64,000 nucleotides of DNA from Leifsonia sp. Leaf336 (GTDB lineage: Bacteria; Actinomycetota; Actinomycetes; Actinomycetales; Microbacteriaceae). The notes under the pieces were generated by a model. That model saw only the letters and a list, made by a program, of their open reading frames with translations, did not search any database and had not been told where the DNA came from. Below are positions 1 to 64,000 of the stretch, one piece after another. The stretch is taken from NCBI RefSeq assembly GCF_001423695.1, contig NZ_LMOZ01000002.1, positions 496,658-560,657 on the forward strand, given 5' to 3'. The position numbers were made by a program, and so were the translations under genes. Positions within the stretch are counted from its first letter, which is position 1; every line of letters begins with the position of its first letter.

Positions 1-1556
1 TGATCCCCGGGCTCGGCCTCGGCTGGAGCGTCGCGCTCGGCGCGATCGTGAGCCCGACCGACGCGGTCGCCACCGGCATCGTGAAGCGCGCGGGCGTCTC
101 GCCGCGCGTGGTCGCGATCCTGGAGGGCGAGAGCCTCCTCAACGACGCGACGGCGCTCGTGCTGCTGCGCGCCGCCGTGGCCGCCGCGGCCGTCGCCACG
201 TTCACCATCGGGGCGGTCACCCTGTCGTTCCTCTACTCGGTGGTCGTCGCCGTGGTCTTCGGGTGGCTGGTCGGCCGGCTGAACCTCATCGTGCGGGCGC
301 GGGTGAAGGACGCGACGGTCAACACGGTCATCTCGTTCACGGTGCCGTTCCTGGCGTCGATCCCGGCCGAGGCGCTCGGAGCCTCCGGGCTCGTCGCGGC
401 CGTCGTTGCCGGCCTCATCACCGGCAGCCGGGCGCCGAGGGTGCTCTCGCCGGAGCACCGGCTGTCCGACTCGCAGAACTGGCGGACGGTCGAGCTCGTG
501 CTGGAGGGGATCATCTTCCTCACGATGGGCCTCGAGCTCTTCGGCATCGTGCAGAAGGTCCAGAACGACCACTCGGGAGTGCTGCCCGCGGTCGGCATCG
601 CCGCGGCGGCCCTGCTGCTCACCATCCTGATCCGGGCCGCGTTCGTGGCGCCGCTGCTGGCTCTGCTGGCGCGTCGCAGCCGGCGCCGGGCGCGGATGCG
701 GCCGACGCTCACCAAACTGCAGGAGCGGCTTCAGGACCCGGAGGCCGCGCAGCGGCTGCTCGAGCAGGGGCCGCTGCCTCCCGACGCCCTCCCCGAGCTG
801 CCGGGAGATCCGGTGACGGACCCGGACGCGCACGCGGAGGTGCTCGCAGCCGACCCGGCGGTCGCCCACGCGGAGGTGGCGAAGGTGGCGGGCGTGCCGG
901 ACGCCGCGGCCTCCGCACGCGACAGCATCGGGGCGACGCAGTCGGGCTGGCGCGGCCGCCTCGTGCGCCGCCAGCGGGAGCGGCAGCGGACGTGGACGGT
1001 CGAGAACATCGCCCGGTTCGGCACGCGCCTGCGCCGGGTGCTGGCCGACATCGACTACTTCACGGGCGCGCCGCTGGGCTGGCGCGAGGGCTCGATCGTC
1101 GTCTGGGCCGGCATGCGCGGGGCGGTCACCGTGGCCGCCGCGCAGAGCCTCCCGCAAGACACCCCCGGCCGCTCGGTGCTGGTGCTGATCGCCTTCCTGG
1201 TGGCGGCAGGGTCGCTCCTGCTCCAGGGCGGGACGCTCGGGCTGGCGCTGAAGATCGTCAAGCCGACGGCCTCCGACCCTGCGGCGGAGCGCGAGGAGCG
1301 CGCACGGCTCCTGGAACTCCTGCGCGAAGCCGGCGAAGCGGTTCCGCAGCCGGAGACGCGGGAGCGCACGCCGGAGGCCTTCAACCAGCACAAGACGGCG
1401 CGACTGCAGCGCATCCGCGCCCAGCGCGATGCGCTGCTCGATGCGCGCGACGACGGCACGTTCAGCGCCGATGTGCTCGCCGGCGCCCTCAGCAATCTCG
1501 ACGCCGACGAGATCAGCATCGACCTCAAGGGCGACCCCACCGAGGCCACCGGCTAG
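1..1556 (+). CDS. CPA1-family cation:proton antiporter (NhaP-like), 5' end outside window
   Basis: Membrane exchanger that swaps Na+ or K+ for H+, for pH and ion homeostasis. The frame is open from base 3, so the gene starts upstream; the GTG at 48 is only an internal codon. Visible are the SPTDAVATG segment, matching the conserved acidic motif of CPA1 exchangers, and EGESLLNDATALVL, the next family signature, followed by hydrophobic helices up to about base 690. A hydrophilic, charged insertion (about bases 690-1050) separates these from a last membrane part containing WAGMRGAVTVAAA, also typical of the family. The C-terminal tail is soluble and charged. The family is clear; the transported ion is not. 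Confidence 0.9.
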   Translation, partial: IPGLGLGWSVALGAIVSPTDAVATGIVKRAGVSPRVVAILEGESLLNDATALVLLRAAVAAAAVATFTIGAVTLSFLYSVVVAVVFGWLVGRLNLIVRARVKDATVNTVISFTVPFLASIPAEALGASGLVAAVVAGLITGSRAPRVLSPEHRLSDSQNWRTVELVLEGIIFLTMGLELFGIVQKVQNDHSGVLPAVGIAAAALLLTILIRAAFVAPLLALLARRSRRRARMRPTLTKLQERLQDPEAAQRLLEQGPLPPDALPELPGDPVTDPDAHAEVLAADPAVAHAEVAKVAGVPDAAASARDSIGATQSGWRGRLVRRQRERQRTWTVENIARFGTRLRRVLADIDYFTGAPLGWREGSIVVWAGMRGAVTVAAAQSLPQDTPGRSVLVLIAFLVAAGSLLLQGGTLGLALKIVKPTASDPAAEREERARLLELLREAGEAVPQPETRERTPEAFNQHKTARLQRIRAQRDALLDARDDGTFSADVLAGALSNLDADEISIDLKGDPTEATG

Positions 1557-1577
1557 CCTGGCGCCGGCCGCCTGCCG

Positions 1578-1664
1578 CAAACGGAGGATTTCCGCCCCGA
1601 TCCGGCCAGATCTCCTCCGTTGGCCGCGATTCCCGGGCGCGTCGAGCAAGATCGCCTCCGTTCC
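1578..1664. repeat. AACGGAGGA / TCCTCCGTT palindromic motif plus a third copy, left of the AbiEi-like gene
   Basis: AACGGAGGA at 1580-1588 is followed by its exact reverse complement TCCTCCGTT at 1613-1621. A near copy, GCCTCCGTT, lies at 1654-1662. The last two sit in the longer direct repeat AGATCnCCTCCGTT (1608-1621 and 1649-1662). The same inverted pair occurs again directly after the next gene. It lies in the 188-bp gap after the antiporter gene; function unknown. Confidence 0.7.
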
Positions 1665-1744
1665 CAGCAGCACCCGCTGGACGACTTCTCCACAGATTCG
1701 CCTAGGCGGCCGGACGCGCGGCGGCGGTGCGACACGGTGGGGGG

Positions 1745-2593
1745 ATGAACCTGTACGAAGCGCTCCGAGCCGGGGGCGGAGCAGCGACGCGACGCCAGCT
1801 CCGAAGAGGGGGCATCGGCGACCGGATGCTGATGACGGCCATCGACGCGGGTCGCATCGTACGCCCTCGCCGAGGCATGTATGCACTTCCCGGAATGTCG
1901 CGGGAGGCGTACGCAGCCCTCGAAGCGGGCGGTCGTTTGACCTGTCTGTCTGCCGCCCGAAGCTACGGTCTCTGGGGCGGTCAGGACGGGCGGCTGCACC
2001 TCCAGGTGGCTGCGCATGCAGGCAGAACCGATGCGGCGTCGGTCCGGCACTGGAAAGAGCGCGAGGAACACGCGGAGCTGTGGAGGGTGTCGATCGGCGA
2101 CTGTCTTCGCTCGGTCGTCGATTGCGCCGACGAGGAAACGGCCATAGCGGTCCTCGACACGGCGCTTTCCGCCCGGATGGTCACGATGGCGGGGCTGGCG
2201 CGGATCTTCGCGTGTCGCTCCGCACGAGCCAGGTCCGTCGTAGCGCGTGCGAGACCCGGATCGGATTCGGGTGTGGAATCGATCCTCCGGCAGCGGCTGA
2301 CGGCACGCGGGCACGTCGTCGAACAGCAAGTCACGGTTCCGGGGGTCGGCCGCGTGGACGCGCGCGTGGACGGACAGCTGTACGTCGAGGTCGACGGCTT
2401 CGCTTTCCACTCCGACCGTGCAGCGTTCGAGCGGGACCGGACGCGCGACACGGGCCTCGCCCTCGTGGGTGCCCGCCGGCTGCGGTTTCCCGCGCGCGAC
2501 GTCCTTCTCGATCCGGATGCCGTCGTCGCGACGATCGAAGCGGTGCTGGCAACGGAGGAGAAATTGCTGCGGGATGCGTCGGGTGCGGGCTAA
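1745..2593 (+). CDS. AbiEi-like antitoxin-domain protein with C-terminal DUF559 (Vsr-like nuclease fold)
   Basis: A 282-residue protein. The N-terminal part (MNLYEALRAGGGAATRRQL, then a basic segment and RGMYALPGM) resembles the winged-helix AbiEi antitoxin domain of type IV toxin-antitoxin systems. The C-terminal part (about 180-280), with VEVDGFAFHSDRAAFERDR and ARRLRFPARDVL, matches DUF559, a PD-(D/E)xK/Vsr-like nuclease fold. ATG 1745 is preferred over the upstream ATG 1727 because GGTGGGGGG precedes it. No AbiEii-type nucleotidyltransferase toxin lies next to it, so it is an orphan of a kind common in Actinobacteria. The gene is bounded on both sides by the same palindromic repeat. Function unknown; DNA or RNA binding and possibly cleavage are inferred from folds only. 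Confidence 0.75.
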   Translation: MNLYEALRAGGGAATRRQLRRGGIGDRMLMTAIDAGRIVRPRRGMYALPGMSREAYAALEAGGRLTCLSAARSYGLWGGQDGRLHLQVAAHAGRTDAASVRHWKEREEHAELWRVSIGDCLRSVVDCADEETAIAVLDTALSARMVTMAGLARIFACRSARARSVVARARPGSDSGVESILRQRLTARGHVVEQQVTVPGVGRVDARVDGQLYVEVDGFAFHSDRAAFERDRTRDTGLALVGARRLRFPARDVLLDPDAVVATIEAVLATEEKLLRDASGAG

Positions 2594-2634
2594 CGGAGGA
2601 GTTCGGGGTGGAAGTGAGGTGGATGTCCTCCGTT
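2592..2634. repeat. Second AACGGAGGA / TCCTCCGTT inverted pair, right of the AbiEi-like gene
   Basis: AACGGAGGA (2592-2600) begins inside the TAA stop codon of the AbiEi-like gene. Its exact reverse complement TCCTCCGTT is at 2626-2634, followed by GGC as in the left-hand pair. The arms are 25 bases apart here and 24 at the left copy, and the spacers differ in sequence, so the pair itself looks like the conserved unit. Confidence 0.7.
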
Positions 2635-2683
2635 GGCGGCGCTTCGGACGTTGGCGGCGCTTCGGCCGTTGGCGGCGCTGCGG
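2630..2683. repeat. Three 18-bp tandem repeats
   Basis: Three consecutive copies of an 18-bp unit (CCGTTGGCGGCGCTTCGG and close variants) run at 2630-2647, 2648-2665 and 2666-2683. They differ only at the first base and near the end. The first overlaps the palindromic TCCTCCGTT arm. They lie between the convergent ends of the AbiEi-like gene and the biotin carboxylase gene, the latter stopping at 2694. Confidence 0.8.
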
Positions 2684-2693
2684 CCCCTCGCCC

Positions 2694-4457
2694 TCAGACG
2701 ATGTTGAGCAGGAGGTGGCCCGACGAGACCGTCTCGCCGACCGTCGCGTTGATGCCGGCGACGGTGCCGTCTTTGTGCGCGGTCAGCGGCTGCTCCATCT
2801 TCATGGCCTCCAGCACCAGCACGAGGTCGCCCTTGACGACCTCGTCGCCGTCGGTCACCGCCACCTTGACGACGGTGGCCTGCATCGGCGCGGTGACCGA
2901 GTCGCCGGTCGCCGTGTCGACCGCGTGGGCCCCCGTGCGGCGCCGCGGAGCGGCCGTGGCAGCGGGTGCCGCAGCGCCTCCGGTGAGGATGCGGGCGGGC
3001 AGCGACACCTCGATGCGCTTGCCCTCGACCTCGACGACGACGTTGCTGCGACGCTCGGCTGCGGCCTGCTCGCCCAGCTCGCCAGACCAGGGCTCGATGC
3101 CGCCGGCCCACTCGGTCTCGATCCACCGGGTGTAGATGGAGAACGGCTCGCCGTCCTGCGGTGCGAACGCGGGGTCGCGCACGATGGCGCGGTGGAACGG
3201 CAGCACGGTCGGCAGACCGGCGACCTCGAACTCGTCGAGCGCGCGGCGGGAGCGCTCCAGCGCCTCCTCGCGGCTGGCGCCGGTGACGATCAGCTTGGCC
3301 AGCATCGAGTCGAACGCGCCGCTGATGACGTCGCCCGCCTGGATGCCGCTGTCGACGCGCACGCCGGGGCCGCCCGGCGCCTTGAACACGTGCACCGGTC
3401 CGGGCGAGGGGATGAAGTTGCGGCCGGCGTCCTCGCCGTTGATGCGGAACTCGAACGAGTGACCGCGCGGAGTCGGGTCGGCGTAGTCGAGCTCGCCGCC
3501 CTCGGCGAGGCGGAACTGCTCGCGGACCAGGTCGATGCCGGTGACCTCCTCGGACACCGGGTGCTCGACCTGGAGGCGGGTGTTCACCTCGAGGAACGAC
3601 ACCGTGCCGTCCTTGCCGATCAGGAACTCGCAGGTGCCGGCGCCCTGGTAGCCGACCTCCTTGAGGATGGCCTTGGACGCGCTGTAGAGCTTGTCGAGCT
3701 GCTCGGGGCTGAGGAACGGCGCCGGTGCCTCCTCGACGAGCTTCTGGTGGCGGCGCTGCAGCGAGCAGTCACGGGTGGAGACGACGACCACGTTGCCGTA
3801 CGCATCGGCGAGGCACTGCGTCTCGACGTGGCGCGGCTGGTCGAGGTACTTCTCGACGAAGCACTCGCCGCGGCCGAAGGCGGCGATCGCCTCGCGGGTC
3901 GCCGAGTCGAAGAGCTCGGGGACCTCCTCGCGGGTGCGGGCGACCTTGAGGCCGCGACCGCCTCCGCCGAAGGCCGCCTTGATGGCGACGGGGAGGCCGT
4001 ACTGGTCGACGAACTCGAGGACCTCGGCCGCATCGGCGACCGGGTTGAGGGTGCCGGGGGCGAGCGGCGCCCCGACCTTCTCGGCCACGTGGCGGGCGGA
4101 CACCTTGTCGCCGAGGCGCTCGATGGCGTCGGGGGAGGGGCCGATCCAGGTCAGGCCGGAGGCGATGACCGCGCGGGCGAAGTCGGCGTTCTCGGCGAGG
4201 AATCCGTAGCCGGGGTGCACGGCGTCGGCGCCGGCGCGACGGGCGATCGAGAGGAGCTTGTCGATGACGAGGTAGGTCTCCGCGCTCGTCGAGCCCTCGA
4301 GAGCGTAGGCCTCGTCGGCGAGCCGCGCGTGCAGCGCGTCACGATCCTGGTCGGCGTACACGGCGACGGAGGAGATGCCGCTGTCTTTCGCTGCGCGGAT
4401 GACGCGGACGGCGATCTCGCCGCGGTTGGCGATGAGGACCTTGGAGATACGTGGCAC
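2694..4457 (-). CDS. accA3: Acyl-CoA carboxylase alpha subunit: biotin carboxylase fused to BCCP
   Basis: A 587-residue biotin-dependent carboxylase subunit. It carboxylates its own biotin with ATP and bicarbonate and passes the CO2 to a carboxyltransferase partner, making malonyl- or methylmalonyl-CoA for lipid synthesis. Biotin carboxylase N-terminal domain at about 1-110 ([20 protein letters not shown]), ATP-grasp at about 115-320 (glycine loop [25 protein letters not shown]), C-terminal carboxylase domain to about 445, and a biotinyl domain at the end with EAMKM (biotinyl lysine about 553). Start is GTG 4457. The partner beta and epsilon subunits and the biotin ligase are in the same window at 10-12.7 kb. 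A possible promoter hexamer lies 8 nt upstream of the start. Confidence 0.95.
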
Positions 4458-4465
4458 AGTTCCCT

Positions 4466-4471
4466 AGCCTA
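4466..4471 (-). promoter_or_regulatory. Possible -10 element of the biotin carboxylase gene
   Basis: Read on the minus strand this is TAGGCT, eight bases before the GTG start, fitting the actinobacterial TANNNT -10 pattern. There is no Shine-Dalgarno sequence in the intervening bases, so a leaderless or nearly leaderless transcript is inferred. Confidence 0.35.
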
Positions 4472-4580
4472 TTGCCGGACCGGAACCAGCTTTTGGACGA
4501 TTCCCACAAAAAAGCATTCGCGATGCTTCAGAGAGTCGACAAGAGACGCGCGACCGGCCTCGTGCTCGGCCGTCGGGAGG

Positions 4581-5216
4581 TCAGACCCGGTTCCAGAGTT
4601 CCGTCCACTCGACGCCGAGTCGGCGCACGAGGTCGCGCAGCGTCGACAGCGACAGGCCGACGACGGTGCTCGGGTCGCCCTCGACGCGGGTGATGAACGG
4701 GCCGCCGAGACTGTCGATCGTGAACGCGCCCGCGACCTCCAACGGCTCGCCGCTGGCGACGTAGGCGTCGATCTCGGCGTCGGTGACGTCGGCGAACGTG
4801 ACCGCGGCGACAGCAGCGGCACCGACGGCACCGTTCTCGCGTCCGTCGCGGTGGTCGATGAGCCAGTGGCCCGAATGGAGGCTGCCGGTGCGCCCGCGCT
4901 GCGCGAGCCAGCGCTCGCGCGCGACCTCCGGCAAGTGCGGCTTGCCGTGGATCCGGTCGTCGATGGCGAACGCCGAGTCGCCGCCGAAGATGAGACCGTC
5001 GATCGGGGCGCCGTCGAGAGTCCCCCGCACGGCCTCCGCCTTGAGCCGGGCGAGGAGCTGCACCATCGCCTGGGGCGACAGGGGGCCGTGCTCGGCCTCC
5101 GCCGCGGCGACCGCCGCGGGCTCGTCCACGTGCGACGGCACGACGATCGGTTCGATGCCCGCCGCGCGCAGGAGGGCGAGGCGGGCGGGGGAGGTCGAGG
5201 CGAGGTAGAGGCGCAT
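4581..5216 (-). CDS. maf: Maf family nucleoside triphosphate pyrophosphatase
   Basis: Maf proteins hydrolyse non-canonical or selected nucleoside triphosphates to monophosphates and affect septum formation. The 211-residue product begins MRLYLASTSPARLALLRAAG, the usual Maf N-terminus with its S-x-S-P-x-R signature, and has FGGDSAFAIDD and GDPSTVVGLSLSTLRDLV, both conserved positions in the family. ATG 5216 is chosen because the frame continues upstream only as antisense to the next gene and an AGGTG lies just before it. It is transcribed divergently from the RNA methyltransferase gene, with 24 bases between the starts. There is room for a short spacer (4458-4580) to the carboxylase gene downstream on the other side. 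Confidence 0.93.
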   Translation of the reverse strand: MRLYLASTSPARLALLRAAGIEPIVVPSHVDEPAAVAAAEAEHGPLSPQAMVQLLARLKAEAVRGTLDGAPIDGLIFGGDSAFAIDDRIHGKPHLPEVARERWLAQRGRTGSLHSGHWLIDHRDGRENGAVGAAAVAAVTFADVTDAEIDAYVASGEPLEVAGAFTIDSLGGPFITRVEGDPSTVVGLSLSTLRDLVRRLGVEWTELWNRV

Positions 5217-5240
5217 GTTCACCTGTGGGATGCTCGGAGG

Positions 5241-6560
5241 ATGCCCCAGAAGGACGAGGTCGAACTCGACATTATCAATGTCGCGCACGGCGGCGTGTTC
5301 GTCGCCAGGCACGAGGGGCGGGTCGTCTTCGTGCCGGACACCATGCCCGGCGAGCGTGTGCGCGCCCGGGTGGCCGACACGGCGCACGACCGGTTCTGGC
5401 GGGCAGAGCTGCTGGAGGTCCTGGAGCCGGCCGCCGAGCGTCGCGAGCACGTGTGGGACGCCGCGTCGGTGCACCGCGCTCCCGGGCAGCGCGCGGGCGG
5501 CGCCGAGTTCGGTCACATCCGCCTCGAACACCAGCGGGAGCTCAAGCGCCGCGTAATCGAGGACGCCTTGCAGCGCACCGCCCGGCTCGACCCCGAGACG
5601 ATCGCCGCGGTCGGTCCCGACGGCGGCCGCCTGACCGTGGAGGCCGTGCCGGGCGAGACCGATGACGGTACCGGCTGGCGCACGCGGGTGCGGCTGCAGG
5701 TGGCCAGGGACGGCTCGATCGGCCCGTACGCCGCCCGCACCCACACGGTGGTGCCGGTGACCGGCCTCCCGCTGGCGACCGCCGCGGTGCAGGAGGCGAC
5801 CCCGTTCGGTCAGCGCTTCCCCGGCGCCGAGTCGGTCGACGTCGTCGCCACCGGGCTCGGGGCCGCGCACGTGCTCGTGAACGACCTCCCCGAGCCGAAC
5901 GGCACGCGCGGGAGGGGAGCGAGGGGCGGCAGGCGCCCGGCGCGGCCGCGGCGGCGCCCGGTCCCGATCCGCGAGCGGGTGGGGGAGCGGGAGTTCCGCC
6001 TCGACGCCCGCGGGTTCTGGCAGGTGCATCGCGAGGCGGCGGCCACGCTCACCGAGGCGGTGCGCTCGGCGGTGGACGAATCCCTGTTCGATCCGCGGGC
6101 GGCGAACCTCGACCTGTACGGGGGCGTCGGCCTGCTCGCTGCCGCGCTCGGCGACCGCTTCGGCCCGACCACGCGGATCACCTCGGTCGAGTCCGACGAG
6201 GCGGCGGCCGACGACGCGGCCGAGAACCTCGCCGAGTGGGTCGGCGCGACCGCGGTGACCGCACGCGTCGAGCACTTCGTGACCGGGCTGGCGGCGGAGA
6301 CGACGGCCGCCGAGCGTGCGCGGCTGCGCGCCGCGACGGTCGTGCTCGACCCTCCCCGGTCCGGAGCGGGCCGCGACGTCGTCGAGGCCATCGCGTCGAT
6401 GCGCCCCGCGCAGATCGTCTACGTCGCGTGCGACCCGGTCGCCCTCGCACGCGACCTCGCCTACTTCGCCCAGCGCGGCTACCCTCTGCGCTCGCTACGG
6501 GCCTTCGACCTCTTCCCGAACACCCACCATGTGGAGGCCGTCGCCACGCTGACCCCGTGA
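5241..6560 (+). CDS. TrmA/RumA-type class I SAM-dependent RNA (uracil-5) methyltransferase
   Basis: A 439-residue enzyme expected to put a methyl group from SAM on C5 of a uridine in rRNA or tRNA. A TRAM-like RNA-binding domain (about 1-60, ELDIINVAHGGVFVARHEG) is followed by a middle domain and a Rossmann methyltransferase domain (LDLYGGVGLLAAALG, motif I). Near the C-terminus are DPPRSGAG and YVACDPVALARDL, which carries the catalytic cysteine. That is the only cysteine I find, so the 4Fe-4S cluster of RumA/RlmD is absent, as in other actinobacterial members. An Arg/Pro/Gly-rich basic stretch at about 215-240 is a likely loop insertion. GGAGG touches the ATG at 5241, unusually close; the next gene-like features do not support another start. 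Confidence 0.88.
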   Translation: MPQKDEVELDIINVAHGGVFVARHEGRVVFVPDTMPGERVRARVADTAHDRFWRAELLEVLEPAAERREHVWDAASVHRAPGQRAGGAEFGHIRLEHQRELKRRVIEDALQRTARLDPETIAAVGPDGGRLTVEAVPGETDDGTGWRTRVRLQVARDGSIGPYAARTHTVVPVTGLPLATAAVQEATPFGQRFPGAESVDVVATGLGAAHVLVNDLPEPNGTRGRGARGGRRPARPRRRPVPIRERVGEREFRLDARGFWQVHREAAATLTEAVRSAVDESLFDPRAANLDLYGGVGLLAAALGDRFGPTTRITSVESDEAAADDAAENLAEWVGATAVTARVEHFVTGLAAETTAAERARLRAATVVLDPPRSGAGRDVVEAIASMRPAQIVYVACDPVALARDLAYFAQRGYPLRSLRAFDLFPNTHHVEAVATLTP

Positions 6561-6587
6561 TCGCGCGGATCCGACCAGGCTGCACAC

Positions 6588-6593
6588 TACGAT
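6588..6593 (+). promoter_or_regulatory. Possible -10 element (TACGAT) for the regulator gene, leaderless
   Basis: TACGAT lies seven bases before ATG 6601 and overlaps the alternative ATG 6592. The same hexamer, six bases before the start, precedes the lipoprotein gene at 47953. The spacing fits transcription starting at the initiation codon and argues for 6601 as the real start. Confidence 0.4.
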
Positions 6594-6600
6594 GGTCAGC

Positions 6601-7260
6601 ATGGTGCGAGTCTCAATCGTCGACGATCACGAGTCGGTGCGCCTCGGGCTCAAGGCGGCCTGTCAGGACGCCGGCTACGAGGTTGTCGTCGCGGCTGCGA
6701 CGGTGAACGAGTTCGTCGAGCTGCTCGGCTCCCAGGAGTGCGACGTCGTGGTGCTCGATCTGTCGCTCGGCGACGGGTCCAAGGTCACCGACAACGTCAA
6801 GCGCGCCCAGGCGACCGGGGCCGCTGTGCTCGTGCACAGCATCGCCGACCGGGTGGCCAGTGTGCGGGAGGCGCTCGCCGCCGGCGCCGCGGGCGTCATC
6901 CCCAAGTCGTCCCCGACGACGACCGTGATGAACGCGATCGAGACGGTCGCCAGGGGCGACGTGCTCAACAACCTGGAGTGGGCGACGGCGATCGATGCCG
7001 ACAGCGATTTCGCCAAGGCGCAGCTCGGCCGTCGTGAGCGCGACGTGCTGCACCTGTACGCCTCCGGCCTCCCCCTCAAGGCGGTCGCCGCCCAGCTGGG
7101 CATCGCGAACTCGACGGCGCGCGAGTACCTCGACCGCATCCGGGTGAAGTACGTCGAGGTCGGCCGGCCCGCGCCGACCAAGGTGGATCTGCTCCGCCGT
7201 GCGGTGGAGGACGGCATCCTCCCCGGGCTCGACCCCGACACGGGCAATGAGCGCCCCTAG
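6601..7260 (+). CDS. NarL/FixJ-type response regulator
   Basis: A 219-residue two-component response regulator. The receiver domain starts VRVSIVDDHESVRLG, with the acidic pair at about 8-9; the phosphoacceptor is Asp53 in VVVLDLSLGDGS. The C-terminal LuxR-type helix-turn-helix is LGRRERDVLHLYASGLP followed by AAQLGIANSTAREYLDRIR. Phosphorylation by the histidine kinase encoded next would switch DNA binding; targets are not visible. An ATG nine bases upstream (6592) is possible but lies in a putative -10 hexamer. The gene overlaps the kinase gene by 14 bases, so the two are co-translated. Confidence 0.9.
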   Translation: MVRVSIVDDHESVRLGLKAACQDAGYEVVVAAATVNEFVELLGSQECDVVVLDLSLGDGSKVTDNVKRAQATGAAVLVHSIADRVASVREALAAGAAGVIPKSSPTTTVMNAIETVARGDVLNNLEWATAIDADSDFAKAQLGRRERDVLHLYASGLPLKAVAAQLGIANSTAREYLDRIRVKYVEVGRPAPTKVDLLRRAVEDGILPGLDPDTGNERP

Positions 7261-8524
7261 CCTCCCGCGCTCCGCGCCCGGAGTCCCCGTCGAGTCGGCC
7301 AAGCCGCGCAACCCGCTGAGCCGCGCCAGGATCGAGCGCATCTCCGACCGCACCGTCTCGGCGTTCGGCCTGGTGTTCGGACTGCAGACGTTCCCGACCG
7401 CCCTAGGCCAGCTGGGCGCGCTGCGCAGCCCGTGGGCGGCCGTCGTGCTGGTGCTGGTGTTCGGCGGCCTGGCGTTCACCGTGCTGCTGGCGATCTTCGC
7501 GCAGCGGTTCGTCAAGGTGACGATGGGCATCCTCTCGATCGTCTACTTCGCCGCGATCGTCACCTGGCCGTTGCTGGTGTCGAACCCGTCGGCGTTCGCC
7601 TCCGACAAGCCGTGGGTGTGGTTCCTCTGCTCGGTGTTCACCGCGTTCGCCGCGGTCGCCTACCCGCTGTGGCTGGCGATCGTTTACACCTTCCTCACGC
7701 CGATCGCCTACGGCGTGGTCCGCGCCCTTCCGGCCGGCGGCGGCGTCGGCGCCGAGCTCGCGGGGCTCGACGCGGTCTACGCGATCATCCTCGGCGGCGT
7801 CATCCTGGCGATCATCGCCATGATGCGGCAGGCCGCCACCGCCGTCGACGTCGCCCAGAGCCAGGCGCTCGCGAAGTACGGCAACGCCGTGCGCCAGCAC
7901 GCCACCGAGGTGGAGCGCGTGCAGGTCGACGCCATCGTCCACGACAGCGTCCTGACGACGCTGCTCTCGGCGGCCAGCGCGCGCACGCCTGAACAGAAGG
8001 AGCTCGCCGCCCGCATGGCGGCCGATGCGATCGGCCACCTCCACGCGGCGGAGGCCTCCGGGCCCGAGGATCAGACCCAGGTCGGCGTCGAGCAGCTATC
8101 GGATCGGCTGGTCACCGCCGCACGGGCGTTCTCGTCGCCGTTCACGGTGGACGTGGACGAGGACGACTTGCACAGCCTCCCGGTGAACGTCGCCGAAGCG
8201 GTCTACTCGGCGGCTGTGCAGGCGATGGTGAACAGCATGCAGCACGCCGGCGGCGAGGAGGTGCATCGCAGCGTCACCGTGCGCGGCGGCGAGCACGGCG
8301 TCGCGGTGCGGGTGATCGTGGCCGACGACGGGCGCGGCTTCGACGCCGACGACGTGCCGGCGGAGCGGCTCGGCCTGCGGGTGAGCATCCGCGAGCGGCT
8401 GGCGAAGGTCGGCGGCCGGGCGACGGTGGTGTCGGCTCCCGGCGAAGGCACGACGGTGACGATCGTGTGGCCGGCGGCCGATCACGGCTCGATCGTCGAG
8501 CGCGAACAGGAGGCGGCGGGATGA
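7247..8524 (+). CDS. Membrane sensor histidine kinase (NarL-partner type)
   Basis: A 425-residue kinase. Five or six hydrophobic segments fill residues about 40-195 with no large extracellular domain, followed by a short coiled linker. The dimerisation/phosphoacceptor part is DAIVHDSVLTTLLSAA, with His232 as the likely phosphorylation site. The C-terminal ATPase domain has an N-box (AVQAMVNSMQHAGG) and a G-box (ADDGRGFD) and ends in APGEGTTVTIVWP. The ATG at 7247 lies within the regulator gene (14-base overlap), and the stop overlaps the start of the next gene. The stimulus is unknown; with so little outside the membrane it probably senses something in the membrane. Confidence 0.88.
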   Translation: MSAPSLPRSAPGVPVESAKPRNPLSRARIERISDRTVSAFGLVFGLQTFPTALGQLGALRSPWAAVVLVLVFGGLAFTVLLAIFAQRFVKVTMGILSIVYFAAIVTWPLLVSNPSAFASDKPWVWFLCSVFTAFAAVAYPLWLAIVYTFLTPIAYGVVRALPAGGGVGAELAGLDAVYAIILGGVILAIIAMMRQAATAVDVAQSQALAKYGNAVRQHATEVERVQVDAIVHDSVLTTLLSAASARTPEQKELAARMAADAIGHLHAAEASGPEDQTQVGVEQLSDRLVTAARAFSSPFTVDVDEDDLHSLPVNVAEAVYSAAVQAMVNSMQHAGGEEVHRSVTVRGGEHGVAVRVIVADDGRGFDADDVPAERLGLRVSIRERLAKVGGRATVVSAPGEGTTVTIVWPAADHGSIVEREQEAAG

Positions 8525-9555
8525 TCACGCTCAACCGGCTGCTCTTCCTCGGGCTCGGGGCGCTGTTCTCTGCCTACCACCTGTTCCTCGCGCTGTCGTC
8601 GCTGTCGATTCCCGGCACCCCGGGCCCGGCGATCGTGGCGATGGTGCTCTACGCCGTCGCGACGGTCATCAGCCTGTGGCCGACGAGCCCCACCAAGATG
8701 CCGTTGTGGCTCGCAGCCTTCGATCTCGCGGTCTGCGTCGTCATCCCGATCCTGGTCACCAGCGAGCTGAACCCGGCCAAGGACAACGGCTACGCGACCT
8801 GGTACGTCGCGGCGGTGGGAACGCTCATGACGATCGCCGCCGTGCGACGTCAGCAGTTCGTCGCGTGGGTCGGCGTGGGCTTCCTCGCGGTGCAGACCGT
8901 CGTCTGGGCCGGCCCCGGCGCGCTCGCCGGGCTCGGCGTCATCGGCTCCGTCGTCTGGGTCGGCGTCGCCGTCGTGATCTCCGGTTCGCTGGCGAAGGCG
9001 GGGCGCGACGCGCTCCAGTTCGCGCGGGCCGAGCGGGAGGCCACCGAGTGGCAGGCGGCGCAGGAGGCGCACGTGATGGAGCGTCAGCTCCGGCTGCGGC
9101 AGACCTATCGGGTGGCCGCGCCGATGCTCGCCGAGATCGTCCGCAGGGGCGGCGACCTCACGGAGGCCGAGCGCCGGGAGTGCCGCTACCTGGAGGGCGC
9201 GATCCGTGATGAGATCCGCGGCCGCCGCCTGCTCAACGACGACGTGCGTCGCGAGGTCATGGACGCCCGACGGCGCGGCGTGGTCGTGAGCCTGCTCGAC
9301 GAGGGCGGCATCGACGACCTCGATCAGAGCGGCTTGGAGGCCGTCCTCCGCCGTCTGGCGGATGCGATCCGCGGCACCACGACCGACAAGCTGATCGTGC
9401 GCACCGTGCCGCGGTCGTCCAAGACGGCCGTCACGGTCGTCGGCCTCCGCATGTCGGACGACGGCGCCGCCAACGCGCTCGGAGCCGAGTCGGACGACGA
9501 CGAGGTCGACCTCTGGCTCGAGATCCCGCGCCCCCTGGTCGCCGCGACCCGCTGA
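8521..9555 (+). CDS. Membrane protein resembling a degenerate histidine kinase
   Basis: A 344-residue protein, overlapping the kinase stop codon by four bases (ATGA), so it belongs to the signalling operon. Residues about 1-160 hold five or six hydrophobic segments laid out like those of the kinase before it. Then comes a charged helical linker (AREALQ-like region, QEAHVMERQLRLRQTYRV) and a domain of about 150 residues. I see no phosphoacceptor histidine box and no DDGRG-type glycine box, although the C-terminal order of elements recalls a worn ATPase domain. A role as kinase partner or regulator is inference from position and layout. It could also be an unrelated membrane protein. Confidence 0.6.
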   Translation: MITLNRLLFLGLGALFSAYHLFLALSSLSIPGTPGPAIVAMVLYAVATVISLWPTSPTKMPLWLAAFDLAVCVVIPILVTSELNPAKDNGYATWYVAAVGTLMTIAAVRRQQFVAWVGVGFLAVQTVVWAGPGALAGLGVIGSVVWVGVAVVISGSLAKAGRDALQFARAEREATEWQAAQEAHVMERQLRLRQTYRVAAPMLAEIVRRGGDLTEAERRECRYLEGAIRDEIRGRRLLNDDVRREVMDARRRGVVVSLLDEGGIDDLDQSGLEAVLRRLADAIRGTTTDKLIVRTVPRSSKTAVTVVGLRMSDDGAANALGAESDDDEVDLWLEIPRPLVAATR

Positions 9556-9565
9556 CGCGCGCGAG

Positions 9566-9614
9566 GGGCACGTTGTTGTCCCTTTCGCGCGCCGAAAGGG
9601 ACAACAACGTGCCC
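9566..9614. terminator. 22-bp perfect inverted repeat after the signalling operon
   Basis: Left arm 9566-9587 (starts GGGCACGTTGTTG) pairs perfectly with right arm 9593-9614 around a five-base loop. It begins 11 bases after the stop of the third operon gene. A terminator role is likely, but no T-run follows and the stem is much longer than usual, so a repeat element or processed RNA end is possible. Confidence 0.6.
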
Positions 9615-9648
9615 TTCGGCGAGCGACGAAGGCGCCCTTAACGAGGTG

Positions 9649-9682
9649 AAAGGGGCCGACACCCGAATTGTCGACCCCTTTT
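9649..9682 (+). terminator. Stem-loop ending in TTTT, probable intrinsic terminator
   Basis: AAAGGGGCCGACA (9649-9661) pairs with TGTCGACCCCTTTT (9669-9682) with one G-T pair and a seven-base loop. The right arm ends in four T on the plus strand, and the left arm supplies A residues for the other direction. This is the best intrinsic-terminator candidate of the cluster of stem-loops here. Confidence 0.55.
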
Positions 9683-9690
9683 CAAACCCC

Positions 9691-9725
9691 GAGTCAGGGC
9701 GACAACCCGAATATCGCCCTGACTC
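9691..9725. repeat. 12-bp perfect inverted repeat
   Basis: GAGTCAGGGCGA (9691-9702) pairs perfectly with TCGCCCTGACTC (9714-9725), loop of 11 bases. It is the third of four successive stem-loops between 9566 and 9765. Confidence 0.6.
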
Positions 9726-9735
9726 GCCCCCAAAG

Positions 9736-9765
9736 CACTCGCCCGCTTACCCTAGTCGGCGAGTG
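9736..9765. repeat. 8-bp perfect inverted repeat, fourth stem-loop of the series
   Basis: CACTCGCC (9736-9743) pairs with GGCGAGTG (9758-9765). Shorter and weaker than its three neighbours, but it continues the regular spacing. Confidence 0.45.
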
Positions 9766-9981
9766 ATTGGCGGTGTAACTCACGAGGAGAGACACCTAGC
9801 AACAACAATATTGTCGGGTCGTCCGAGAAATACATAGTCGTCATTTTGGGGGACCCAGGGGGACAGCCCCGAGGTCGCCGAAAGGACGTTGTGGCGGATT
9901 CTGGCGGTTCCTCCCGTGTCCCACGAGTGGGGGCCTCCCCGATCGGGGTACATCAGGGGTCGAAACGGGACCGGCCGGGGT
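9766..9981. other. Intergenic region with a locally AT-rich patch; no gene recognised
   Basis: Between the stem-loop series and the convergent accE gene. Bases about 9780-9860 are clearly richer in A/T than the surroundings and contain the 10-bp palindrome ACAATATTGT (9805-9814) and a GAGGAGAG that is not followed by an open frame. GGGGGACCCAGGGGGAC then repeats GGGGGAC. I see no convincing protein or known RNA. A leftover promoter/leader or small RNA gene is possible. Confidence 0.4.
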
Positions 9982-10236
9982 TCAGCCGGAGAACGAGCGC
10001 CAGGCGCCAGGGCCGCCGTCGAGCGGCCGGCGGAGACTGCGCTGCGTGCGCTCCCAGCCGTCAGGGCCCTGCTGCGGGCGAGCGGCTCGAGCCGCCGCTG
10101 CCGCCTCGGCGGCCGCCGTCGCCAGCACCGCGGTGACGGCGGCGACCTCCTCGGGCGTCACGCCCTTCGTGAGGAACCGCAACTGCGACGGGTCGAGCGG
10201 GGACGGGTCCGTCGATGCCGCGTGCGCGCCGCTCAC
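9982..10236 (-). CDS. accE: Acyl-CoA carboxylase epsilon subunit (AccE-like)
   Basis: An 84-residue protein starting at GTG 10236, whose GTGA overlaps the stop of the beta-subunit gene. The segment [20 protein letters not shown] is the hallmark of the small actinobacterial epsilon subunit, which binds the beta subunit and promotes assembly of the holo-carboxylase. An Ala-rich helix follows, then the Trp/Arg-rich end [10 protein letters not shown] typical of these proteins. It is easily missed because it is short and its opposite strand stays open. Function is assigned from this motif and from strict coupling to accD. Confidence 0.85.
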
Positions 10237-11846
10237 AGCGGGATGTTCCCGTGCTTCTTCGGCGGCATCGCCGCACGCTTGGTGCGCAGCGCCCGCAGCG
10301 CCTTGATGACCGAGATGCGGGTCGCGGCCGGCTCGATGACACCGTCGAGCTCTCCGCGCTCCGCCGCGAGGAACGGGCTGGCCACGTTGTAGGTGTACTC
10401 GCTGGCGAGGCGGGCGCGCACGGCGGCGACGTCCTCTCCGGCCTCCTCTGCGCGCTTGATCTCGCCGCGGTAGAGGATGTTGACCGCGCCCTGGCCGCCC
10501 ATCACCGCGATCTCGGCGGTGGGCCATGCCAGGTTCATGTCGGCCCCGAGCTGCTTGGAGCCCATGACGATGTACGCGCCGCCGTACGCCTTGCGCGTGA
10601 TGATCGTGACGAGCGGCACGGTCGCCTCGGCGTACGCGTACAGCAGCTTGGCGCCGCGACGGATGACGCCGGTCCACTCCTGGTCGGTGCCCGGCAGGTA
10701 GCCGGGGACGTCGACGAGGGTGAGGATCGGGATGCTGAAGGCGTCGCAGAAGCGCACGAAGCGCGACGCCTTCTCGCCGGCGTCGATGTTCAGGGTGCCG
10801 GCCATCGAGCTCGGCTGGTTGGCGACGATGCCAACCGAGCGGCCCTCCACGCGTGCGAAGCCGATGACGATGTTCGGAGCGAAGAGCGGCTGCACCTCCA
10901 GGAACTCGCCGTCGTCGACGATCCCCTCGATGATGGTGGTCACGTCGTACGGCTGGTTGGGCGAGTCGGGGATGATCGTGTCGAGCCGGCGGTCGGCGTC
11001 GGTGATCTCGAGCTCGGGCTCCGACTCGAACACCGGCAGCTCGGCGAGGTTGTTCTGCGGCAGGTAGCTGAGAAGGGTGCGCGCGTAGTCGAGTGCGTCC
11101 TCCTCGTCGCTCGCGAGGTAATGGGAGACGCCGGAGACCTTGTTGTGGGTCAGCGCTCCGCCGAGCTCCTCGAACCCGACGTCCTCGCCGGTGACGGTCT
11201 TGATGACGTCGGGGCCGGTGACGAACATGTGGCTCGACTTGTCGACCATGATCACGAAGTCGGTGAGCGCGGGGGAGTAGACGGCGCCGCCTGCGGCCGG
11301 TCCCATCACGATGGAGATCTGCGGGATGACGCCGGAGGCGGCGGTGTTGCGGCGGAAGATCTCGCCGTACTTGCCGAGCGCGACCACGCCCTCCTGGATG
11401 CGGGCGCCGCCGGAGTCGAGGATGCCGATCATCGGAACGCCGGTCTTGATGGCGTGGTCCATGACCTTGATGATCTTCTCGCCCGCCACCTCGCCGAGGC
11501 TGCCGCCGAAGATGGTGAAGTCCTGGCTGAAGACCGCGACATTGCGGCCGTGGATGGTGCCGACGCCCGTGACGACCGCGTCGCCGTAGGGCCGCTTGGC
11601 CTCCATGCCGAACGCGTGCGTGCGGTGCCGCACGAACTCGTCGAACTCGACGAACGAGCCATGATCGAGCAGCAGGTCGATGCGCTCGCGCGCGGTCAGC
11701 TTGCCCTTGGCATGCTGCTTCTCGATGGCTGCCTGGCCGCTCGCGGTCACGGCCTCGTGGAACCGCTCCTTGAGGTCGGCGAGCTTGCCGGCGGTCGTGA
11801 AGGGATCGGGGGTCTGACGTGCTTCGGTGTCGGTCACGCCGTTCAC
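10233..11846 (-). CDS. pccB: Acetyl/propionyl-CoA carboxylase beta subunit (carboxyltransferase)
   Basis: A 537-residue carboxyltransferase that moves the carboxyl group from carboxybiotin to acetyl- or propionyl-CoA; its partner is the biotin carboxylase/BCCP protein at 2694-4457. Carboxyltransferase N- and C-terminal domains occupy about 25-280 and 290-525. Family motifs include [30 protein letters not shown] and [15 protein letters not shown]. Start GTG 11846 is supported by GGAAGG five bases upstream; an in-frame GTG nine bases later is weaker. Translationally coupled to accE downstream and divergent from birA. Acyl-CoA preference cannot be read from sequence alone. Confidence 0.95.
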
Positions 11847-11922
11847 TCTACCTTCCAGCCGAACGGCGATGCCGTCTACGGAATCCTACAAATCCGGGAG
11901 GATTCGCTGGCAGAATTGGGCA

Positions 11923-12684
11923 ATGAGCTTCCGCCGCAGCCGAGCCGTCGTCCCCGTCCTCGAGGTGCTCACCGAGGCCGCCTCCACCAACGACGTGCTG
12001 CAGTCGCGGGCGGGCGACCTGCCCGACCTCGCGGTGGTCGTGACCGACAATCAGACGGGAGGCCGCGGCCGGCTGGGCCGGGTCTGGGTCTCGCCCCCCG
12101 GCAAGTCGCTGGCCATCTCGGTGCTGCTGCGCCCGGAGGGCCTCGCCCCCGAGGCGCTCGGCTGGTTCCCGCTGCTCGCCGGAGTGGCGATGAGCCGTGC
12201 GCTCGCGGGCTTCACGACCCGTGACGTGTCGGTCAAGTGGCCCAACGACGTCCTGATCGATGAGGCGAAGGTGAGCGGAATCCTCTCGGAGCTGCTGCCC
12301 GGGATGGACGGCGTGATCGTGGGCGCCGGGGTGAACCTCACGCTCGAGCGCGACGAGTTGCCGACGCCGACCTCCACGTCGCTCGCGCTGGCCGGCGCGG
12401 TCGACGTCGACCCCGACGCTGTGCTCGCCGCCTATCTGACGCAGCTCAGCGTGCTCTACCGCGAGTTCGTGGCGGCGGGAGGGGACCCGATCACCAGCGC
12501 GCTGCGCGACGTGGTCGCCGAGGCCTGCCACACTCTCGGTCGCTCGGTGCGCGTCGAGCTTCCCGGAGGCGACGTGCTGCTCGGCACCGCGACGGCCATC
12601 GACGAGACCGGCCGGCTGATCGTGGAGTCGGATGCGGGGCCGACCGCAGTGGCGGCGGGCGACGTGACACACCTGCGGTATTAA
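11923..12684 (+). CDS. birA: Biotin-[acetyl-CoA-carboxylase] ligase, class I
   Basis: A 253-residue enzyme that activates biotin with ATP and joins it to the EAMKM lysine of BCCP. The biotinyl-AMP binding loop is GGRGRLGRVWVSP (about 48-60). KWPNDVLIDEAKVSGIL and VIVGAGVNL are further catalytic-domain signatures, and a small C-terminal SH3-like domain ends the protein. There is no N-terminal helix-turn-helix, so unlike E. coli BirA it is not a repressor. It starts 76 bases from the divergent accD start, so carboxylase and ligase genes share a promoter region. The ATG at 11923 is chosen over upstream in-frame codons, which would run into the accD start region. Confidence 0.95.
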   Translation: MSFRRSRAVVPVLEVLTEAASTNDVLQSRAGDLPDLAVVVTDNQTGGRGRLGRVWVSPPGKSLAISVLLRPEGLAPEALGWFPLLAGVAMSRALAGFTTRDVSVKWPNDVLIDEAKVSGILSELLPGMDGVIVGAGVNLTLERDELPTPTSTSLALAGAVDVDPDAVLAAYLTQLSVLYREFVAAGGDPITSALRDVVAEACHTLGRSVRVELPGGDVLLGTATAIDETGRLIVESDAGPTAVAAGDVTHLRY

Positions 12685-13241
12685 TGGGAGACATGAGCAG
12701 TACGCCGGAGGGTTCGCCCGCGCCGCCTCCGGAGCGGGTCATCGCCCGTCTCCGGTCCAACGCCCGCGCGATGTTCTGGCCGAGCCTGGCGCTCATCGCC
12801 GTCGCCGGCGGAGTCGGCTACTTCGCGGGGCGCGTGTCCGAAGTGTGGGAGGTCGTCCTGCTCTGGTCTGCCGCAGCCGTCGCGATCCTCCTGCTGTTCC
12901 TGCTGCCGCTCGCGATCTGGCTGAGCCGCCGGTACACCATCACGACCCGGAGGCTCATCCTGCGCCACGGCTTCTTCGTGCGCGTGCGCCAGGAGCTTCT
13001 GCACAGCCGCGGCTATGACGTGGCGGTGAAGCGCACGTGGCTGCAGAGCATGTTCCGCTCGGGCGACGTGCGGATCAACTCCGGCCTCGACCACCCCGTG
13101 GTGCTCAGAGACGTGCCGAAGGCCGATCAGGTGCAGAGCGCGCTGAGCGAGCTGATGGAGCACGCGCAGACGATCGTCGCCGTGCGCCGCCAGCAGTCGG
13201 AGTCAGTCTCCGACGAGACCACCGTCTGGGGTTCGCGCTAG
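12684..13241 (+). CDS. Membrane protein with bacterial PH domain (bPH2/YdbS-like)
   Basis: A 185-residue protein. Two hydrophobic segments (about 30-50 and 58-78) are followed by a bacterial Pleckstrin-homology domain beginning RRYTITTRRLILRHGFF, the usual opening of the family, and continuing through VRINSGLDHPVVLRDVPKAD. Such proteins sit in the membrane with the PH domain in the cytoplasm; their role is poorly known. ATG 12684 overlaps the birA stop by one base; a second ATG at 12693, close behind GGGAG, could be used instead and would remove three residues. The 3' end overlaps the convergent GtrA-like gene by 39 bases. Confidence 0.8.
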   Translation: MGDMSSTPEGSPAPPPERVIARLRSNARAMFWPSLALIAVAGGVGYFAGRVSEVWEVVLLWSAAAVAILLLFLLPLAIWLSRRYTITTRRLILRHGFFVRVRQELLHSRGYDVAVKRTWLQSMFRSGDVRINSGLDHPVVLRDVPKADQVQSALSELMEHAQTIVAVRRQQSESVSDETTVWGSR

Positions 13242-13760
13242 CGTCGAGCCGGTCACGGGCTCGGTCTGCGGCGCCTTTGCGGCCTCCGCGACCTGCATCT
13301 TGCGCTCCGCGCGGACGGGGGAGAACACCCACCAGCGGTACAGCGCGAAGCGGAACAGCATCCCGAGCGCCAGCCCGACGACGTTCGCCGAGATGTTGTC
13401 GGCGACCGGGTTCGCCAGGCCGAGCAGGTAGTGCGACACCCAGATGCACAGCAGCGGGATGCCGGTGCCCGTGGCGAGGCTGACGACGAAGAACTCGACG
13501 CCCTCGCGGGCGGCGTTCTGCTGACGCTGGCCCGAGAACGCCCAGTACCGGTTGCCGATCCAGTTGGTCAGGATCGCGATGACTGTGGCGATGATCGTGG
13601 AGTAGATCGTGGCGTGGTGCACGTTGCGCAGCACGATCAGCAGCATCACGTTGAAGACCACGAGATTCACGCCGAAGCCCACCGCACCGACTGCGCCGAA
13701 CTTGATCAGCTGCGGGAGGAGGCGGGCCTTGCTCGCCGTGGCGTTCGTCTCGGTCGTCAT
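13203..13760 (-). CDS. GtrA-like membrane protein
   Basis: A 185-residue protein with four hydrophobic segments, the hallmark of the GtrA/DPMS_synt family of small membrane proteins. Family members help move lipid-linked sugars or anchor polyprenyl-phosphate glycosyltransferases. Conserved features seen are KFGAVGAVGFGVNLVVF in the first helix, NWIGNRYWAFSG after the second, and RFALYRWWVFSP after the fourth. The start ATG 13760 begins the homologous part; the frame open further upstream is non-conserved and has no supporting ribosome site. Its natural partner could be a GtrB-like transferase such as the one at 56899 in this window, though the genes are far apart. Confidence 0.85.
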   Translation of the reverse strand: MTTETNATASKARLLPQLIKFGAVGAVGFGVNLVVFNVMLLIVLRNVHHATIYSTIIATVIAILTNWIGNRYWAFSGQRQQNAAREGVEFFVVSLATGTGIPLLCIWVSHYLLGLANPVADNISANVVGLALGMLFRFALYRWWVFSPVRAERKMQVAEAAKAPQTEPVTGSTLARTPDGGLVGD

Positions 13761-13879
13761 GCTCCAGCCAAGGGATGCGGGAAGATAGGAGTGCGTTCGC
13801 CACATTACGCGAGGCGGCGCGCCCATATCTGGGAGTTGCCCGCGCAGCGTGTGAAGAGTATCGAGGAGACACATCGGAG

Positions 13880-15019
13880 ATGGCCAGGAACACGATCGGA
13901 GTCATCGGCGGCGGTCAGCTGGCACGGATGATGATCCCACCGGCGGTCGCGCTCGGAATCGACATCCGCGTCCTCGAGGAGGCCGAGGGGATGAGCGCCG
14001 ACCTCGCTGCCACCGGCGTCGGCGACTACCGCGATCTCGACACCGTGCTCGCCTTCGCCGAGACCGTCGACGTCGTGACGTTCGACCATGAGCACGTACC
14101 TCCGGCGATCCTCCGCGAGCTGGTGTCCCGCGGGATCCCGGTGCACCCCGGGCCGGACGCCCTGCTCTACGCGCAGGACAAGCTGCAGATGCGCGCTAAG
14201 CTCAGCGAGCTCGGCCTCCCCGTGCCCGACTGGGCCGCCGTGGAGTCAGCCGACGAGCTCGGCGCCTTCCTCGCGGACCACGGAGGCCGTGCGGTCGTCA
14301 AGACGGCGCGCGGAGGCTACGACGGCAAGGGCGTCCGCGTAGTGACGGAGGCGTCGGGCGCCGACGACTGGTTCCTCGCGCTCGCCGAGGACGGCCGCGG
14401 CGGGGCGTTGCTGGTGGAGGAGCTCGTCGACTTCCGGCGGGAGCTCGCCCAGCTGGTCGCCCGCCGGCCCTCCGGCGAGATCGCGTCGTGGCCGGTCGTC
14501 GAGACCGTGCAGAAGAACGGCGTGTGCGCCGAGGTGATCGCTCCGGCTCCTGGCTCCGCGGGCCGGGTCGCCCAGGTCTCGGCCGAGATCGCGAACCGCG
14601 TCGCCGAGGGCCTCGGCGTCACCGGCGTGCTCGCCGTCGAACTGTTCGAGACCACCGACGGCCGCGTGCTGATCAACGAGCTGGCGATGCGGCCGCACAA
14701 CAGCGGCCACTGGTCGATCGAGGGGGCGGTGACCGGCCAGTTCGAGCAGCATCTGCGCTCCGTCCTCGACCTGCCGCTCGGTTCCACCGACATGCGCGAG
14801 GAGTGGTCGGTCATGGTCAACATCCTCGGCGGCCCCGCGGAGGGGACGCTGCAGGACCGCTACCCAGCGGCCCTGGCGGCGCATCCAGAGGCGAAGTTCC
14901 ACGGCTACGGAAAGGCGCCGCGCCCCGGCCGCAAGGTCGGACACGTGACGGTCACGGGCGACGACCTCGACGACGTCGTCTATAACGCACGGGCGGCGGC
15001 GGCGTTCTTCGAGGGGTGA
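13880..15019 (+). CDS. purK: 5-(carboxyamino)imidazole ribonucleotide synthase
   Basis: A 379-residue ATP-grasp enzyme. It converts AIR, ATP and bicarbonate to N5-CAIR in purine synthesis; PurE, encoded next, then moves the carboxyl group. It begins IGVIGGGQLARMMIPPAV, the PurK signature, has VKTARGGYDGKGVRV as the ATP-grasp loop, and ends with INELAMRPHNSGHWSIEG in the catalytic centre. ATG 13880 follows GAGGAGA with about ten bases spacing. The stop codon TGA (15017-15019) lies in the first copy of a 21-bp tandem duplication, and the reading frame continues open into purE, so the two genes are in the same frame. Confidence 0.95.
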   Translation: MARNTIGVIGGGQLARMMIPPAVALGIDIRVLEEAEGMSADLAATGVGDYRDLDTVLAFAETVDVVTFDHEHVPPAILRELVSRGIPVHPGPDALLYAQDKLQMRAKLSELGLPVPDWAAVESADELGAFLADHGGRAVVKTARGGYDGKGVRVVTEASGADDWFLALAEDGRGGALLVEELVDFRRELAQLVARRPSGEIASWPVVETVQKNGVCAEVIAPAPGSAGRVAQVSAEIANRVAEGLGVTGVLAVELFETTDGRVLINELAMRPHNSGHWSIEGAVTGQFEQHLRSVLDLPLGSTDMREEWSVMVNILGGPAEGTLQDRYPAALAAHPEAKFHGYGKAPRPGRKVGHVTVTGDDLDDVVYNARAAAAFFEG

Positions 15020-15043
15020 GTGGCGTTCTTCGAGGGGCGAGTG
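15002..15043. repeat. 21-bp tandem duplication across the purK stop codon
   Basis: Copy 1 at 15002-15022 and copy 2 at 15023-15043 (unit begins GCGTTCTTCGAGGGG) differ at one base, T15017 versus C15038. That T makes the TGA stop of purK; copy 2 reads CGA. The encoded tail (AFFEG) is thus present twice, once before and once after the stop. Confidence 0.85.
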
Positions 15044-15100
15044 GCGACCTCCCGCGCGCCTAACCCGGCCGCGCCGCACGGCGCCCCTATCCTGGTTGCC

Positions 15101-15604
15101 ATGCCCGCCCCCTCCCAGCCCCTGGTGTCCGTCGTGATGGGTTCGGACTCGGACTGGTCGGTGATGCAGGAGGCATCCCGGCTGCTCGACGAATTCGGTG
15201 TCGCCCATGAGGTGGAGGTCGTCTCCGCCCACCGCACGCCGGAGAAGATGATCCGTTTCGGCAAGGAGGCCGCGGGCCGCGGCATCCGCGTCATCATCGC
15301 CGGCGCGGGCGGCGCCGCCCACCTGCCCGGCATGCTCGCCGCCGTCACGACCCTCCCGGTCGTCGGCGTTCCCGTTCCGCTTGCGCGACTGGATGGCCTC
15401 GACTCCCTGCTGTCCATCGTGCAGATGCCCGCCGGAGTGCCGGTCGCGACCGTGTCGATCGGTGGCGCGCGTAACGCCGGGCTCCTCGCCGTCAAGATCC
15501 TCGCGACCGCCGACCCCGCCCTCTCGTCCGCGCTGTCCCGCTTCGCCGCCGACCTCGAGGCGAGCGTCGAGGAGAAGAACCGGGCGCTGAAGTCGAAGCT
15601 ATGA
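15101..15604 (+). CDS. purE: 5-(carboxyamino)imidazole ribonucleotide mutase (class I PurE)
   Basis: A 167-residue enzyme that rearranges N5-CAIR to CAIR. Signatures: [10 protein letters not shown] at the substrate site, [11 protein letters not shown] with the conserved His, [20 protein letters not shown], and [21 protein letters not shown]. The length is normal for class I PurE. ATG 15101 is the start of the conserved part. The frame is open back through an 81-base in-frame extension to the purK stop, but that extension includes the duplicated AFFEG peptide and is not conserved enzyme sequence. The stop overlaps the LCP gene start (ATGA), so purK, purE and the LCP gene likely form one transcript. 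Confidence 0.95.
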
Positions 15605-16959
15605 GCTCGGCGACCCTGCTGCGCCACCCCGACGTGTCGTCGCCGGGTGAGATGACCGCGCGCGGCTGGTGGCTCGTCGGCCTGAACGTCGTCCTCCCCG
15701 GCACGCCTCAGCTGGTTGCGGGCAACCGGGTGCTCGGACGCATCGGGATCCTCGCCACCCTCCTGCTCTGGGTGCTCGCCCTGGTCGCGCTGGTGCTGAT
15801 GCTCGTCGCGCCGTCGTCGCTGTACACGTTCGCGACCCAGGCGGGAAGCCTCACCGTCCTCCAGTTGCTGCTCATCGCGTACGCCGTGCTGTGGGTCGTC
15901 CTGACTCTCGACACGCTCCGGCTCGTCCGCTTGGTCAAGGCGCGGTCGAACGCGCGCGGCTGGATCGCGGCGTTCTCGGTGATCGTGCTCGTCGGGCTGG
16001 CGGGCACCGCCGCCTACGGGTCGTCGGTGGCCGGCTCCGCCCGCGGAGCGCTGGGCGACATCTTCGCCGCAGGGCCGTCCGTGCCTCCGGTCGACGGTCG
16101 GTACAACATCATGCTGCTCGGCGGCGACGCAGGGCCGGACCGCGAGGGCCTGCGGCCGGACAGCATGTCGATCGTGAGCATCGACGCGGCAACGGGCAAG
16201 GCGGTCACCATCGGTCTGCCCCGCGACCTGAACCCGGTGCCGTTCTCTTCGAAGTCGCCGCTGCACGCTCTCTACCCCGACGGTTACGGCTATCACGACA
16301 AGTGCGACGTCGACGTCTGCCAGCTCAACTCCATCTATACGGAGGTCGAGCTGTACAAGTCCGACCTGTACCCGAACGCGAAGAAGCAGGGCAGCGAGCC
16401 GGGCATCGAGGCGATGCGTGACGCACTGGAGGGCGCGACGGGCCTGACGATCCAGTACTACGTGCTCATCGACATGCAGGGCTTCGCCGACCTCATCGAC
16501 GCACTCGGCGGTGTGGACATCACCGTCAGCGAGAAGGTGCCCATCGGCGGCGACGAGAATCTCAACGGTGTCGTCGAGTGGATCCAGCCCGGCAAACGCC
16601 ACATGGACGGCTACCACGCCCAGTGGTACGCCCGCGCCCGTCACGGCACCAGCGACTACGACCGCATGGCGCGGCAGCGCCAGTTGCAGGACGCCATCCT
16701 CAAGCAGTTCAACCCGCTCAACGTGGTCACCAAGTTCCAGGACATCGCCAAGGCCGGAGCGCAGGTCATGAAGACCGACATCCCGCAGTCGATGCTGGGC
16801 TACTTCGTCGATCTGGGCATGAAGACGCGCACGCAACCGGTCTCGAAGCTGGAGCTGGTGCCGCCGGCGATCGATCCGACCGACCCGGACTATTCGGCGA
16901 TCCACCAGCTCGTGAAGGACGCCCTGGCCCCGGCCACTCCGAAGCCGACAGGACGCTGA
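15601..16959 (+). CDS. LytR-CpsA-Psr (LCP) family cell-wall glycopolymer transferase
   Basis: LCP proteins move glycopolymers from a polyprenyl-phosphate carrier to peptidoglycan on the outer membrane face. The 452-residue protein has four hydrophobic segments in the first 150 residues, more than the single anchor of most LCP proteins. The extracellular LCP domain follows (about 165-400), with [25 protein letters not shown] and [11 protein letters not shown] as the core strands and acidic/arginine active-site positions, and [19 protein letters not shown] as the conserved Arg-rich motif. ATGA overlaps the purE stop. Its place at the left edge of the glycan region makes it the obvious candidate to attach that product to the wall. 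Confidence 0.92.
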
Positions 16960-17060
16960 CTCGTTCCAGGCGAAACCTCTCCGAGGGATCCCGTCCTTTC
17001 AGGTGACCCCTGAACAGGTCACAGGAACCGCTCAGTCGCCACCCGTAGCGTCGCCGGTCT

Positions 17061-18317
17061 ATGACGGGTACTGGTGGAAGCGTGGACGAGAAGACGGTGA
17101 CGAAGAACAGCGGTCGGCTGACGGCTCTCGACGGCCTGCGCGGCCTTGCCGCCGTCGTCGTGCTCCTCCACCACTCGCTGTACACGAACCCCGACTTCCC
17201 CGGCGCACCCGGGGGCGGCCACGCTCCGGTCGGCTCGCCGATGTGGTGGATCAGCTACACGCCGCTCAAGCTCGCGACGGCCGGCGTCGAGTCGGTGATC
17301 GTGTTCTTCGTGCTGTCAGGGCTCGTCGTGACGCTTCCTGTCGTCCGCCGCCGCGGCTTCGACTGGGTGGCGTACTTCCCCCGTCGAGTCGTGCGGCTGA
17401 TGGTGCCGGTCACCGCCTCCGTGCTGCTCGCGGCGGCCTGGGTGGCAGCGATCCCGCAGGTGAGCACGCAACCGAGCGGAACGTGGCTCAGCAACTCCTC
17501 GACGCCGAACTTCTCGTGGGAGTACATCGTCAAGGCCGTCGACCTGCTCGGCGGCGACGGCCAGATCAACAACCCGCTGTGGTCGCTGCGCTGGGAGCTC
17601 GCGTTCTCGCTCCTGCTCCCGGTGTTCGCGATCGCGGCACTCGCGGTGCGCAAGTGGTGGATCGGCGGCCTCGCAGTTTCCTGTGCCCTCACCTGGCTGG
17701 GTGCCCGCGCCGGATCGGCCGAGCTGGAGTACCTGCCGGCGTTCTTCGTGGGCGCGGTCATCGCAGTGCGCCTCGACGTGGTCCGTAATGCCGCCGCCCG
17801 GATCAATCGCCGTTGGTTCCGGCACCCGCTCTGGGCGCTGCTGACGGTCGGGAGCGCTCTGCTGCTGATCGCGCCGTGGCTGGTCGGACCGAGTGTCGGC
17901 CAGCTGCCCGAGCTCGACGCGGTGCTCAAGGGTCTCGTGCCGCTCGCCGCCGCCGGCCTCGTGGTCGCGGCGCTGGGCTGGACGCCGCTGAGGGTTGTTT
18001 TCGAATCGCGGCCGTTCCAGTTCCTCGGCGCGATCTCGTTCAGCCTCTATCTGGTGCACGTGCCGATCATCATCTTCAGCACCTACTTGTTCGCCGATCA
18101 GGCGTGGTACGTCCCGCTGCTGTTCGCGATCCCGGTGGCCGTGCTGGTCGCGGTGGCCTTCACCTGGCTGATCGAGAAGCGCAGCCACGGCTGGTCGAAG
18201 GCGGCCGGGGCCTGGGCTTCGGCGCGCTACCAGGCCTGGTTCGGCCCCGAAGAGGACGCCTCCGAGCGCTCGGGCGCACGTGCCGAGGCCCGCGAGAGCG
18301 CCTCCGCCGACCGCTGA
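17061..18317 (+). CDS. Acyltransferase 3 family membrane O-acyltransferase
   Basis: A 418-residue protein with about ten hydrophobic segments, beginning with the family signature LTALDGLRGLAAVVVLLHHS, whose histidine pair sits at the usual catalytic position. Members transfer acetyl or other acyl groups to sugars of surface glycans or lipids across the membrane. WSLRWELAFSLLLPVF and FQFLGAISFSLYLVHVPI are further family landmarks. It lies between the LCP gene and the rhamnose genes, so O-acylation of the glycan is a reasonable inference. ATG 17061 has no clear ribosome site; GTG 17082, preceded by GGTGGAAG, is an equally possible start. Confidence 0.9.
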   Translation: MTGTGGSVDEKTVTKNSGRLTALDGLRGLAAVVVLLHHSLYTNPDFPGAPGGGHAPVGSPMWWISYTPLKLATAGVESVIVFFVLSGLVVTLPVVRRRGFDWVAYFPRRVVRLMVPVTASVLLAAAWVAAIPQVSTQPSGTWLSNSSTPNFSWEYIVKAVDLLGGDGQINNPLWSLRWELAFSLLLPVFAIAALAVRKWWIGGLAVSCALTWLGARAGSAELEYLPAFFVGAVIAVRLDVVRNAAARINRRWFRHPLWALLTVGSALLLIAPWLVGPSVGQLPELDAVLKGLVPLAAAGLVVAALGWTPLRVVFESRPFQFLGAISFSLYLVHVPIIIFSTYLFADQAWYVPLLFAIPVAVLVAVAFTWLIEKRSHGWSKAAGAWASARYQAWFGPEEDASERSGARAEARESASADR

Positions 18318-18339
18318 CGCCCGCGGCGGACGACGCCGC

Positions 18340-19494
18340 TCAGAGGTCGGCGTGCAGCTGCCAGACCCGCTCGGCCGAGTCGCGCCAGCTGAAGGCGCGG
18401 GCCCGGTCGGAGGCGAGCACTCCCAGCCGCGCGCGCAGGTCGGCGTCGTCGAGCACCCGGCCGATGGCGCCGGCCAGGCGTTCGCTGTAGCCCGCGTCGG
18501 CGTCGTCGTCGGCGGAGGCCGGACGCTCCACCACGAGGCTCGCACCGGCGGCGACCTCCACGAGGGCGGGGTCGTCGGAGTGGATGACCGGGAGGCCGAA
18601 CTTGAAGGCCTCCACGATCGGCAGCCCGAAGCCCTCCGCGAGGCTGGGGTAGACGAACAGCGTCGCCCGGTCGAGTACCACCGCGAGGTCGGCGTCGTCG
18701 AGGCGCCCCAGCGCGCGCACGCGGTCCTCCGGCAGGCCCGCGGCCGCGGCGACGCCGGTCGCCGTGCCGTCGCCGTACCGATCCGGCCCGGCGATCAGCA
18801 GCGGGATCTTCTGCGCTTCGGGCCGGGCAACGGCGCGGATGAGCGGGGCGATGCCCTTGCGCGGCATGATCGAGCCCAGGGTGAAGGCGTAGACCGGAGG
18901 CAGCTGCAGACGGGCGGCACGCTCGTCGGCGTCGGCCGGGAGGCGCAACGTCGTTGCGGGCGCCCCGCCGATCACCCGGATGCGGTCGCCGAAGTCGAAG
19001 ACCTCGGCGAGACGGTCGGCCACGGCGTGGGTAGGGACCACGATGGCGTCGGCGAACTTGCGGGCGCGCTTGGCCATCGACTTCGTCCAGAGCACGGACG
19101 CGGCGCCGAGGGAATCCGGGTGGGTCCAGGCGAGTGCGTCGTGGATCGTCACCGCGATCTGGTCGTCGGCGTCGGCGGAGCGGTGCTTACGCAGCGGCGC
19201 CAGCAGGCTCGGCGCGTGGATCATCCCGCGGACGCCGCCGACGGCGATGCCCGACTGCCAGGCGAGGGAGAGCTCGCGGCGCGCGAGGGGGAGGCGTACG
19301 AGGTCGGCGAGCCCGGGCAACGACGATCGGATCTCGTCCAGCTGCTCGTCGGGCACGTTCGACACGAACGCGCGCACGTCGCAGCCGGCTGGGGCGGTGG
19401 CGATGAGCTGACGGGTCAGCTCCTCCGTGTACCTCCGGGTACCACCGGTCTCCGCAGCGGTGAGGTCATCGACCACCACGCTGAGTGTCGTCAT
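18340..19494 (-). CDS. Glycosyltransferase family 4 (GT-B fold)
   Basis: A 384-residue retaining-type glycosyltransferase. The C-terminal nucleotide-sugar domain shows FTLGSIMPRKGIAPLIRAVA at its start and the E-x7-E motif in EGFGLPIVEAFKFGLP, then HSDDPALVEVAAGA. The N-terminal acceptor domain contains DDLTAAETGGTRRYTEEL and MIHAPSLLAPLR. It is the last gene of the rmlB-rmlD-GT operon; its start lies 29 bases inside the end of rmlD. That linkage suggests it may use or act on rhamnose, which sequence cannot prove. ATG 19494 begins the conserved part. Confidence 0.88.
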   Translation of the reverse strand: MTTLSVVVDDLTAAETGGTRRYTEELTRQLIATAPAGCDVRAFVSNVPDEQLDEIRSSLPGLADLVRLPLARRELSLAWQSGIAVGGVRGMIHAPSLLAPLRKHRSADADDQIAVTIHDALAWTHPDSLGAASVLWTKSMAKRARKFADAIVVPTHAVADRLAEVFDFGDRIRVIGGAPATTLRLPADADERAARLQLPPVYAFTLGSIMPRKGIAPLIRAVARPEAQKIPLLIAGPDRYGDGTATGVAAAAGLPEDRVRALGRLDDADLAVVLDRATLFVYPSLAEGFGLPIVEAFKFGLPVIHSDDPALVEVAAGASLVVERPASADDDADAGYSERLAGAIGRVLDDADLRARLGVLASDRARAFSWRDSAERVWQLHADL

Positions 19495-20347
19495 CTGTCT
19501 CCAGCTCCAGGACTCCGTGCCGTGCCGCGTCTGCAAGTGCTTCCTGCCAGGACCGCAGGGGCGCGAGCCCGGCCCTGGTCCAGGCCTCGTGGCCGAGGAC
19601 GGAGTAGGACGGTCGTGGTGCGGGTCGCACGAACGTCGCGCTGTCGGTCGGTGTGACCCTATCAGGGTTCAATCCGGCCGCGCTGAAGACCGCCTTCGCG
19701 AACTCGAACCAGCTGGCCTGCCCGGAATTCGTGCCATGGTAGACGCCCGAGGGAGCGTCGGATTCGAGCAGGGCGACGATCTGGCCGGCGAGGTCGCCCG
19801 TCCAGGTCGGCTGGCCGAGCTGGTCCGCCACGACGCTCACGGTCTGGTGCGTCTGCGCGAGCTTCACCATGGTGCGCGCGAAGTTCGCCCCGCCTGCGCC
19901 ATAGAGCCATGCGGTGCGGACGACGTAGGTGCCGTCGGGATGCGCGGCCAGCGCGAGCTCCTCGCCCGCCGCCTTGGTGCGGCCGTAGGCGTTGATCGGG
20001 TCGCGCGGGGTGTCTTCGGCGTAGGGCTCGGTCGCATGGCCGTCGAACACGTAGTCGGTGGAGACCGTCACGTACTTCGCTCCGGCCGCCGCGGCGGCGA
20101 CAGCGAGGTTCTCGGTGCCGAGGGCGTTGATCGCGTAGGCCTCGTCCTCGTGCGTCTCGGCGTCGTCGACCTTGGTGTACGCGGAGGCGTTCACGACGGC
20201 GTCGTGGCCGGCGACGGCCGCGATCACCGCGTCGCGGTCGGTCACGTCGAGCTCGGCGCGGCCCAGCGCGGTGACCCTGTGGCCGCCGAACGCCTTCTGC
20301 AGATCCTGCCCGAGCTGGCCGTTCGCCCCCGCGATGAGGACGCGCAT
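19466..20347 (-). CDS. rmlD: dTDP-4-dehydrorhamnose reductase
   Basis: A 293-residue NAD(P)H-dependent SDR that carries out the last step of dTDP-L-rhamnose synthesis. MRVLIAGANGQLGQDLQKAF is the nucleotide-binding glycine motif, VSTDYVFDG the conserved serine/threonine strand, and YGRTKAAGE the Y-x3-K catalytic pair. Length is normal. ATG 20347 overlaps the rmlB stop by one base. The 3' end overlaps the following glycosyltransferase gene by 29 bases. Confidence 0.96.
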   Translation of the reverse strand: MRVLIAGANGQLGQDLQKAFGGHRVTALGRAELDVTDRDAVIAAVAGHDAVVNASAYTKVDDAETHEDEAYAINALGTENLAVAAAAAGAKYVTVSTDYVFDGHATEPYAEDTPRDPINAYGRTKAAGEELALAAHPDGTYVVRTAWLYGAGGANFARTMVKLAQTHQTVSVVADQLGQPTWTGDLAGQIVALLESDAPSGVYHGTNSGQASWFEFAKAVFSAAGLNPDRVTPTDSATFVRPAPRPSYSVLGHEAWTRAGLAPLRSWQEALADAARHGVLELETDDDTQRGGR

Positions 20348-21336
20348 CAGTTGTCCAGCGCGGCGCGGGCCTTCAGCGGCTCCCACCAGTCGCGGTTGTC
20401 GCGGTACCACTGCACGACGTCGGCGAGGCCCTGCTGGAACGGCACCAGCGGCTCGTACCCGAGCTCGTTCTGGATCTTGGAGATGTCGACCGAGTACCGG
20501 AGGTCGTGGCCGAGGCGGTCGGCGACGCGGTCGACGTACGACCAGTCTTTGCCCGTGGCCTCCAGCAGCAGCCCGGTGAGCTCTTTGTTGGTGAGCTCGG
20601 TGCCGCCGCCGATGTTGTAGCCCTCGCCGGCCCGGCCGTTCACGAGCACCATCGCGATGCCGCGGGTGTGGTCGTCGACGTGCAGCCAGTCGCGGATGTT
20701 GTTGCCCTCGCCGTAGAGGGGGACGTGCTTGTCGTCGATGAGGTTGGTGACGAAAAGGGGAATGACCTTCTCGGGGAAGTGGTAGGGGCCGTAGTTGTTC
20801 GAGCAGCGCGTGATCGAGAGGTTCAGACCGTGCGTGCGGAAGTAGCTGCGCGCGAGGAGATCGCTGCCGGCCTTGGAGGCCGAGTACGGCGAGTTGGGCT
20901 CCAGCGGGCGGTCCTCCGCCCACGAGCCCTCGGCGATCGAGCCGTAGACCTCGTCGGTGGAGACGTGCACGAACCGCTCGACCTTGTTGCGGAGGGCGGC
21001 GTCGAGGAGCTGCTGAGTGCCCAGCACGTTGGTCTCGACGAAGATCGAGGCGTCGCGCACCGAGCGGTCGACGTGCGATTCGGCGGCGAAGTGCACGACG
21101 GCGTCGATCGTGGGGAAGAGCTCGTCGAGAAGGCCGCCGTCGCGGATGTCGCCCTTGATGAACGTGTAGCGCGGCGAGTCGGCGACCGGCGCGAGGTTCG
21201 CCAGGTTTCCCGAGTACGTCAGCGCGTCGAGGACGACGACCTCCGCGCCCTCGAGCCCGGGGTAGGCGTCCTGCAAGGTCCGGCGGACGAAATTGGAGCC
21301 GATGAACCCGGCGCCACCGGTGACGAGAATCTTCAT
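20347..21336 (-). CDS. rmlB: dTDP-glucose 4,6-dehydratase
   Basis: A 329-residue extended SDR, the second step of dTDP-L-rhamnose synthesis. It begins MKILVTGGAGFIGSNFVRR (NAD-binding motif), has VSTDEVYGS with the dehydratase Asp-Glu pair, and YSASKAGSDLLARSYFRTHG with the catalytic Tyr and Lys. It heads the minus-strand operon rmlB-rmlD-GT. Its promoter is in the 157-bp gap to the divergent methyltransferase gene, where a TATGAT is readable on the minus strand (21375-21380). Confidence 0.96.
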   Translation of the reverse strand: MKILVTGGAGFIGSNFVRRTLQDAYPGLEGAEVVVLDALTYSGNLANLAPVADSPRYTFIKGDIRDGGLLDELFPTIDAVVHFAAESHVDRSVRDASIFVETNVLGTQQLLDAALRNKVERFVHVSTDEVYGSIAEGSWAEDRPLEPNSPYSASKAGSDLLARSYFRTHGLNLSITRCSNNYGPYHFPEKVIPLFVTNLIDDKHVPLYGEGNNIRDWLHVDDHTRGIAMVLVNGRAGEGYNIGGGTELTNKELTGLLLEATGKDWSYVDRVADRLGHDLRYSVDISKIQNELGYEPLVPFQQGLADVVQWYRDNRDWWEPLKARAALDN

Positions 21337-21412
21337 GAGTGTTATGGCCTTCGGTCGAGTTGAAGTCGCATACGATCATACCGACCGCGATTCGCGCGCC
21401 AGCCCGGTCGTG

Positions 21413-21441
21413 TTGATCTCGACATCGGCGGCTGGCATATT
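21413..21441 (+). promoter_or_regulatory. Probable promoter of the methyltransferase operon
   Basis: TTGATC (21413-21418) and CATATT (21436-21441) are separated by 17 bases, a good vegetative-sigma arrangement. Transcription would start near 21448, leaving a leader of about 45 bases with AGGAAG as ribosome site before GTG 21494. Confidence 0.5.
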
Positions 21442-21493
21442 TGAGCCATTCCCGGGCTTGTCGGCGGCCCGGCCGACAGGAAGCGATCTCACT

Positions 21494-22462
21494 GTGGTGA
21501 TCTCTACTCGGATCGAGCCCGGAACACTCCCTCCCGCTCTCGGGGCCCCCTGGCTGGCGGCGGAGTCGTACTGGCACCCTGCGCACCGGCCGCTCTCTGC
21601 CTGGGTCGAGCACGCACCGTTCGCGTTCTGGCTCGTCTCGGTGCTGCGTCCGACCTCTGTGGTCGAGCTGGGAACGCATTGGGGCTACTCCTACTTCGTC
21701 TTCTGCGAAGCCCTGCGGCGACTCGGCATCGACGGAACCGTCTCGGCCCTGGACACGTGGGTCGGCGAGGACCACGCCGGTCTCTACGGCGAAGAGGTGT
21801 ACGAATACGTGGCCGAGGTGACCCGCTCGTCGTACCCGAACATCGGTCGGATGGTGCGCGGCTACTTCTCCGACTCGGTCGACCGGTTCGAGCGTGGCAG
21901 CGTCGACCTGCTTCATATCGACGGGCGCCACGGGTACGACGACGTCGTCGAAGATTTCACCACGTATCTCCCCACAGTCTCCGATCGGGGAGTGGTCCTG
22001 TTCCACGACGTCGCGGAGCATCGGCCGAACTTCGGTGTCTGGCGATTCTGGGAGGAGATCTCGCAGCAGTACCCCTCGTTCCTTTTCCCCCACAATCACG
22101 GGCTGGGGGTGCTGGTGGTCGGATCGTCCGCCCCCGAACCGCTCCGCGCTCTCGCCGACCTCGCCCCGGGCGAAGTCGATGAGGTCCGCACGGCGTACGC
22201 CACGCTCGGCGCGGTGCTGACGGAGCGTGTCGAGGCCGAGAAGACCCTGGCCAGAGCGCAGCAGACGAGTGATGAGCTCGCCGTGGAGCGCGCCGACAAC
22301 GCGCTGCTCCGTGATCAGCGCGACGAGCTCGAGGAGCGGCTGAGCGCGGTGGACGAGGTCGCCGCGCGGCTGGAGGCCGAGATCGCGGCCCTCCGCGCGA
22401 GCACCAGCTGGCGCGTCACCCGGCCGCTGCGGTGGGCGGGCTCACTCCGCGATCGCGCATGA
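21494..22462 (+). CDS. Class I SAM-dependent methyltransferase with C-terminal coiled coil
   Basis: A 322-residue protein. VVELGTHWGYSYFVFCEAL is the SAM-binding motif I and DLLHIDGRHGYDDVVEDF a later core strand, as in the Methyltransf_24/CmcI-like group common in glycan loci. Residues about 230-305 form a coiled coil, and the end RASTSWRVTRPLRW is a tail motif shared by many enzymes of surface-polysaccharide clusters. It probably methylates a sugar of the glycan. Start is GTG 21494 or GTG 21497; AGGAAG lies 10-13 bases upstream. The stop overlaps the next gene (ATGA). Confidence 0.8.
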   Translation: MVISTRIEPGTLPPALGAPWLAAESYWHPAHRPLSAWVEHAPFAFWLVSVLRPTSVVELGTHWGYSYFVFCEALRRLGIDGTVSALDTWVGEDHAGLYGEEVYEYVAEVTRSSYPNIGRMVRGYFSDSVDRFERGSVDLLHIDGRHGYDDVVEDFTTYLPTVSDRGVVLFHDVAEHRPNFGVWRFWEEISQQYPSFLFPHNHGLGVLVVGSSAPEPLRALADLAPGEVDEVRTAYATLGAVLTERVEAEKTLARAQQTSDELAVERADNALLRDQRDELEERLSAVDEVAARLEAEIAALRASTSWRVTRPLRWAGSLRDRA

Positions 22463-25302
22463 GTCCGCACACGACGACACGGCCGCACATCGGTTACATC
22501 GTCCACGGCGCCCCCGGTGCCCACCCCGGTTCAGCCGAGGTGCGTGTCGTTCGGCGCATCGCCCGGGGGCAGGCGCTCGGGCTCTTCACCGCGACGTTCA
22601 TGGATCCGGTCCGGTACGCGATCGGCGACGATCTGAATCATTACGACTCCGTGATCGTCCAGCGCGACGTCGTGACGGGAGAGCTGCTCGAAGGCGTCGT
22701 GGCGCGGGCACGGCAGCGCGGGGCCCGACTGGTGTTCGAGGTCGACGACGACTTCGTCACCGACGAGGCGAGGAAGCGCTTACTGGCGGCGGAGTACGAC
22801 GAGGCGCGCCTCGACGCCGTGCGTCGGATGGCAGGCGAGGCGGACGTCGTCATCGTCAGCACTGAGCGGCTCGCCGAGACGATGCGCCCGTTCGCGCGCT
22901 CGACCGTCGTCGTACCGAACGAGCTCGATCCGGCGATCTGGCCGTCACCGCCGTCGACTGCGGCCGGCTCGCGCGACGACATCGACGAGACGCGCGTCGT
23001 GTACGTCGGCTCCGCGACGCACGCCCTCGATCTGGCGCTGTTGCGACCCGTGTTCGACGGGCTGACCGACTCGCACGGGCGCCCTATCGTGCTCGAAGTC
23101 GTCGGCGTCACGGGCGCGGACGAGCCATGGTTCACCCGGCTGGAGATCCCTGCCGGCTCGCACCCGTATCCGTCCTTCGTGGCTTGGTTGCACTCCCACC
23201 GCTCACGGTGGGCGTTCGGAGTCGCCCCGCTGGCGGACGTGGAGTTCAACGCGTCGAAGAGCGATCTGAAATTCCTCGAGTACAGCATGCTGGGGCTCGC
23301 CACGATCGCCTCGGAGTCGGCGGCGTACGGTGCGGCGCGAGAGCACGGGGCGCTCGTGGTCCCTCAGGATGCGGCGGCCTGGCGGGCGACGATAGTCGCG
23401 CTCGCCGACGACCCCGGCGAGGTTCGCCGACGTGCGGAGATCGCCGCGTCCTTCGTGCAGAGCGACCGGATGCTGGGCGACTTGGAGTTCTGGCGCTCGG
23501 TGGTCCTGCCGCCTCGTGCGGCACGGTTGTCGCGGGTGCGCGACGCCGCTGCGCTGGCGCGGCACCCCTCCCGGCTCATCGCGCGCCTGCGGCCGGGCGG
23601 AACCGTCGCGCCGACGGCGCCGACTGGTGCGACCCCGAGCTCGGAGGTCGTCGCGCCCGTCTCGGCTGCGCCGATCGAGTTCACCGATCGGGCTCGTGAC
23701 CGCCCCGGGGGCGTCACCCGCGTGGTGGTCGATACGGCTCGAGTCCCCGAAGCGGACTCGTGGACGTCGGCCGCGAACGCCCTGCTCGACGGGGTGGCGA
23801 CGCGCTATGCGGTCGTCCTCGACGCGGACGTGGAGGCGCAGGCTCCCGTCGACGAGGCGTTGCTCCGTGTGGCCGAGGAGACGGGAGCCGCGTTCGTCCA
23901 ACCGGTCGTCACGGACGGTTCAGGTTTGATCGTCGATGCGGGCTCGGTGTTCGTCTCACGGGGGGCTCCGCCGCTGCGCGTGCTGGCCGAGCACCCGCTC
24001 TCTGACCTGCCACCGGGGGACCGGCTCGACGTCGGCGTCCTGACCTCGCGCTGCGTACTGGTCGACCTTCACGACTTCGGCGGATTCGATCCCGGCTACT
24101 CGGCTGAGGAGGGCATCGCGAGAGCGACAGCGGCGCGTTCGCCCGTGGTCGCGCTGAAGGTCGTCGTCACGGACGAGGCCAGCCGGGTACCGACCGCCGC
24201 GCGGAGCGCATGGCGCGGCCACACCACGGGGGCGCTCAACTCGCCCGGACTCGCGTCGGTGGTCGCGCTGAGCGGACTTCGACTGGAGGGCGTGCAGGGC
24301 TCCGCGGTACCCGATCTGCGCGAGCGGATCATGGGCAACGACTTCCTCGCGGCGACTCGCTCCGCGAAACCGTTCCTCGCGCCGCTAGCGGGAGCACCCC
24401 TGCGCTGGTCCATCCGATCCGGCGCTCCGTCGGGCGAAGCGGGACGGGTCTGGGGAGACACCTACTTCGCCGAGGACCTTGCCGCGGCGCTGCGCGCGCG
24501 CGGGCAGCGCGTCGTCGTGGATACCCGAGACACGGCTCACCGCGCCGGATCCGATTACCTCGACGACGTGACCGTCACCCTGCGCGGATTGCACATCGTG
24601 CCGCCGAATCCGGCCGCGTTCAACATCCTCTGGGTCATCAGCCACCCGGAGCTGGTCGGCGTCGACGAGCTGGAGAGCTACGACCTCGTCTATGCCGCCG
24701 GCCCCGCGTGGGGCCGCCGGATGGCGGGGCAGGTGAGTGTGCCCGTGCTGCCGTTGCTGCAGGCCACGTCGCCGGAGCGCTTCCACCCCGGTCCGCGAGA
24801 CGCGTCGCTCGCGTCCGAGGTGCTTTTCGTCGGCAAGACCCGGAACGTCTACCGCCCGATCGTCCGCGACGCCCTCGCGGTCGGCGCGAAGCTCGCGGTC
24901 TACGGCGACGGCTGGGAGCAGTTCATCGACCCGTCGCTGGTGCGCAGTCAGTTCCTGGCGAACGACGACGTGTCGGCCGCCTACCGCAGTGCGCGCATCG
25001 TCCTCAACGACCACTGGGCGGACATGCGCGGCGAGGGATTCCTCGCGAATCGGCTGTTCGACGCCGTCGCGAGCGGCGCCCGTGTGGTGACCGACGAAAT
25101 CGAGGGCCTCGAGATCTTCGGCGGAGCCGTGCGCCCGTATTCCGGTCAGGCGGAGCTCGCGCGACTGCTGCACGACGACGACGGATGGCCCGACGACGAC
25201 GCCATCGCCGTGATCGCGCGCCGGGTCGCCGCCGAGCATTCGTTCGGTGCTCGCGCCGATGAACTGATCTCGGCTGTCCGGGAGCGCTCCGAAAGCGCTT
25301 GA
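22459..25302 (+). CDS. Large three-module glycosyltransferase
   Basis: A 947-residue protein. Residues about 10-370 look like a GT-B glycosyltransferase (HIGYIVHGAPGAHPGSAEVR; FEVDDDFVTDEARKR; NASKSDLKFLEYSMLGLATI). About 410-590 resembles a GT2-type domain (RYAVVLDADVEAQAPVDEAL; DFGGFDPGYSAEEGIARA) that looks reduced. About 640-940 is a CgeB/Glyco_trans_1_2-like domain (GDTYFAEDLAAALRARGQR; VLFVGKTRNVYRPIVRDAL; RIVLNDHWADMRGEGFLANR). It could add two or more sugars. It follows the methyltransferase gene with an ATGA overlap and precedes rmlC by 12 bases. Linkages cannot be read from sequence. Confidence 0.8.
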   Translation: MSPHTTTRPHIGYIVHGAPGAHPGSAEVRVVRRIARGQALGLFTATFMDPVRYAIGDDLNHYDSVIVQRDVVTGELLEGVVARARQRGARLVFEVDDDFVTDEARKRLLAAEYDEARLDAVRRMAGEADVVIVSTERLAETMRPFARSTVVVPNELDPAIWPSPPSTAAGSRDDIDETRVVYVGSATHALDLALLRPVFDGLTDSHGRPIVLEVVGVTGADEPWFTRLEIPAGSHPYPSFVAWLHSHRSRWAFGVAPLADVEFNASKSDLKFLEYSMLGLATIASESAAYGAAREHGALVVPQDAAAWRATIVALADDPGEVRRRAEIAASFVQSDRMLGDLEFWRSVVLPPRAARLSRVRDAAALARHPSRLIARLRPGGTVAPTAPTGATPSSEVVAPVSAAPIEFTDRARDRPGGVTRVVVDTARVPEADSWTSAANALLDGVATRYAVVLDADVEAQAPVDEALLRVAEETGAAFVQPVVTDGSGLIVDAGSVFVSRGAPPLRVLAEHPLSDLPPGDRLDVGVLTSRCVLVDLHDFGGFDPGYSAEEGIARATAARSPVVALKVVVTDEASRVPTAARSAWRGHTTGALNSPGLASVVALSGLRLEGVQGSAVPDLRERIMGNDFLAATRSAKPFLAPLAGAPLRWSIRSGAPSGEAGRVWGDTYFAEDLAAALRARGQRVVVDTRDTAHRAGSDYLDDVTVTLRGLHIVPPNPAAFNILWVISHPELVGVDELESYDLVYAAGPAWGRRMAGQVSVPVLPLLQATSPERFHPGPRDASLASEVLFVGKTRNVYRPIVRDALAVGAKLAVYGDGWEQFIDPSLVRSQFLANDDVSAAYRSARIVLNDHWADMRGEGFLANRLFDAVASGARVVTDEIEGLEIFGGAVRPYSGQAELARLLHDDDGWPDDDAIAVIARRVAAEHSFGARADELISAVRERSESA

Positions 25303-25308
25303 TAGACT
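25303..25308 (+). promoter_or_regulatory. Possible -10 element (TAGACT) before rmlC, leaderless
   Basis: TAGACT ends six bases before the GTG start of rmlC. The same TAGACTC sequence occurs before the GT2-GT4 gene (31179) and the LpxA-like gene (45158). It would give rmlC-rmlA a promoter of their own despite the close upstream gene. Confidence 0.45.
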
Positions 25309-25314
25309 CCCGGG

Positions 25315-25920
25315 GTGCAGATCCGAGAACTATCGATCCCCGACGCCTATGAGATCACCCCGGTGCAGCACGCGGACGACCGCGGCCTGTTCTTCGAGTT
25401 CTACCGGTTCGACCGGTTGGAGGAGGCGGTCGGCCACTCGCTCGACCTCAAGCAGGGCAACACCTCCGTGTCGCGCCGTGGCTCGGTCCGTGGCATCCAC
25501 TTCGCCGATATCCCGCCGAGCCAGGCCAAGTACGTGATGGCTCCGCGCGGCGCCGTGCTCGACTTCGTCATCGACATCCGCGTCGGCTCCCCGACGTTCG
25601 GGCAGTGGGACTCCGTGCTGCTCGACGACACCGACCGCCGCGCCATCTACGTCGCGGAGGGCCTGGGCCACTGCTTCGTCGCGCTGACCGACGACGCCAC
25701 CGTGAGCTATCTGGTCACCGACGTCTACAACCCGGGACGCGAGCACGGCATCAACCCGCTCGACGCAGAGATCGCCCTCGACTTCCCCGTGCCGGCCGAC
25801 GAGCTCCTGCTGTCGCCCAAGGACACCGAGGCGCCCGGCCTGTCCGAGGCGCGCGAGAACGGGCTGCTCCCCACCTGGGACGCGGCACGCGCCTTCTACG
25901 CCTCCCTCGACCAGAAGTAA
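25315..25920 (+). CDS. rmlC: dTDP-4-dehydrorhamnose 3,5-epimerase
   Basis: A 201-residue cupin epimerase, third step of dTDP-L-rhamnose synthesis. [19 protein letters not shown] carries the catalytic His, [20 protein letters not shown] and [20 protein letters not shown] are further active-site strands, and [13 protein letters not shown] matches the family end. Start is GTG 25315, six bases after a TAGACT hexamer. There is no ribosome site, in line with a leaderless message. rmlA follows after 16 bases. Confidence 0.95.
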
Positions 25921-25936
25921 GGACGTCACGACTCTC

Positions 25937-26809
25937 ATGCGCGGAATCATCCTGGCCGGCGGGTCCGGCACCCGGCTGTGGCCGATCACCAAGGGCATCT
26001 CCAAGCAGCTGATGCCCATCTACGACAAGCCGATGGTCTACTACCCGCTGTCGACGCTGATGATGGCAGGGATCAACGAGATCCTCATCATCACGACGCC
26101 GGAGTACAACGACCAGTTCCGCGCCCTCTTCGGCGACGGCTCGCAGCTCGGCATCCGCATCGAATACGCCGTTCAACCGTCACCCGATGGGCTGGCGCAG
26201 GCCTTCATCATCGGCGAGGAGTTCATCGGCGACGAGTCGGTCGCCCTCGTGCTCGGTGACAACATCTTCCACGGCACGGGCCTCGGCTCGTCGCTGCGGC
26301 AGCACAACGACATCGACGGAGCGCTGATCTTCGCCTACCAGGTGAGCGACCCGACCGCGTACGGGGTGGTCGAGTTCGACGAGAACTTCACGGCCCTCTC
26401 GATCGAAGAGAAGCCGGTCAAGCCGAAGAGCAAGTACGCCGTCCCCGGTCTCTACTTCTACGACAACTCCGTCGTCGAGATCGCCAAGACGATCGAGCCC
26501 AGCGCGCGCGGCGAGCTGGAGATCTCCACGGTCAACGAGCGCTACCTCCAGTCGGGCAAGCTGCAGGTGCAGGTGCTCGATCGTGGAACCGCGTGGCTCG
26601 ACACCGGCACGTTCGAGTCGATGATGCAGGCGTCGGAATACGTGCGCGTCATCGAGGATCGCCAGGGTTTCAAGGTCGGCTGCGTCGAGGAGATCGCCTG
26701 GCGTGCGGGCTGGATCGACGACTCGCGGCTCGGCGAGCTTGCGGCCCCTCTGGTGAAGAGCGGCTACGGTTCGTACCTGCAGGGTCTTCTCGAGTCCAAG
26801 GGCGACTGA
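25937..26809 (+). CDS. rmlA: Glucose-1-phosphate thymidylyltransferase
   Basis: A 290-residue nucleotidyltransferase making dTDP-glucose, the first step toward dTDP-L-rhamnose. [20 protein letters not shown] contains the G-x-G-T-R signature, followed by [20 protein letters not shown], and [12 protein letters not shown] has the metal-binding Asp. [19 protein letters not shown] is typical of the long RmlA form. Together with rmlB, rmlC and rmlD this completes the pathway inside the window. It ends 13 bases from the convergent rhamnosyltransferase-like gene. Confidence 0.96.
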
Positions 26810-26822
26810 CCCCTCGGCTCGT

Positions 26823-27689
26823 TCAGCCGGCCGTGCGATGCGATCGGCGGCCGGCCCAGCGTCCTCTGACCCAGAGTCCGGCGCGCAGCGCCAAGCGCAC
26901 CGGCGCCAAGAGGGGGCCGGAGTAGACGCGTGACAGATAGAGGTATGCGCTGTCATGGTGGGCGCGATCCATCGAGTCGGATCGCTCCGACGTGGAGTGC
27001 GCTCCGGAGTGGATGGCCCGAGCTGCGGGCACGTAGACGTTCTGGAGGCCGGCGATGCCGATCCGCCTACCGAAGTCGACATCCTCGAAGTACATGAAGA
27101 AGCTCTCGTCGAACCCGCCGATGCGGCGGAACGCGTCGGCGCGGACGAGAAGGCAGGCGCCGGACAGCCAACCGACGGCCACCGGCTCGATGCTCCCGGC
27201 GGGCAGAGGCCGATAACTCCGCGTCCACGGGTTGGACGGCCAGGAACGCGAGAAGAGCGCGTGCCCGATGCCGTTCCGCAATGACGGCAAGGCCCGCGCT
27301 GATGGATACAGCGTGCCATCCGAGTTGAAGATGGCGGGGCCGAGGGCGCCCGCCCGAGGAGCGCGCTCGGCGGCCTCGACGAGCAGGTCGATCGCGTCCT
27401 CCTGGAAGATGAGGTCGGGATTGGCGAGCAGATAGTAGTCGGCGTCGTCTCCCTCCCGCACGCCGACGTTCATCGCCGAGCCGTACCCGAGATTGTCCGA
27501 GGATTCGATCAGCCGAGCGCCCGGATGCCGGGCGACGAGGTCCCGAGTGGCCTGCAGATCGCGGGAGCCGTTGTCGACGACGGTGACCCCGGGAGCGGTT
27601 TTCGCCGCAGCCGCGACGGAGTCGAGGAAATCCGCGAGAACGCCGGAAGAGTTGTACGTCACGGTGACGACACGGACCGTGGCCGTCAT
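26823..27689 (-). CDS. Glycosyltransferase family 2, rhamnosyltransferase (WbbL)-like
   Basis: A 288-residue GT-A transferase. VRVVTVTYNSSGVLADFLDS opens the domain, VVDNGSRD and NLGYGSAMNVGVREG follow, and LLANPDLIFQEDAIDLL holds the DxD-like position. FDESFFMYFEDVDFGRRIG is the acceptor-side ED-E motif of WbbL-type rhamnosyltransferases. Start ATG 27689 overlaps the stop of the Wzt-type ABC protein by four bases, so it is co-expressed with the exporter. Rhamnose as donor is inferred from family resemblance and the nearby rml genes. Confidence 0.88.
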   Translation of the reverse strand: MTATVRVVTVTYNSSGVLADFLDSVAAAAKTAPGVTVVDNGSRDLQATRDLVARHPGARLIESSDNLGYGSAMNVGVREGDDADYYLLANPDLIFQEDAIDLLVEAAERAPRAGALGPAIFNSDGTLYPSARALPSLRNGIGHALFSRSWPSNPWTRSYRPLPAGSIEPVAVGWLSGACLLVRADAFRRIGGFDESFFMYFEDVDFGRRIGIAGLQNVYVPAARAIHSGAHSTSERSDSMDRAHHDSAYLYLSRVYSGPLLAPVRLALRAGLWVRGRWAGRRSHRTAG

Positions 27690-28969
27690 CGCGTGCTGGC
27701 TGCGCCCGGGGTGGAACCAAGGTCGACGAACTCGGGTTCGAGGTACGAGGTGCCGGAAGCCTTCGGGTAATAGGCGACGTTGAACGCGCACGCCTGCGGT
27801 GCATCGGCGAGGTGCCGACCCGTCGTGTCGATCAAGGACACGTTGATGAAGTACTTCCCGGTACCGAGCTGGACGTTCTTGAGGGTGAATTCCACGGTGC
27901 GTCGGCCCTCGAAGGGCTCGAGTTCGATGCCCAGCCGGCTGCTGGCCGTACCGTAGACGACCTGACCCGATGCGTTGTCCATCTGGATCGCTGCGATCCA
28001 ATGCGGACTCAATCCGGGGTGGTCGAACGTCGTGCGCACGATCAGGTCGTCGCCGTGCTCCACGGGGTCGCCCTCGGCTCTGCCGGCGGCGCGGACCGAG
28101 GTCTCGACGATCTGCGGAACGGGCACTGTCACTTCGGGGGCGGTGTGGCGCTGGAGGTCGTCGATGCGACGTTCCTCGAGGATGTCGCGAAAGCGCGATA
28201 CCGCTTCGTGGGCTTCGCCGTTGTAGACGACCTCGCCCTTGTTGAGCAGGATCGCCTGATCGCACAGCTCCATGACCTGCCCGAGCGAGTGCGTGACGAG
28301 GATGATCGTGCGACCCTCCTGCTGGAAGCTGCGGATCTTGTCGAGGCACTTGCGCTGGAAAGCCTCGTCGCCGACGGCGAGGACCTCGTCGACGAGGAGG
28401 ATATCGGGGTCGGTGTGGACTGCGACCGCGAATGCGAGCCGGACGTACATGCCCGACGAGTAGAACTTGACCTGCGTGTCGATGAAGTCGCCGATGCCGG
28501 AGAAATCGGCTATCGCATCGAAGCGCTCCTCGGTCTCCTTGCGGGACAGGCCGAGGATGGCTGCGTTGAGGAAGACGTTCTCACGTCCGGTGAGGTCGGG
28601 GTGGAACCCCGCGCCCAGCTCCAACAGCGCCGCGATCCGGCCACGGCGGGAGACGCTGCCGCTCGTCGGGTCGATGATGCCGCCGATCACCTTGAGGAGC
28701 GTGCTCTTGCCCGACCCGTTGTGGCCGATAAGACCGATCGTCGTTCCGGCTTTGATGTTGGCGGTCACGCCCCGGAGCGCCCAGAAGTCTTCACGGTGCT
28801 TTCGCCCGGCTCGCCCGAGGGTGACCAGCCGCTCCTTGAGGGAGTTGTCCTTGCGGATGACGAATCGTTTGGTGACATCGTCGAGAACGATCACGTCCGG
28901 TCGTTCGCTGAGCGCCTCCGGAGTGCGTCCGCTCATCGTCACGTCGCCTGTCTCTGTGGTGTCGGTCAT
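27686..28969 (-). CDS. wzt: ABC transporter ATP-binding protein for polysaccharide export, with Wzt C-terminal domain
   Basis: A 427-residue exporter ATPase. Walker A is GHNGSGKST, the ABC signature VKFYSSGMYVRLAFAVAV, Walker B ILLVDEVLAVGDEAF, and the switch His sits in ILVTHSLGQVMEL. This ATPase part covers about 25-270. Residues about 300-415 form a separate domain (DDLIVRTTFDHPGLSPHWIA; VEFTLKNVQLGTGKYFINVS) like the C-terminal carbohydrate-binding domain of O-antigen Wzt, which recognises the finished chain. Overlaps the permease stop by four bases upstream and the rhamnosyltransferase start downstream. Confidence 0.93.
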   Translation of the reverse strand: MTDTTETGDVTMSGRTPEALSERPDVIVLDDVTKRFVIRKDNSLKERLVTLGRAGRKHREDFWALRGVTANIKAGTTIGLIGHNGSGKSTLLKVIGGIIDPTSGSVSRRGRIAALLELGAGFHPDLTGRENVFLNAAILGLSRKETEERFDAIADFSGIGDFIDTQVKFYSSGMYVRLAFAVAVHTDPDILLVDEVLAVGDEAFQRKCLDKIRSFQQEGRTIILVTHSLGQVMELCDQAILLNKGEVVYNGEAHEAVSRFRDILEERRIDDLQRHTAPEVTVPVPQIVETSVRAAGRAEGDPVEHGDDLIVRTTFDHPGLSPHWIAAIQMDNASGQVVYGTASSRLGIELEPFEGRRTVEFTLKNVQLGTGKYFINVSLIDTTGRHLADAPQACAFNVAYYPKASGTSYLEPEFVDLGSTPGAASTR

Positions 28970-29895
28970 AGTGCCTGAGCGAAGTTTCCCTGAAGGCGCG
29001 TGAACACGCGGTGGAAGATCACGATCAGCACCAGGCCGATGAGGCCCGCGATCGCGAGGCGGAGCATGAGACCGCCGGGGTACTCGGCCGTGCCCTGGCC
29101 GCCGATCCAGAGAGAGCGCTGGAATCCGAGCACGGCCAGTGTGATCGGGTTGTCCGTGTAGATCTCCAGCAGGAGGGGGGACTTGATGACGTTCTTCACC
29201 ATCGTCCAGGAGTACACGATGGGGGAGGCCCACATGAGCACCATGAGCGCCACGTCGACCAGGTACTGGATGTCGCGCATGTAGACGTTGAGCGCTGCCA
29301 GTAGCAGCCCGAACGCCAGCGAGTAGATCACGATGACCAGGAAGGACGGCACCAGGTAGACGAGGTCGGCACTGAGAGGGAAGCGCCCGAGGACGAGCGT
29401 CGCCGCGAGCAGGATGCCGAACTGGATGGCGAAGTTGAAGAGCGCCGAGCCCAGGCTCGCCAGCGGGAAGATCTCACGCGGAAGGTAGATCTTCTTGATG
29501 AGCCCGGAATTGCCGACGATGGAACCCGTCGAGCCGTTGACCACCTCGCTGAAGAGCGTGTAGGCGGTCAGACCGGCGAAGATGTAGATCGCGAAGTCCG
29601 GGATTCCACGTGCAGCACCGAGGAACTTGCCCATCACCACGTAGTAGATCAGGAGCTGAGTCAGCGGCCGCACCAGCGACCAGAGAAAGCCGAGGGCGCT
29701 GTCTTTGTAGCGCGCCTTCAGATCTCGGCGGATCAGCAAGTCGAGCATCTGGCGCTGACCCCAGATCTCGCGCAGCGAGCTCCAGGAGGACCCGAGGGAG
29801 GGCCCGTTGGAGCCGACCGTCTGCAGCGGCATCGACTCGAGGGCGGCGTACCGCGTGCGCCGTCGCTCGGCGTCGGTGGGGGATGAAGTAGACAT
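28966..29895 (-). CDS. wzm: ABC transporter permease for polysaccharide export (Wzm/TagG-like)
   Basis: A 309-residue ABC2-type permease with six hydrophobic segments. RRDLKARYKDSALGFLWSLV is the usual N-terminal cytoplasmic helix of the family and LIKKIYLPREIFPLASL its cytoplasmic coupling region. With the ATPase it would move an undecaprenyl-linked glycan (or teichoic-acid-like polymer) across the membrane. ATG 29895 heads the operon permease-ATPase-rhamnosyltransferase. A minus-strand TAAGCT (29907-29912) eleven bases upstream is a possible -10 element. Confidence 0.93.
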   Translation of the reverse strand: MSTSSPTDAERRRTRYAALESMPLQTVGSNGPSLGSSWSSLREIWGQRQMLDLLIRRDLKARYKDSALGFLWSLVRPLTQLLIYYVVMGKFLGAARGIPDFAIYIFAGLTAYTLFSEVVNGSTGSIVGNSGLIKKIYLPREIFPLASLGSALFNFAIQFGILLAATLVLGRFPLSADLVYLVPSFLVIVIYSLAFGLLLAALNVYMRDIQYLVDVALMVLMWASPIVYSWTMVKNVIKSPLLLEIYTDNPITLAVLGFQRSLWIGGQGTAEYPGGLMLRLAIAGLIGLVLIVIFHRVFTRLQGNFAQAL

Positions 29896-29949
29896 GAGCA
29901 GTCGCTAGCTTACCGCGACCGTTCCTGGCTATCCTCTGCGCGGCAGCTG

Positions 29950-31083
29950 CTACTGCGCTCGACGGAGATGCCGATCGACCCAGTCCGCCGTGCGCACAAC
30001 GCGGCGACGCCGCTGCTTTTCGACCGCTCCGGAGAGCTCGGCGATCCGCTTTTCGCGGTCCGCCACGTCTTCGATGAGACCGTCGATGCGTTGCTTGCCC
30101 TCGTCGACGTAACGGAGCAACTCGGCCTCGCGCTCGCGCGCGACGCGTCTCTCCTCCTCGGCCCGCGCGTCGATGCCCGCGATCACGGGTCCGTATTCGG
30201 AGGCGGCGCGAAGGGCGTCCCGATCGAGGTCGACGTCTGCGACGGGGGAGAGGAGGGAGGTGCTCACGCGCTCGTCGCGCACGAGCTCGCCCGAGGCGAG
30301 CCCGCGCTCGGTCTCGGTCGCGTCGGGATGCCGGATGACGTAGTAGGCGAAGAGGGACCCCGCCCTGAGCCGCGAGTACTCGCGCATCCCGTGGTGGTTC
30401 GGGCTCGGCAGCAGGTCGGGGTTCGACTCGTAGGCGCGGCCGGCGTTCTCGACCTTGGTCGCGAACTGGTTCCACGACCGCCACGGGAAATGGAGCACCT
30501 CCAACTCCAGCTCGGCGGGCACGTCGGCCCCCCTCTCCAGGTTGACGAAATGATTGCCCTGCGCCACCTCGACGTCGGCGGAACCGATGTGCACCGCGTC
30601 GGGGGTCGAGTGATCGCGGAGGCCGATCTCCCGTAGACGCGAGACGGGCCGCAGATCGCGGAGATTCAGACGTTGCAGCCCGGTGCCGCTCGCCGCCGGT
30701 TCGCCGGTCATGTCGATCACCGGCACGGTGAAGGTGACGACGGCGGGGTCGAGCCGGGTGAACGTGTCGGCCAAAGTGGCACCGGGCGAACGCGGGAACC
30801 AGAACTCGTCGGCGTCGGCGTTGATGACCCAGTCGGCGCCGTACCGTGCGTATGCGTCGCGAGCCATCCCCGTGACCACGGCGAACTGCTGCTTGCGCTG
30901 CACGGGATCGTGCCGCAGGTCGATCGCGGAGCCGAAGGACTCGAGGATCTCGACGGTGCCGTCCTGCGAGCCGTTGTCGGTGACGATGATGTGGTCGACG
31001 CCATGAGCGAGATGGTGCTCGATCATCGGGCCGATGATGTCCGCCTCGTCGCGGACCATCACCGTCATGCACAGAGTTGTCAT
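29950..31083 (-). CDS. GT2-related glycosyltransferase (Glyco_tranf_2_4 type) with C-terminal coiled coil
   Basis: A 377-residue protein. TTLCMTVMVRDEADIIGPMI and VDHIIVTDNGSQDGTVEILE open a GT-A domain of the kind that uses N-terminal RDEAD, and ADWVINADADEFW gives the DxD metal site. The C-terminal 90 residues are charged and helical with heptad-like spacing, ending RRVVRTADWVDRHLRRAQ. Sugar and acceptor are unknown. ATG 31083 starts the conserved domain; an in-frame ATG at 31128 is possible, and neither has a well-spaced ribosome site. Divergent from the next gene. Confidence 0.78.
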   Translation of the reverse strand: MTTLCMTVMVRDEADIIGPMIEHHLAHGVDHIIVTDNGSQDGTVEILESFGSAIDLRHDPVQRKQQFAVVTGMARDAYARYGADWVINADADEFWFPRSPGATLADTFTRLDPAVVTFTVPVIDMTGEPAASGTGLQRLNLRDLRPVSRLREIGLRDHSTPDAVHIGSADVEVAQGNHFVNLERGADVPAELELEVLHFPWRSWNQFATKVENAGRAYESNPDLLPSPNHHGMREYSRLRAGSLFAYYVIRHPDATETERGLASGELVRDERVSTSLLSPVADVDLDRDALRAASEYGPVIAGIDARAEEERRVAREREAELLRYVDEGKQRIDGLIEDVADREKRIAELSGAVEKQRRRRVVRTADWVDRHLRRAQ

Positions 31084-31178
31084 TGTCGGAGGGAGGCCTT
31101 CTCTTTCGGGTGTCTCAGATTGTCTCATGATGAAGCACCGAGGCGTACGGTCGTCAGGTCGCCGTGTCGCGCGGTTGG

Positions 31179-31184
31179 TAGACT
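31179..31184 (+). promoter_or_regulatory. Possible -10 element (TAGACT) of the GT2-GT4 fusion gene
   Basis: TAGACTCCC occurs here exactly as before rmlC. Transcription would start about 31191 and leave a leader of about 40 bases, in which AAGGCAG precedes ATG 31233 as ribosome site. Confidence 0.4.
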
Positions 31185-31232
31185 CCCGACGGTTCGATCG
31201 ACGCTAATACGGGAGCATGGGGTTCAAGGCAG

Positions 31233-33731
31233 ATGAAGAAGCGGCGCGCAGGTGTGGTCTCGGTCGTCCTGGTCAACTTCCGCGGTGCGGACGACACGAT
31301 CGAGTGCGTCACGCGGCTGCGCGAGACCGATTGGCCATCCGAACTGCTGGAGATCGTCGTCGTCGAGAACGGCTCGGGCGACGACAGCCTGGAAAAGCTG
31401 CGCGCACTGGGCGATGACGTCGTCCTCATCGACTCCGGAGCGAACCTCGGGTTCACGGGCGGCTGCAACCTCGGTGTCGAGCAGTCCACCGGTGAGTTCG
31501 TCGCGTTCCTCAACAACGACGCGAAGCCGGACACCGCGTGGATCCGCACCGCGATCGACACGTTCGCGACCGGACGTGACATCGGTGCCGTCGCGAGCAA
31601 GGTGCTCGACTGGGACGGCCGGGACGTCGACTTCGTCGACGGCTCGATCACGTGGTACGGCATGGGCTACAAGCCGCACGCCGGCGAGCAGGATCGCGGC
31701 TCGTGGGACACCGAGAAAGATGTGCTGTTCGGCACCGGCGCCGCGATGTTCATCCGAGCCGACGTCTTCGAGGAGCTCGGAGGCTTCGACGACGACTACT
31801 TCATGTTCTACGACGATGTGGACCTCGGCTGGCGGCTCAACCTGGCGGGCCACCGATTTCGCTTCCAGCCGAAGTCGCTGGCGTACCACAAGCACCACGC
31901 GTCGATGAACAAGTTCGGGAACTTCCGCGAGGAGTACCTCCTCGAGCGCAACGCGCTCTACACGCTCTACAAGAACCTCGGCGACGAGCTGCTCGACGAC
32001 ACGTTCGCTGCAGCGTTGCTGCTCGCTGTGCGCCGCGCGGTCGGCCGCGGAGGCCTCGACTCGACGCAGTTCGACCTCCGCAACCCTGGTGGAGACGACC
32101 AGCCCACCATCGACGTCTCGAAGTCGACGATGGCCGGCGTGTTCGCGATCGACCGCTTCGTGGAACTGCTGCCGCAGATGACCGAGAAGCGCCGGGCGAT
32201 CCAGGCGACGCGCCGCCGCAGCGATCGCGAGCTCATCACGCTGTTCGGCAAGCTCGACGAGCCGGCCTATCCGATCGAGTCCTACCTCGACGGCTACGCC
32301 AAAATCGTCGGCAGCCTGGACGTGCTCGAGAACGCCGGCCGTCGCCGTCGCGTTCTCGTCATCACGGGCGATCCCATCGGGGCACGCATGGCAGGTCCGG
32401 CGATCCGGTCGTGGCACATCGCCGGTGAGCTCGCCAGGGAGCACGAGGTCCGGCTGGTCTCGATGACGTCGGTCGCGCCGGTTGAGGCGCCGTTCGAGCT
32501 CGCGGCGATCTCTCACCACCGCCCGTCCACCGTGGCGCCGCATGAGAAGTGGGCGGACGTCATCATCCTCCAAGGCAACGCGCTCGCGTTGTTCCCAGCG
32601 CTCGCGAAGTCCCAGAAGATCCTCGTGATCGACGTCTACGACCCGATGCACCTCGAGCAGCTCGAGCAGGGTCGTGGCAATACGTTCAAGCAGTGGAACA
32701 AGCAGATCGGCGACGCGACCGAGACGCTGAACCAGCAGCTGGAAAAGGGCGACTTCTTCCTGTGCGCGAGCGATCGGCAGCGGCACTTCTGGCTGGGTCA
32801 GCTGGCGGCACTCGGCCGGATCAACGCGTACACCTACTCGCGCGACCCCGAGCTCGACTCGCTGATTGCTGTCGCGCCGTTCGGCATCCCGTCCGACGAC
32901 CCGGAGCAGACCGAGCACGCGATCCGAGGCACGGTGCCGGGCATCGCCATGGACGACAAAGTGATCGTCTGGGGCGGAGGCATCTACAACTGGTTCGACC
33001 CCCAGACGCTCATCCGCGCGGTGGCGCGGCTCGTCGAGCGCCACGACAACCTGCGGCTGTTCTTCATGGGTGTCAAGCACCCCAACCCGGACGTGCCCGA
33101 GATGGAGGCGGTGTCGCAGGCCCGCGTCCTCGCCGAGCAGCTCGGCCTGCTCGGGAAGAACGTCTTCTTCAACGAGAGCTGGGTGCCGTACGACGAGCGG
33201 CAGAATTACCTCCTCGACGCCGACCTGGGGGTCTCGACGCACTTCCAGCACGTCGAGACCACCTTCTCGTTCCGCACCCGCATCCTCGACTATCTGTGGG
33301 CAGGCCTCCCCATCGTGACGACGGAAGGCGATTCCTTCGGCGACCTCGTCGCCAAGGAAGGGCTCGGCGCCGCTGTGCCCGAGCAGGACGAGGACGCGCT
33401 CGCCGAGGCGATCGAGCAGTACCTCTTCGACGCGGACGCTGTGGCTGCTGCGCGGGCGGCTGTCGCCCGGGTGCGCGAGGACTTCCGCTGGAGTCGTGCG
33501 CTCGCGCCGCTGATCGATTTCTGCCGCCGCCCCATCCGAGCGGCAGACAAGGAGGTGCAGAAGGCTTCCGACTCGGGCGCCGTGATCAAGAAGGTGCAGA
33601 TCACGCCGCGCACGGGCATCCGGCGCGATCTCGACCGTGCAGCGTACTACCTTCGCGAAGGCGGCGTCTCTGCCGTGGTGGAGCGCTACCGCGCCCGGGT
33701 CGAGCGACGCAAGCAGTCCGAGCAGCTCTGA
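31233..33731 (+). CDS. Bifunctional glycosyltransferase: GT2 domain fused to GT4 domain
   Basis: An 832-residue protein. The N-terminal GT2 domain (about 8-290) has VVSVVLVNFRGADDTIE, EIVVVENGSGDDSLEKL, AFLNNDAKPD (DxD-like) and the acceptor-side FDDDYFMFYDDVDLGWR. From about 365 a GT4-like GT-B domain starts (RRVLVITGDPIGARMAGPAI), with VIVWGGGIYNWFDPQTLIRA and LDYLWAGLPIVTTEGDSFGD as nucleotide-sugar site, to about 780. A basic tail follows. Two activities in one chain suggest that two consecutive sugars are added. Downstream lies a likely terminator before the convergent DUF2142 gene. Confidence 0.88.
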   Translation: MKKRRAGVVSVVLVNFRGADDTIECVTRLRETDWPSELLEIVVVENGSGDDSLEKLRALGDDVVLIDSGANLGFTGGCNLGVEQSTGEFVAFLNNDAKPDTAWIRTAIDTFATGRDIGAVASKVLDWDGRDVDFVDGSITWYGMGYKPHAGEQDRGSWDTEKDVLFGTGAAMFIRADVFEELGGFDDDYFMFYDDVDLGWRLNLAGHRFRFQPKSLAYHKHHASMNKFGNFREEYLLERNALYTLYKNLGDELLDDTFAAALLLAVRRAVGRGGLDSTQFDLRNPGGDDQPTIDVSKSTMAGVFAIDRFVELLPQMTEKRRAIQATRRRSDRELITLFGKLDEPAYPIESYLDGYAKIVGSLDVLENAGRRRRVLVITGDPIGARMAGPAIRSWHIAGELAREHEVRLVSMTSVAPVEAPFELAAISHHRPSTVAPHEKWADVIILQGNALALFPALAKSQKILVIDVYDPMHLEQLEQGRGNTFKQWNKQIGDATETLNQQLEKGDFFLCASDRQRHFWLGQLAALGRINAYTYSRDPELDSLIAVAPFGIPSDDPEQTEHAIRGTVPGIAMDDKVIVWGGGIYNWFDPQTLIRAVARLVERHDNLRLFFMGVKHPNPDVPEMEAVSQARVLAEQLGLLGKNVFFNESWVPYDERQNYLLDADLGVSTHFQHVETTFSFRTRILDYLWAGLPIVTTEGDSFGDLVAKEGLGAAVPEQDEDALAEAIEQYLFDADAVAAARAAVARVREDFRWSRALAPLIDFCRRPIRAADKEVQKASDSGAVIKKVQITPRTGIRRDLDRAAYYLREGGVSAVVERYRARVERRKQSEQL

Positions 33732-33739
33732 GACGGATC

Positions 33740-33773
33740 ACCGCCGCCGGACCCCACAGGATCCGGCAGCGGT
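33740..33773. terminator. Stem-loop between convergent genes, possible terminator
   Basis: ACCGCCGCCGGA (33740-33751) pairs with TCCGGCAGCGGT (33762-33773) with one mismatch and a ten-base loop. It sits between the stops of the GT2-GT4 gene and the convergent DUF2142 gene. No T-run. Confidence 0.5.
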
Positions 33774-33792
33774 CGCCTTCGGAACCGTTCGG

Positions 33793-35373
33793 TCAGCCGG
33801 CGGCGCCGAGGGCAGGCTCCGTCACGCTCTGCCTATCGGCCGGTACGGCGGTCTTCCGCGGCTCGGTGATCACTCGATAGATCGCCCAGCAGGCGATTAC
33901 GGTGACCAGCGCGAAGAGTACCGTCAGCACGACCCAGTTCACGGGCGGACTCCACTGCGGATGGGTGAGCATGTCGATCCAGCTCGTCGTGTAGTTCAGG
34001 CCGACGATGTATCGCTTGAGCCCCCACGCAAAGGCCAGCACCTGTGCGAATCCGACGAGGACGAGCGCGGTGATCAGGAACTTCCCTGACAGGGGGAACA
34101 CCCTGTCGCCGAAGCGGTCGTCCAGGGAGACGCCGGCAATGATCGCCAGCCCGATGAAGAGCGCAAGGGTGTATCGCCCCTGCCACACGTAGCCCCACTC
34201 GTGCACCAGGCTCGCCTGGGTGATCGGAGGGACGAGGAAGAACAGGACGAGCCACGCAATCAGGCCGATCCTCAGGCGTCCGCGCGCGAGCACCACCCCG
34301 GCGATGACGAGGCTGCCCAGCAGAACCGTCCAGATCACCGTCACGGCTCCCGGAGGCGGCGTGTCGAGCCAGCCGAACTGGGCGATCCACCCCGCGCCGT
34401 AGTCGAACGTCTTGTCCATCGTCGTCAGGAACGCGCCGTAGGGCGATGAGCCGACCCCGACAGCGTTGGCCCCCTGCGTGAGTCCCTTGGGGATGACGAA
34501 GTACAGGCCGACGGCGGCGACGATGACGCCGATCAGGGCGACGGCGACCCAGGAGGCCGCCCTGCGGAACACCGCGAGGAAGATCTTCCAGTCGGCCATG
34601 AGCACGGAGACAGCCGTGATCGCCAGCAGCCAGCCGAGGGAGATGGAACGGGTGTTGACCAGGAAGAACACACTGACGACGAGCATGGTCAGGCGCAGCC
34701 AGAGCGTGCGCCCTGGCGACGGGGTGCGGAAGACGAGCAGCATCGTCGCCAGTGTGGCTGCTGCTCCTGCCGCCTCCACGGGATTGGGATTGATGGTGCC
34801 GCCGAGGAAGAGCACCATCGGCGTGACGCCCAACGTCATCCCGATCAGGGCGAATCGTCTGCTCGCGAAGCCCGCAACCGCAGCGAACGCGATGGCGAGC
34901 AGCCCCGACGTCAGGAGCGCGGTCACGATCCGCATCGCGTACAGTGCGGGCGCGCCGTTGAGAACGAGCGTCGGCGCGCCGACGATCATGTAGAACACCG
35001 GGGAGTTCAGCGTCGACGTCGTCGTCGTCTCCATCTCGGTGGTGTCATGCGACGGCCACGGCTCGCATCCCGCCGTGATGTCGGGCCGGAACGCGTAGCA
35101 CGCGGGTAGGTGGTGGGACTCGCCCACATACTCGGGAACCGTGACGTCCGTCGCGCCGACGACCGACTTCGAAGGATCGCCCACGAGCTCGCCGCGCACT
35201 ACAGCCGCCGCCCGAATCGCGTGCGAGGGCTCGTCGGGGCTCGCCATCAACGGCGTGGCGACGCTCCAGAGCGACATCAGCACGAAGAGCAGGGCCCACG
35301 CCGACCAGAAGACGGGGATCCGGATCCGTCGCAATCCGGACAGGGGCGATCGGCGCGCGGTCGACGTGGTCAC
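33793..35373 (-). CDS. DUF2142 multi-spanning membrane protein (first copy)
   Basis: A 526-residue protein with about twelve hydrophobic segments. The large first extracellular loop carries SPDEPSHAIRAAAVVRGEL; the Asp-Glu at its head is placed like the catalytic acidic residues of GT-C glycosyltransferases. Later landmarks are GGTINPNPVEAAGAA, VWQGRYTLALF and HPQWSPPVNW. The same landmarks occur in the second copy at 50743-52392. Members are common in O-antigen loci, but their activity is not established; a lipid-linked-sugar transferase is inference. Start GTG 35373 is preceded by GAGGAGAAGA; the 17 residues readable further upstream are basic and unsupported. Confidence 0.82.
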   Translation of the reverse strand: MTTSTARRSPLSGLRRIRIPVFWSAWALLFVLMSLWSVATPLMASPDEPSHAIRAAAVVRGELVGDPSKSVVGATDVTVPEYVGESHHLPACYAFRPDITAGCEPWPSHDTTEMETTTTSTLNSPVFYMIVGAPTLVLNGAPALYAMRIVTALLTSGLLAIAFAAVAGFASRRFALIGMTLGVTPMVLFLGGTINPNPVEAAGAAATLATMLLVFRTPSPGRTLWLRLTMLVVSVFFLVNTRSISLGWLLAITAVSVLMADWKIFLAVFRRAASWVAVALIGVIVAAVGLYFVIPKGLTQGANAVGVGSSPYGAFLTTMDKTFDYGAGWIAQFGWLDTPPPGAVTVIWTVLLGSLVIAGVVLARGRLRIGLIAWLVLFFLVPPITQASLVHEWGYVWQGRYTLALFIGLAIIAGVSLDDRFGDRVFPLSGKFLITALVLVGFAQVLAFAWGLKRYIVGLNYTTSWIDMLTHPQWSPPVNWVVLTVLFALVTVIACWAIYRVITEPRKTAVPADRQSVTEPALGAAG

Positions 35374-35448
35374 TCTTCTCCTCAGATGGTACGCGGCGGG
35401 CGTGATTCGCCCTGGCCGCCGCATGATTCTAGCGGGCCGGCCTGCGGC

Positions 35449-37734
35449 TCACGGGCGGAAGCCGCCTCCGGTGCCCGTCGTGTAGGTGATCGTCCCCCTG
35501 CTGAACTTCTGCGTGCAGGTGCTTCCCGTGCAACTCTGGACGGCGACCGGCCAGCCGGCGGAGCCGTTGGCACCGCCCAGGGCGAAATAGTAATCCCTGA
35601 TCCCTCCGGAGACCGGGTATCCCGCGCCGCCACTCGCCGCGAAGATGGAGCCGCCGGCGAACACCTGACCGACGCCTCCGCCGTTGCCGGCGATCGGCAG
35701 GGCCGCGGTGGTCGGAAGTCCCAGCGCGCCGGAGGCCCCGCCTGCCGTGACGTAAGCAGCGTTGACGGCGGCCAGAACGGGGTAGCTCCCCGTCGCGGGA
35801 GATCCGGCGATCGTGCCGTTCTGGAACGCCTGCGAGCATGCAGTACCGGTGCAGGAAGCCGCGCCCTTGGGCCAGCCGATCGATCCGGTCGAACCACCGA
35901 GCGAGAAGTACACCTGGCGGATGCCGCCGCTCACCGCGAATGCACCCAGAGCGCCGGTCCAGTAGATCGATCCGTTGGCGTAGGCGCGCGCCATCCCGCC
36001 ACCGTTGCCCTGCATCGGGATGTAGTCGCTCGTCGCGGCGCCGAGCGTGCCCGCGGGGCCTCCTGCACTTGCGTAGGCAGCATCGATCTGGGGGGAGGCG
36101 AGCCTGCCTGCGCCCGTCGCGCTCCACGCGATGGATCCGTTCTGGAAGGCCTGGGTGCACGTGGTCTTCGCCGCATCGCAACTCGCGGCGCCCGCGGGCC
36201 ATCCCAGTGCCCCTGCAGACCCCTTCAGCGTGAAGTAATAGGCGAGGATCCCGCCGCTGACGATGTAGTCGCCCCCGCCGGTCGCGGAATAGAGCGAACC
36301 GTTCGCGAATGCCTGCGCTGTGCCGCCGCCGTTCGCGTCGACCGCGCCTGTCGGGCCGATCGGGAGTCCGAGCGGTCCCGCGTCGCCGCCGCTCGCGAGG
36401 TAGGCGGCGAGGACGCGTCCCGCGGTCGGGTAAGCGAAGCCCGCTGCGGGGTTCGCGTAGAGTCGGCCGTTCTGGAAGGCCTGAAGGCAGCCGTCGCCCG
36501 TGAGGCCGCACTGGATCTCACCGGTCGGCCAGCCCAGCAATCCGGCCGAACCGTTCACTTTGAAGTATGCGTCGCGCATCGCGTCGCGCACCAGGAAGGC
36601 ACCGGCGGCCGACGAGTAGACGGAGCCGGCGGTGAAGACCTGGCCGAGCCCGCCGCCATTGCCCGAAATCGTGAGCGTCCCGCTCATCGGCCAACCCAAC
36701 GGACCTGCGGCGCCATTGCGAGCGAAGTAGTAGTTCAGGATCGGCCCGGCGAGAACCACCTGCGCACCCGTCGTGTACGTCCAGTAGATCGACCCGCCCT
36801 GGAACGCCTGGCCGAGTCCTCCGCCGTTGTCGGCGATGCTCAGCACGGAGCTGATCGGCTGCCCGAGCGGACCGGCTCCGCCGCCGGCCGCGGTGTAGGC
36901 GGCCTGGATCGCCAGAGGGCCGGTCGAGACGAGCGACGATCCGAACCAGGTGTTGAAGTACGCCCAGAAGTTACGGTTGCCGTACGCGGAGCACGCGTCG
37001 CCGACGCCCCACAGGTTGGCGAGCGCCGCCGCGTTGGGCTGATAGGGCGTGTAGTTGTAGAGGTTCGCGGTCGCCTGGTTCTGGATGGTGACGTTGCTCG
37101 CACCGCAGGCGGGGTTCGTGTTGTACTGGATCGGTCGGACCCCGGGGTAGAAGTTCCACGAATACGGATCGCGTGTATAGGTTCGGAACTGCCACGCTGC
37201 TTTGTAGACCTGGTTGTAGAAGCCGTAATACTGAGCGTCGCAGGCCGACGTGTCCGGGCAGGCGTAGCCCATCGCCACCTGGTACATCCGGGTGTACGGA
37301 GCGGTGGAGGTGACCAGCCCCTGTTCCTTCTGCAGGGTCACCAGCAGCACCTGGGGATTGATCTTGCACGCCTGCGCGACCTTCCAGATGATCATGCTGG
37401 CGAGCTCGCCCGCAGCGCCTGTATAGGGAGTGCAGCGGTTGGCGCCGGCGTCCGGGCGCGAATAGGTGTCCATCCGGTAGTCCTTCAGGCACGGCTGGCC
37501 GTTGGACGCGGTGCAGCCGACCTCCACCTGGGTGAGGAAGGTCTGGATGGCCGGCTGCGACATCGCCGTGTAGTTGAAGAACACGTCGTCGCTGATGATG
37601 TTGCCCGGATTGAACTGCGAACCGGCGAGCGCGGCGGACGCCGGCTCTGGCACGGCTGAAATCTGGATGAGCGAACCAACGAGCAGTGCTCCCGCGAACG
37701 CCGCGAGGGCGCGAAGCCACTTCCTGGGACGCAC
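35449..37734 (-). CDS. Secreted protein with nine LGFP repeats
   Basis: A 761-residue exported protein. A signal peptide (RPRKWLRALAAFAGALLVGS, cleavage likely after EPASA) starts at GTG 37734, which has GAGGAG six bases upstream. Residues about 40-270 form a cysteine-containing domain (NPGNIISDDVFFNYTAMSQP; LLVTLQKEQGLVTSTAPYTR) like lysozyme-superfamily-type N-termini of LGFP proteins; no catalytic function is claimed. Residues about 275-760 are nine LGFP repeats of about 53 residues, each with an Ile/Val-x2-Y helix, G-x-A-G-x-LG-P core and an N/GGG-Q-F hairpin, alternating between two subtypes (LGWP and LGLP/LGAA). LGFP repeats are thought to bind cell-wall polysaccharide. Placement inside a glycan locus fits that. 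Confidence 0.85.
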   Translation of the reverse strand: MRPRKWLRALAAFAGALLVGSLIQISAVPEPASAALAGSQFNPGNIISDDVFFNYTAMSQPAIQTFLTQVEVGCTASNGQPCLKDYRMDTYSRPDAGANRCTPYTGAAGELASMIIWKVAQACKINPQVLLVTLQKEQGLVTSTAPYTRMYQVAMGYACPDTSACDAQYYGFYNQVYKAAWQFRTYTRDPYSWNFYPGVRPIQYNTNPACGASNVTIQNQATANLYNYTPYQPNAAALANLWGVGDACSAYGNRNFWAYFNTWFGSSLVSTGPLAIQAAYTAAGGGAGPLGQPISSVLSIADNGGGLGQAFQGGSIYWTYTTGAQVVLAGPILNYYFARNGAAGPLGWPMSGTLTISGNGGGLGQVFTAGSVYSSAAGAFLVRDAMRDAYFKVNGSAGLLGWPTGEIQCGLTGDGCLQAFQNGRLYANPAAGFAYPTAGRVLAAYLASGGDAGPLGLPIGPTGAVDANGGGTAQAFANGSLYSATGGGDYIVSGGILAYYFTLKGSAGALGWPAGAASCDAAKTTCTQAFQNGSIAWSATGAGRLASPQIDAAYASAGGPAGTLGAATSDYIPMQGNGGGMARAYANGSIYWTGALGAFAVSGGIRQVYFSLGGSTGSIGWPKGAASCTGTACSQAFQNGTIAGSPATGSYPVLAAVNAAYVTAGGASGALGLPTTAALPIAGNGGGVGQVFAGGSIFAASGGAGYPVSGGIRDYYFALGGANGSAGWPVAVQSCTGSTCTQKFSRGTITYTTGTGGGFRP

Positions 37735-37770
37735 GCTCGTCTCCTCGTCGTCGCGCGACGCACGCTGTCG

Positions 37771-37792
37771 CGGGGAAAATACTGTCTCCCCG
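37771..37792. promoter_or_regulatory. Small inverted repeat in the leader of the LGFP gene
   Basis: CGGGGA (37771-37776) and TCCCCG (37787-37792) flank an AT-rich core that reads CAGTATTTT on the minus strand, a plausible -10 region. An operator overlapping the promoter or a leader hairpin are both possible. Confidence 0.3.
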
Positions 37793-37842
37793 AGGATAGC
37801 CCGGTGATACGGCACGGCCAGGGAGTAGCGTGTACCCCTTTC

Positions 37843-37870
37843 GAGGCCCGCCTTCGGCCGGGAGGGCCTC
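37843..37870 (-). terminator. Stem-loop at the end of lhgO, probable terminator
   Basis: GAGGCCC (37843-37849) pairs with GGGCCTC (37864-37870), with further pairing inside. The right arm overlaps the lhgO stop codon. It lies upstream of the LGFP gene on the same strand and probably separates the two transcripts. Confidence 0.5.
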
Positions 37871-39053
37871 AGGCGTCGAGCTCCGCGGCGATGTGCTTGG
37901 CGATCTCGAGCGAGCTCGTAGCCGCGGGAGAGGGGGCGTTGAGCACGTGAACCTGGCGCGGCGCGCGCTGGATGATGAAGTCGTCGGCCAGCGAGCCGTC
38001 ACGCAGGATGGCCTGGGCGCGGACACCGGAACCCGCCCGGACGATGTCGTTGGTCGAGACCTCCGGCACCAGGCGCGCGAGAGAAGACGCGAACAGCCGT
38101 CTCGAGAACGAGCGCATGATCTCCTTGGTGCCGGTGACCACGTTGCGGGACGCGAGTCGCAGGAAGCCGGGGTACACGATCGTCGAGGCGGTATCAGCGG
38201 CGTTGATGTCCGTCCAGCGGTAGCCTTCGCGGGCGAGGGCCATGACCGCGTTGGGGCCGGCGTGGACGCTGCCGTCGATCATGCGTGTGAGGTGCACGCC
38301 GAGGAAGGGGAGCTCCGGGTCGGGGACCGGATAGATCAGTCCCTTCACGAGGTCGCGGCGGTGCTCGACGAGTTCGTAGTACTCGCCGCGGAACGGCACG
38401 ATACGCGCTTCCGGCTCGAGCCCCGCCATGCGTGCGACGCGATCGCTCTGGAGTCCGGCGCAGTTGATCAGCCAGCCGCCCCGGACCTCGCCGTTCGTGT
38501 GCGTCACGACGACCTCGTCGGGCGTCGATGCGACCCCGACGACCTCGGTACCGAGTCGCAGATCGGCTCCGTGCTCCGTTGCGAGCTCGGCCAGGCGGCG
38601 GCTCACCGCCGCGTAGTCGATGATCCCTGTGGTCTCGACGCGGAGCGCGCCGACCGTGCTGACGTGGGGCTCGTACTCCCGTGCCTCTTCCGGGCCGAGC
38701 AGGCGGGAGGGGGCGCCATTGGCGGTCGCGCGCTCGAACAGCGTCTGCAGACGCGGAAGTTCTTTCTGATCGGTCGCGACGATGAGCTTGCCGCAGACCT
38801 CGTGCGGGATGCCGTGCTCCCGAGCGAACTCGACCATCGAACGATTGCCGGCGGTGCACATCGTGGCCTTGAGCGATCCGGGCTTGTAGTAAGGCCCCGC
38901 ATGGATGACACCGGAGTTGTGACCGGTCTGATGCGCGGCCCAGCTGGACTCCTTCTCGAGAAGGGTCACGTGCCGTCCCGACCGGGAGAGCCGCTCCGCA
39001 ACAGCCAGGCCGACGATGCCGCCGCCGATGATGATCACGTCCTGCTCAGCCAC
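37869..39053 (-). CDS. lhgO: L-2-hydroxyglutarate oxidase/dehydrogenase (LhgO-like FAD enzyme)
   Basis: A 394-residue FAD-dependent oxidoreductase. DVIIIGGGIVGLAVAERLSR is the dinucleotide-binding motif and QTGHNSGVIHAGPYYKPGSL the highly conserved active-site segment of LhgO, which oxidises L-2-hydroxyglutarate to 2-oxoglutarate and feeds electrons to the quinone pool. ELPFLGVHLTRMIDGSVHAG near the C-terminus is also family-specific. Start GTG 39053 follows AAGGGA. It is a metabolic gene with no obvious link to the glycan genes on both sides; another 2-hydroxyacid substrate or a role in recycling a side product is possible. Confidence 0.9.
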   Translation of the reverse strand: MAEQDVIIIGGGIVGLAVAERLSRSGRHVTLLEKESSWAAHQTGHNSGVIHAGPYYKPGSLKATMCTAGNRSMVEFAREHGIPHEVCGKLIVATDQKELPRLQTLFERATANGAPSRLLGPEEAREYEPHVSTVGALRVETTGIIDYAAVSRRLAELATEHGADLRLGTEVVGVASTPDEVVVTHTNGEVRGGWLINCAGLQSDRVARMAGLEPEARIVPFRGEYYELVEHRRDLVKGLIYPVPDPELPFLGVHLTRMIDGSVHAGPNAVMALAREGYRWTDINAADTASTIVYPGFLRLASRNVVTGTKEIMRSFSRRLFASSLARLVPEVSTNDIVRAGSGVRAQAILRDGSLADDFIIQRAPRQVHVLNAPSPAATSSLEIAKHIAAELDA

Positions 39054-39127
39054 GGAGTCCCTTCTGTCGATCTGTCCGGAGCGTGCTCGATCCTACCCCG
39101 GGCGACCGTGCTTCCCGTCGACTCCGG

Positions 39128-39133
39128 TATGAT
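39128..39133 (+). promoter_or_regulatory. Probable -10 element (TATGAT) of the sugar aminotransferase operon
   Basis: TATGAT is close to the consensus. Transcription would start near 39140, giving a leader of about 50 bases with AGGAAAGG (39171-39178) placed before a TTG start at 39190. Confidence 0.5.
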
Positions 39134-39189
39134 AGTGGCCGTTGTGCGCTCACCCTCGCGCCGACGGATCAGGAAAGGTTCTCACCCCT

Positions 39190-40320
39190 TTGTCGAAGAC
39201 AATCGCACTCGGCCAACCCACTGTCGGGGACGAGGAGCTCGAGGCGATCGCGAAGGTGTTCGCCTCCAACTGGCTCTCCGGCGCAGGCCCGACCTGCGCC
39301 GCGTTCGAGGAGCGGTTCGCCGCCTCCGCCGGCGTCTCGCACGCGCTCGCCACCAATAACTGCGGCGCCGCTCTCCACCTCGGGCTCGAGGTTCTCGGTG
39401 CCGGCCCCGGCGACGAGGTCATCGTCGGCGACTACACGTTCCCCGCGACCGGCCACGCCGTCGCGTGGACGGGCGCCAAGCCCGTGTTCGTCGACATCCG
39501 CCCCGACATCTGGAGTGCCGACCCGGCCGCGGTCGAGGCGGCCATCACACCGAAGACGGTCGGCATCCTTGCGGTGGACGTCTTCGGACAGCCGGCCGAT
39601 TACGACGAGCTCCGTGCCATCGCCGACAAGCACGGTCTCTGGCTGATGGAGGACGCCGCCTGCTCCGCGGGGGCGAGCTACAAGGGGCGCCCGGCGGGCA
39701 GCCTCGCCGATGTCGCGACCTTCAGCTTCCACGGTCGAAAGGGCATCACGGCGGGCGAGGGTGGAGCCCTCACCACCGACCGCGCCGACCTGGCCGACCA
39801 CGCCCGAAAGCTGCACACGTACGGAATCGCGCCGGCGCTGACCCGCGAGAACAGCACCGATCTCCCGGTGCCCTCGTTCGACGAGCTCGGCTACAACTAC
39901 CGTCTCTCCGATGTCGCGGCGGGCATCATGCTCGCGCAGCTCGACCGGCTCGAGGGCCTGGTCGCCGCGCGCGGCCGCATCGCCGACCGGTACGCGGAGC
40001 GTCTCGCCGGCATCGAGGGTGTCACCGCGCCCGTCGCCCTCGACGACCGGGTGCACCCCTGGCAGTCGTACGTCGTGACGCTCGACGCCGATGTCGACCG
40101 CGGAGCGGTCGCCGCTCACCTCAAGGCGAACGGCGTGCAGTGCAACTTCGGTACCTACGCGTCGCACGTGCAGCCGATCTACGGCTTCGAGGGCACCCTG
40201 CCGGTCTCGGCCGACCTGTTCCGCCGTCACCTGGCGATCCCCATGCACGCCAACCTCAGCGTCGACGATGTCGATATCGTCACCGACACCCTGCGCGACG
40301 CCGTCGCCGCCGCGCGCTGA
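39190..40320 (+). CDS. DegT/DnrJ/EryC1/StrS-family sugar aminotransferase (first copy)
   Basis: A 376-residue PLP enzyme that typically aminates a nucleotide-linked keto-sugar. TIALGQPTVGDEELEAIAKV is the usual N-terminus, ATNNCGAALHLGLEVLG and VIVGDYTFPATGHAVAW line the cofactor pocket, EDAACSAGASYKGRPAG holds the Asp that binds the PLP ring, and FSFHGRKGITAGEGGAL the PLP lysine. TTG 39190 with AGGAAAGG upstream fits the conserved N-terminus best; an in-frame TTG at 39142 is less likely. It heads a plus-strand operon with an SDR, a hexapeptide acyltransferase and a GT4, so an amino (later acylated) sugar is the likely product. Confidence 0.88.
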   Translation: MSKTIALGQPTVGDEELEAIAKVFASNWLSGAGPTCAAFEERFAASAGVSHALATNNCGAALHLGLEVLGAGPGDEVIVGDYTFPATGHAVAWTGAKPVFVDIRPDIWSADPAAVEAAITPKTVGILAVDVFGQPADYDELRAIADKHGLWLMEDAACSAGASYKGRPAGSLADVATFSFHGRKGITAGEGGALTTDRADLADHARKLHTYGIAPALTRENSTDLPVPSFDELGYNYRLSDVAAGIMLAQLDRLEGLVAARGRIADRYAERLAGIEGVTAPVALDDRVHPWQSYVVTLDADVDRGAVAAHLKANGVQCNFGTYASHVQPIYGFEGTLPVSADLFRRHLAIPMHANLSVDDVDIVTDTLRDAVAAAR

Positions 40321-40354
40321 ATCAGCCGAACGAAAGAAAAGAGAGCGAACACTC

Positions 40355-41278
40355 GTGACCGAAACTGTCTTCATCACCGGAGGTGCCGGCTTCATCGGCC
40401 TGCACGTCGTCGACCAGCTTCTCGAGCAGGGCTACAACGTCCGAATCTTCGACAACATGTTCCGCGGCGATCGTGACGCCGTCAACAAGCTGGTCGCCGG
40501 TGGTCGAGTCGAGCTGATCGACCAGGACGTGCGCTACGGCGGAGCCGTGCACGCCGCGATGAAGGGTGCCGACTACGTCATCCACCTCGCCGCGGTCTCG
40601 ATCAACAAGAGCAACGCCGACCCGTACGAGTCGATGGACATCAACACCATCGGCGCGCACAACGTGTTCGCCGCAGCGGCCGACCACGGAGTCAAGCGTG
40701 TCGTCTTCGCATCGAGCGCTTCGGTGTACGGCGACCCCGAGAAGCTCCCGATGCACGAGGACGACAAGCTCAACCCGCTGACCCCGTACTGCATCTCCAA
40801 GCGCACCGGCGAGGACCTCCTGGGCTACTACGAGCGCCGCGCCGGTCTCTCCTGGATCGCTCTGCGCTTCTTCAACGTCTACGGGGAGGGCCAGAAGACC
40901 ACGGCCTACTACACATCGGTGATCAACCACTTCGTGAACCGCCTGAAGAACGGCGAGGCGCCGGTCATCGACGGCGAGGGCAAGCAGTCGATGGACTTCA
41001 TCCACGTGAAGGACATCGCCCGCGCCGTGGTGCTCGCGCTCACCTCGGAGCAGTCGAACATGGCGATCAACGTCGGCACGGGTATCGACACCACCGTCGC
41101 AGAACTCGCGCGCATCCTCATCGACGCCGTCGGCGTCGACGTCGAGCCGCAGTTCAACCCGCGCCCTGTCCTGGTCTCCCGTCGTGCGGCCGACACCACC
41201 CGCGCCACCGAGGTCCTCGGCTTCACGCCGTCGATCGAGGTGCACGACGGCATGACCCGGCTGATCCAGAACTCCTAG
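40355..41278 (+). CDS. NAD-dependent nucleotide-sugar epimerase/dehydratase (extended SDR)
   Basis: A 307-residue SDR. TVFITGGAGFIGLHVVDQLL is the NAD motif, VVFASSASVYGDPEKLP the catalytic Ser strand, and PYCISKRTGEDLLGYYERR the Y-x3-K. It resembles UDP-sugar 4-epimerases and related enzymes rather than RmlB (no Asp-Glu dehydratase pair in SSASVYG). Start is GTG 40355, 34 bases after the aminotransferase gene. It may prepare or rearrange the sugar handled by that enzyme; the exact substrate is unknown. Confidence 0.88.
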   Translation: MTETVFITGGAGFIGLHVVDQLLEQGYNVRIFDNMFRGDRDAVNKLVAGGRVELIDQDVRYGGAVHAAMKGADYVIHLAAVSINKSNADPYESMDINTIGAHNVFAAAADHGVKRVVFASSASVYGDPEKLPMHEDDKLNPLTPYCISKRTGEDLLGYYERRAGLSWIALRFFNVYGEGQKTTAYYTSVINHFVNRLKNGEAPVIDGEGKQSMDFIHVKDIARAVVLALTSEQSNMAINVGTGIDTTVAELARILIDAVGVDVEPQFNPRPVLVSRRAADTTRATEVLGFTPSIEVHDGMTRLIQNS

Positions 41279-41281
41279 CCT

Positions 41282-41734
41282 GTGACATCCTCGGGACTGC
41301 CGGAGAACCCCTACAACCCGCACGCGTGGATCGTCGGGGAGCCCGTCGTCGGTGAAGGCACCTGGATCGGTGCCTTCACCGTCATCGACGGCTCCGGTGG
41401 TCTCACGATCGGTGCCGGCTGCGACATCGCGTCCGGCGTGCACATCTACACGCATTCCAGTGCGTTGCGCTGCGTCTCAGGGCGGCAGTATCCGACCGTG
41501 GACCGCGCGCCCGTCACCATCGGCGACCGCGTGTTCATCGGCGCGAACGCCGTCGTCAACATGGGCGTGACCATCGGCGACGGCGCCATCGTCGGAGCGG
41601 GCGCCGTCGTCAACGCCGACGTGCCGCCCTTCACCGTCGTCGGCGGCGTGCCGGCGCGGGTGCTGGGAACAGTCGATCTGTCGGAGCCGACCACACCGAA
41701 GGTCATCTCCGCAGGCAGGGAGGAGAGCCGATGA
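41282..41734 (+). CDS. Hexapeptide-repeat acyltransferase (WbbJ/Xat-like left-handed beta-helix)
   Basis: A 150-residue trimeric-type acyltransferase. The hexapeptide turns run through GEGTWIGAFTVIDGSGGLTI, GAGCDIASGVHIYTHSSALR (with the catalytic His candidate in IYTHSS), VTIGDRVFIGANAVVNMGVT and GDGAIVGAGAVVNADVPPFT. VVGGVPARVLG is the typical end. Start is GTG 41282, three bases after the SDR stop, and the stop overlaps the GT4 start (ATGA). N-acylation of the amino sugar made by the aminotransferase upstream is the likely role; O-acetylation is the alternative. Confidence 0.87.
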   Translation: MTSSGLPENPYNPHAWIVGEPVVGEGTWIGAFTVIDGSGGLTIGAGCDIASGVHIYTHSSALRCVSGRQYPTVDRAPVTIGDRVFIGANAVVNMGVTIGDGAIVGAGAVVNADVPPFTVVGGVPARVLGTVDLSEPTTPKVISAGREESR

Positions 41735-42957
41735 AGATCGTCGTCGTCAACAACTTCTTCCCGCCGAGGCCGGGAGGCAGCTCCCACCTCGCGGATCATC
41801 TGGCGAAGAAGTACGCGGCAGGTGGTCACGAGGTGCTCGTCCTCACCGCCGGGTACAAATCCGCGCCGCCCTACGAGGAGCGAGACGGCCTGAAGATCGT
41901 TCGCATCCCCGCGTGGACGCTGCCGCAGACCCGATTGGCGGCCAACTTCGACATCGCGTTCACGATGTCTCCGCGCGCGAAACGCGAGGTTTTCGCGCTG
42001 CTGGACGAGTTCGGTCCGGACGTGATCCACCAGCACGGGCAGTTCTTCGACCTGACGTGGATGACGGGGTGGTGGGCGCGCAAACGCAAGGTGCCGACGC
42101 TCCTGAGCATCCACACTCGGCTGTACAGTCCCAATGCGGTCAACAATCTCATCTACCGTGTCGCCGATGCGGTGCTGGTGAAGCCGCTCATGCGGCTCCA
42201 CCATCCCCGTCTGGTAGTGATGGACGTGCTGATGGACCGCTACATCGACCAGCGATACCGTCGCGCGTTCCATGGCAAGGCGTACATCCCGGTCGGGATC
42301 GACCCGGAGGTGCTGCGCGGCGGAGATGCGCAGCGAGCCCGTGTGGAGCACGATCTGGGCGACAACCACGTACTCCTGTCGCTGGGGCATGTCATCCCGC
42401 AGCGCAGTCGTGTCGCCCTGGTCAAAGCGCTTCCCGCCGTGCTGGAGCGCTATCCGAACCTGATCGTCGTCGTGATCGGAGGCGTCTACCACGACGAGTT
42501 CCTGAAGCTCGCGCGCACGCTGGGCGTCGACCACGCGATCCGCGCGATCGGCGCGCGTCCGCAGAAGGAGATCCCCGACTACCTCGCAGCCGCCGATCTC
42601 GAGGTCCACGAGCTCGATGGTCAAGGCTTCGGTACCGCGAGCCTCGAGAGCCTCGCGGTCGGCATCCCTGTGGTCGCGGCGATCCGCCCGAACAACTTCA
42701 TCGAAGTCGTGCTGGAGGACGAGAAACACCTGTACCTTTCCGGCTTCGTCTCCGAGACGGACGAACGTGCCGACCCGGAGAGCCTGGCCGCGAAGCTGAT
42801 CGAGGTGCTGAGCGACCCGTCCGCGGCGCGCGAACGCGTGTCGGCGAACGCGCGAGCGGTCGTCGAGGAGCATTTCACCATCGACAAGGTCGCGGAGAAG
42901 CACCTCGTCACGCTGAGGGAGCTCGTCGCCGGCCGGGGGACCGTCGCCGCTCGCTGA
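41731..42957 (+). CDS. Glycosyltransferase family 4 (GT-B fold)
   Basis: A 408-residue transferase. MKIVVVNNFFPPRPGGSSHL opens with the glycine-rich acceptor loop, VIHQHGQFFDLTWMTGWWAR lies in the N-terminal domain, and YIPVGIDPEVLRGG marks the domain junction. ELDGQGFGTASLESLAVGIP is the donor-binding E-x-E-like motif. It is the last gene of the aminotransferase-SDR-acyltransferase operon and therefore a good candidate to transfer that sugar. A strong stem-loop follows its stop. Confidence 0.9.
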   Translation: MKIVVVNNFFPPRPGGSSHLADHLAKKYAAGGHEVLVLTAGYKSAPPYEERDGLKIVRIPAWTLPQTRLAANFDIAFTMSPRAKREVFALLDEFGPDVIHQHGQFFDLTWMTGWWARKRKVPTLLSIHTRLYSPNAVNNLIYRVADAVLVKPLMRLHHPRLVVMDVLMDRYIDQRYRRAFHGKAYIPVGIDPEVLRGGDAQRARVEHDLGDNHVLLSLGHVIPQRSRVALVKALPAVLERYPNLIVVVIGGVYHDEFLKLARTLGVDHAIRAIGARPQKEIPDYLAAADLEVHELDGQGFGTASLESLAVGIPVVAAIRPNNFIEVVLEDEKHLYLSGFVSETDERADPESLAAKLIEVLSDPSAARERVSANARAVVEEHFTIDKVAEKHLVTLRELVAGRGTVAAR

Positions 42958-42966
42958 ACGCGACCG

Positions 42967-43017
42967 CGACACGAGTAAGAGCGCCCCGCCGATGGCGGGG
43001 CGCCCTTACTCGTGTCG
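42967..43017. terminator. 24-bp near-perfect inverted repeat, bidirectional terminator candidate
   Basis: Left arm 42967-42990 (starts CGACACGAGTAAG) pairs with right arm 42994-43017 with one mismatch and a three-base loop. It fills the gap between the convergent GT4 and Gfo/Idh/MocA genes. Like the 22-bp stem at 9566 it is longer than usual and has no T-run. Confidence 0.65.
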
Positions 43018-43022
43018 GTCGA

Positions 43023-43979
43023 TCAGGACCGGCTGGTCGCCTTGAGCTGCTCCACGACGCGGTGCGAGGGGACGATCGAGCGCCGCTCCGCATCCGCATC
43101 CACTGTGCCGTCGATGAGTCCCGTGAAGTGCGCGAGCTGCGCGGCCAGCGGTTCCACCGAGGTCACGAGCTCCGGGATCTCGATGACAGTCTGCTGCCGG
43201 TAGCCTCGGCCGTCATCGTCGGCAGCCTGGTCGGAGACGTGACGATAGACCGTGACATCACGGCGGAGCAGGTCCACCTCGATGAGACGGTCGAGGTCGT
43301 GGATGCTGAGCGTGCGGATCTTGCGCTGGCCGATCCGGCTCGCGGACACGTGGGCGATGCCGCCGTCCTCGAACCCGAGCACCGCCTCCGCCACGTCCTC
43401 GGCGCCGGGCACGGAGTCCGGGTGGAACTGCTCCACCGCCCCGCTCACGCGCACCGGCTCGCCCAGGAGACGGATCGACAGATCCACGTCGTGGACCAAG
43501 AGGTCCCAGGCGACACCGGTGCGGATGCGGGGAACGTAGGGGGAGTGTCGGACCGCCGTGGCGAAGATGGGCTCCCGGACGAGCTTCTGGGCCGTCAGGA
43601 CGGCCGGATTGAAGCGCTCGAGCAGCCCGCACATCATCGGAACGCCGAGCGTCTGCGACAACTCGATGATCTCGAGCGTGCTGTCCAGCCCGTCGGCGAC
43701 CGGTTTCTCGACGAGGAGGGGGACGCCGGCCTCCAGGACCTGCCGGGCCAGCTGGGGGTGCGCCTCGGTGGCGGCGGCGACGACCACGCCGTCGATGCCG
43801 GAGAGGTCGCCGATCTCGGGGCGCCACTGGGCCCCGAACCGCTCTGCGACGTCCCGTCCGACGTGCTCGCGCGGATCGACGAGGGCGGCGAGTTCAGCGC
43901 TTCCGGACGCGGAGATGACGCGGGCGTGGAGGGAGCCCATGGATCCTGCTCCGACCAGGAGGATGCGGGGACCGGTCAT
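43023..43979 (-). CDS. Gfo/Idh/MocA-family NAD(P)-dependent sugar oxidoreductase
   Basis: A 318-residue oxidoreductase. RILLVGAGSMGSLHARVISA is the Rossmann motif and LLVEKPVADGLDSTLEI the EKP motif with the catalytic Lys. The C-terminal domain begins RHSPYVPRIRTGVAWDLLVHDVD in outline, with the conserved Asp-x3-His-like segment. Start ATG 43979 overlaps the stop of the second DegT gene by one base, so the pair is one transcript. In other bacteria such a pair (3-dehydrogenase plus 3-aminotransferase, as WlbA/WlbC) makes 3-amino sugars; the same pathway here is inference. Confidence 0.87.
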   Translation of the reverse strand: MTGPRILLVGAGSMGSLHARVISASGSAELAALVDPREHVGRDVAERFGAQWRPEIGDLSGIDGVVVAAATEAHPQLARQVLEAGVPLLVEKPVADGLDSTLEIIELSQTLGVPMMCGLLERFNPAVLTAQKLVREPIFATAVRHSPYVPRIRTGVAWDLLVHDVDLSIRLLGEPVRVSGAVEQFHPDSVPGAEDVAEAVLGFEDGGIAHVSASRIGQRKIRTLSIHDLDRLIEVDLLRRDVTVYRHVSDQAADDDGRGYRQQTVIEIPELVTSVEPLAAQLAHFTGLIDGTVDADAERRSIVPSHRVVEQLKATSRS

Positions 43980-45076
43980 CAGGCGACCGCCTTCCGGATC
44001 GAGTCGACGATCGTATCGAGGTCAGCAGGGCTGAGAGCCGGGTGAACCGGGATCGAGAGCACTTCGCTCACGATGGTCTCGGCGACCGGGAACTCTCCGG
44101 TGATCACATCCTCGCGCTCGCGATAGCAGTCGTAGTCGAACACCAGCTTGGGGTAGTAGATGCCCGACCCGACGCCGGCCTCCGTGAGCTTCGCGGAGAG
44201 CTCGTCGCGGGTGATACCGCTGTCGGGAGTCACCCGCAGCGTGAACTGGTGCCAGACGTGGCGGCGACCGGGCAGCTGGGACGGCGCGACGATGCCGCGA
44301 ACGTCGGCCAGGCCGGCGCGCAAATGGTCGGCGTTCGCCTGCCGCGCCGCGACGACGCCGTCGTAGCGGTCGAGCTGAGGCAAGCCCAGCGCCGCCTGCA
44401 GGTCGGTCATGCGGTAGTTGTGACCGGCGACCTCGTACTGGTAGCGGGCGCGCATCCCCTGGTTGCGCAGCACCCGGAGACGGTCGGCGATCCGGTCGTC
44501 GTTGGTTGTGATGATCCCACCCTCGCCGGTGGTGATGTTCTTGGTGGCATAGAAGGAGAACGTGCCGATGCCGGTCGCGCCCGCGAAGCGGCCGTCCTGG
44601 TGGGAGCCGTGCGACTGGGCGGTGTCTTCGACGATCGCGAGTCCGCGGTCCGTAGCGAGCGTGGCGATCGCGGCCATGTCGGCGATCTGGCCGTAGAGGT
44701 GGACCGGCATGAGGACGCGGGTCCGCTCGCCGATGGCCGCGGCCAGGCTCGAGGCCGTGACGTTGAAATCGTCCTCGGAGATGTCGGCGAAGCGGGCGGT
44801 CGCACCAGCCTCGAGGATCGCGTTGAGCGTCGCCACGAACGTGAACGGGCTGGTGACGACTTCGTCACCCGGCTCCAGGTCGAGGACCTGGAGGGCAGCG
44901 ACGAGGGCCGTGGTTCCGTTGTTGACGGCGATCGCGTGCTTCACGCCGACCATCTCGGCGAAGCGATTCTCGAATTGCTGCACCTTCGCGCCCTGGGCCA
45001 CATTCCCGGAGCGGATCACTTCGAGGACCGAGTCCTCTTCCTCTTTTCCGAACTCCACGACTGTGATCGGTATCAT
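43979..45076 (-). CDS. DegT/DnrJ/EryC1/StrS-family sugar aminotransferase (second copy)
   Basis: A 365-residue PLP enzyme only distantly similar to the copy at 39190. GKEEEDSVLEVIRSGNVAQG is the N-terminal substrate loop, AIAVNNGTTALVAALQVL and VVTSPFTFVATLNAIL the cofactor pocket, IVEDTAQSHGSHQDGRFAG the PLP-ring Asp, and FSFYATKNITTGEGGII the PLP lysine. GSGIYYPKLVF near the C-terminus is the usual end of WlbC/FdtB-like members. It heads a two-gene operon with the Gfo/Idh/MocA oxidoreductase and is divergent from the LpxA-like acyltransferase gene. Confidence 0.9.
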   Translation of the reverse strand: MIPITVVEFGKEEEDSVLEVIRSGNVAQGAKVQQFENRFAEMVGVKHAIAVNNGTTALVAALQVLDLEPGDEVVTSPFTFVATLNAILEAGATARFADISEDDFNVTASSLAAAIGERTRVLMPVHLYGQIADMAAIATLATDRGLAIVEDTAQSHGSHQDGRFAGATGIGTFSFYATKNITTGEGGIITTNDDRIADRLRVLRNQGMRARYQYEVAGHNYRMTDLQAALGLPQLDRYDGVVAARQANADHLRAGLADVRGIVAPSQLPGRRHVWHQFTLRVTPDSGITRDELSAKLTEAGVGSGIYYPKLVFDYDCYREREDVITGEFPVAETIVSEVLSIPVHPALSPADLDTIVDSIRKAVA

Positions 45077-45157
45077 TGGGCGTACGTGTCCTGACTGTGT
45101 TGCGGTCGAGTGAGGTGTGCCGATCAGGCACCCAGTCGATCTTAGGTCACCATGCCG

Positions 45158-45163
45158 TAGACT
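45158..45163 (+). promoter_or_regulatory. Possible -10 element (TAGACT) of the LpxA-like gene operon
   Basis: Third occurrence of TAGACTC before a glycan gene (others at 25303 and 31179). Transcription would begin near 45170, leaving a leader of about 40 bases to ATG 45211. Confidence 0.4.
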
Positions 45164-45210
45164 CGCGCGGCCTGCGTCATCCCGCCCGCGAACCCCGGAA
45201 GATCCGAACC

Positions 45211-45903
45211 ATGAACTCCATTCACCCGACCGCTGTCATCGGCAGCGGTGTCCGTCTGGGCGCCGGAAACGTCGTCGGCCCGTACGCCGTGATCGGGGGC
45301 GATGTCGAGATCGGCGACGACAATTGGTTCGGCGCGGGGGTCAAGGTGGGCTGCCCGCCGGAGGTGCGTGGATTCCCGCACGACGCCGCGTGGATCGACA
45401 CGCCGACCGGCGCCGGGGTTAGCATCGGCGATGGCAATGTCTTCAGAGAAGAGGTGCAGGTGCATGGAGGTTGGCACGAGCGCACCCGTCTCGGCGACGG
45501 GCTCTTCGTCATGAACCGCGCCTACATCGCCCACGACGGACGTGTGGCAGACGGCGTGACGATCGCCTCGGGCGTCGCGATCGGCGGCCACGTCACGATC
45601 GGCAGGAATGCGAACATCGGCCTCAACGCGAGCGTTCACCAGCGCCGCGTCATCGGCGCCTTCGCGATGGTCGGAATGGGGTCGGTCGTCACCAAGGACG
45701 TGCCGCCCTTCGTCACGGCGTTCGGCAACCCGTGCGCGGCGCGCGGCGTCAATTCCGTCGGCCTCGAGCGCGCCGGTCTCGACGCGGCCGAGATCGACCG
45801 AATCGTCGAGTGGTTCGCCACCACCGGCGGCACGGATGTCACAGGACTGCCCGCGCCGTTCGACGGCGATCTCGCCGCGTTCGGGGAGGTGGTCGCCCGA
45901 TGA
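45211..45903 (+). CDS. LpxA-like acyltransferase (left-handed beta-helix)
   Basis: A 230-residue protein that resembles UDP-N-acetylglucosamine O-acyltransferase, the first enzyme of lipid A synthesis. It starts SIHPTAVIGSGVRLGAGNVV like LpxA, and the conserved histidines are present with LpxA spacing: His108 in YIAHDG, His127 in GGHVTIG and His143 in SVHQRRVIGA (gaps 19 and 16, as for 125/144/160 in E. coli LpxA). NPCAARGVNSVGLERAGL matches the C-terminal LpxA helix start. The C-terminal domain is shorter than in LpxA. No LpxC, LpxD or LpxB is nearby, so lipid A is not implied. A fatty-acyl or other acyl transfer to a nucleotide sugar is inferred. Confidence 0.85.
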   Translation: MNSIHPTAVIGSGVRLGAGNVVGPYAVIGGDVEIGDDNWFGAGVKVGCPPEVRGFPHDAAWIDTPTGAGVSIGDGNVFREEVQVHGGWHERTRLGDGLFVMNRAYIAHDGRVADGVTIASGVAIGGHVTIGRNANIGLNASVHQRRVIGAFAMVGMGSVVTKDVPPFVTAFGNPCAARGVNSVGLERAGLDAAEIDRIVEWFATTGGTDVTGLPAPFDGDLAAFGEVVAR

Positions 45904-46916
45904 ACCGGATCAAGGCCGCTCTTCCCAAGATCTTCCTGGTGCTGCGGTGGGTGCTCCTCGCCGCCGTCATCGGCTTCGCCGTCTACTATCTCGTCAGCCA
46001 GTGGTCCGCCGTCTCGTCGACGATCGCCCGCATCCCCGTGGCATCGCTGGTGCTCTCGCTCGCGTTGGTCATCCTCGGGCTCCTCGCAGGCACGATGAGC
46101 TGGGTGGCCGTTCTCAACGGCCTCGGGCATAAGGTCCCGGTCGCCCGAGGCGCACAGGTGATGCTCATCGGTCAGCTCGGCAAGTACGTCCCCGGTTCCG
46201 TGTGGTCGTATGTCCTGCAGATGGAGCTCGGCCGGCAGTACGGCATCCTGCGTCCGCGGGTGCTCGTGACCTCGCTCTACGCCGCCGGCATCGGAGTCGT
46301 CTCGTCGCTGGTGCTCGGAGCGTTCGCACTGCCCTTCGTCTCGGAGAACCACCCAGCGCTGCTCTGGCTCTTCCTCCTTCTGCCACTCGGCCTGATCTGC
46401 CTGCACCCGCGCGTGATGACCTGGCTGGCCTCCCTCGTCCTCAAGATCTTCCGCCGGCCGCCGCTCGACCACGAAGTCTCCTTCGCCACGGTGCTGAAGG
46501 CCGTCGCCTGGTCGCTTCTGGCGTACGTCTGCTACGGCCTGCACCTCTGGCTGCTGGTCAACGCGCTGGTCGACCCTGACTTCCTCACCCTCGTCCTCCT
46601 CACTGGGGCGATGGCGCTCGGATTCACTCTGAGTCTGTTCGCCTTCATCTTCCCGTCCGGTGTCGGCGTCCGTGAGGCCGTCCTCGTCGGCGCGATGGCG
46701 CTCCTGCTCACCATCCCGCAGGCGAGCGCCCTCAGCCTGGTCTCGCGGGCGATGTTCACCGCAGCGGACGTGTTGGCGGCCGGCGCGGCAGCGCTCGTCG
46801 CCGTGATCCTACGGCGGCGCATCGCTCAGGAGGCGGCCGCGAACCACTCCGACGACGACTACGACCACCTCCCGGAAGGCTCCACGCTTCTCGACGGAGT
46901 CAGCGAGACCAAATGA
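45900..46916 (+). CDS. Flippase-like membrane protein (LPG synthase TM-domain family)
   Basis: A 338-residue protein with eight or nine hydrophobic segments, of the lysylphosphatidylglycerol-synthase TM region/UPF0104 family. GQLGKYVPGSVWSYVLQMEL is the strongest family motif, and FAFIFPSGVGVREAVLVGAM another. No soluble aminoacyl-transferase domain is present, only the membrane part, which in other proteins flips lipids. The acidic tail (SDDDYDHLPEG) is cytoplasmic. Start ATG 45900 overlaps the LpxA-like stop; the stop overlaps the GT2 start. Moving a lipid-linked or acylated sugar intermediate is a plausible but unproven role. Confidence 0.82.
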   Translation: MNRIKAALPKIFLVLRWVLLAAVIGFAVYYLVSQWSAVSSTIARIPVASLVLSLALVILGLLAGTMSWVAVLNGLGHKVPVARGAQVMLIGQLGKYVPGSVWSYVLQMELGRQYGILRPRVLVTSLYAAGIGVVSSLVLGAFALPFVSENHPALLWLFLLLPLGLICLHPRVMTWLASLVLKIFRRPPLDHEVSFATVLKAVAWSLLAYVCYGLHLWLLVNALVDPDFLTLVLLTGAMALGFTLSLFAFIFPSGVGVREAVLVGAMALLLTIPQASALSLVSRAMFTAADVLAAGAAALVAVILRRRIAQEAAANHSDDDYDHLPEGSTLLDGVSETK

Positions 46917-47884
46917 CCCCTGGCGCGCAGACCGTCGGTGTCGCGCTGTGCACCTTCAACGGTGAGCCCTACGTCGCCGAACAGCTGCGCAGCATCGTCG
47001 CCCAGTCGTCGCCACCCGTCCTCATCGTCGTGGGCGACGACGGGTCGACGGATCGCACGATCGAGGTCGTCCGAGCGACGGTGGGCGACACTGTCCGCCT
47101 CAGCGTGCTCCCCGAGGGTGCGCGGCTCGGCGTCACCCGGAACTTCGAGCGGACCATCGTCGCGGTCGACGCGCCGCTGGTCGCACTGTCGGACCAGGAC
47201 GACGTCTGGCACCCGGGCCGTATCGCTCGGCTCGCCCCGTTGTTCGACGACAGCAGTCTGCTCCTCGTGCACACCGATGCGCGGCTGGTCGGGCCGGACG
47301 GTGCTCCGCTGGGGCGTTCGCTGTTCGATGACCTCGAAGTGTCACCGGACGAACTCGCGCTGGAGCGCTCCGGGCGCGCCTTCGAGGCATTCCTGCGCCG
47401 CAACCTCGCGACCGGCGCGACGATGGTCTTCCGGCGCTCGCTGCTGGAATCGGCCCTGCCGTTCCCGGAGGGGTGGGTGCACGACGAGTGGCTCGCCGTC
47501 ATCGCGGCCGCACTAGGCGGAGTCGCGGTCGTGGCCGACCAGACCATCGACTACCGGCAGCACGGGGCCAACCAGATCGGTGTCACCGCCCCGACGCTGA
47601 GCTACAAGATCGGGCGGGTGTTCGAACGACGAGGGGAGCGCAACCGGATCTTGGCCCGGCGGTTCGCCATCCTCGCCGATCGGCTCGACACCCTCCCCGT
47701 CGCCGAATCGGTGCGCCGGGCGGCGCGAGCGAAAGCGGAGTTCGAGGCTCGCCGTGCCGCGATGCCGTCCGGCCGCCTTCGTCGCGCGCTCCCCGTGCTC
47801 CGGCTGGCCGCGACGAAGGCCTACGGACGGTACGCAAGCCGGGGTGTCGCCGATATCGGACGGGATCTGCTCCAGCCGGCGTGA
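46913..47884 (+). CDS. Glycosyltransferase family 2
   Basis: A 323-residue GT-A transferase. VGVALCTFNGEPYVAEQLRS and VVGDDGSTDRTIEVVRAT are the nucleotide-binding strands, VALSDQDDVWHPGRI the DxD site, and FPEGWVHDEWLAVIAAALGG the acceptor-side loop with His-Asp-Glu. It resembles RfbF/RfbG-like rhamnosyltransferases of O-antigen loci. Third gene of the LpxA-like/flippase-like/GT2 operon (ATGA overlap). The C-terminal 80 residues are basic and helical, probably membrane-associated. Confidence 0.87.
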   Translation: MTPGAQTVGVALCTFNGEPYVAEQLRSIVAQSSPPVLIVVGDDGSTDRTIEVVRATVGDTVRLSVLPEGARLGVTRNFERTIVAVDAPLVALSDQDDVWHPGRIARLAPLFDDSSLLLVHTDARLVGPDGAPLGRSLFDDLEVSPDELALERSGRAFEAFLRRNLATGATMVFRRSLLESALPFPEGWVHDEWLAVIAAALGGVAVVADQTIDYRQHGANQIGVTAPTLSYKIGRVFERRGERNRILARRFAILADRLDTLPVAESVRRAARAKAEFEARRAAMPSGRLRRALPVLRLAATKAYGRYASRGVADIGRDLLQPA

Positions 47885-47940
47885 GAGCCCTCGAAGATAA
47901 CGGTTGAGTGGCAGTGTGCGCGGTGCAGCACTGCAACCAA

Positions 47941-47946
47941 TACGAT
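47941..47946 (+). promoter_or_regulatory. Possible -10 element (TACGAT), leaderless lipoprotein gene
   Basis: TACGAT ends six bases before ATG 47953, the start that produces a proper lipoprotein signal peptide. The coincidence of hexamer and lipobox start supports a leaderless transcript separate from the upstream operon. Confidence 0.45.
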
Positions 47947-47952
47947 ACGGAC

Positions 47953-48576
47953 ATGTCACGTCGGGGGACCCCAGCGACCGTCGCTGCCGTTTTCGCATTC
48001 GTCATCGCACTCTCGGGCTGCTCACCCGCAGCAGACACGGCACCGAGGTCGTCGGCCCCGACCACGGCGGTCGCGGCGCCGAGCCCGACACCTTCGCCCA
48101 CACCGACCGTGACCTGGCAGGATCCGGAGAAGCTGATCATGCTCTCCGACGCGAGCACGGGGACGCTCCCGCACGGGCCGTCGTGGGTGTCGCAGGACGG
48201 CACGATGAAGTGCGGCATCTACGACGACATGCCCCGTTACAGCCCGACGCAGGGCGATCTGGGCAAGGGCGTGTTCTACGGCTGCCGCATCGAGTACGGC
48301 GCGAACCGCTTCACGTACCCGACCACGGCCCACGCGGGCGAGGTCGGCGGTTGCCCGAGCGGGTTCGCGGCCAATGCCGGGGAGGCGGCGACGGCCCTGT
48401 GCAACAGCGGGCAGGTGTTCTCCAGCGAGACCGGCAGCCCGACCGTGCTGATGCCGGGAAACGGGGTGCGTTTCGCCGGAATCGAATGCGTCGCGCTGGC
48501 CGCGGGGATGACGTGCACGGAGACCGCGACCGGTCACGGGTTCCGCGTGACCCTCGACGACTTCACCTTGAACTAG
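47953..48576 (+). CDS. Putative secreted lipoprotein of unknown function
   Basis: A 207-residue protein. The N-terminus SRRGTPATVAAVFAFVIALS is a lipoprotein signal peptide and IALSGC the lipobox; Cys23 would be diacylated. A Pro/Ser/Thr-rich linker (PTTAVAAPSPTPSPTPTVTW) leads to a globular domain of about 140 residues with several cysteines (KCGIY, YGCRIEY, GGCPSGF, LCNSGQ, IECVAL, MTCTETA) likely in disulfides. ATG 47953 is used because the upstream in-frame extension would put hydrophilic residues before the signal. I do not recognise the domain. It sits between glycan genes and the S53 protease gene. Confidence 0.8.
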   Translation: MSRRGTPATVAAVFAFVIALSGCSPAADTAPRSSAPTTAVAAPSPTPSPTPTVTWQDPEKLIMLSDASTGTLPHGPSWVSQDGTMKCGIYDDMPRYSPTQGDLGKGVFYGCRIEYGANRFTYPTTAHAGEVGGCPSGFAANAGEAATALCNSGQVFSSETGSPTVLMPGNGVRFAGIECVALAAGMTCTETATGHGFRVTLDDFTLN

Positions 48577-48678
48577 CAATCGACGGGCGCCCCCGTGCTC
48601 CCCGAACTGGCTACACGGGAAGACCGGGAAGCGTCGAAGCGGGCTGTTACTGTGACCAGGGCTAGTCGGGAGGCAGCG

Positions 48679-50700
48679 ATGGGGAAGATCACCAACGGAC
48701 TCATGATCGTCGGCCTGGCGGCCGCGACCGTGCTGGGGATATCCGGTCTTCAGCCGGCTTCGGCGCAAGGAGTGACGGCCGTCACGTCCGTCGGGGAGGC
48801 GGCGCCGCCCGCGTTGCCGGACCTGGCCGGACATCCGCACAAGCGCACCTGCGCCGACCCGCGCTCCGGACGTGCGGCGTGCTTCGCAGAAGTGGTTCAG
48901 GGTGTCGCGTCGCCGTCCGTGGGTGCAGCTCCGGCAGGGTACGGCCCAGCGGACCTTCGTGCCGCATACGCCCTGACGGCGGCGACGACTGCCGGGGCCG
49001 GCGCCACCGTGGCGGTCATCGACGCTTTCGACCTGCCTTCCGCCGAGTCCGATCTGGCTACGTACCGATCGACCTTCGGGCTTCCCCCGTGCACCTCCGG
49101 CAACGGGTGCTTCCGCAAGCTGGACCAACGCGGAGGCACCTCCTACCCGGCCACGTCGCACGCGTGGGGGCCGGAGACGGCAATCGACCTGGAGATGGTC
49201 AGTGCGGCATGCCCGAACTGCCGCATCCTTCTCGTCGAGGCCGACAGCGATTTGCTGAGCAACCTCGGCGCCGCGGCCCAGACCGCTGTGCTCTTCGGTG
49301 CGAAGTACGTCAGCAATTCCTACGGTGCGATCGAGGCCGGCAACGACTTCAGCAGCTTCGACCATTACTACGACCACCCGGGAGTCGTCGTCACGGCCTC
49401 CAGTGGCGACGCAGGGTACGGCACCCAGTTCCCGGCTTCGTCGCAGTACGTCACCGCCGTGGGCGGAACGTCACTGGTGCGTGCGGGCAACGCGCGAGGA
49501 TGGAGCGAGTCGGCCTGGTCCGGCGCCGGCAGCGGCTGCAGCTCGTACAGCCCCATCCCGTCGTGGCAATCGGGCACGGGATGTCCGACGAAGTCCGTCT
49601 CGGATATCTCGGCCGTCGCGGACCCGTCGACCGGAGTGGCGGGCTTCGGTCCGACTCCCACTGCACCGTATTCTTCGGCGTGGCAGGTGTTCGGCGGTAC
49701 GAGCGTCTCGTCGCCGTTGATCGCAGGCATGTACGCGCTCGCTGGCGTGCCGGCCGACGGAACCTATCCGGCGTCGTACCCGTGGGCGAAGCCATCGGCC
49801 CTCAACGACGTCACGTCGGGGACGAACGGAGCCGGATGCTCGCCGGCGCAGGCCTGTTCCGCTGGTCCCGGATACGACGGGCCGACGGGTCTCGGCACCC
49901 CTAACGGGGTGGCCGCGCTCGCAGCCCCGACACCCGGAGCGGCTCGTGAAGTCACAGGCGACTTCAACAGCGACCACACGAGCGATCTGCTGGCGCGGAA
50001 CGCGTCGGGTGCGCTGATCCTGTATCGCGGTGACGGCGCCGGGGGGTGGCTCTCGCCGCAGTCGGCTGTGGTCGGTTCGGGGTGGAACGGCATGACGGCG
50101 ATCGTCTCGGCGGGCGACTTCGACGGCGACGGGCGCAACGACCTGCTCGCGCGGGACTCCGGCGGATTCCTCTGGCTCTACCCGGGCGACGGCGCCAGCG
50201 GCTGGTTCACGCCCAGGAAGGTCGGCTCCGGGTGGAACATCATGACCTCCATCATCGCCGCCCGCGATTTCAACGGCGACGGCACCGCCGACATCGCCGC
50301 CATCGACTCGTCGGGGGTGTTCTGGCTCTATCCTGGCGACGGCCACGGCGGCTGGCTCGCACCCCGCGCGATCGGCTCCGGCTGGAACGGCATGACGGCG
50401 GTGGGTATCGACGACTTCGACGGCGACGGAAGCCCCGACATCCTGGCGCGCGACTCGATCGGTCGTCTGTGGCTGTACGGACACACCTCCGCGGGGTGGA
50501 AGACGCCTGTCGTCGTCGGAACCGGCTGGAACGGACTCACGATCGTGTCCGAGGGCGACTTCAACGGCGACGGGCACGCCGACCTCCTCGGCCGCTGGGC
50601 GAATGGCGCGCTCGTGCTCTACGCGGGAAACGGGCACTCGGGATGGCTGTCCCAGCGTCAGATCGGCTCGGGGTGGAACATCATGTCGTGGATGGGCTGA
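48679..50700 (+). CDS. Secreted sedolisin-type (S53) peptidase with five FG-GAP/VCBS-like repeats
   Basis: A 673-residue exported protein. Signal peptide KITNGLMIVGLAAATVLGIS, cleavage near ASAQ. Residues about 85-420 are a sedolisin domain: Glu166 and Asp170 (GPETAID, the E-x3-D pair), Asp244 (SSGDAGYG, oxyanion) and Ser342 (FGGTSVSSP, nucleophile). Sedolisins usually carry a long activation prodomain; only about 60 residues precede the catalytic part here. Residues about 425-673 are five repeats of some 48 residues with DF(N/D)GDG-x3-D calcium-like loops and G(S/T)GWN motifs, forming a beta-propeller-like module. GGGAGG before ATG 48679 supports the start. It may act on the cell surface; no substrate can be named. 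Confidence 0.87.
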   Translation: MGKITNGLMIVGLAAATVLGISGLQPASAQGVTAVTSVGEAAPPALPDLAGHPHKRTCADPRSGRAACFAEVVQGVASPSVGAAPAGYGPADLRAAYALTAATTAGAGATVAVIDAFDLPSAESDLATYRSTFGLPPCTSGNGCFRKLDQRGGTSYPATSHAWGPETAIDLEMVSAACPNCRILLVEADSDLLSNLGAAAQTAVLFGAKYVSNSYGAIEAGNDFSSFDHYYDHPGVVVTASSGDAGYGTQFPASSQYVTAVGGTSLVRAGNARGWSESAWSGAGSGCSSYSPIPSWQSGTGCPTKSVSDISAVADPSTGVAGFGPTPTAPYSSAWQVFGGTSVSSPLIAGMYALAGVPADGTYPASYPWAKPSALNDVTSGTNGAGCSPAQACSAGPGYDGPTGLGTPNGVAALAAPTPGAAREVTGDFNSDHTSDLLARNASGALILYRGDGAGGWLSPQSAVVGSGWNGMTAIVSAGDFDGDGRNDLLARDSGGFLWLYPGDGASGWFTPRKVGSGWNIMTSIIAARDFNGDGTADIAAIDSSGVFWLYPGDGHGGWLAPRAIGSGWNGMTAVGIDDFDGDGSPDILARDSIGRLWLYGHTSAGWKTPVVVGTGWNGLTIVSEGDFNGDGHADLLGRWANGALVLYAGNGHSGWLSQRQIGSGWNIMSWMG

Positions 50701-50705
50701 GTGGA

Positions 50706-50736
50706 TTCACAGGACCTGTCCCCGGCACGGCATAAT
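50706..50736 (+). promoter_or_regulatory. Possible promoter of the second DUF2142 gene, leaderless
   Basis: TTCACA (50706-50711) and CATAAT (50731-50736) are 19 bases apart. The -10 ends six bases before GTG 50743. This favours 50743 as start over the in-frame GTG 50701, which directly follows the protease stop. Confidence 0.4.
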
Positions 50737-50742
50737 CCGTCT

Positions 50743-52392
50743 GTGCCCTCGCCTTCGCCCATGGTCTTCCGCGTCTCCTCCGAGTCCGAGCCGGCCGCCG
50801 GTGCGACGCCCACGACAGCGACACCCGACGGTGCGGCTCGCGACGCGCGACAGCGGACGGCGTGGGTGTTCTGGACGGGCTTCGTCCTCTTCGCCGCGCT
50901 GTGCGTGAGCTGGGCGCTCGCTTCGCCGATCTTCTCCGTGCCCGACGAGAACGCGCATGCGGTGAAGGCGATCGCGCAGGTGCATGGGGAGGCAGTCGGT
51001 CACCGCGAACCCGGTGTTCGGCAGTTGGTGGTGGACCTGCCGCCGTCCTATGCGGTGAGCCCTCAACAGCTGTGCTTCGCATTCCATTCGAACACCACGG
51101 CGAACTGCGGTTTCGAATTGGGCGACCCCGGAGGAACTCCCTGGTCGGCCACGTGGGTGAGCACGTACAACCCGATCTACTACTTCGTCGTCGGCTGGCC
51201 GAGTCTGATCGTCGGCGGCTCCACCGGCATCTATGCGATGCGGGTGATGAGTGCTCTCTTCGGCGCCCTCTTCTTCGCGTGGGCACTGCAGGCGGCTGTG
51301 GCGTCGCGTCGGGCGCGCTGGATGCCGGTCGCGGTGTCCTTCGCCGCCCTCCCTATGGTCGTCTACCTCAACGGGGCCATCAATCCGAACGGCGTCGAGA
51401 TCCTCTCCGGGCTCGCGCTGACGGTCTCGCTCCTGCGACTCCTGGAGTCGTTCGGCGCACCGCAGCTCGAACCTCCGCTGATGCGGCGCGGGATGCTGTG
51501 GACGATCGTCACGGCGTCGGCGATCGTCCTCGCCAACGCCCGTGCACTGGGGCCGCTCTGGGTTGTCGTTGTCGTGGCGCTCTGCCTCGTGGCGACCGGG
51601 CTGCGCCCGTTCCTCGCGGTCTTCCGGCGGCGCTCGTCGTACGCCTGGCTCGCGGTCATCGCCGCCGCCGGCCTGTTCTCGATCGGCTGGACGCTCATCG
51701 GCGGAAGCCTCTCCGGGCAGGCTCAGAAAGCGGATGCGCCACTGGTCGATGCGAGCTTCCTGCAGGGAGCGGCGTACATGCTGCGCAGCACGCCGGCCTT
51801 CGCCGTCCAGGCTCTCGGCTACTTCGGCTGGTTCGACGCACCGCTGCCCGGATGGGCCCTGTGGCTCGCAATCGCGGCCGTCGTCCTCGTCGTCGCGCTC
51901 GCGCTCTTGACCGCGCGGCGTCGCGAGCTGATCACTCTCGTCGTCGCCATCGGGGCCGCGCTGGTGGTGCCCGTGCTCGTTCAGGCCTACAGCGTGCACC
52001 AGACCGGAATCATCTGGCAGGGTCGGTACGGGCTCTTCCTCTACCTCTCGGTTCTGGCGGTCGCCGGCTGGGCGCTCTCGCGCGCCGGAGGCGAGCGGAT
52101 CGGCTTCCTCTCGGTCCGTGCGACGTGGACCATTGGGGCGTTGCTGTGGATGTTCGGCTGCCTCGCGTTCGTGCTTGTCCTGCGCCGGTACGTCATCGGG
52201 GCGGAAACACCTATCACGCAGATGTTCCACCACGCGCAGTGGCAGCCTCCGCTCGGCTGGATGACGCTGGTGGTGTTCTTCGTCGTGTTCTCGGCGGCGT
52301 TCTTCGCGTTCATAGGGGTGCTCGCGCGGCGGGCCGCCGCGGCGGCGACCCCTGCGGTCGAGCAGTCGGCCCCGTCACGGATCCCGTCGTGA
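50743..52392 (+). CDS. DUF2142 multi-spanning membrane protein (second copy)
   Basis: A 549-residue protein with about twelve hydrophobic segments, paralogous to the copy at 33793-35373. The shared landmarks are VPDENAHAVKAIAQVHGEA in the first loop, NGAINPNGVEILSGLAL, FGWFDAPLPG, IWQGRYGLFLY, LRRYVIG and QWQPPLGW. This makes the DUF2142 assignment firm. A GT-C-like role (sugar transfer from a lipid carrier outside the membrane) is inference. GTG 50743 is taken as start because of the promoter-like element before it; GTG 50701 and ATG 50761 are alternatives. The stop overlaps the GT4 start (GTGA). Confidence 0.82.
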   Translation: MPSPSPMVFRVSSESEPAAGATPTTATPDGAARDARQRTAWVFWTGFVLFAALCVSWALASPIFSVPDENAHAVKAIAQVHGEAVGHREPGVRQLVVDLPPSYAVSPQQLCFAFHSNTTANCGFELGDPGGTPWSATWVSTYNPIYYFVVGWPSLIVGGSTGIYAMRVMSALFGALFFAWALQAAVASRRARWMPVAVSFAALPMVVYLNGAINPNGVEILSGLALTVSLLRLLESFGAPQLEPPLMRRGMLWTIVTASAIVLANARALGPLWVVVVVALCLVATGLRPFLAVFRRRSSYAWLAVIAAAGLFSIGWTLIGGSLSGQAQKADAPLVDASFLQGAAYMLRSTPAFAVQALGYFGWFDAPLPGWALWLAIAAVVLVVALALLTARRRELITLVVAIGAALVVPVLVQAYSVHQTGIIWQGRYGLFLYLSVLAVAGWALSRAGGERIGFLSVRATWTIGALLWMFGCLAFVLVLRRYVIGAETPITQMFHHAQWQPPLGWMTLVVFFVVFSAAFFAFIGVLARRAAAAATPAVEQSAPSRIPS

Positions 52393-53603
52393 CCGGCACC
52401 GAAACGCTACGCGTCGCCGTCGTCTACGACTGCCTGTTCCCGGTCACGACCGGCGGAGGTGAGCGCGTCTATCGTGCGCTCGCCGAGCACTTCGTGGAGC
52501 GCGGATGCCAGGTGGAGTATCTGACCCGAACGCAGTGGGAACCGGGAGCTGCCCCTGATGTCGGGTTCGCGATCCGTGAGATCTGGCGAGGGAAGATCGC
52601 CGATGAGCGCGGCGACCGGCTTCCCCGGGCGGCGGTCGGGTTCGCCCTCGCCGTGTTCCGGTCGCTGCGGAGGAGCCGTGGCGACTACGACGTGGTGGTC
52701 GTCAGCGCGCTCCCGCCGCTCAATGTCATCGCGGCACGGCTCGCCCTGCTCTTCTCGCGCACCTGGCTGGTGGCGGACTGGCTCGAGGTCTGGACGCTGC
52801 GCAAGTGGCGCGAGTATTCCGGCCTGATGGTGGGATCCATCGCCTGGCTCGTGCAGAGCGTCGCACTGCGGATGAGCGACGAGGTGACGGTCAACAGTTC
52901 CTTCACGCTGCGCCGTGCGCAAGGATCGCGCCCGGCGCGACGCACGCGCCGAGGGTCGGCGGCCCGACGGCGACGGGGACTCGTGCTCGGGCTGGTCGAT
53001 CTCGTGGACTCGCCCGCCATCGACTCCGGCGCGGTCTCCGCCCCAGGACTGATCCTCTTCGCCGGCCGGCACATCCCCGACAAGCGCCTGACGGCCCTCC
53101 CCGCGGCATTGCGGGTGGTCCACCGCACGCACGCCGAGGCGCGGCTGGTCGTCGCGGGATCCGGTCCTGAGACGGACGCGCTTCGCCAGGCCGCTGCCGA
53201 GTCCGGAGTGGAGGTGGAGATTCTCGGCCGCGTGCCGGATGCCGAGCTGGCCGACCTCATGGCGAGCGCCGCCGTGCTGGTGAACCCGTCGCGGCGAGAG
53301 GGATTCGGACTCGTCGTCGCCGAGGCCGCGTCGTACGGGACGCCCAGCGTCGTCGTCGCCGGGGAGGACAACGCGAGCGCCGACCTCGTCGAGAGCGGCA
53401 GAAACGGGTTCGTCGCCGCCTCGGCTTCTGCCGACGATCTCGGGGGCGCCCTGGTCCGGGCGCTGGACGGGGGGCCCGCCCTCCGCGCCTCCACGACCGA
53501 ATGGTTCGCCGAAGCACGTCGGACCCGCAACCTGCGCGGCTCTGTCGACGAACTGCTCGGGCGTTACCGGGTGGCCCGTGGAGAGCGCTCGAGAACCGAC
53601 TGA
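52389..53603 (+). CDS. Glycosyltransferase family 4, possible pair of frameshifts inside
   Basis: A 404-residue frame. LRVAVVYDCLFPVTTGGGER starts the acceptor domain, SAPGLILFAGRHIPDKRLTA the donor domain, and NPSRREGFGLVVAEAASYGT is the E-x7-E motif. The stretch translated from about 52914-52980 is abnormally Arg-rich and has many A-ending codons, whereas the +2 frame there has almost only G/C-ending codons and reads RIAPGATHAPRVGGP, the kind of linker expected in GT4 enzymes. Two compensating indels (natural or in the assembly) are therefore likely. Starts with GTG 52389 in the DUF2142 stop; the 3' end overlaps the convergent GT4 gene by 40 bases. Confidence 0.82.
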   Translation: MTGTETLRVAVVYDCLFPVTTGGGERVYRALAEHFVERGCQVEYLTRTQWEPGAAPDVGFAIREIWRGKIADERGDRLPRAAVGFALAVFRSLRRSRGDYDVVVVSALPPLNVIAARLALLFSRTWLVADWLEVWTLRKWREYSGLMVGSIAWLVQSVALRMSDEVTVNSSFTLRRAQGSRPARRTRRGSAARRRRGLVLGLVDLVDSPAIDSGAVSAPGLILFAGRHIPDKRLTALPAALRVVHRTHAEARLVVAGSGPETDALRQAAAESGVEVEILGRVPDAELADLMASAAVLVNPSRREGFGLVVAEAASYGTPSVVVAGEDNASADLVESGRNGFVAASASADDLGGALVRALDGGPALRASTTEWFAEARRTRNLRGSVDELLGRYRVARGERSRTD

Positions 53604-54670
53604 AAGACGTCCAACGTAAGCTGCGCGGTCCGCTCCCACGAGAAGTCCTGGGCATGCGCGAAGCCGAGAGCGCCGAGCCTGTCGCGCTCCGACCGGTCGT
53701 TGGCGAGCGCCTCGATGGCGCGCGCCCACGCGCCGACGTCGTCGGGATCGACGTACACGGCCGCCCCTCCGCCCACCTCGTGAAGCACGGGCAGGTCGGA
53801 GCAGATGACGGCGCGTCCACGCGACATGGCCTCGAGCACCGGAAGCCCGAAGCCCTCGAAACGGGTCGGGAACGCGACCACCGATGCTTGCGCGAATGCG
53901 GAGTCGAGTTCGTCGGTGCTGAGCCAGCCGAGCAGGTCGACGTCCGACTCCAGACCAAGGCGGGCGGCCAAGGGCCGGAGCGGGTCGGCCTCGCCGCCCC
54001 CGGTGAACGCGAGTCGCGGCCGGCGGTCGGGCGGGATGAGCGCCAGCGCGTGCAGGAGGATCTCGACGTTCTTGTGCGGCATCCGGTTGCCGATGCTCAG
54101 CACCATCGCCCGGCCGGTGGGCACCGGCAGCCCCTGCGCCGCGGACGGGTCACCGGCGAGCGGGATCGGGACGACGCGCTCGGCCGGGATGCGGAGGGTG
54201 CGCGCGATGGCCTCCGCAGACGATTCGCTCACCGTGAGCACACGGGCCGCGTTGCGTGCGGCGCGCCGGACCAGCCAGCGCAGCGCGACGCCATGACGAC
54301 CTGGCACCCACTCCGGGTGCAGGAACGGCAGCACGTCGTGCACGGTCAGCACGACGGGTGCGGGGGCCCGCGCCGGGCCGACGTTCGCAGGCGAGTGGAC
54401 GAGGTCGGCACCGGTGCGGCGGACCCAGGACGGGACGGCGCGCAGCTCGCCGATCGCCCACGCGACACGGTCCTCGCCGCTCACTCCCGAGTCGATCACC
54501 TCACCGGGGAACCAGGACAGGTCCCGGGCCGCCGACTCCGTCGATGCCAGCCCGACGAACTCCAGGCCCGGATGGGGCGGGAGCGCGCCGTACAGGCGCT
54601 CGACGTACGACTCCATCCCGCCTTTGCCGCCGGTGAGGAAGAGGAGGTCGACCAGGATGCGCGCGGTCAT
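53564..54670 (-). CDS. Glycosyltransferase family 4 (GT-B fold)
   Basis: A 368-residue transferase. RILVDLLFLTGGKGGMESYV carries the glycine-rich N-terminal loop, DLVHSPANVGPARAPAPVVL the acceptor-domain core, and VLSIGNRMPHKNVEILLHAL the donor-domain start. FPTRFEGFGLPVLEAMSRGR is the E-x7-E motif. ATG 54670 overlaps the flippase stop by four bases; the operon reads GT2-flippase-GT4 on the minus strand. Resembles mannosyl- and rhamnosyltransferases of the WbaZ/MtfB type; sugar unknown. Confidence 0.9.
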   Translation of the reverse strand: MTARILVDLLFLTGGKGGMESYVERLYGALPPHPGLEFVGLASTESAARDLSWFPGEVIDSGVSGEDRVAWAIGELRAVPSWVRRTGADLVHSPANVGPARAPAPVVLTVHDVLPFLHPEWVPGRHGVALRWLVRRAARNAARVLTVSESSAEAIARTLRIPAERVVPIPLAGDPSAAQGLPVPTGRAMVLSIGNRMPHKNVEILLHALALIPPDRRPRLAFTGGGEADPLRPLAARLGLESDVDLLGWLSTDELDSAFAQASVVAFPTRFEGFGLPVLEAMSRGRAVICSDLPVLHEVGGGAAVYVDPDDVGAWARAIEALANDRSERDRLGALGFAHAQDFSWERTAQLTLDVFQSVLERSPRATR

Positions 54671-55830
54671 CGTGCGACCCCTGGGTCGGCGGCGGCGGCG
54701 CGGGCGGCGACTCGCCGTCGCCGAGCGAGTTCGTAGGTGGCGGCCTGCAGCAGCTCACCCAGGAGCAGCACCGTGAAGACCCACACGAGGTCATCCGTCG
54801 CGACCACGGCGACGGCGGCGAGGAAGGTGACGATCGCGACGGCCCCGCGCAGAAGCGTGAGGAGCTTGGCCTCTCCCATCCGGCGCAGACTCGCGAACGG
54901 GATGGTGGTCGCGAGCGATGCTGCGCGCCAGAGGCAGGCGACCAGGAGCGGAACGGCCGTCGCGGCGGTCGTCCAGACGCCGTGGAAGATGAAGCCGAAC
55001 ACCCCCGACCACTCGCAGATCAGGATGACCACGATGGCCCCCGCGACGGCAATCACTGAGACGAGGATGTCGAGCCGGGAGTGCTCTTTGAGCAGCCGGA
55101 GCCGCATGAAGTTGAGCGGGATGGCCAGCAGGCCGGAGACGGTCGAGATGGAGGTGAACAGCACGGCCTGAGCGGGCCCGAGGAGGGCGAGAACGGTGGC
55201 GTTCAGCAGGGGGTACACCCCACCCGTGATCGCCACGTCGGTGACCACCCATCCCATGACGCGCGGTTCCGGGCGCGAGGCGGTGTGGGGCACAGGAAGC
55301 GCGCGCACGAGGGTCGCCGCGAAGATGCCGGCGACGAGGGGGATGAGCGCCCAGTGCGCACCGGCGAATCCGGCGAGGACTCCGATGAGTGCGCCGAGGC
55401 CGACGGCGACCGCCGCCCAGAACTCGCGCACGTCCAGCCGTTCGGCGACCGAGACCCCACGGCCGACCTCCAGGGAGGCCACGAGGATCGGGAGGGCGAT
55501 GCAGAGCACGACGGCGTTGTCGAAGGCGACGGCGACCGCCAGCGCGGCGAGCAACGACAGCGTCGCGAGCCAGAGGGGGAAGGTCACGCGCCGCTCCGTC
55601 GACGCGGAGCTCAACCGGGACTCCACGACCATCGCGAAGACCAGCTGACCGGCGAACGTCGCGACTGTCGTCGCGACGGCGATCGCCCCCTGCTCGGCCA
55701 GCGGGAAAACGCGCGAGGCGATCGAGATCGTGGCAGCGGGGATGACGGCGAGCGAGACTCCGCCCACGAGCGTCACGAACGACAGGGCGGCGCGCCGCAG
55801 GCCGAGCTCCGGAGGCGGGTCTGTGCTCAC
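54667..55830 (-). CDS. Polysaccharide flippase-like membrane protein (Wzx/MATE-type)
   Basis: A 387-residue protein with about ten to twelve hydrophobic segments and few charged loops, in the pattern of O-antigen flippases. LRRAALSFVTLVGGVSLAVI is the first segment, ISIASRVFPLAEQGAIAVAT a typical early motif, and LFTSISTVSGLLAIPLNFMR a mid-protein helix pair. Start GTG 55830 has GGAAGG eight bases upstream and follows the GT2 stop by one base. It would turn lipid-linked repeat units to the outside for the polymerase-like proteins at 58-61 kb. Identity rests on topology and context. Confidence 0.75.
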   Translation of the reverse strand: MSTDPPPELGLRRAALSFVTLVGGVSLAVIPAATISIASRVFPLAEQGAIAVATTVATFAGQLVFAMVVESRLSSASTERRVTFPLWLATLSLLAALAVAVAFDNAVVLCIALPILVASLEVGRGVSVAERLDVREFWAAVAVGLGALIGVLAGFAGAHWALIPLVAGIFAATLVRALPVPHTASRPEPRVMGWVVTDVAITGGVYPLLNATVLALLGPAQAVLFTSISTVSGLLAIPLNFMRLRLLKEHSRLDILVSVIAVAGAIVVILICEWSGVFGFIFHGVWTTAATAVPLLVACLWRAASLATTIPFASLRRMGEAKLLTLLRGAVAIVTFLAAVAVVATDDLVWVFTVLLLGELLQAATYELARRRRVAARAAAADPGVAR

Positions 55831-55831
55831 T

Positions 55832-56776
55832 TCACGCCTTCCGGTCGCCGATGCGAAGGGCGAGCGACTGCACGAAACCGATCGTCCGATCGACGGCGGG
55901 AACAGCGCGCCGACGCCGTTGTGCGAGTGCGCCGGCGCGCCAGCCCTGCCAGCGGCCGATCGTCGACGCGGCGTCGCGGGAGAGGACCAGGTCACCCGCG
56001 CACACGATCGCTTCCGTCAGCAGGGCTCTCAGCGCATATCGCCCCCGCAGCACGCCGTACGCGCGCAACAGGTACCCTCTGCCGAAGCCGGCGCGACGGC
56101 GCTGCGTCGCCGACCCGCGAACGGAGGTCGCGCCGCCCAGGTGCACGCCGCGCGCTGAAGGAACGGCCACGGTTCCCCAGCCCTCCGAGCTCAGGCGCAG
56201 CGCGAGGTCGAGTTCCTCGCCGTACATGAAGATGCCCTCGTCCAACGGTCCGACCTCATAGAGTGCAGAGCGCCGGAAGGCGGCGACGGCGCCGTACGGG
56301 CCGAGCAGCCGGTGGCCACGAGCGCTGGTCGCCTCTTCGACGGTCGCCCCGGCGAAGCGCACGAACCCCGCCATGGTCGGGTCGACGCACAGGCCGTAGG
56401 CGTCGACCCTGCCGTCCGGCCGGGTCAAGAGCGGGACGGCGCTGCCGGCGGCGGGATGCCGCGCCAGCGCGTCGGACAGCTCCTCCAGGAGCCGTGGGTC
56501 GGCCTCCACGTCGTTGTTGAGCAGGACGACGACCTCGGCTTCGCCCGCGGCGATTCCGGCATTGCAGGCGGCGGCGAACCCTCTGTTCACGTCGAACGCG
56601 ATGACCGTCGCGCCGGGGAACTCGGAGGCGAGTCGCAGCCGCGTGTCGTCGGGGCTGGCGTCGTCCACCACGAACACCCTGTGGGGCGCCGTCTGCATGG
56701 CAAGAGCGTGCAGGCAGGCGCGCGTCACCGCCCAGTTGCCGTGCACGGGGACCACGACGTCGATGGCAGCCGTCAC
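55832..56776 (-). CDS. Glycosyltransferase family 2
   Basis: A 314-residue GT-A transferase. IDVVVPVHGNWAVTRACLHA and VFVVDDASPDDTRLRLASE are the nucleotide-binding strands, VVLLNNDVEADPRLLEEL the DxD-like site, and DEGIFMYGEELDLALRLSSE the acceptor-side motif of WbbL-like enzymes. Basic C-terminus. First gene of the minus-strand operon GT2-flippase-GT4, starting GTG 56776 without a clear ribosome site. Divergent from the next GT2 gene. Confidence 0.88.
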   Translation of the reverse strand: MTAAIDVVVPVHGNWAVTRACLHALAMQTAPHRVFVVDDASPDDTRLRLASEFPGATVIAFDVNRGFAAACNAGIAAGEAEVVVLLNNDVEADPRLLEELSDALARHPAAGSAVPLLTRPDGRVDAYGLCVDPTMAGFVRFAGATVEEATSARGHRLLGPYGAVAAFRRSALYEVGPLDEGIFMYGEELDLALRLSSEGWGTVAVPSARGVHLGGATSVRGSATQRRRAGFGRGYLLRAYGVLRGRYALRALLTEAIVCAGDLVLSRDAASTIGRWQGWRAGALAQRRRRAVPAVDRTIGFVQSLALRIGDRKA

Positions 56777-56849
56777 CGGGCCAGGATCCTGTTCACGACT
56801 CCACTATCGCATCCCCGCGATCCCGGCGTGGTCCCGGCGCACTTGCGGT

Positions 56850-56855
56850 TAGGAT
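56850..56855 (+). promoter_or_regulatory. Possible -10 element (TAGGAT) of the polyprenyl-type GT2 gene
   Basis: TAGGAT would start transcription near 56862, giving a short leader that contains AGAAGGA (56883-56889) before TTG 56899. Confidence 0.35.
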
Positions 56856-56898
56856 CGGATCGCCTCCAGTGCCGCCCATACCAGAAGGATGCGTTCGA

Positions 56899-58089
56899 TT
56901 GAAGACCCTTGACAGCGTCGATGAGACGGTTGCTGCGCTCGAGCTCTCCATCGTCATGCCGTGCCTGAACGAGGCGGAGACCCTCGCCGTGTGCATCGAC
57001 AAGGCTCAGAGTTATCTGGAGCAGAGCAACGTCGCAGGTGAGATCATCATCGCCGACAACGGCAGCACCGACGGTTCGCAGCAGATCGCACGCGACCATG
57101 GGGCCCGGGTCGTCGATGTCCCGGACAAGGGCTATGGTGCTGCCCTGATCGGCGGCATCGCGGCCGCACGCGGCAGCTATGTCATCATGGGCGACGCCGA
57201 CGACAGTTACGACTTCTCCGACCTCGACCCTTTCATGGAACGTCTGCGGGACGGTGACGAGCTCGTCATGGGCAACCGGTTCCTCGGGGGCATCGAGCCC
57301 GGCGCGATGCCGCCGTTGCACAAGTACCTCGGCAATCCGGTGCTGTCCACGATCGGCCGGCTCTTCTTCCGTTCGCCGATCCGGGACTTCCATTGCGGCC
57401 TGCGCGGATTCAACCGGCAGTCGATCGCCGGCCTGCACCTGCAGACCACGGGGATGGAGTTCGCGAGCGAGATGGTCGTCAAGGCCTCCCTGGAGGGCCG
57501 GCGGGTCAGCGAGGTCCCCACGACGCTCAAGAAGGACGGGCGTTCCCGTCCGCCGCACCTGCGAAGCTGGCGGGACGGGTGGCGGCATCTGCGCTTCCTG
57601 CTCATCTTCAGTCCGCGCTGGCTCTTCCTGTTCCCCGGCACGGTGGCTTTCCTCGTGGGAATCCTCGGGACCTTGTTCCTGAGTCTGGGTCCTCTGGTGA
57701 TCGGCGACGTCGGCTTCGACCTGTCGTCTCAGGTGTATCTCGCCGCGCTCACCAGCGTGGGTTATCAGGGGGTCCTGTTCGCGATCCTGACGAAGATCTA
57801 CGCTCAGCACGAGGGTTTCCGGATACCGCGGAGCCGCAACTTCGACCGCCTCGAGCGGCGAATCAGCCTGGAATCGAGCGCGCTGGCGGGGCTCGCGCTG
57901 TTCGCGATCGGCCTGGTGGTCGCCATCGTCCAGTTCTGCCTGTGGGCGTCGGCCGGATTCGGGGCGCTCGACGCCGGCGTGACGGTCCGCACCGCGATCC
58001 CCGCCGCCCTGCTCATGATTCTGGGTGCACAGACTGTCATGGCCGGAATGTTCCTCGGTGTGCTGTCAGTCGGGCTGAAGCGCCGCTGA
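56899..58089 (+). CDS. GT2 polyprenyl-phosphate glycosyltransferase-like (GtrB/DPM type) with C-terminal membrane helices
   Basis: A 396-residue protein. ELSIVMPCLNEAETLAVCID and IIIADNGSTDGSQQIARDHG open a GT2 domain, and IMGDADDSYDFSDLDPFM is the DxD region typical of GtrB and dolichol/polyprenyl-phosphate sugar synthases. DFHCGLRGFNRQSI and GMEFASEMVVKASLEGRR are further family positions. Four hydrophobic segments follow (about 240-390). It probably loads a sugar on a polyprenyl phosphate. TTG 56899 with AGAAGGA nine bases upstream matches the conserved start; GTG 56869 is the alternative. Confidence 0.87.
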   Translation: MKTLDSVDETVAALELSIVMPCLNEAETLAVCIDKAQSYLEQSNVAGEIIIADNGSTDGSQQIARDHGARVVDVPDKGYGAALIGGIAAARGSYVIMGDADDSYDFSDLDPFMERLRDGDELVMGNRFLGGIEPGAMPPLHKYLGNPVLSTIGRLFFRSPIRDFHCGLRGFNRQSIAGLHLQTTGMEFASEMVVKASLEGRRVSEVPTTLKKDGRSRPPHLRSWRDGWRHLRFLLIFSPRWLFLFPGTVAFLVGILGTLFLSLGPLVIGDVGFDLSSQVYLAALTSVGYQGVLFAILTKIYAQHEGFRIPRSRNFDRLERRISLESSALAGLALFAIGLVVAIVQFCLWASAGFGALDAGVTVRTAIPAALLMILGAQTVMAGMFLGVLSVGLKRR

Positions 58090-58111
58090 CCTCTCGCGCA
58101 CGGGACTCGGA

Positions 58112-59401
58112 TCAGTCGTTGTCGCGGTGGGGGAGCCGCAGCCGCCAGCTCATGCCCTGCGATGCCTTGACGGTGCAGATCACCAGCAGCATCCAGCCGG
58201 ACTCGATCAGGATCGAGCTCTCGAACACGCTCGTGACCAGCAGGGACACCAAGACGAGGGGCGCCCAGGCGTAGACCACGCTGCGACGGTTCGACGCGAG
58301 CAGCCAGGAACGGCTGAACGCGAGCGCGATCAGCGCGACGAACAGCAGGAGGCCGATGAAGCCCACCTGGAGGTAGACGTCCAGATAGGCGTTCAGGCCG
58401 TCCGCGTGGTACACGCCCGTCGCATCCTGGATGGCGTTGAACGGGTAGAGGTCGGTCGGCCAGGAGCCCACCCAGCCCCACCCGACGATCTGGTTGATCG
58501 GGATCAGCTCCCAGATCTGGATCCAGAGCTTGTAACGCACCTGGAAGTCGGCACGGGCGTTCAGCAGGTCGATCACGCGGGTGCGGTAGATGTATGCGGT
58601 CACGAGGATGGCGATCGTCAGGACTGCGAGCCCCCACTGCACCAGCGTGCGGCGGTGCGCGGGGACTTTGCGCAGCAGGTAGAGCGCGAGGGTCGCGAAC
58701 CCGACGACCACCGACACGGCTGCGATCACCGGGGAATGCGCCAGCAGGATGCAGAGGACCGCGAGCGTGATCGAGTACGCCGCCAGCTGCGGGCGCACCG
58801 AGCGCGTGCGCAGCTCGACGAGGAACGTGACGAATGCGATGAGCGCGACGATGCTGAGCGCGTTGCGGGAGCCGAAGAGTCCCTGGATCGGGCCGCCCGC
58901 GGCGATGTTCCCCGCGATGCCGAGGAAGCGGATGGGCATGTCGAGCAGCAGGCCGCTGAGGACCTCCAGGGCGAGCGATGCGGTCAGCAGCGCGCGCAGG
59001 GCGTCGCCGACGACGCGGACGATCTGGATCGCGTCGCGCACCAGCGCGATGTAGACCGCGAGGAACGCGAACAGCAGCTGGTAGACCACGCCGGCCAGGG
59101 TGGCCAGCTGGTAGTCGCTCCAGATGAGCGAGAGCGCGCACCAGCCCACGAAGAGCAGCGCGGAGATCGGCAGCAGGCCGTGCCACTCGATGAGCTTGCG
59201 CTGGGCGATGAAAGACAGCGCGGCCAGCACGGCGACCGTGCCGAGCACGCCGATCAGGCCCGGCCAGCCGATCACCGCGCGGATCGCGTGCGTCGAGAAT
59301 CCGGTCACGACGGCCAGCAGGGCGAGCGTGGACGTGAACCTCGCCGATCCGAGGAACTCGGTCACCGCTGGCGGCACCAGAGTTCGACGCGGTTCGGCCA
59401 T
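58112..59401 (-). CDS. O-antigen ligase/polymerase-like membrane protein (second of pair)
   Basis: A 429-residue protein with about eleven hydrophobic segments and one large extracellular loop between the later helices (about 260-330, WIQIWELIPINQIVGWGWVG). This layout, with the loop holding Arg and Trp/Gly-rich positions, is that of the Wzy_C/O-antigen ligase family. It lies ten bases after its tandem neighbour and shares its plan (GIAGNIAAGGPIQGLFGSRN here, GIVGNSNLLAMIALLSL there). Polymerising or ligating lipid-linked repeat units is the family role; which one applies cannot be told. Confidence 0.85.
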   Translation of the reverse strand: MAEPRRTLVPPAVTEFLGSARFTSTLALLAVVTGFSTHAIRAVIGWPGLIGVLGTVAVLAALSFIAQRKLIEWHGLLPISALLFVGWCALSLIWSDYQLATLAGVVYQLLFAFLAVYIALVRDAIQIVRVVGDALRALLTASLALEVLSGLLLDMPIRFLGIAGNIAAGGPIQGLFGSRNALSIVALIAFVTFLVELRTRSVRPQLAAYSITLAVLCILLAHSPVIAAVSVVVGFATLALYLLRKVPAHRRTLVQWGLAVLTIAILVTAYIYRTRVIDLLNARADFQVRYKLWIQIWELIPINQIVGWGWVGSWPTDLYPFNAIQDATGVYHADGLNAYLDVYLQVGFIGLLLFVALIALAFSRSWLLASNRRSVVYAWAPLVLVSLLVTSVFESSILIESGWMLLVICTVKASQGMSWRLRLPHRDND

Positions 59402-59411
59402 GAAGAGAATC

Positions 59412-60776
59412 CTACGGCGCAGACTGCTTGGTCTTCACGGCGATCACCACGAGGAGGGTCCAGCCCGCCTCGATCAGGATGCGGCTCTCGGCGAGGCTCT
59501 GCGCGAGAAGGGCGGCGAGGAGGAGCAGCGGCAGTAGCGTGAGTGCCGTGTACGGTAGGTCGTCGCCCGGAGCGAATCGCGGGCGGTCGACGGCCTGGAA
59601 CCACGCCCTCCAGAGCGTGCTGACGATGAGCAGCGCGAAGATCACCACGCCGACGATGCCGAGCTGGAGCCAGATGTCGAGCCAGGCGTTGTGCGCCTGC
59701 AGGTAGACGACGCCTCCGCGTTCGGCGAGGTTCTTGAACGGCTCGACCCAGGGCGCCCAGTAGCTGACCCAGCCCCAGCCGAACGCCGGCCGCTCCTGCG
59801 CCAGGTGGATGACGGAGTTCCAGATCGTCAGCCGCCCGGTGAGGTCTTCGCTCTTGCCGAGCAGCGCGGGGATGCGCGAGGCGAACAGCACGACGGCGAC
59901 CACCACGACGACGACCAGCGCTGCGCCTGTCAGGTATACCGGCCTCCGACGCTCGGGGCCGACGCCGCGGGTCCACAGCGCGAAGCCGAGGACCACGGCG
60001 GTGAACACCGCCGCGACGAAGACGGTGGAGGAGCGCGTGAGCGCGAAGGTCAGCACTGCAACGACCAGCCAGGTGATCGCGGTGCCGCGCCGGATGGTGC
60101 GGTCGGCGAGCTGGATGCCGAAGACGACCAGGGAGAGCAGGGCGATCATCGCGAGCAGGTTGCTGTTGCCGACGATTCCCTGGATCTGGCCGCCGCGGAA
60201 CAGCAGGTCACGACTCCAGTAGAACGCCGCAGGGATGTGACTCGGGACCGGCTGGATCGACGTGAGCGGGAGGACCGGGTGCCGCACGAAGACCGCGACG
60301 ACCAGCTCGAACAGCAACGACAGGCCCAGGATCCAGCGGAAAGCGTTGGCGAGCGCGGTCAGCAGCGCTCGCCAGGTCAGGCACAACGCCAGGAAGACAG
60401 CGGCGGCGGTCGTGGCGAACTGGGCTACGAGGCCCAGGGCGGTCGCACCGGGGTAGGCCGACCACGCCAGCGAGACGACCGCCAGCGCGAGGAAGAGCAC
60501 GAGCGTCTTGGGCGCCTTGCGCCACCGGAACGCCGGTCGCAGGCGGACGAGGAAGACGATGCTGCCCGCGGCCAGCAGGGCGGCGAGCACGAAGTAGCCG
60601 GGCCAGCTGATGAGGTTGCGCCAGAAGTCTCCGGCGAACAGCGTGAAGAGGAGCAGGACGGCGAACACCGAGGCTCCGGTCCCCGAGGCCCCCCGCGCGG
60701 TGCGGACGCGGTCACTCAGCGACCGGCCGCTGGACGGCACGGGCCTCGGGCTGCTCACCCCCGAAGGATAGCTCAC
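59412..60776 (-). CDS. O-antigen ligase/polymerase-like membrane protein (first of pair)
   Basis: A 454-residue protein with about eleven hydrophobic segments. The large outer loop before the last helices reads RLTIWNSVIHLAQERPAFGW then SYWAPWVEPFKNLAERGGVV and LQAHNAWLDIWLQLGIVGVV; the HNAWLDIW motif is characteristic of Wzy_C-type proteins. GTG 60776 overlaps the manA stop (GTGA). With the second copy it forms a minus-strand unit manA-wzy-wzy, which supports a role in the mannose-requiring glycan. Confidence 0.87.
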   Translation of the reverse strand: MSYPSGVSSPRPVPSSGRSLSDRVRTARGASGTGASVFAVLLLFTLFAGDFWRNLISWPGYFVLAALLAAGSIVFLVRLRPAFRWRKAPKTLVLFLALAVVSLAWSAYPGATALGLVAQFATTAAAVFLALCLTWRALLTALANAFRWILGLSLLFELVVAVFVRHPVLPLTSIQPVPSHIPAAFYWSRDLLFRGGQIQGIVGNSNLLAMIALLSLVVFGIQLADRTIRRGTAITWLVVAVLTFALTRSSTVFVAAVFTAVVLGFALWTRGVGPERRRPVYLTGAALVVVVVVAVVLFASRIPALLGKSEDLTGRLTIWNSVIHLAQERPAFGWGWVSYWAPWVEPFKNLAERGGVVYLQAHNAWLDIWLQLGIVGVVIFALLIVSTLWRAWFQAVDRPRFAPGDDLPYTALTLLPLLLLAALLAQSLAESRILIEAGWTLLVVIAVKTKQSAP

Positions 60777-61930
60777 CGGTTCGGCGTCGCGACGAAGAGC
60801 GTCCCCGCACCGCCGACGACCGAGAGCCTGCGCTCGTCCGCCGTCACGACGGCGGCCTCCCCGCGCTTCAGGCGCAGAGCCTCCGTGGCCCCCTCGACCT
60901 CCACCTCACCGGCGGTGCAGAGGACGATCGCGGTGCCCGGGATGTCGACGGAGGCCGCAGGCACGTCGCCGCCCACCTCGATGCGGATGAGGCGGAAGTC
61001 CCGGACGTCGGGGACGAACTCCTCGACTCCCGGTGCCGGCCGCTCGCGCACCATCGGCGTCACCGCGAACGGCGTGAAGTCGAGGATGCTCACCAGCTCG
61101 GGAACGTCGATCCGCTTCGGCGTGAGGCCGCCGCGCAGCACGTTGTCGGAGGCCGCCATCAGCTCGATGCCGAGCCCGCGCAGGTAGGCGTGGATGTTGC
61201 CGGCGGGGAGGTAGAGGGCGTCGCCCGGGCGCAGAGCGACCCGGTTGAGGAGCAGCGCGAGCACGATGCCCGGGTCGCCGGGGAAGGCCGCGGCGAGCAT
61301 CCGGACGGTGTCGGCGTCGACGCCCTCGGCGTCCTGAGCCGCGGCGACGACCGCATTGACCACGTCGCCGACCTCCGGAGCCCCGCCGAGCAGCCATTCG
61401 GTCGCACCGCGCAGAACGTCGGCCGGCTCGCCCTCGAGCGTCGCGGCGAAGGCGGACACCGCAGGGTCCCCGCCGGCGAGCCGCTCCAGCGCAGTGCGGC
61501 TCTCCGCCGGCTCCCGGAAGCCGCACAGCGCGTCGAACGGATCGGAGAGGGCGAAGATCATCTCCGGCTTGTGGAAGGGGTCCTTGTAGTTGCGCTCGGG
61601 GGAGTCGGGCGCGAGGCCCTCCGCGTTCTCGCGCTCGAAGCCGGCGCGCGCCTGCGCGGACGACGGGTGCGCCTGCAGCGACAGCGGGCTCGCGGCGGCG
61701 AGCACCTTGAGCAGATACGGCAGCTTGCCCGCAGTCTGCGTCCAGTGCGCCAGGTCGGCGGCGCCGTCGGTCTGCGTGGAGTCGAGGATCCGGGCGGGGG
61801 AGCCGGGGTGCGCTCCCAACCACAGCTCCGCCTCCGGCGCACCGCTGGGCGTCGTGCCGAGGAGGCCGGCGATCGCCGTGGTGGATCCCCACGCGTAGTC
61901 GCGCGGGGTGTTGCCGATGCGCACAAACAT
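60773..61930 (-). CDS. manA: Mannose-6-phosphate isomerase, class I
   Basis: A 385-residue zinc cupin that interconverts fructose-6-phosphate and mannose-6-phosphate, the entry to GDP-mannose. It begins RIGNTPRDYAWGSTTAIAGL, has the zinc-ligand segments LSLQAHPSS and FHKPEM, and LYLPAGNIHAYLRGLGIELM with the catalytic-site His and the conserved Arg-Gly-Gly-Leu-Thr motif (VLRGGLTPKRID). Length is normal. GAAGGGAAG precedes ATG 61930. It is coupled to two O-antigen polymerase-like genes downstream, which suggests that the exported glycan contains mannose or a mannose-derived sugar. Confidence 0.95.
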   Translation of the reverse strand: MFVRIGNTPRDYAWGSTTAIAGLLGTTPSGAPEAELWLGAHPGSPARILDSTQTDGAADLAHWTQTAGKLPYLLKVLAAASPLSLQAHPSSAQARAGFERENAEGLAPDSPERNYKDPFHKPEMIFALSDPFDALCGFREPAESRTALERLAGGDPAVSAFAATLEGEPADVLRGATEWLLGGAPEVGDVVNAVVAAAQDAEGVDADTVRMLAAAFPGDPGIVLALLLNRVALRPGDALYLPAGNIHAYLRGLGIELMAASDNVLRGGLTPKRIDVPELVSILDFTPFAVTPMVRERPAPGVEEFVPDVRDFRLIRIEVGGDVPAASVDIPGTAIVLCTAGEVEVEGATEALRLKRGEAAVVTADERRLSVVGGAGTLFVATPNR

Positions 61931-61975
61931 CCGTCGTCTTCCCTTCGATCCGGTTAGACCAAACTACCAATCGCT

Positions 61976-62004
61976 TTGCCGCGCCCCCGGCCGTTCCCTA
62001 GGCT
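61976..62004 (+). promoter_or_regulatory. Probable promoter of the acyl-CoA dehydrogenase gene
   Basis: TTGCCG (61976-61981) and TAGGCT (61999-62004) with exactly 17 bases between them. Transcription would start near 62011; the leader holds GGAG (62033-62036) as ribosome site before ATG 62043. Confidence 0.55.
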
Positions 62005-62042
62005 GACGACGCCTCTGCCCGACCGGACGCAATGGAGCACAC

Positions 62043-63221
62043 ATGGCCTTCGAGACCCTCGCCAGCGACTTCTACGGCTTCGAGAACCTCCTCACCGAGC
62101 GCGAGAAGGAGTTCCTCGTGAACCTGCGCGCGCGCCTGGAGGGCGAGATCAAGCCCATCGTCAACGAGTACTGGGAACGGGCAGAGTTCCCGCACCAGAT
62201 CATCGACGTGCTGCACGGCGCCGGGGCGATCGGACTCGGCTTCGCCGAGACCGCGCCGTTCGAGAACTCGGCCGTCTTCCGCGGCTGGGTGGCCCTCGAG
62301 CTGGCCCGCGTCGATGCCTCGGTCAGCACCTACGTCGGTGTGCAGAACGGCCTCGCGCTCGGTGCCATCGGTGTCTGCGGATCGGCAGAGCAGCGGGCGG
62401 AGTGGCTGCCCAAGCTGGCGAGCGGGGAGGTGCTCGGCGCGTTCGGGCTCACCGAGCCCGACTCCGGGTCCGACTCGGCGCAGGGCCTGCGCACCGTCGC
62501 GACCCGCGACGGCGACGACTGGATCCTCAACGGCTCCAAGCGCTGGATCGGCAACGCGACCTTCAGCGACATCACCGTGATCTGGGCGAAGAGCGCGGAG
62601 GACGGCCAGGTGAAGGGCTTCATCGTCCCGACCAGCACGCCGGGATACACCGCGACGAAGATCGAGGGCAAGCAGTCGCTGCGCATCGTGCAGAACGCCG
62701 ACATCACCCTCGAGAACGTCCGGGTGCCGGAGTCGTTGCGCCTGCAGAACGCCAACAGCTTCCGCGACACCGCCGCCGTGCTGCGGCTGACGCGGGCGGA
62801 GGTCGCCTGGGCCGCCGTCGGCGTCGCGGTCGGCGCCTACGAGGCGGCGCTGCGCTACGCGAAGGAGCGCGTGCAGTTCGGCAAGCCGATCGCGAAGCAC
62901 CAGCTCATCCAGGACCTGCTGGTCAAGTCGATCGGCGACATCACGGCCTCCATCGCCCTGTGCACGCGCGTCTCGCAGATGCTTGACGACGACGAGCAGC
63001 GCGACGAGCACTCGGCGCTCGCGAAGGCGTTCGCGACCGCCCGGATGCGCGAGACCGTTGCCCGCTGCCGCGAGCTCATGGGCGGCAACGGCATCGTGAT
63101 CGACTACGACGTCGCCCGGTTCTTCGCCGATGCCGAAGCGCTCTACTCCTACGAGGGCACGCGCGAGATGAACACGCTCATCGTCGGCCGCGCGATCACG
63201 GGCGAGGCCGCGTTCGTCTGA
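62043..63221 (+). CDS. Acyl-CoA dehydrogenase (glutaryl-CoA dehydrogenase-like)
   Basis: A 392-residue FAD flavoprotein that oxidises an acyl-CoA to the 2-enoyl-CoA. FGLTEPDSGSDSAQGLRTVA is the flavin-binding motif, WILNGSKRWIGNATFSDITV the central beta-domain, and YAKERVQFGKPIAKHQLIQD and CRELMGGNGI the C-terminal helical domain. The catalytic Glu lies in YSYEGTREMNTLIVGRAITG, in the position and sequence context of glutaryl-CoA dehydrogenases rather than short-chain enzymes. It is a single gene with its own promoter; substrate not certain. Confidence 0.92.
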   Translation: MAFETLASDFYGFENLLTEREKEFLVNLRARLEGEIKPIVNEYWERAEFPHQIIDVLHGAGAIGLGFAETAPFENSAVFRGWVALELARVDASVSTYVGVQNGLALGAIGVCGSAEQRAEWLPKLASGEVLGAFGLTEPDSGSDSAQGLRTVATRDGDDWILNGSKRWIGNATFSDITVIWAKSAEDGQVKGFIVPTSTPGYTATKIEGKQSLRIVQNADITLENVRVPESLRLQNANSFRDTAAVLRLTRAEVAWAAVGVAVGAYEAALRYAKERVQFGKPIAKHQLIQDLLVKSIGDITASIALCTRVSQMLDDDEQRDEHSALAKAFATARMRETVARCRELMGGNGIVIDYDVARFFADAEALYSYEGTREMNTLIVGRAITGEAAFV

Positions 63222-63238
63222 GCGGCTGAGGCGGGAGG

Positions 63239-64000
<762 letters not shown>

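What the first reader, a model, noticed from the sequence alone, without database searches (positions are those of the whole stretch)
45211..46916. LpxA-like acyltransferase and a flippase-like protein in an apparent monoderm
The protein has three histidines with the exact spacing of the E. coli LpxA active-site histidines (19 and 16 residues), but no LpxC/D/B is near. It is coupled to a membrane protein of the LPG-synthase TM family and a GT2. An acylated nucleotide sugar, moved across the membrane and built into a glycolipid or glycan, would be an unusual pathway.
Basis: partly seen in the sequence, partly recalled or inferred. Interest (0 to 1): 0.58.

Follow-up and report, generated by a model that had tools for sequence, protein, structure and literature searches.

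The report
LpxA-like acyltransferase in amino-sugar locus
An apparently Gram-positive bacterium carries a cousin of the enzyme that starts endotoxin synthesis, but it most probably just caps an unusual amino sugar with a small acyl group for a surface polysaccharide rather than building a lipid-A-like molecule.

Summary
The genes are real and correctly placed. 45211-45903 encodes a 230-residue LpxA-like acyltransferase with the three active-site histidines. The own genome has no LpxC, LpxB or Omp85 and no LpxD over cut-off. But the histidine spacing is not diagnostic: a solved sugar N-acetyltransferase, Pcryo_0615 (8e62), has it too. In a tree, P0001 and relatives (43 rows, 8e62 included) form a 100/98 clade apart from 15 LpxAs. 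At a position expected to line the acyl channel, LpxAs keep Gly155 (15 of 15); all 69 actinobacterial rows carry Met/Leu/Ile/Val, arguing for a short pocket.

The stronger partners are not the flippase-like protein or the GT2 but a divergent GnnA/GnnB-like pair (43023-45076), present in 53 of 69 related loci. GnnA-like genes occur in only 3 of 296 class genomes, all with the LpxA-like gene. Best reading: UDP-GlcNAc becomes UDP-GlcNAc3N, then is 3-N-acetylated for a surface glycan. Acetyl is inferred, not shown. In 30 of 69 loci an ACP/LuxE/LuxC cassette lies nearby, so a short ACP-borne acyl remains possible there; it is absent from this window.

The parts
45211..45903 (+). LpxA-like acyltransferase P0001 (230 aa); His108/Asp109, His127, His143; Leu138 and Met156 at E. 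coli positions 155 and 173
43979..45076 (-). GnnB-like DegT/DnrJ/EryC1 sugar aminotransferase P0004 (365 aa), divergent from P0001
   Evidence: PF01041 399 bits; divergent and within 450 bases of the LpxA-like gene in 48 of 69 loci
43023..43979 (-). GnnA-like Gfo/Idh/MocA nucleotide-sugar 3-dehydrogenase P0003 (318 aa)
   Evidence: PF01408; best NCBIfam model NF040723 UDP-GlcNAc 3-dehydrogenase, 126.5 bits, below its cut-off of 450; best solved match 7bvj
45077..45210 (.). 134-base divergent intergenic stretch between the GnnB-like and LpxA-like genes
   Evidence: promoters were not tested
45900..46916 (+). PF03706 (LPG_synthase_TM) membrane protein P0002 (338 aa)
   Evidence: no sequence match among solved structures; family in 99 of 296 genomes
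46913..47884 (+). GT2 glycosyltransferase
   Evidence: PF00535 62.5 bits; in 4 of 69 related loci
39142..40320 (+). second DegT-type sugar aminotransferase (DegT2) of the wider conserved locus
   Evidence: 33 of 69 loci
40370..41278 (+). NAD-dependent sugar epimerase/dehydratase, as translated here; the true start is probably a few codons upstream (inferred)
   Evidence: 33 of 69 loci
41282..41734 (+). short hexapeptide-repeat acetyltransferase (HexAT)
   Evidence: 38 of 69 loci
41731..42957 (+). GT4 glycosyltransferase
   Evidence: 38 of 69 loci

Best explanation
P0001 is the 3-N-acyltransferase, most probably an acetyl-CoA-dependent N-acetyltransferase, of a UDP-2,3-diamino-sugar pathway. 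The GnnA-like dehydrogenase oxidises C3 of UDP-GlcNAc, the GnnB-like PLP enzyme transaminates it to UDP-GlcNAc3N, and P0001 transfers a short acyl group (acetyl most likely) to the new 3-amino group, using His108-Asp109 as base and the Gly126 backbone as oxyanion hole. The product, UDP-2,3-diacetamido-2,3-dideoxyglucose or a derivative, is then used by the cluster's glycosyltransferases for a cell-surface glycan. Shown here: gene content, conservation, linkage, clade membership, residue differences, predicted fold. Inferred: substrate, donor, chain length, product, use. The membrane protein and GT2 are taken to belong to the wider glycan cluster; their roles are unknown.
For: Tree of 63 rows: P0001 with 42 others, including the N-acetyltransferase 8e62, forms a 100/98 clade apart from all 15 LpxA rows and 5 LpxD rows. 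8e62's title names it an N-acetyltransferase required to produce a diacetamido-2,3-dideoxy sugar; it has the highest identity to the model among the 50 rows shown (35%; Z 26.7 over 181 of its 183 residues). Columns in E. coli numbering: 155 is Gly in 15 of 15 LpxA and Met/Leu/Ile/Val in 69 of 69 actinobacterial rows (8e62 Met); 173 is Met in 69 of 69 (8e62 Met; LpxA 3 of 15); 152 is Asn in 65 of 69 (8e62 Asn; not Asn in any of the 15 LpxA). Position 173 lines the acyl channel and its enlargement shifts E. coli LpxA towards a C10 donor (PMC6286764, passage). Position 155 sits 18 residues earlier, so by coil periodicity on the same face one coil nearer the active site (inference). GnnA+GnnB-like genes are in 53 of 69 loci (23 of 23 Amycolatopsis and 30 of 46 others, split counted by hand), with GnnB divergent within 450 bases in 48. 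GnnA-like: 3 of 296 genomes, all among the five with full-length P0001 matches (chance 2.3e-6, or 1.4e-4 without the window's genome). Gnn chemistry as in PMC5644692 (passages).
Against: No biochemical evidence for any actinobacterial member. P0003 is well under the cut-off of its best model (126.5 of 450 bits), so UDP-GlcNAc as its substrate is not certain. 16 of 69 loci miss the pair at my thresholds; in Nocardioides the LpxA-like gene sits beside DegT2 and a less similar GnnB. Overall length and Z are nearer LpxA (Z 30.1 over 220) than 8e62, and P0001 keeps a His at E. coli position 99, which 8e62 lacks. An ACP cassette near 30 of 69 relatives hints at another donor. The placement of 8e62 rests on a partial sequence of odd composition, beside a long branch.
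Confidence: 0.68

Rival explanations
1. Short ACP-borne acyl transfer: members of this family, at least those beside the ACP-FabG-AMP ligase-LuxE-LuxC cassette, put a short non-acetyl group such as 3-hydroxybutyryl on the 3-amino group, taken from the dedicated ACP.
For: All five cassette genes are present together in 30 of 69 loci and absent together in 39. In Amycolatopsis they follow the LpxA-like gene on the same strand. Pfam calls are LuxE, LuxC, AMP-binding and short-chain dehydrogenase; PP-binding just misses its cut-off, 20.3 against 20.8 bits. LpxA itself uses acyl-ACP.
Against: The cassette is not in the window and LuxE is not found in the own genome at 1e-40. It exists without the LpxA-like gene: in G131 (G131 is not among the 7 hits) and in Aeromonas flagellin islands (PMC7874193, passages, where no LpxA-like gene is named). 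In Micromonospora L053 it lies beside HexAT rather than the LpxA-like gene.
Confidence: 0.14
2. LpxA-like long-chain acylation: a fatty acyl (C10 or longer) amino sugar nucleotide that becomes a glycolipid.
For: LpxA fold at Z 30.1; His125/144/160 equivalents in 69, 68 and 69 of 69 rows; Leptospira LpxA, which acylates UDP-GlcNAc3N (recalled), also matches (Z 28.2).
Against: Clade apart from LpxA; 69 of 69 rows bulky at position 155 and Met at 173; Gln73 and His122, named for 3-hydroxyacyl recognition in PMC6286764 (passage), are His and Tyr in P0001 by this alignment; no LpxB or LpxC.
Confidence: 0.06
3. Other acceptor: P0001 acylates an amino sugar made by DegT2 and the epimerase/dehydratase (for example a 4-amino sugar), and HexAT serves the GnnA/GnnB product.
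For: DegT2 is directly upstream of the LpxA-like gene in the four Nocardioides loci L070, L071, L074 and L075, and Yinghuangia loci L032 and L037 have DegT2 and the epimerase but no GnnA/GnnB at the thresholds used.
Against: GnnA/GnnB go with the LpxA-like gene in 53 of 69 loci, DegT2 in 33; divergent adjacency of GnnB in 48 of 69.
Confidence: 0.12

Closest known systems
Pcryo_0615 (PDB 8e62), N-acetyltransferase for a 2,3-diacetamido-2,3-dideoxy sugar in Psychrobacter
   Same: Same clade in the tree; 35% identity over 181 residues; same histidine pattern; Met/Leu at 155, Met at 173, Arg at 162, Asn at 152, Gly at 142, Tyr at 122.
   Different: Gram-negative O-antigen pathway; 189 aa, lacks the first coils and the His at position 99. 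Its paper (doi 10.1002/pro.4502) was not held; only a title was seen in a reference list, and linking 8e62 to that paper is recalled.
LpxA of lipid A synthesis (E. coli; Leptospira interrogans 3hsq)
   Same: Left-handed beta-helix, histidine triad, Asn198 and Arg204 equivalents.
   Different: Gly155, Ala142, Gln73 and His122 not kept; outside the LpxA rows in the tree; below both LpxA model cut-offs; no LpxB or LpxC in the genome.
GnnA/GnnB pathway to UDP-GlcNAc3N
   Same: Dehydrogenase plus aminotransferase beside an LpxA-family acyltransferase; chemistry as described in PMC5644692 (passages). The adjacency to lpxA in Acidithiobacillus is recalled.
   Different: Here no lipid A genes are present to use the product; P0003 is distant from 7bvj (76.5 bits; that 7bvj is a GnnA is recalled).
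WbpB/WbpE/WbpD pathway and the Streptomyces teichuronic-acid utr locus
   Same: 2,3-diacetamido sugars in a monoderm actinobacterial wall polymer, made by a dehydrogenase, aminotransferase and N-acetyltransferase (PMC13274773, passages).
   Different: That route includes a UDP-sugar dehydrogenase (utrD); none was found in the window with two own UDP-sugar dehydrogenases as queries. The utr N-acetyltransferase was not compared with P0001.

Membership tests
LpxA (UDP-GlcNAc 3-O-acyltransferase of lipid A) | Score over the curated equivalog cut-off | tested here: not met
   162.2 of 226 (NF003657) and 145.1 of 231.05 bits (TIGR01852)
LpxA (UDP-GlcNAc 3-O-acyltransferase of lipid A) | Catalytic His/Asp and second-shell histidines | tested here: met
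   His108, Asp109, His127, His143; also present in an N-acetyltransferase, so not specific
LpxA (UDP-GlcNAc 3-O-acyltransferase of lipid A) | Acyl-channel and acceptor residues Gly155, Ala142, Asn137, His122, Gln73 | tested here: not met
   Leu, Gly, Ser, Tyr, His in P0001; LpxA rows keep them in 15, 15, 14, 15 and 14 of 15
LpxA (UDP-GlcNAc 3-O-acyltransferase of lipid A) | Falls among LpxA in a tree | tested here: not met
   43-row clade at 100/98 without any of 15 LpxA rows; the clade may have arisen from within LpxA, as the deeper LpxA branches are weakly resolved
LpxA (UDP-GlcNAc 3-O-acyltransferase of lipid A) | Partner enzymes LpxB and LpxC in the genome | tested here: not met
   with control genomes ringing
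LpxA (UDP-GlcNAc 3-O-acyltransferase of lipid A) | Full C-terminal helical domain (PF13720) | tested here: inconclusive
   Only profile positions 1-40 of 82 matched, though helices are predicted to residue 229
LpxA (UDP-GlcNAc 3-O-acyltransferase of lipid A) | Transfer of a 3-hydroxyacyl chain from ACP | not testable with these tools
   needs an enzyme assay
LpxA-like sugar 3-N-acetyltransferase (Pcryo_0615 type) | Clade with the characterised member | tested here: met
   8e62 lies inside the 43-row clade
LpxA-like sugar 3-N-acetyltransferase (Pcryo_0615 type) | Sugar 3-dehydrogenase and aminotransferase encoded alongside | tested here: met
   P0003 and P0004 by family; 53 of 69 loci
LpxA-like sugar 3-N-acetyltransferase (Pcryo_0615 type) | Acetyl-CoA as donor, 3-amino sugar as acceptor | not testable with these tools
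   needs an enzyme assay
GnnA (UDP-GlcNAc 3-dehydrogenase) | Score over a curated model | tested here: inconclusive
   NF040723 is the best model, 126.5 of 450 bits; by its name the model is archaeal
WbpB/WbpE/WbpD uronic-acid pathway | UDP-sugar 6-dehydrogenase in the cluster | tested here: inconclusive
   None in the window and in 1 of 69 actinobacterial loci (L021) with two usable queries; three such genes over the cut-off lie elsewhere in the genome
PF03706 flippase-like proteins | Pfam family match | tested here: met
   51.3 bits, cut-off 33.4
PF03706 flippase-like proteins | Lipid or lipid-linked sugar flipping | not testable with these tools
   no solved relative by sequence

The most novel reading that the evidence does not exclude
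Probability: 0.14. Interest if true: 0.62.

Novelty: new member of a known kind. Interest (0 to 1): 0.36.

Why it matters
By their name and score such proteins can be taken for the first enzyme of lipid A synthesis, which would wrongly suggest endotoxin chemistry in Gram-positive bacteria. The columns found here (155, 152, 142, 173 in E. coli numbering) help to tell the two groups apart. The conserved GnnA/GnnB/LpxA-like locus, in 15 named actinobacterial genera plus unnamed MAGs and the window, predicts a 2,3-diamino sugar in surface polymers; a polymer with such sugars was recently shown to be a receptor on Streptomyces (PMC13274773, passages).

Tried and rejected
Rejected: the histidine spacing as proof of LpxA function, because 8e62 has it. 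Rejected: a tight trio with the membrane protein and GT2. Rejected as proof: the ACP cassette, because it travels without the LpxA-like gene.

Led nowhere or was weak: a sequence search for solved relatives of P0002; the 8e62 paper is not held; literature searches on LpxA with Gram-positive or actinobacterial terms and on diacetamido sugars in their walls listed no paper that names this trio, in an open-licence library only and judged from the listings; searching 7BVJ found nothing useful. Channel geometry was argued from coil periodicity only, since model coordinates could not be read. The second model (a canonical LpxA, L091) was collected but not used further.

Errors put right: five LpxA rows (L095, L096, L102, L105, L107) were read on the wrong strand; one search repeats the table correctly and only it is used. 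In one search the longest-frame rule misread at least one UDP-sugar dehydrogenase query; one search repeats the test, where L147 and L148 look right and L146 is still wrong. The row group called GNlike also holds L012, which is of the window's own class. Rows dropped: L013 and L014 (partial hits) from the tables; six loci whose hit was an LpxA row already present (L086, L089, L091-L094); 35 of 69 actinobacterial rows were used in the tree. The 80 loci are the best 80 of 122, and 23 of 69 actinobacterial rows are Amycolatopsis. That the 296-genome draws are the same set is judged from shared handles.

Full report
What is there. The window is an actinobacterial surface-polysaccharide region, about 64-73% G+C. 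At 45211-45903 (+) lies a 230-residue left-handed beta-helix protein (P0001), followed with a 4-base overlap by a PF03706 membrane protein (P0002) and then a GT2. On the opposite strand, 134 bases away, start a DegT-type aminotransferase (P0004, 43979-45076) and a Gfo/Idh/MocA dehydrogenase (P0003, 43023-43979). Further left is a DegT2-epimerase-HexAT-GT4 module, 39142-42957.

Is it LpxA? P0001 scores well on LpxA models but under both curated cut-offs. Its predicted structure (pLDDT 93) matches E. coli LpxA with Z 30.1 over 220 residues, and the N-acetyltransferase 8e62 with Z 26.7 over 181 of 183 residues. The histidines 108, 127 and 143 are real, but the same spacing occurs in 8e62; it follows from the coil periodicity of the fold (inference). 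A 63-row tree puts P0001 and 42 other rows, 8e62 among them, in one clade (100/98) without any of 15 LpxA or 5 LpxD rows. Several genomes carry both an LpxA over the cut-off and a member of this second clade, for example G303 (L099 and L109) and G306 (L105 and L110), so the two are paralogues with separate duties (inference).

What chain can it take? With the corrected alignment (69 actinobacterial rows, 15 LpxA rows), position 155 is Gly in 15 of 15 LpxA but Met 46, Leu 20, Ile 2, Val 1 in the actinobacterial rows; position 173 is Met in 69 of 69; position 152 is Asn in 65 of 69. 8e62 has Met, Met and Asn. Against using 173 as a rule, 3 of 15 LpxA rows also have Met there. In E. coli LpxA, residue 173 lines the acyl channel and larger residues there favour a C10 donor (PMC6286764, passage). 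Residue 155 is one 18-residue coil earlier, so a bulky residue there should cut the channel nearer the catalytic centre (inference, not measured on coordinates). This favours acetyl or another short group.

What goes with it? One scan of genome contigs gave 122 relatives, the best 80 kept. Of 69 actinobacterial loci including the window, GnnA-like genes occur in 57, GnnB-like in 53, both in 53, the PF03706 protein in 44, HexAT and GT4 in 38 each, DegT2 and the epimerase in 33 each, this GT2 in 4. GnnB is divergent and within 450 bases in 48; the membrane protein is directly downstream in 13. In a draw of 296 class genomes, P0001 at E <= 1e-15 matched 7, two of them by short partial hits; P0003 at E <= 1e-30 matched 3, all among the other five, a chance of 2.3e-6, or 1.4e-4 leaving the window's own genome out. 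P0002 at E <= 1e-20 matched 99 of 296. So the specific partners are the dehydrogenase and aminotransferase. The 16 loci without the pair are L023, L026, L032, L033, L037, L050, L057, L058, L060, L068, L070, L071, L074, L075, L081 and L082; some are short contigs and some hold weaker matches under my thresholds.

How it probably works. GnnA/GnnB chemistry turns UDP-GlcNAc into UDP-GlcNAc3N (PMC5644692, passages). P0001 would then acylate the 3-amino group. Whether the sugar is also oxidised at C6 is open: three UDP-sugar dehydrogenase genes over the cut-off exist elsewhere in the genome, none was found in the window, and 1 of 69 loci has one nearby with the two usable queries. 2,3-diacetamido sugars are known in monoderm walls: the S. 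griseus teichuronic acid-like polymer holds ManNAc3NAcA (PMC13274773, passages).

The ACP cassette. In 30 of 69 loci (23 Amycolatopsis and 7 others, counted by hand) an ACP-like protein, a short-chain reductase, an AMP-dependent ligase, LuxE and LuxC all occur; in the other 39 none does. This could mean an ACP-borne donor. But the same five functions occur together in Aeromonas flagellin islands (PMC7874193, passages) and in genome G131 without the LpxA-like gene in the 12.8-kb stretch read; the cassette is not in this window, and LuxE is not in the own genome at 1e-40. It keeps the novel case alive but does not carry it.

Is the host a monoderm? A 2010 survey found none of the lipid A genes in its seven Gram-positive genomes (PMC3087551, passage).

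Verdict. A real, conserved and misleadingly LpxA-like sugar N-acyltransferase in a 2,3-diamino-sugar locus; most probably an N-acetyltransferase. New member of a known kind, with a modest chance of an unusual short acyl donor in some relatives.

Noticed in passing
L038:10841-16391, also L055, L046, L053: An ACP, FabG-like reductase, AMP ligase, LuxE and LuxC cassette lies near the LpxA-like gene in 30 of 69 loci, all five together or none.
   Followed up: partly
window 39142-42957: The DegT2-epimerase-HexAT-GT4 module is itself conserved in many of the same loci; it probably makes a second rare amino sugar (function inferred).
   Followed up: partly
L032, L037: Yinghuangia loci keep the LpxA-like gene, DegT2 module and ACP cassette but show no GnnA/GnnB at the thresholds used.
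   Followed up: no
L090:6609-9726: A Chloroflexi contig encodes a dehydrogenase, an LpxA-like protein and an aminotransferase in a row, so the trio reaches beyond Actinobacteria.
   Followed up: no
L061, L085: In the tree P0001's smallest starred set holds two Bdellovibrionota rows rather than actinobacteria (100/98), hinting at transfer between phyla.
   Followed up: no
window 37869-39053: An L-2-hydroxyglutarate oxidase (552 bits, cut-off 299) stands inside the polysaccharide region; its ORF cluster recurs in 13 of the loci clustered.
   Followed up: no
window 48595-50700: A long protein that looks, from its sequence only, like a secreted sedolisin-type protease with C-terminal FG-GAP/VCBS-like repeats (recalled motifs).
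   Followed up: no
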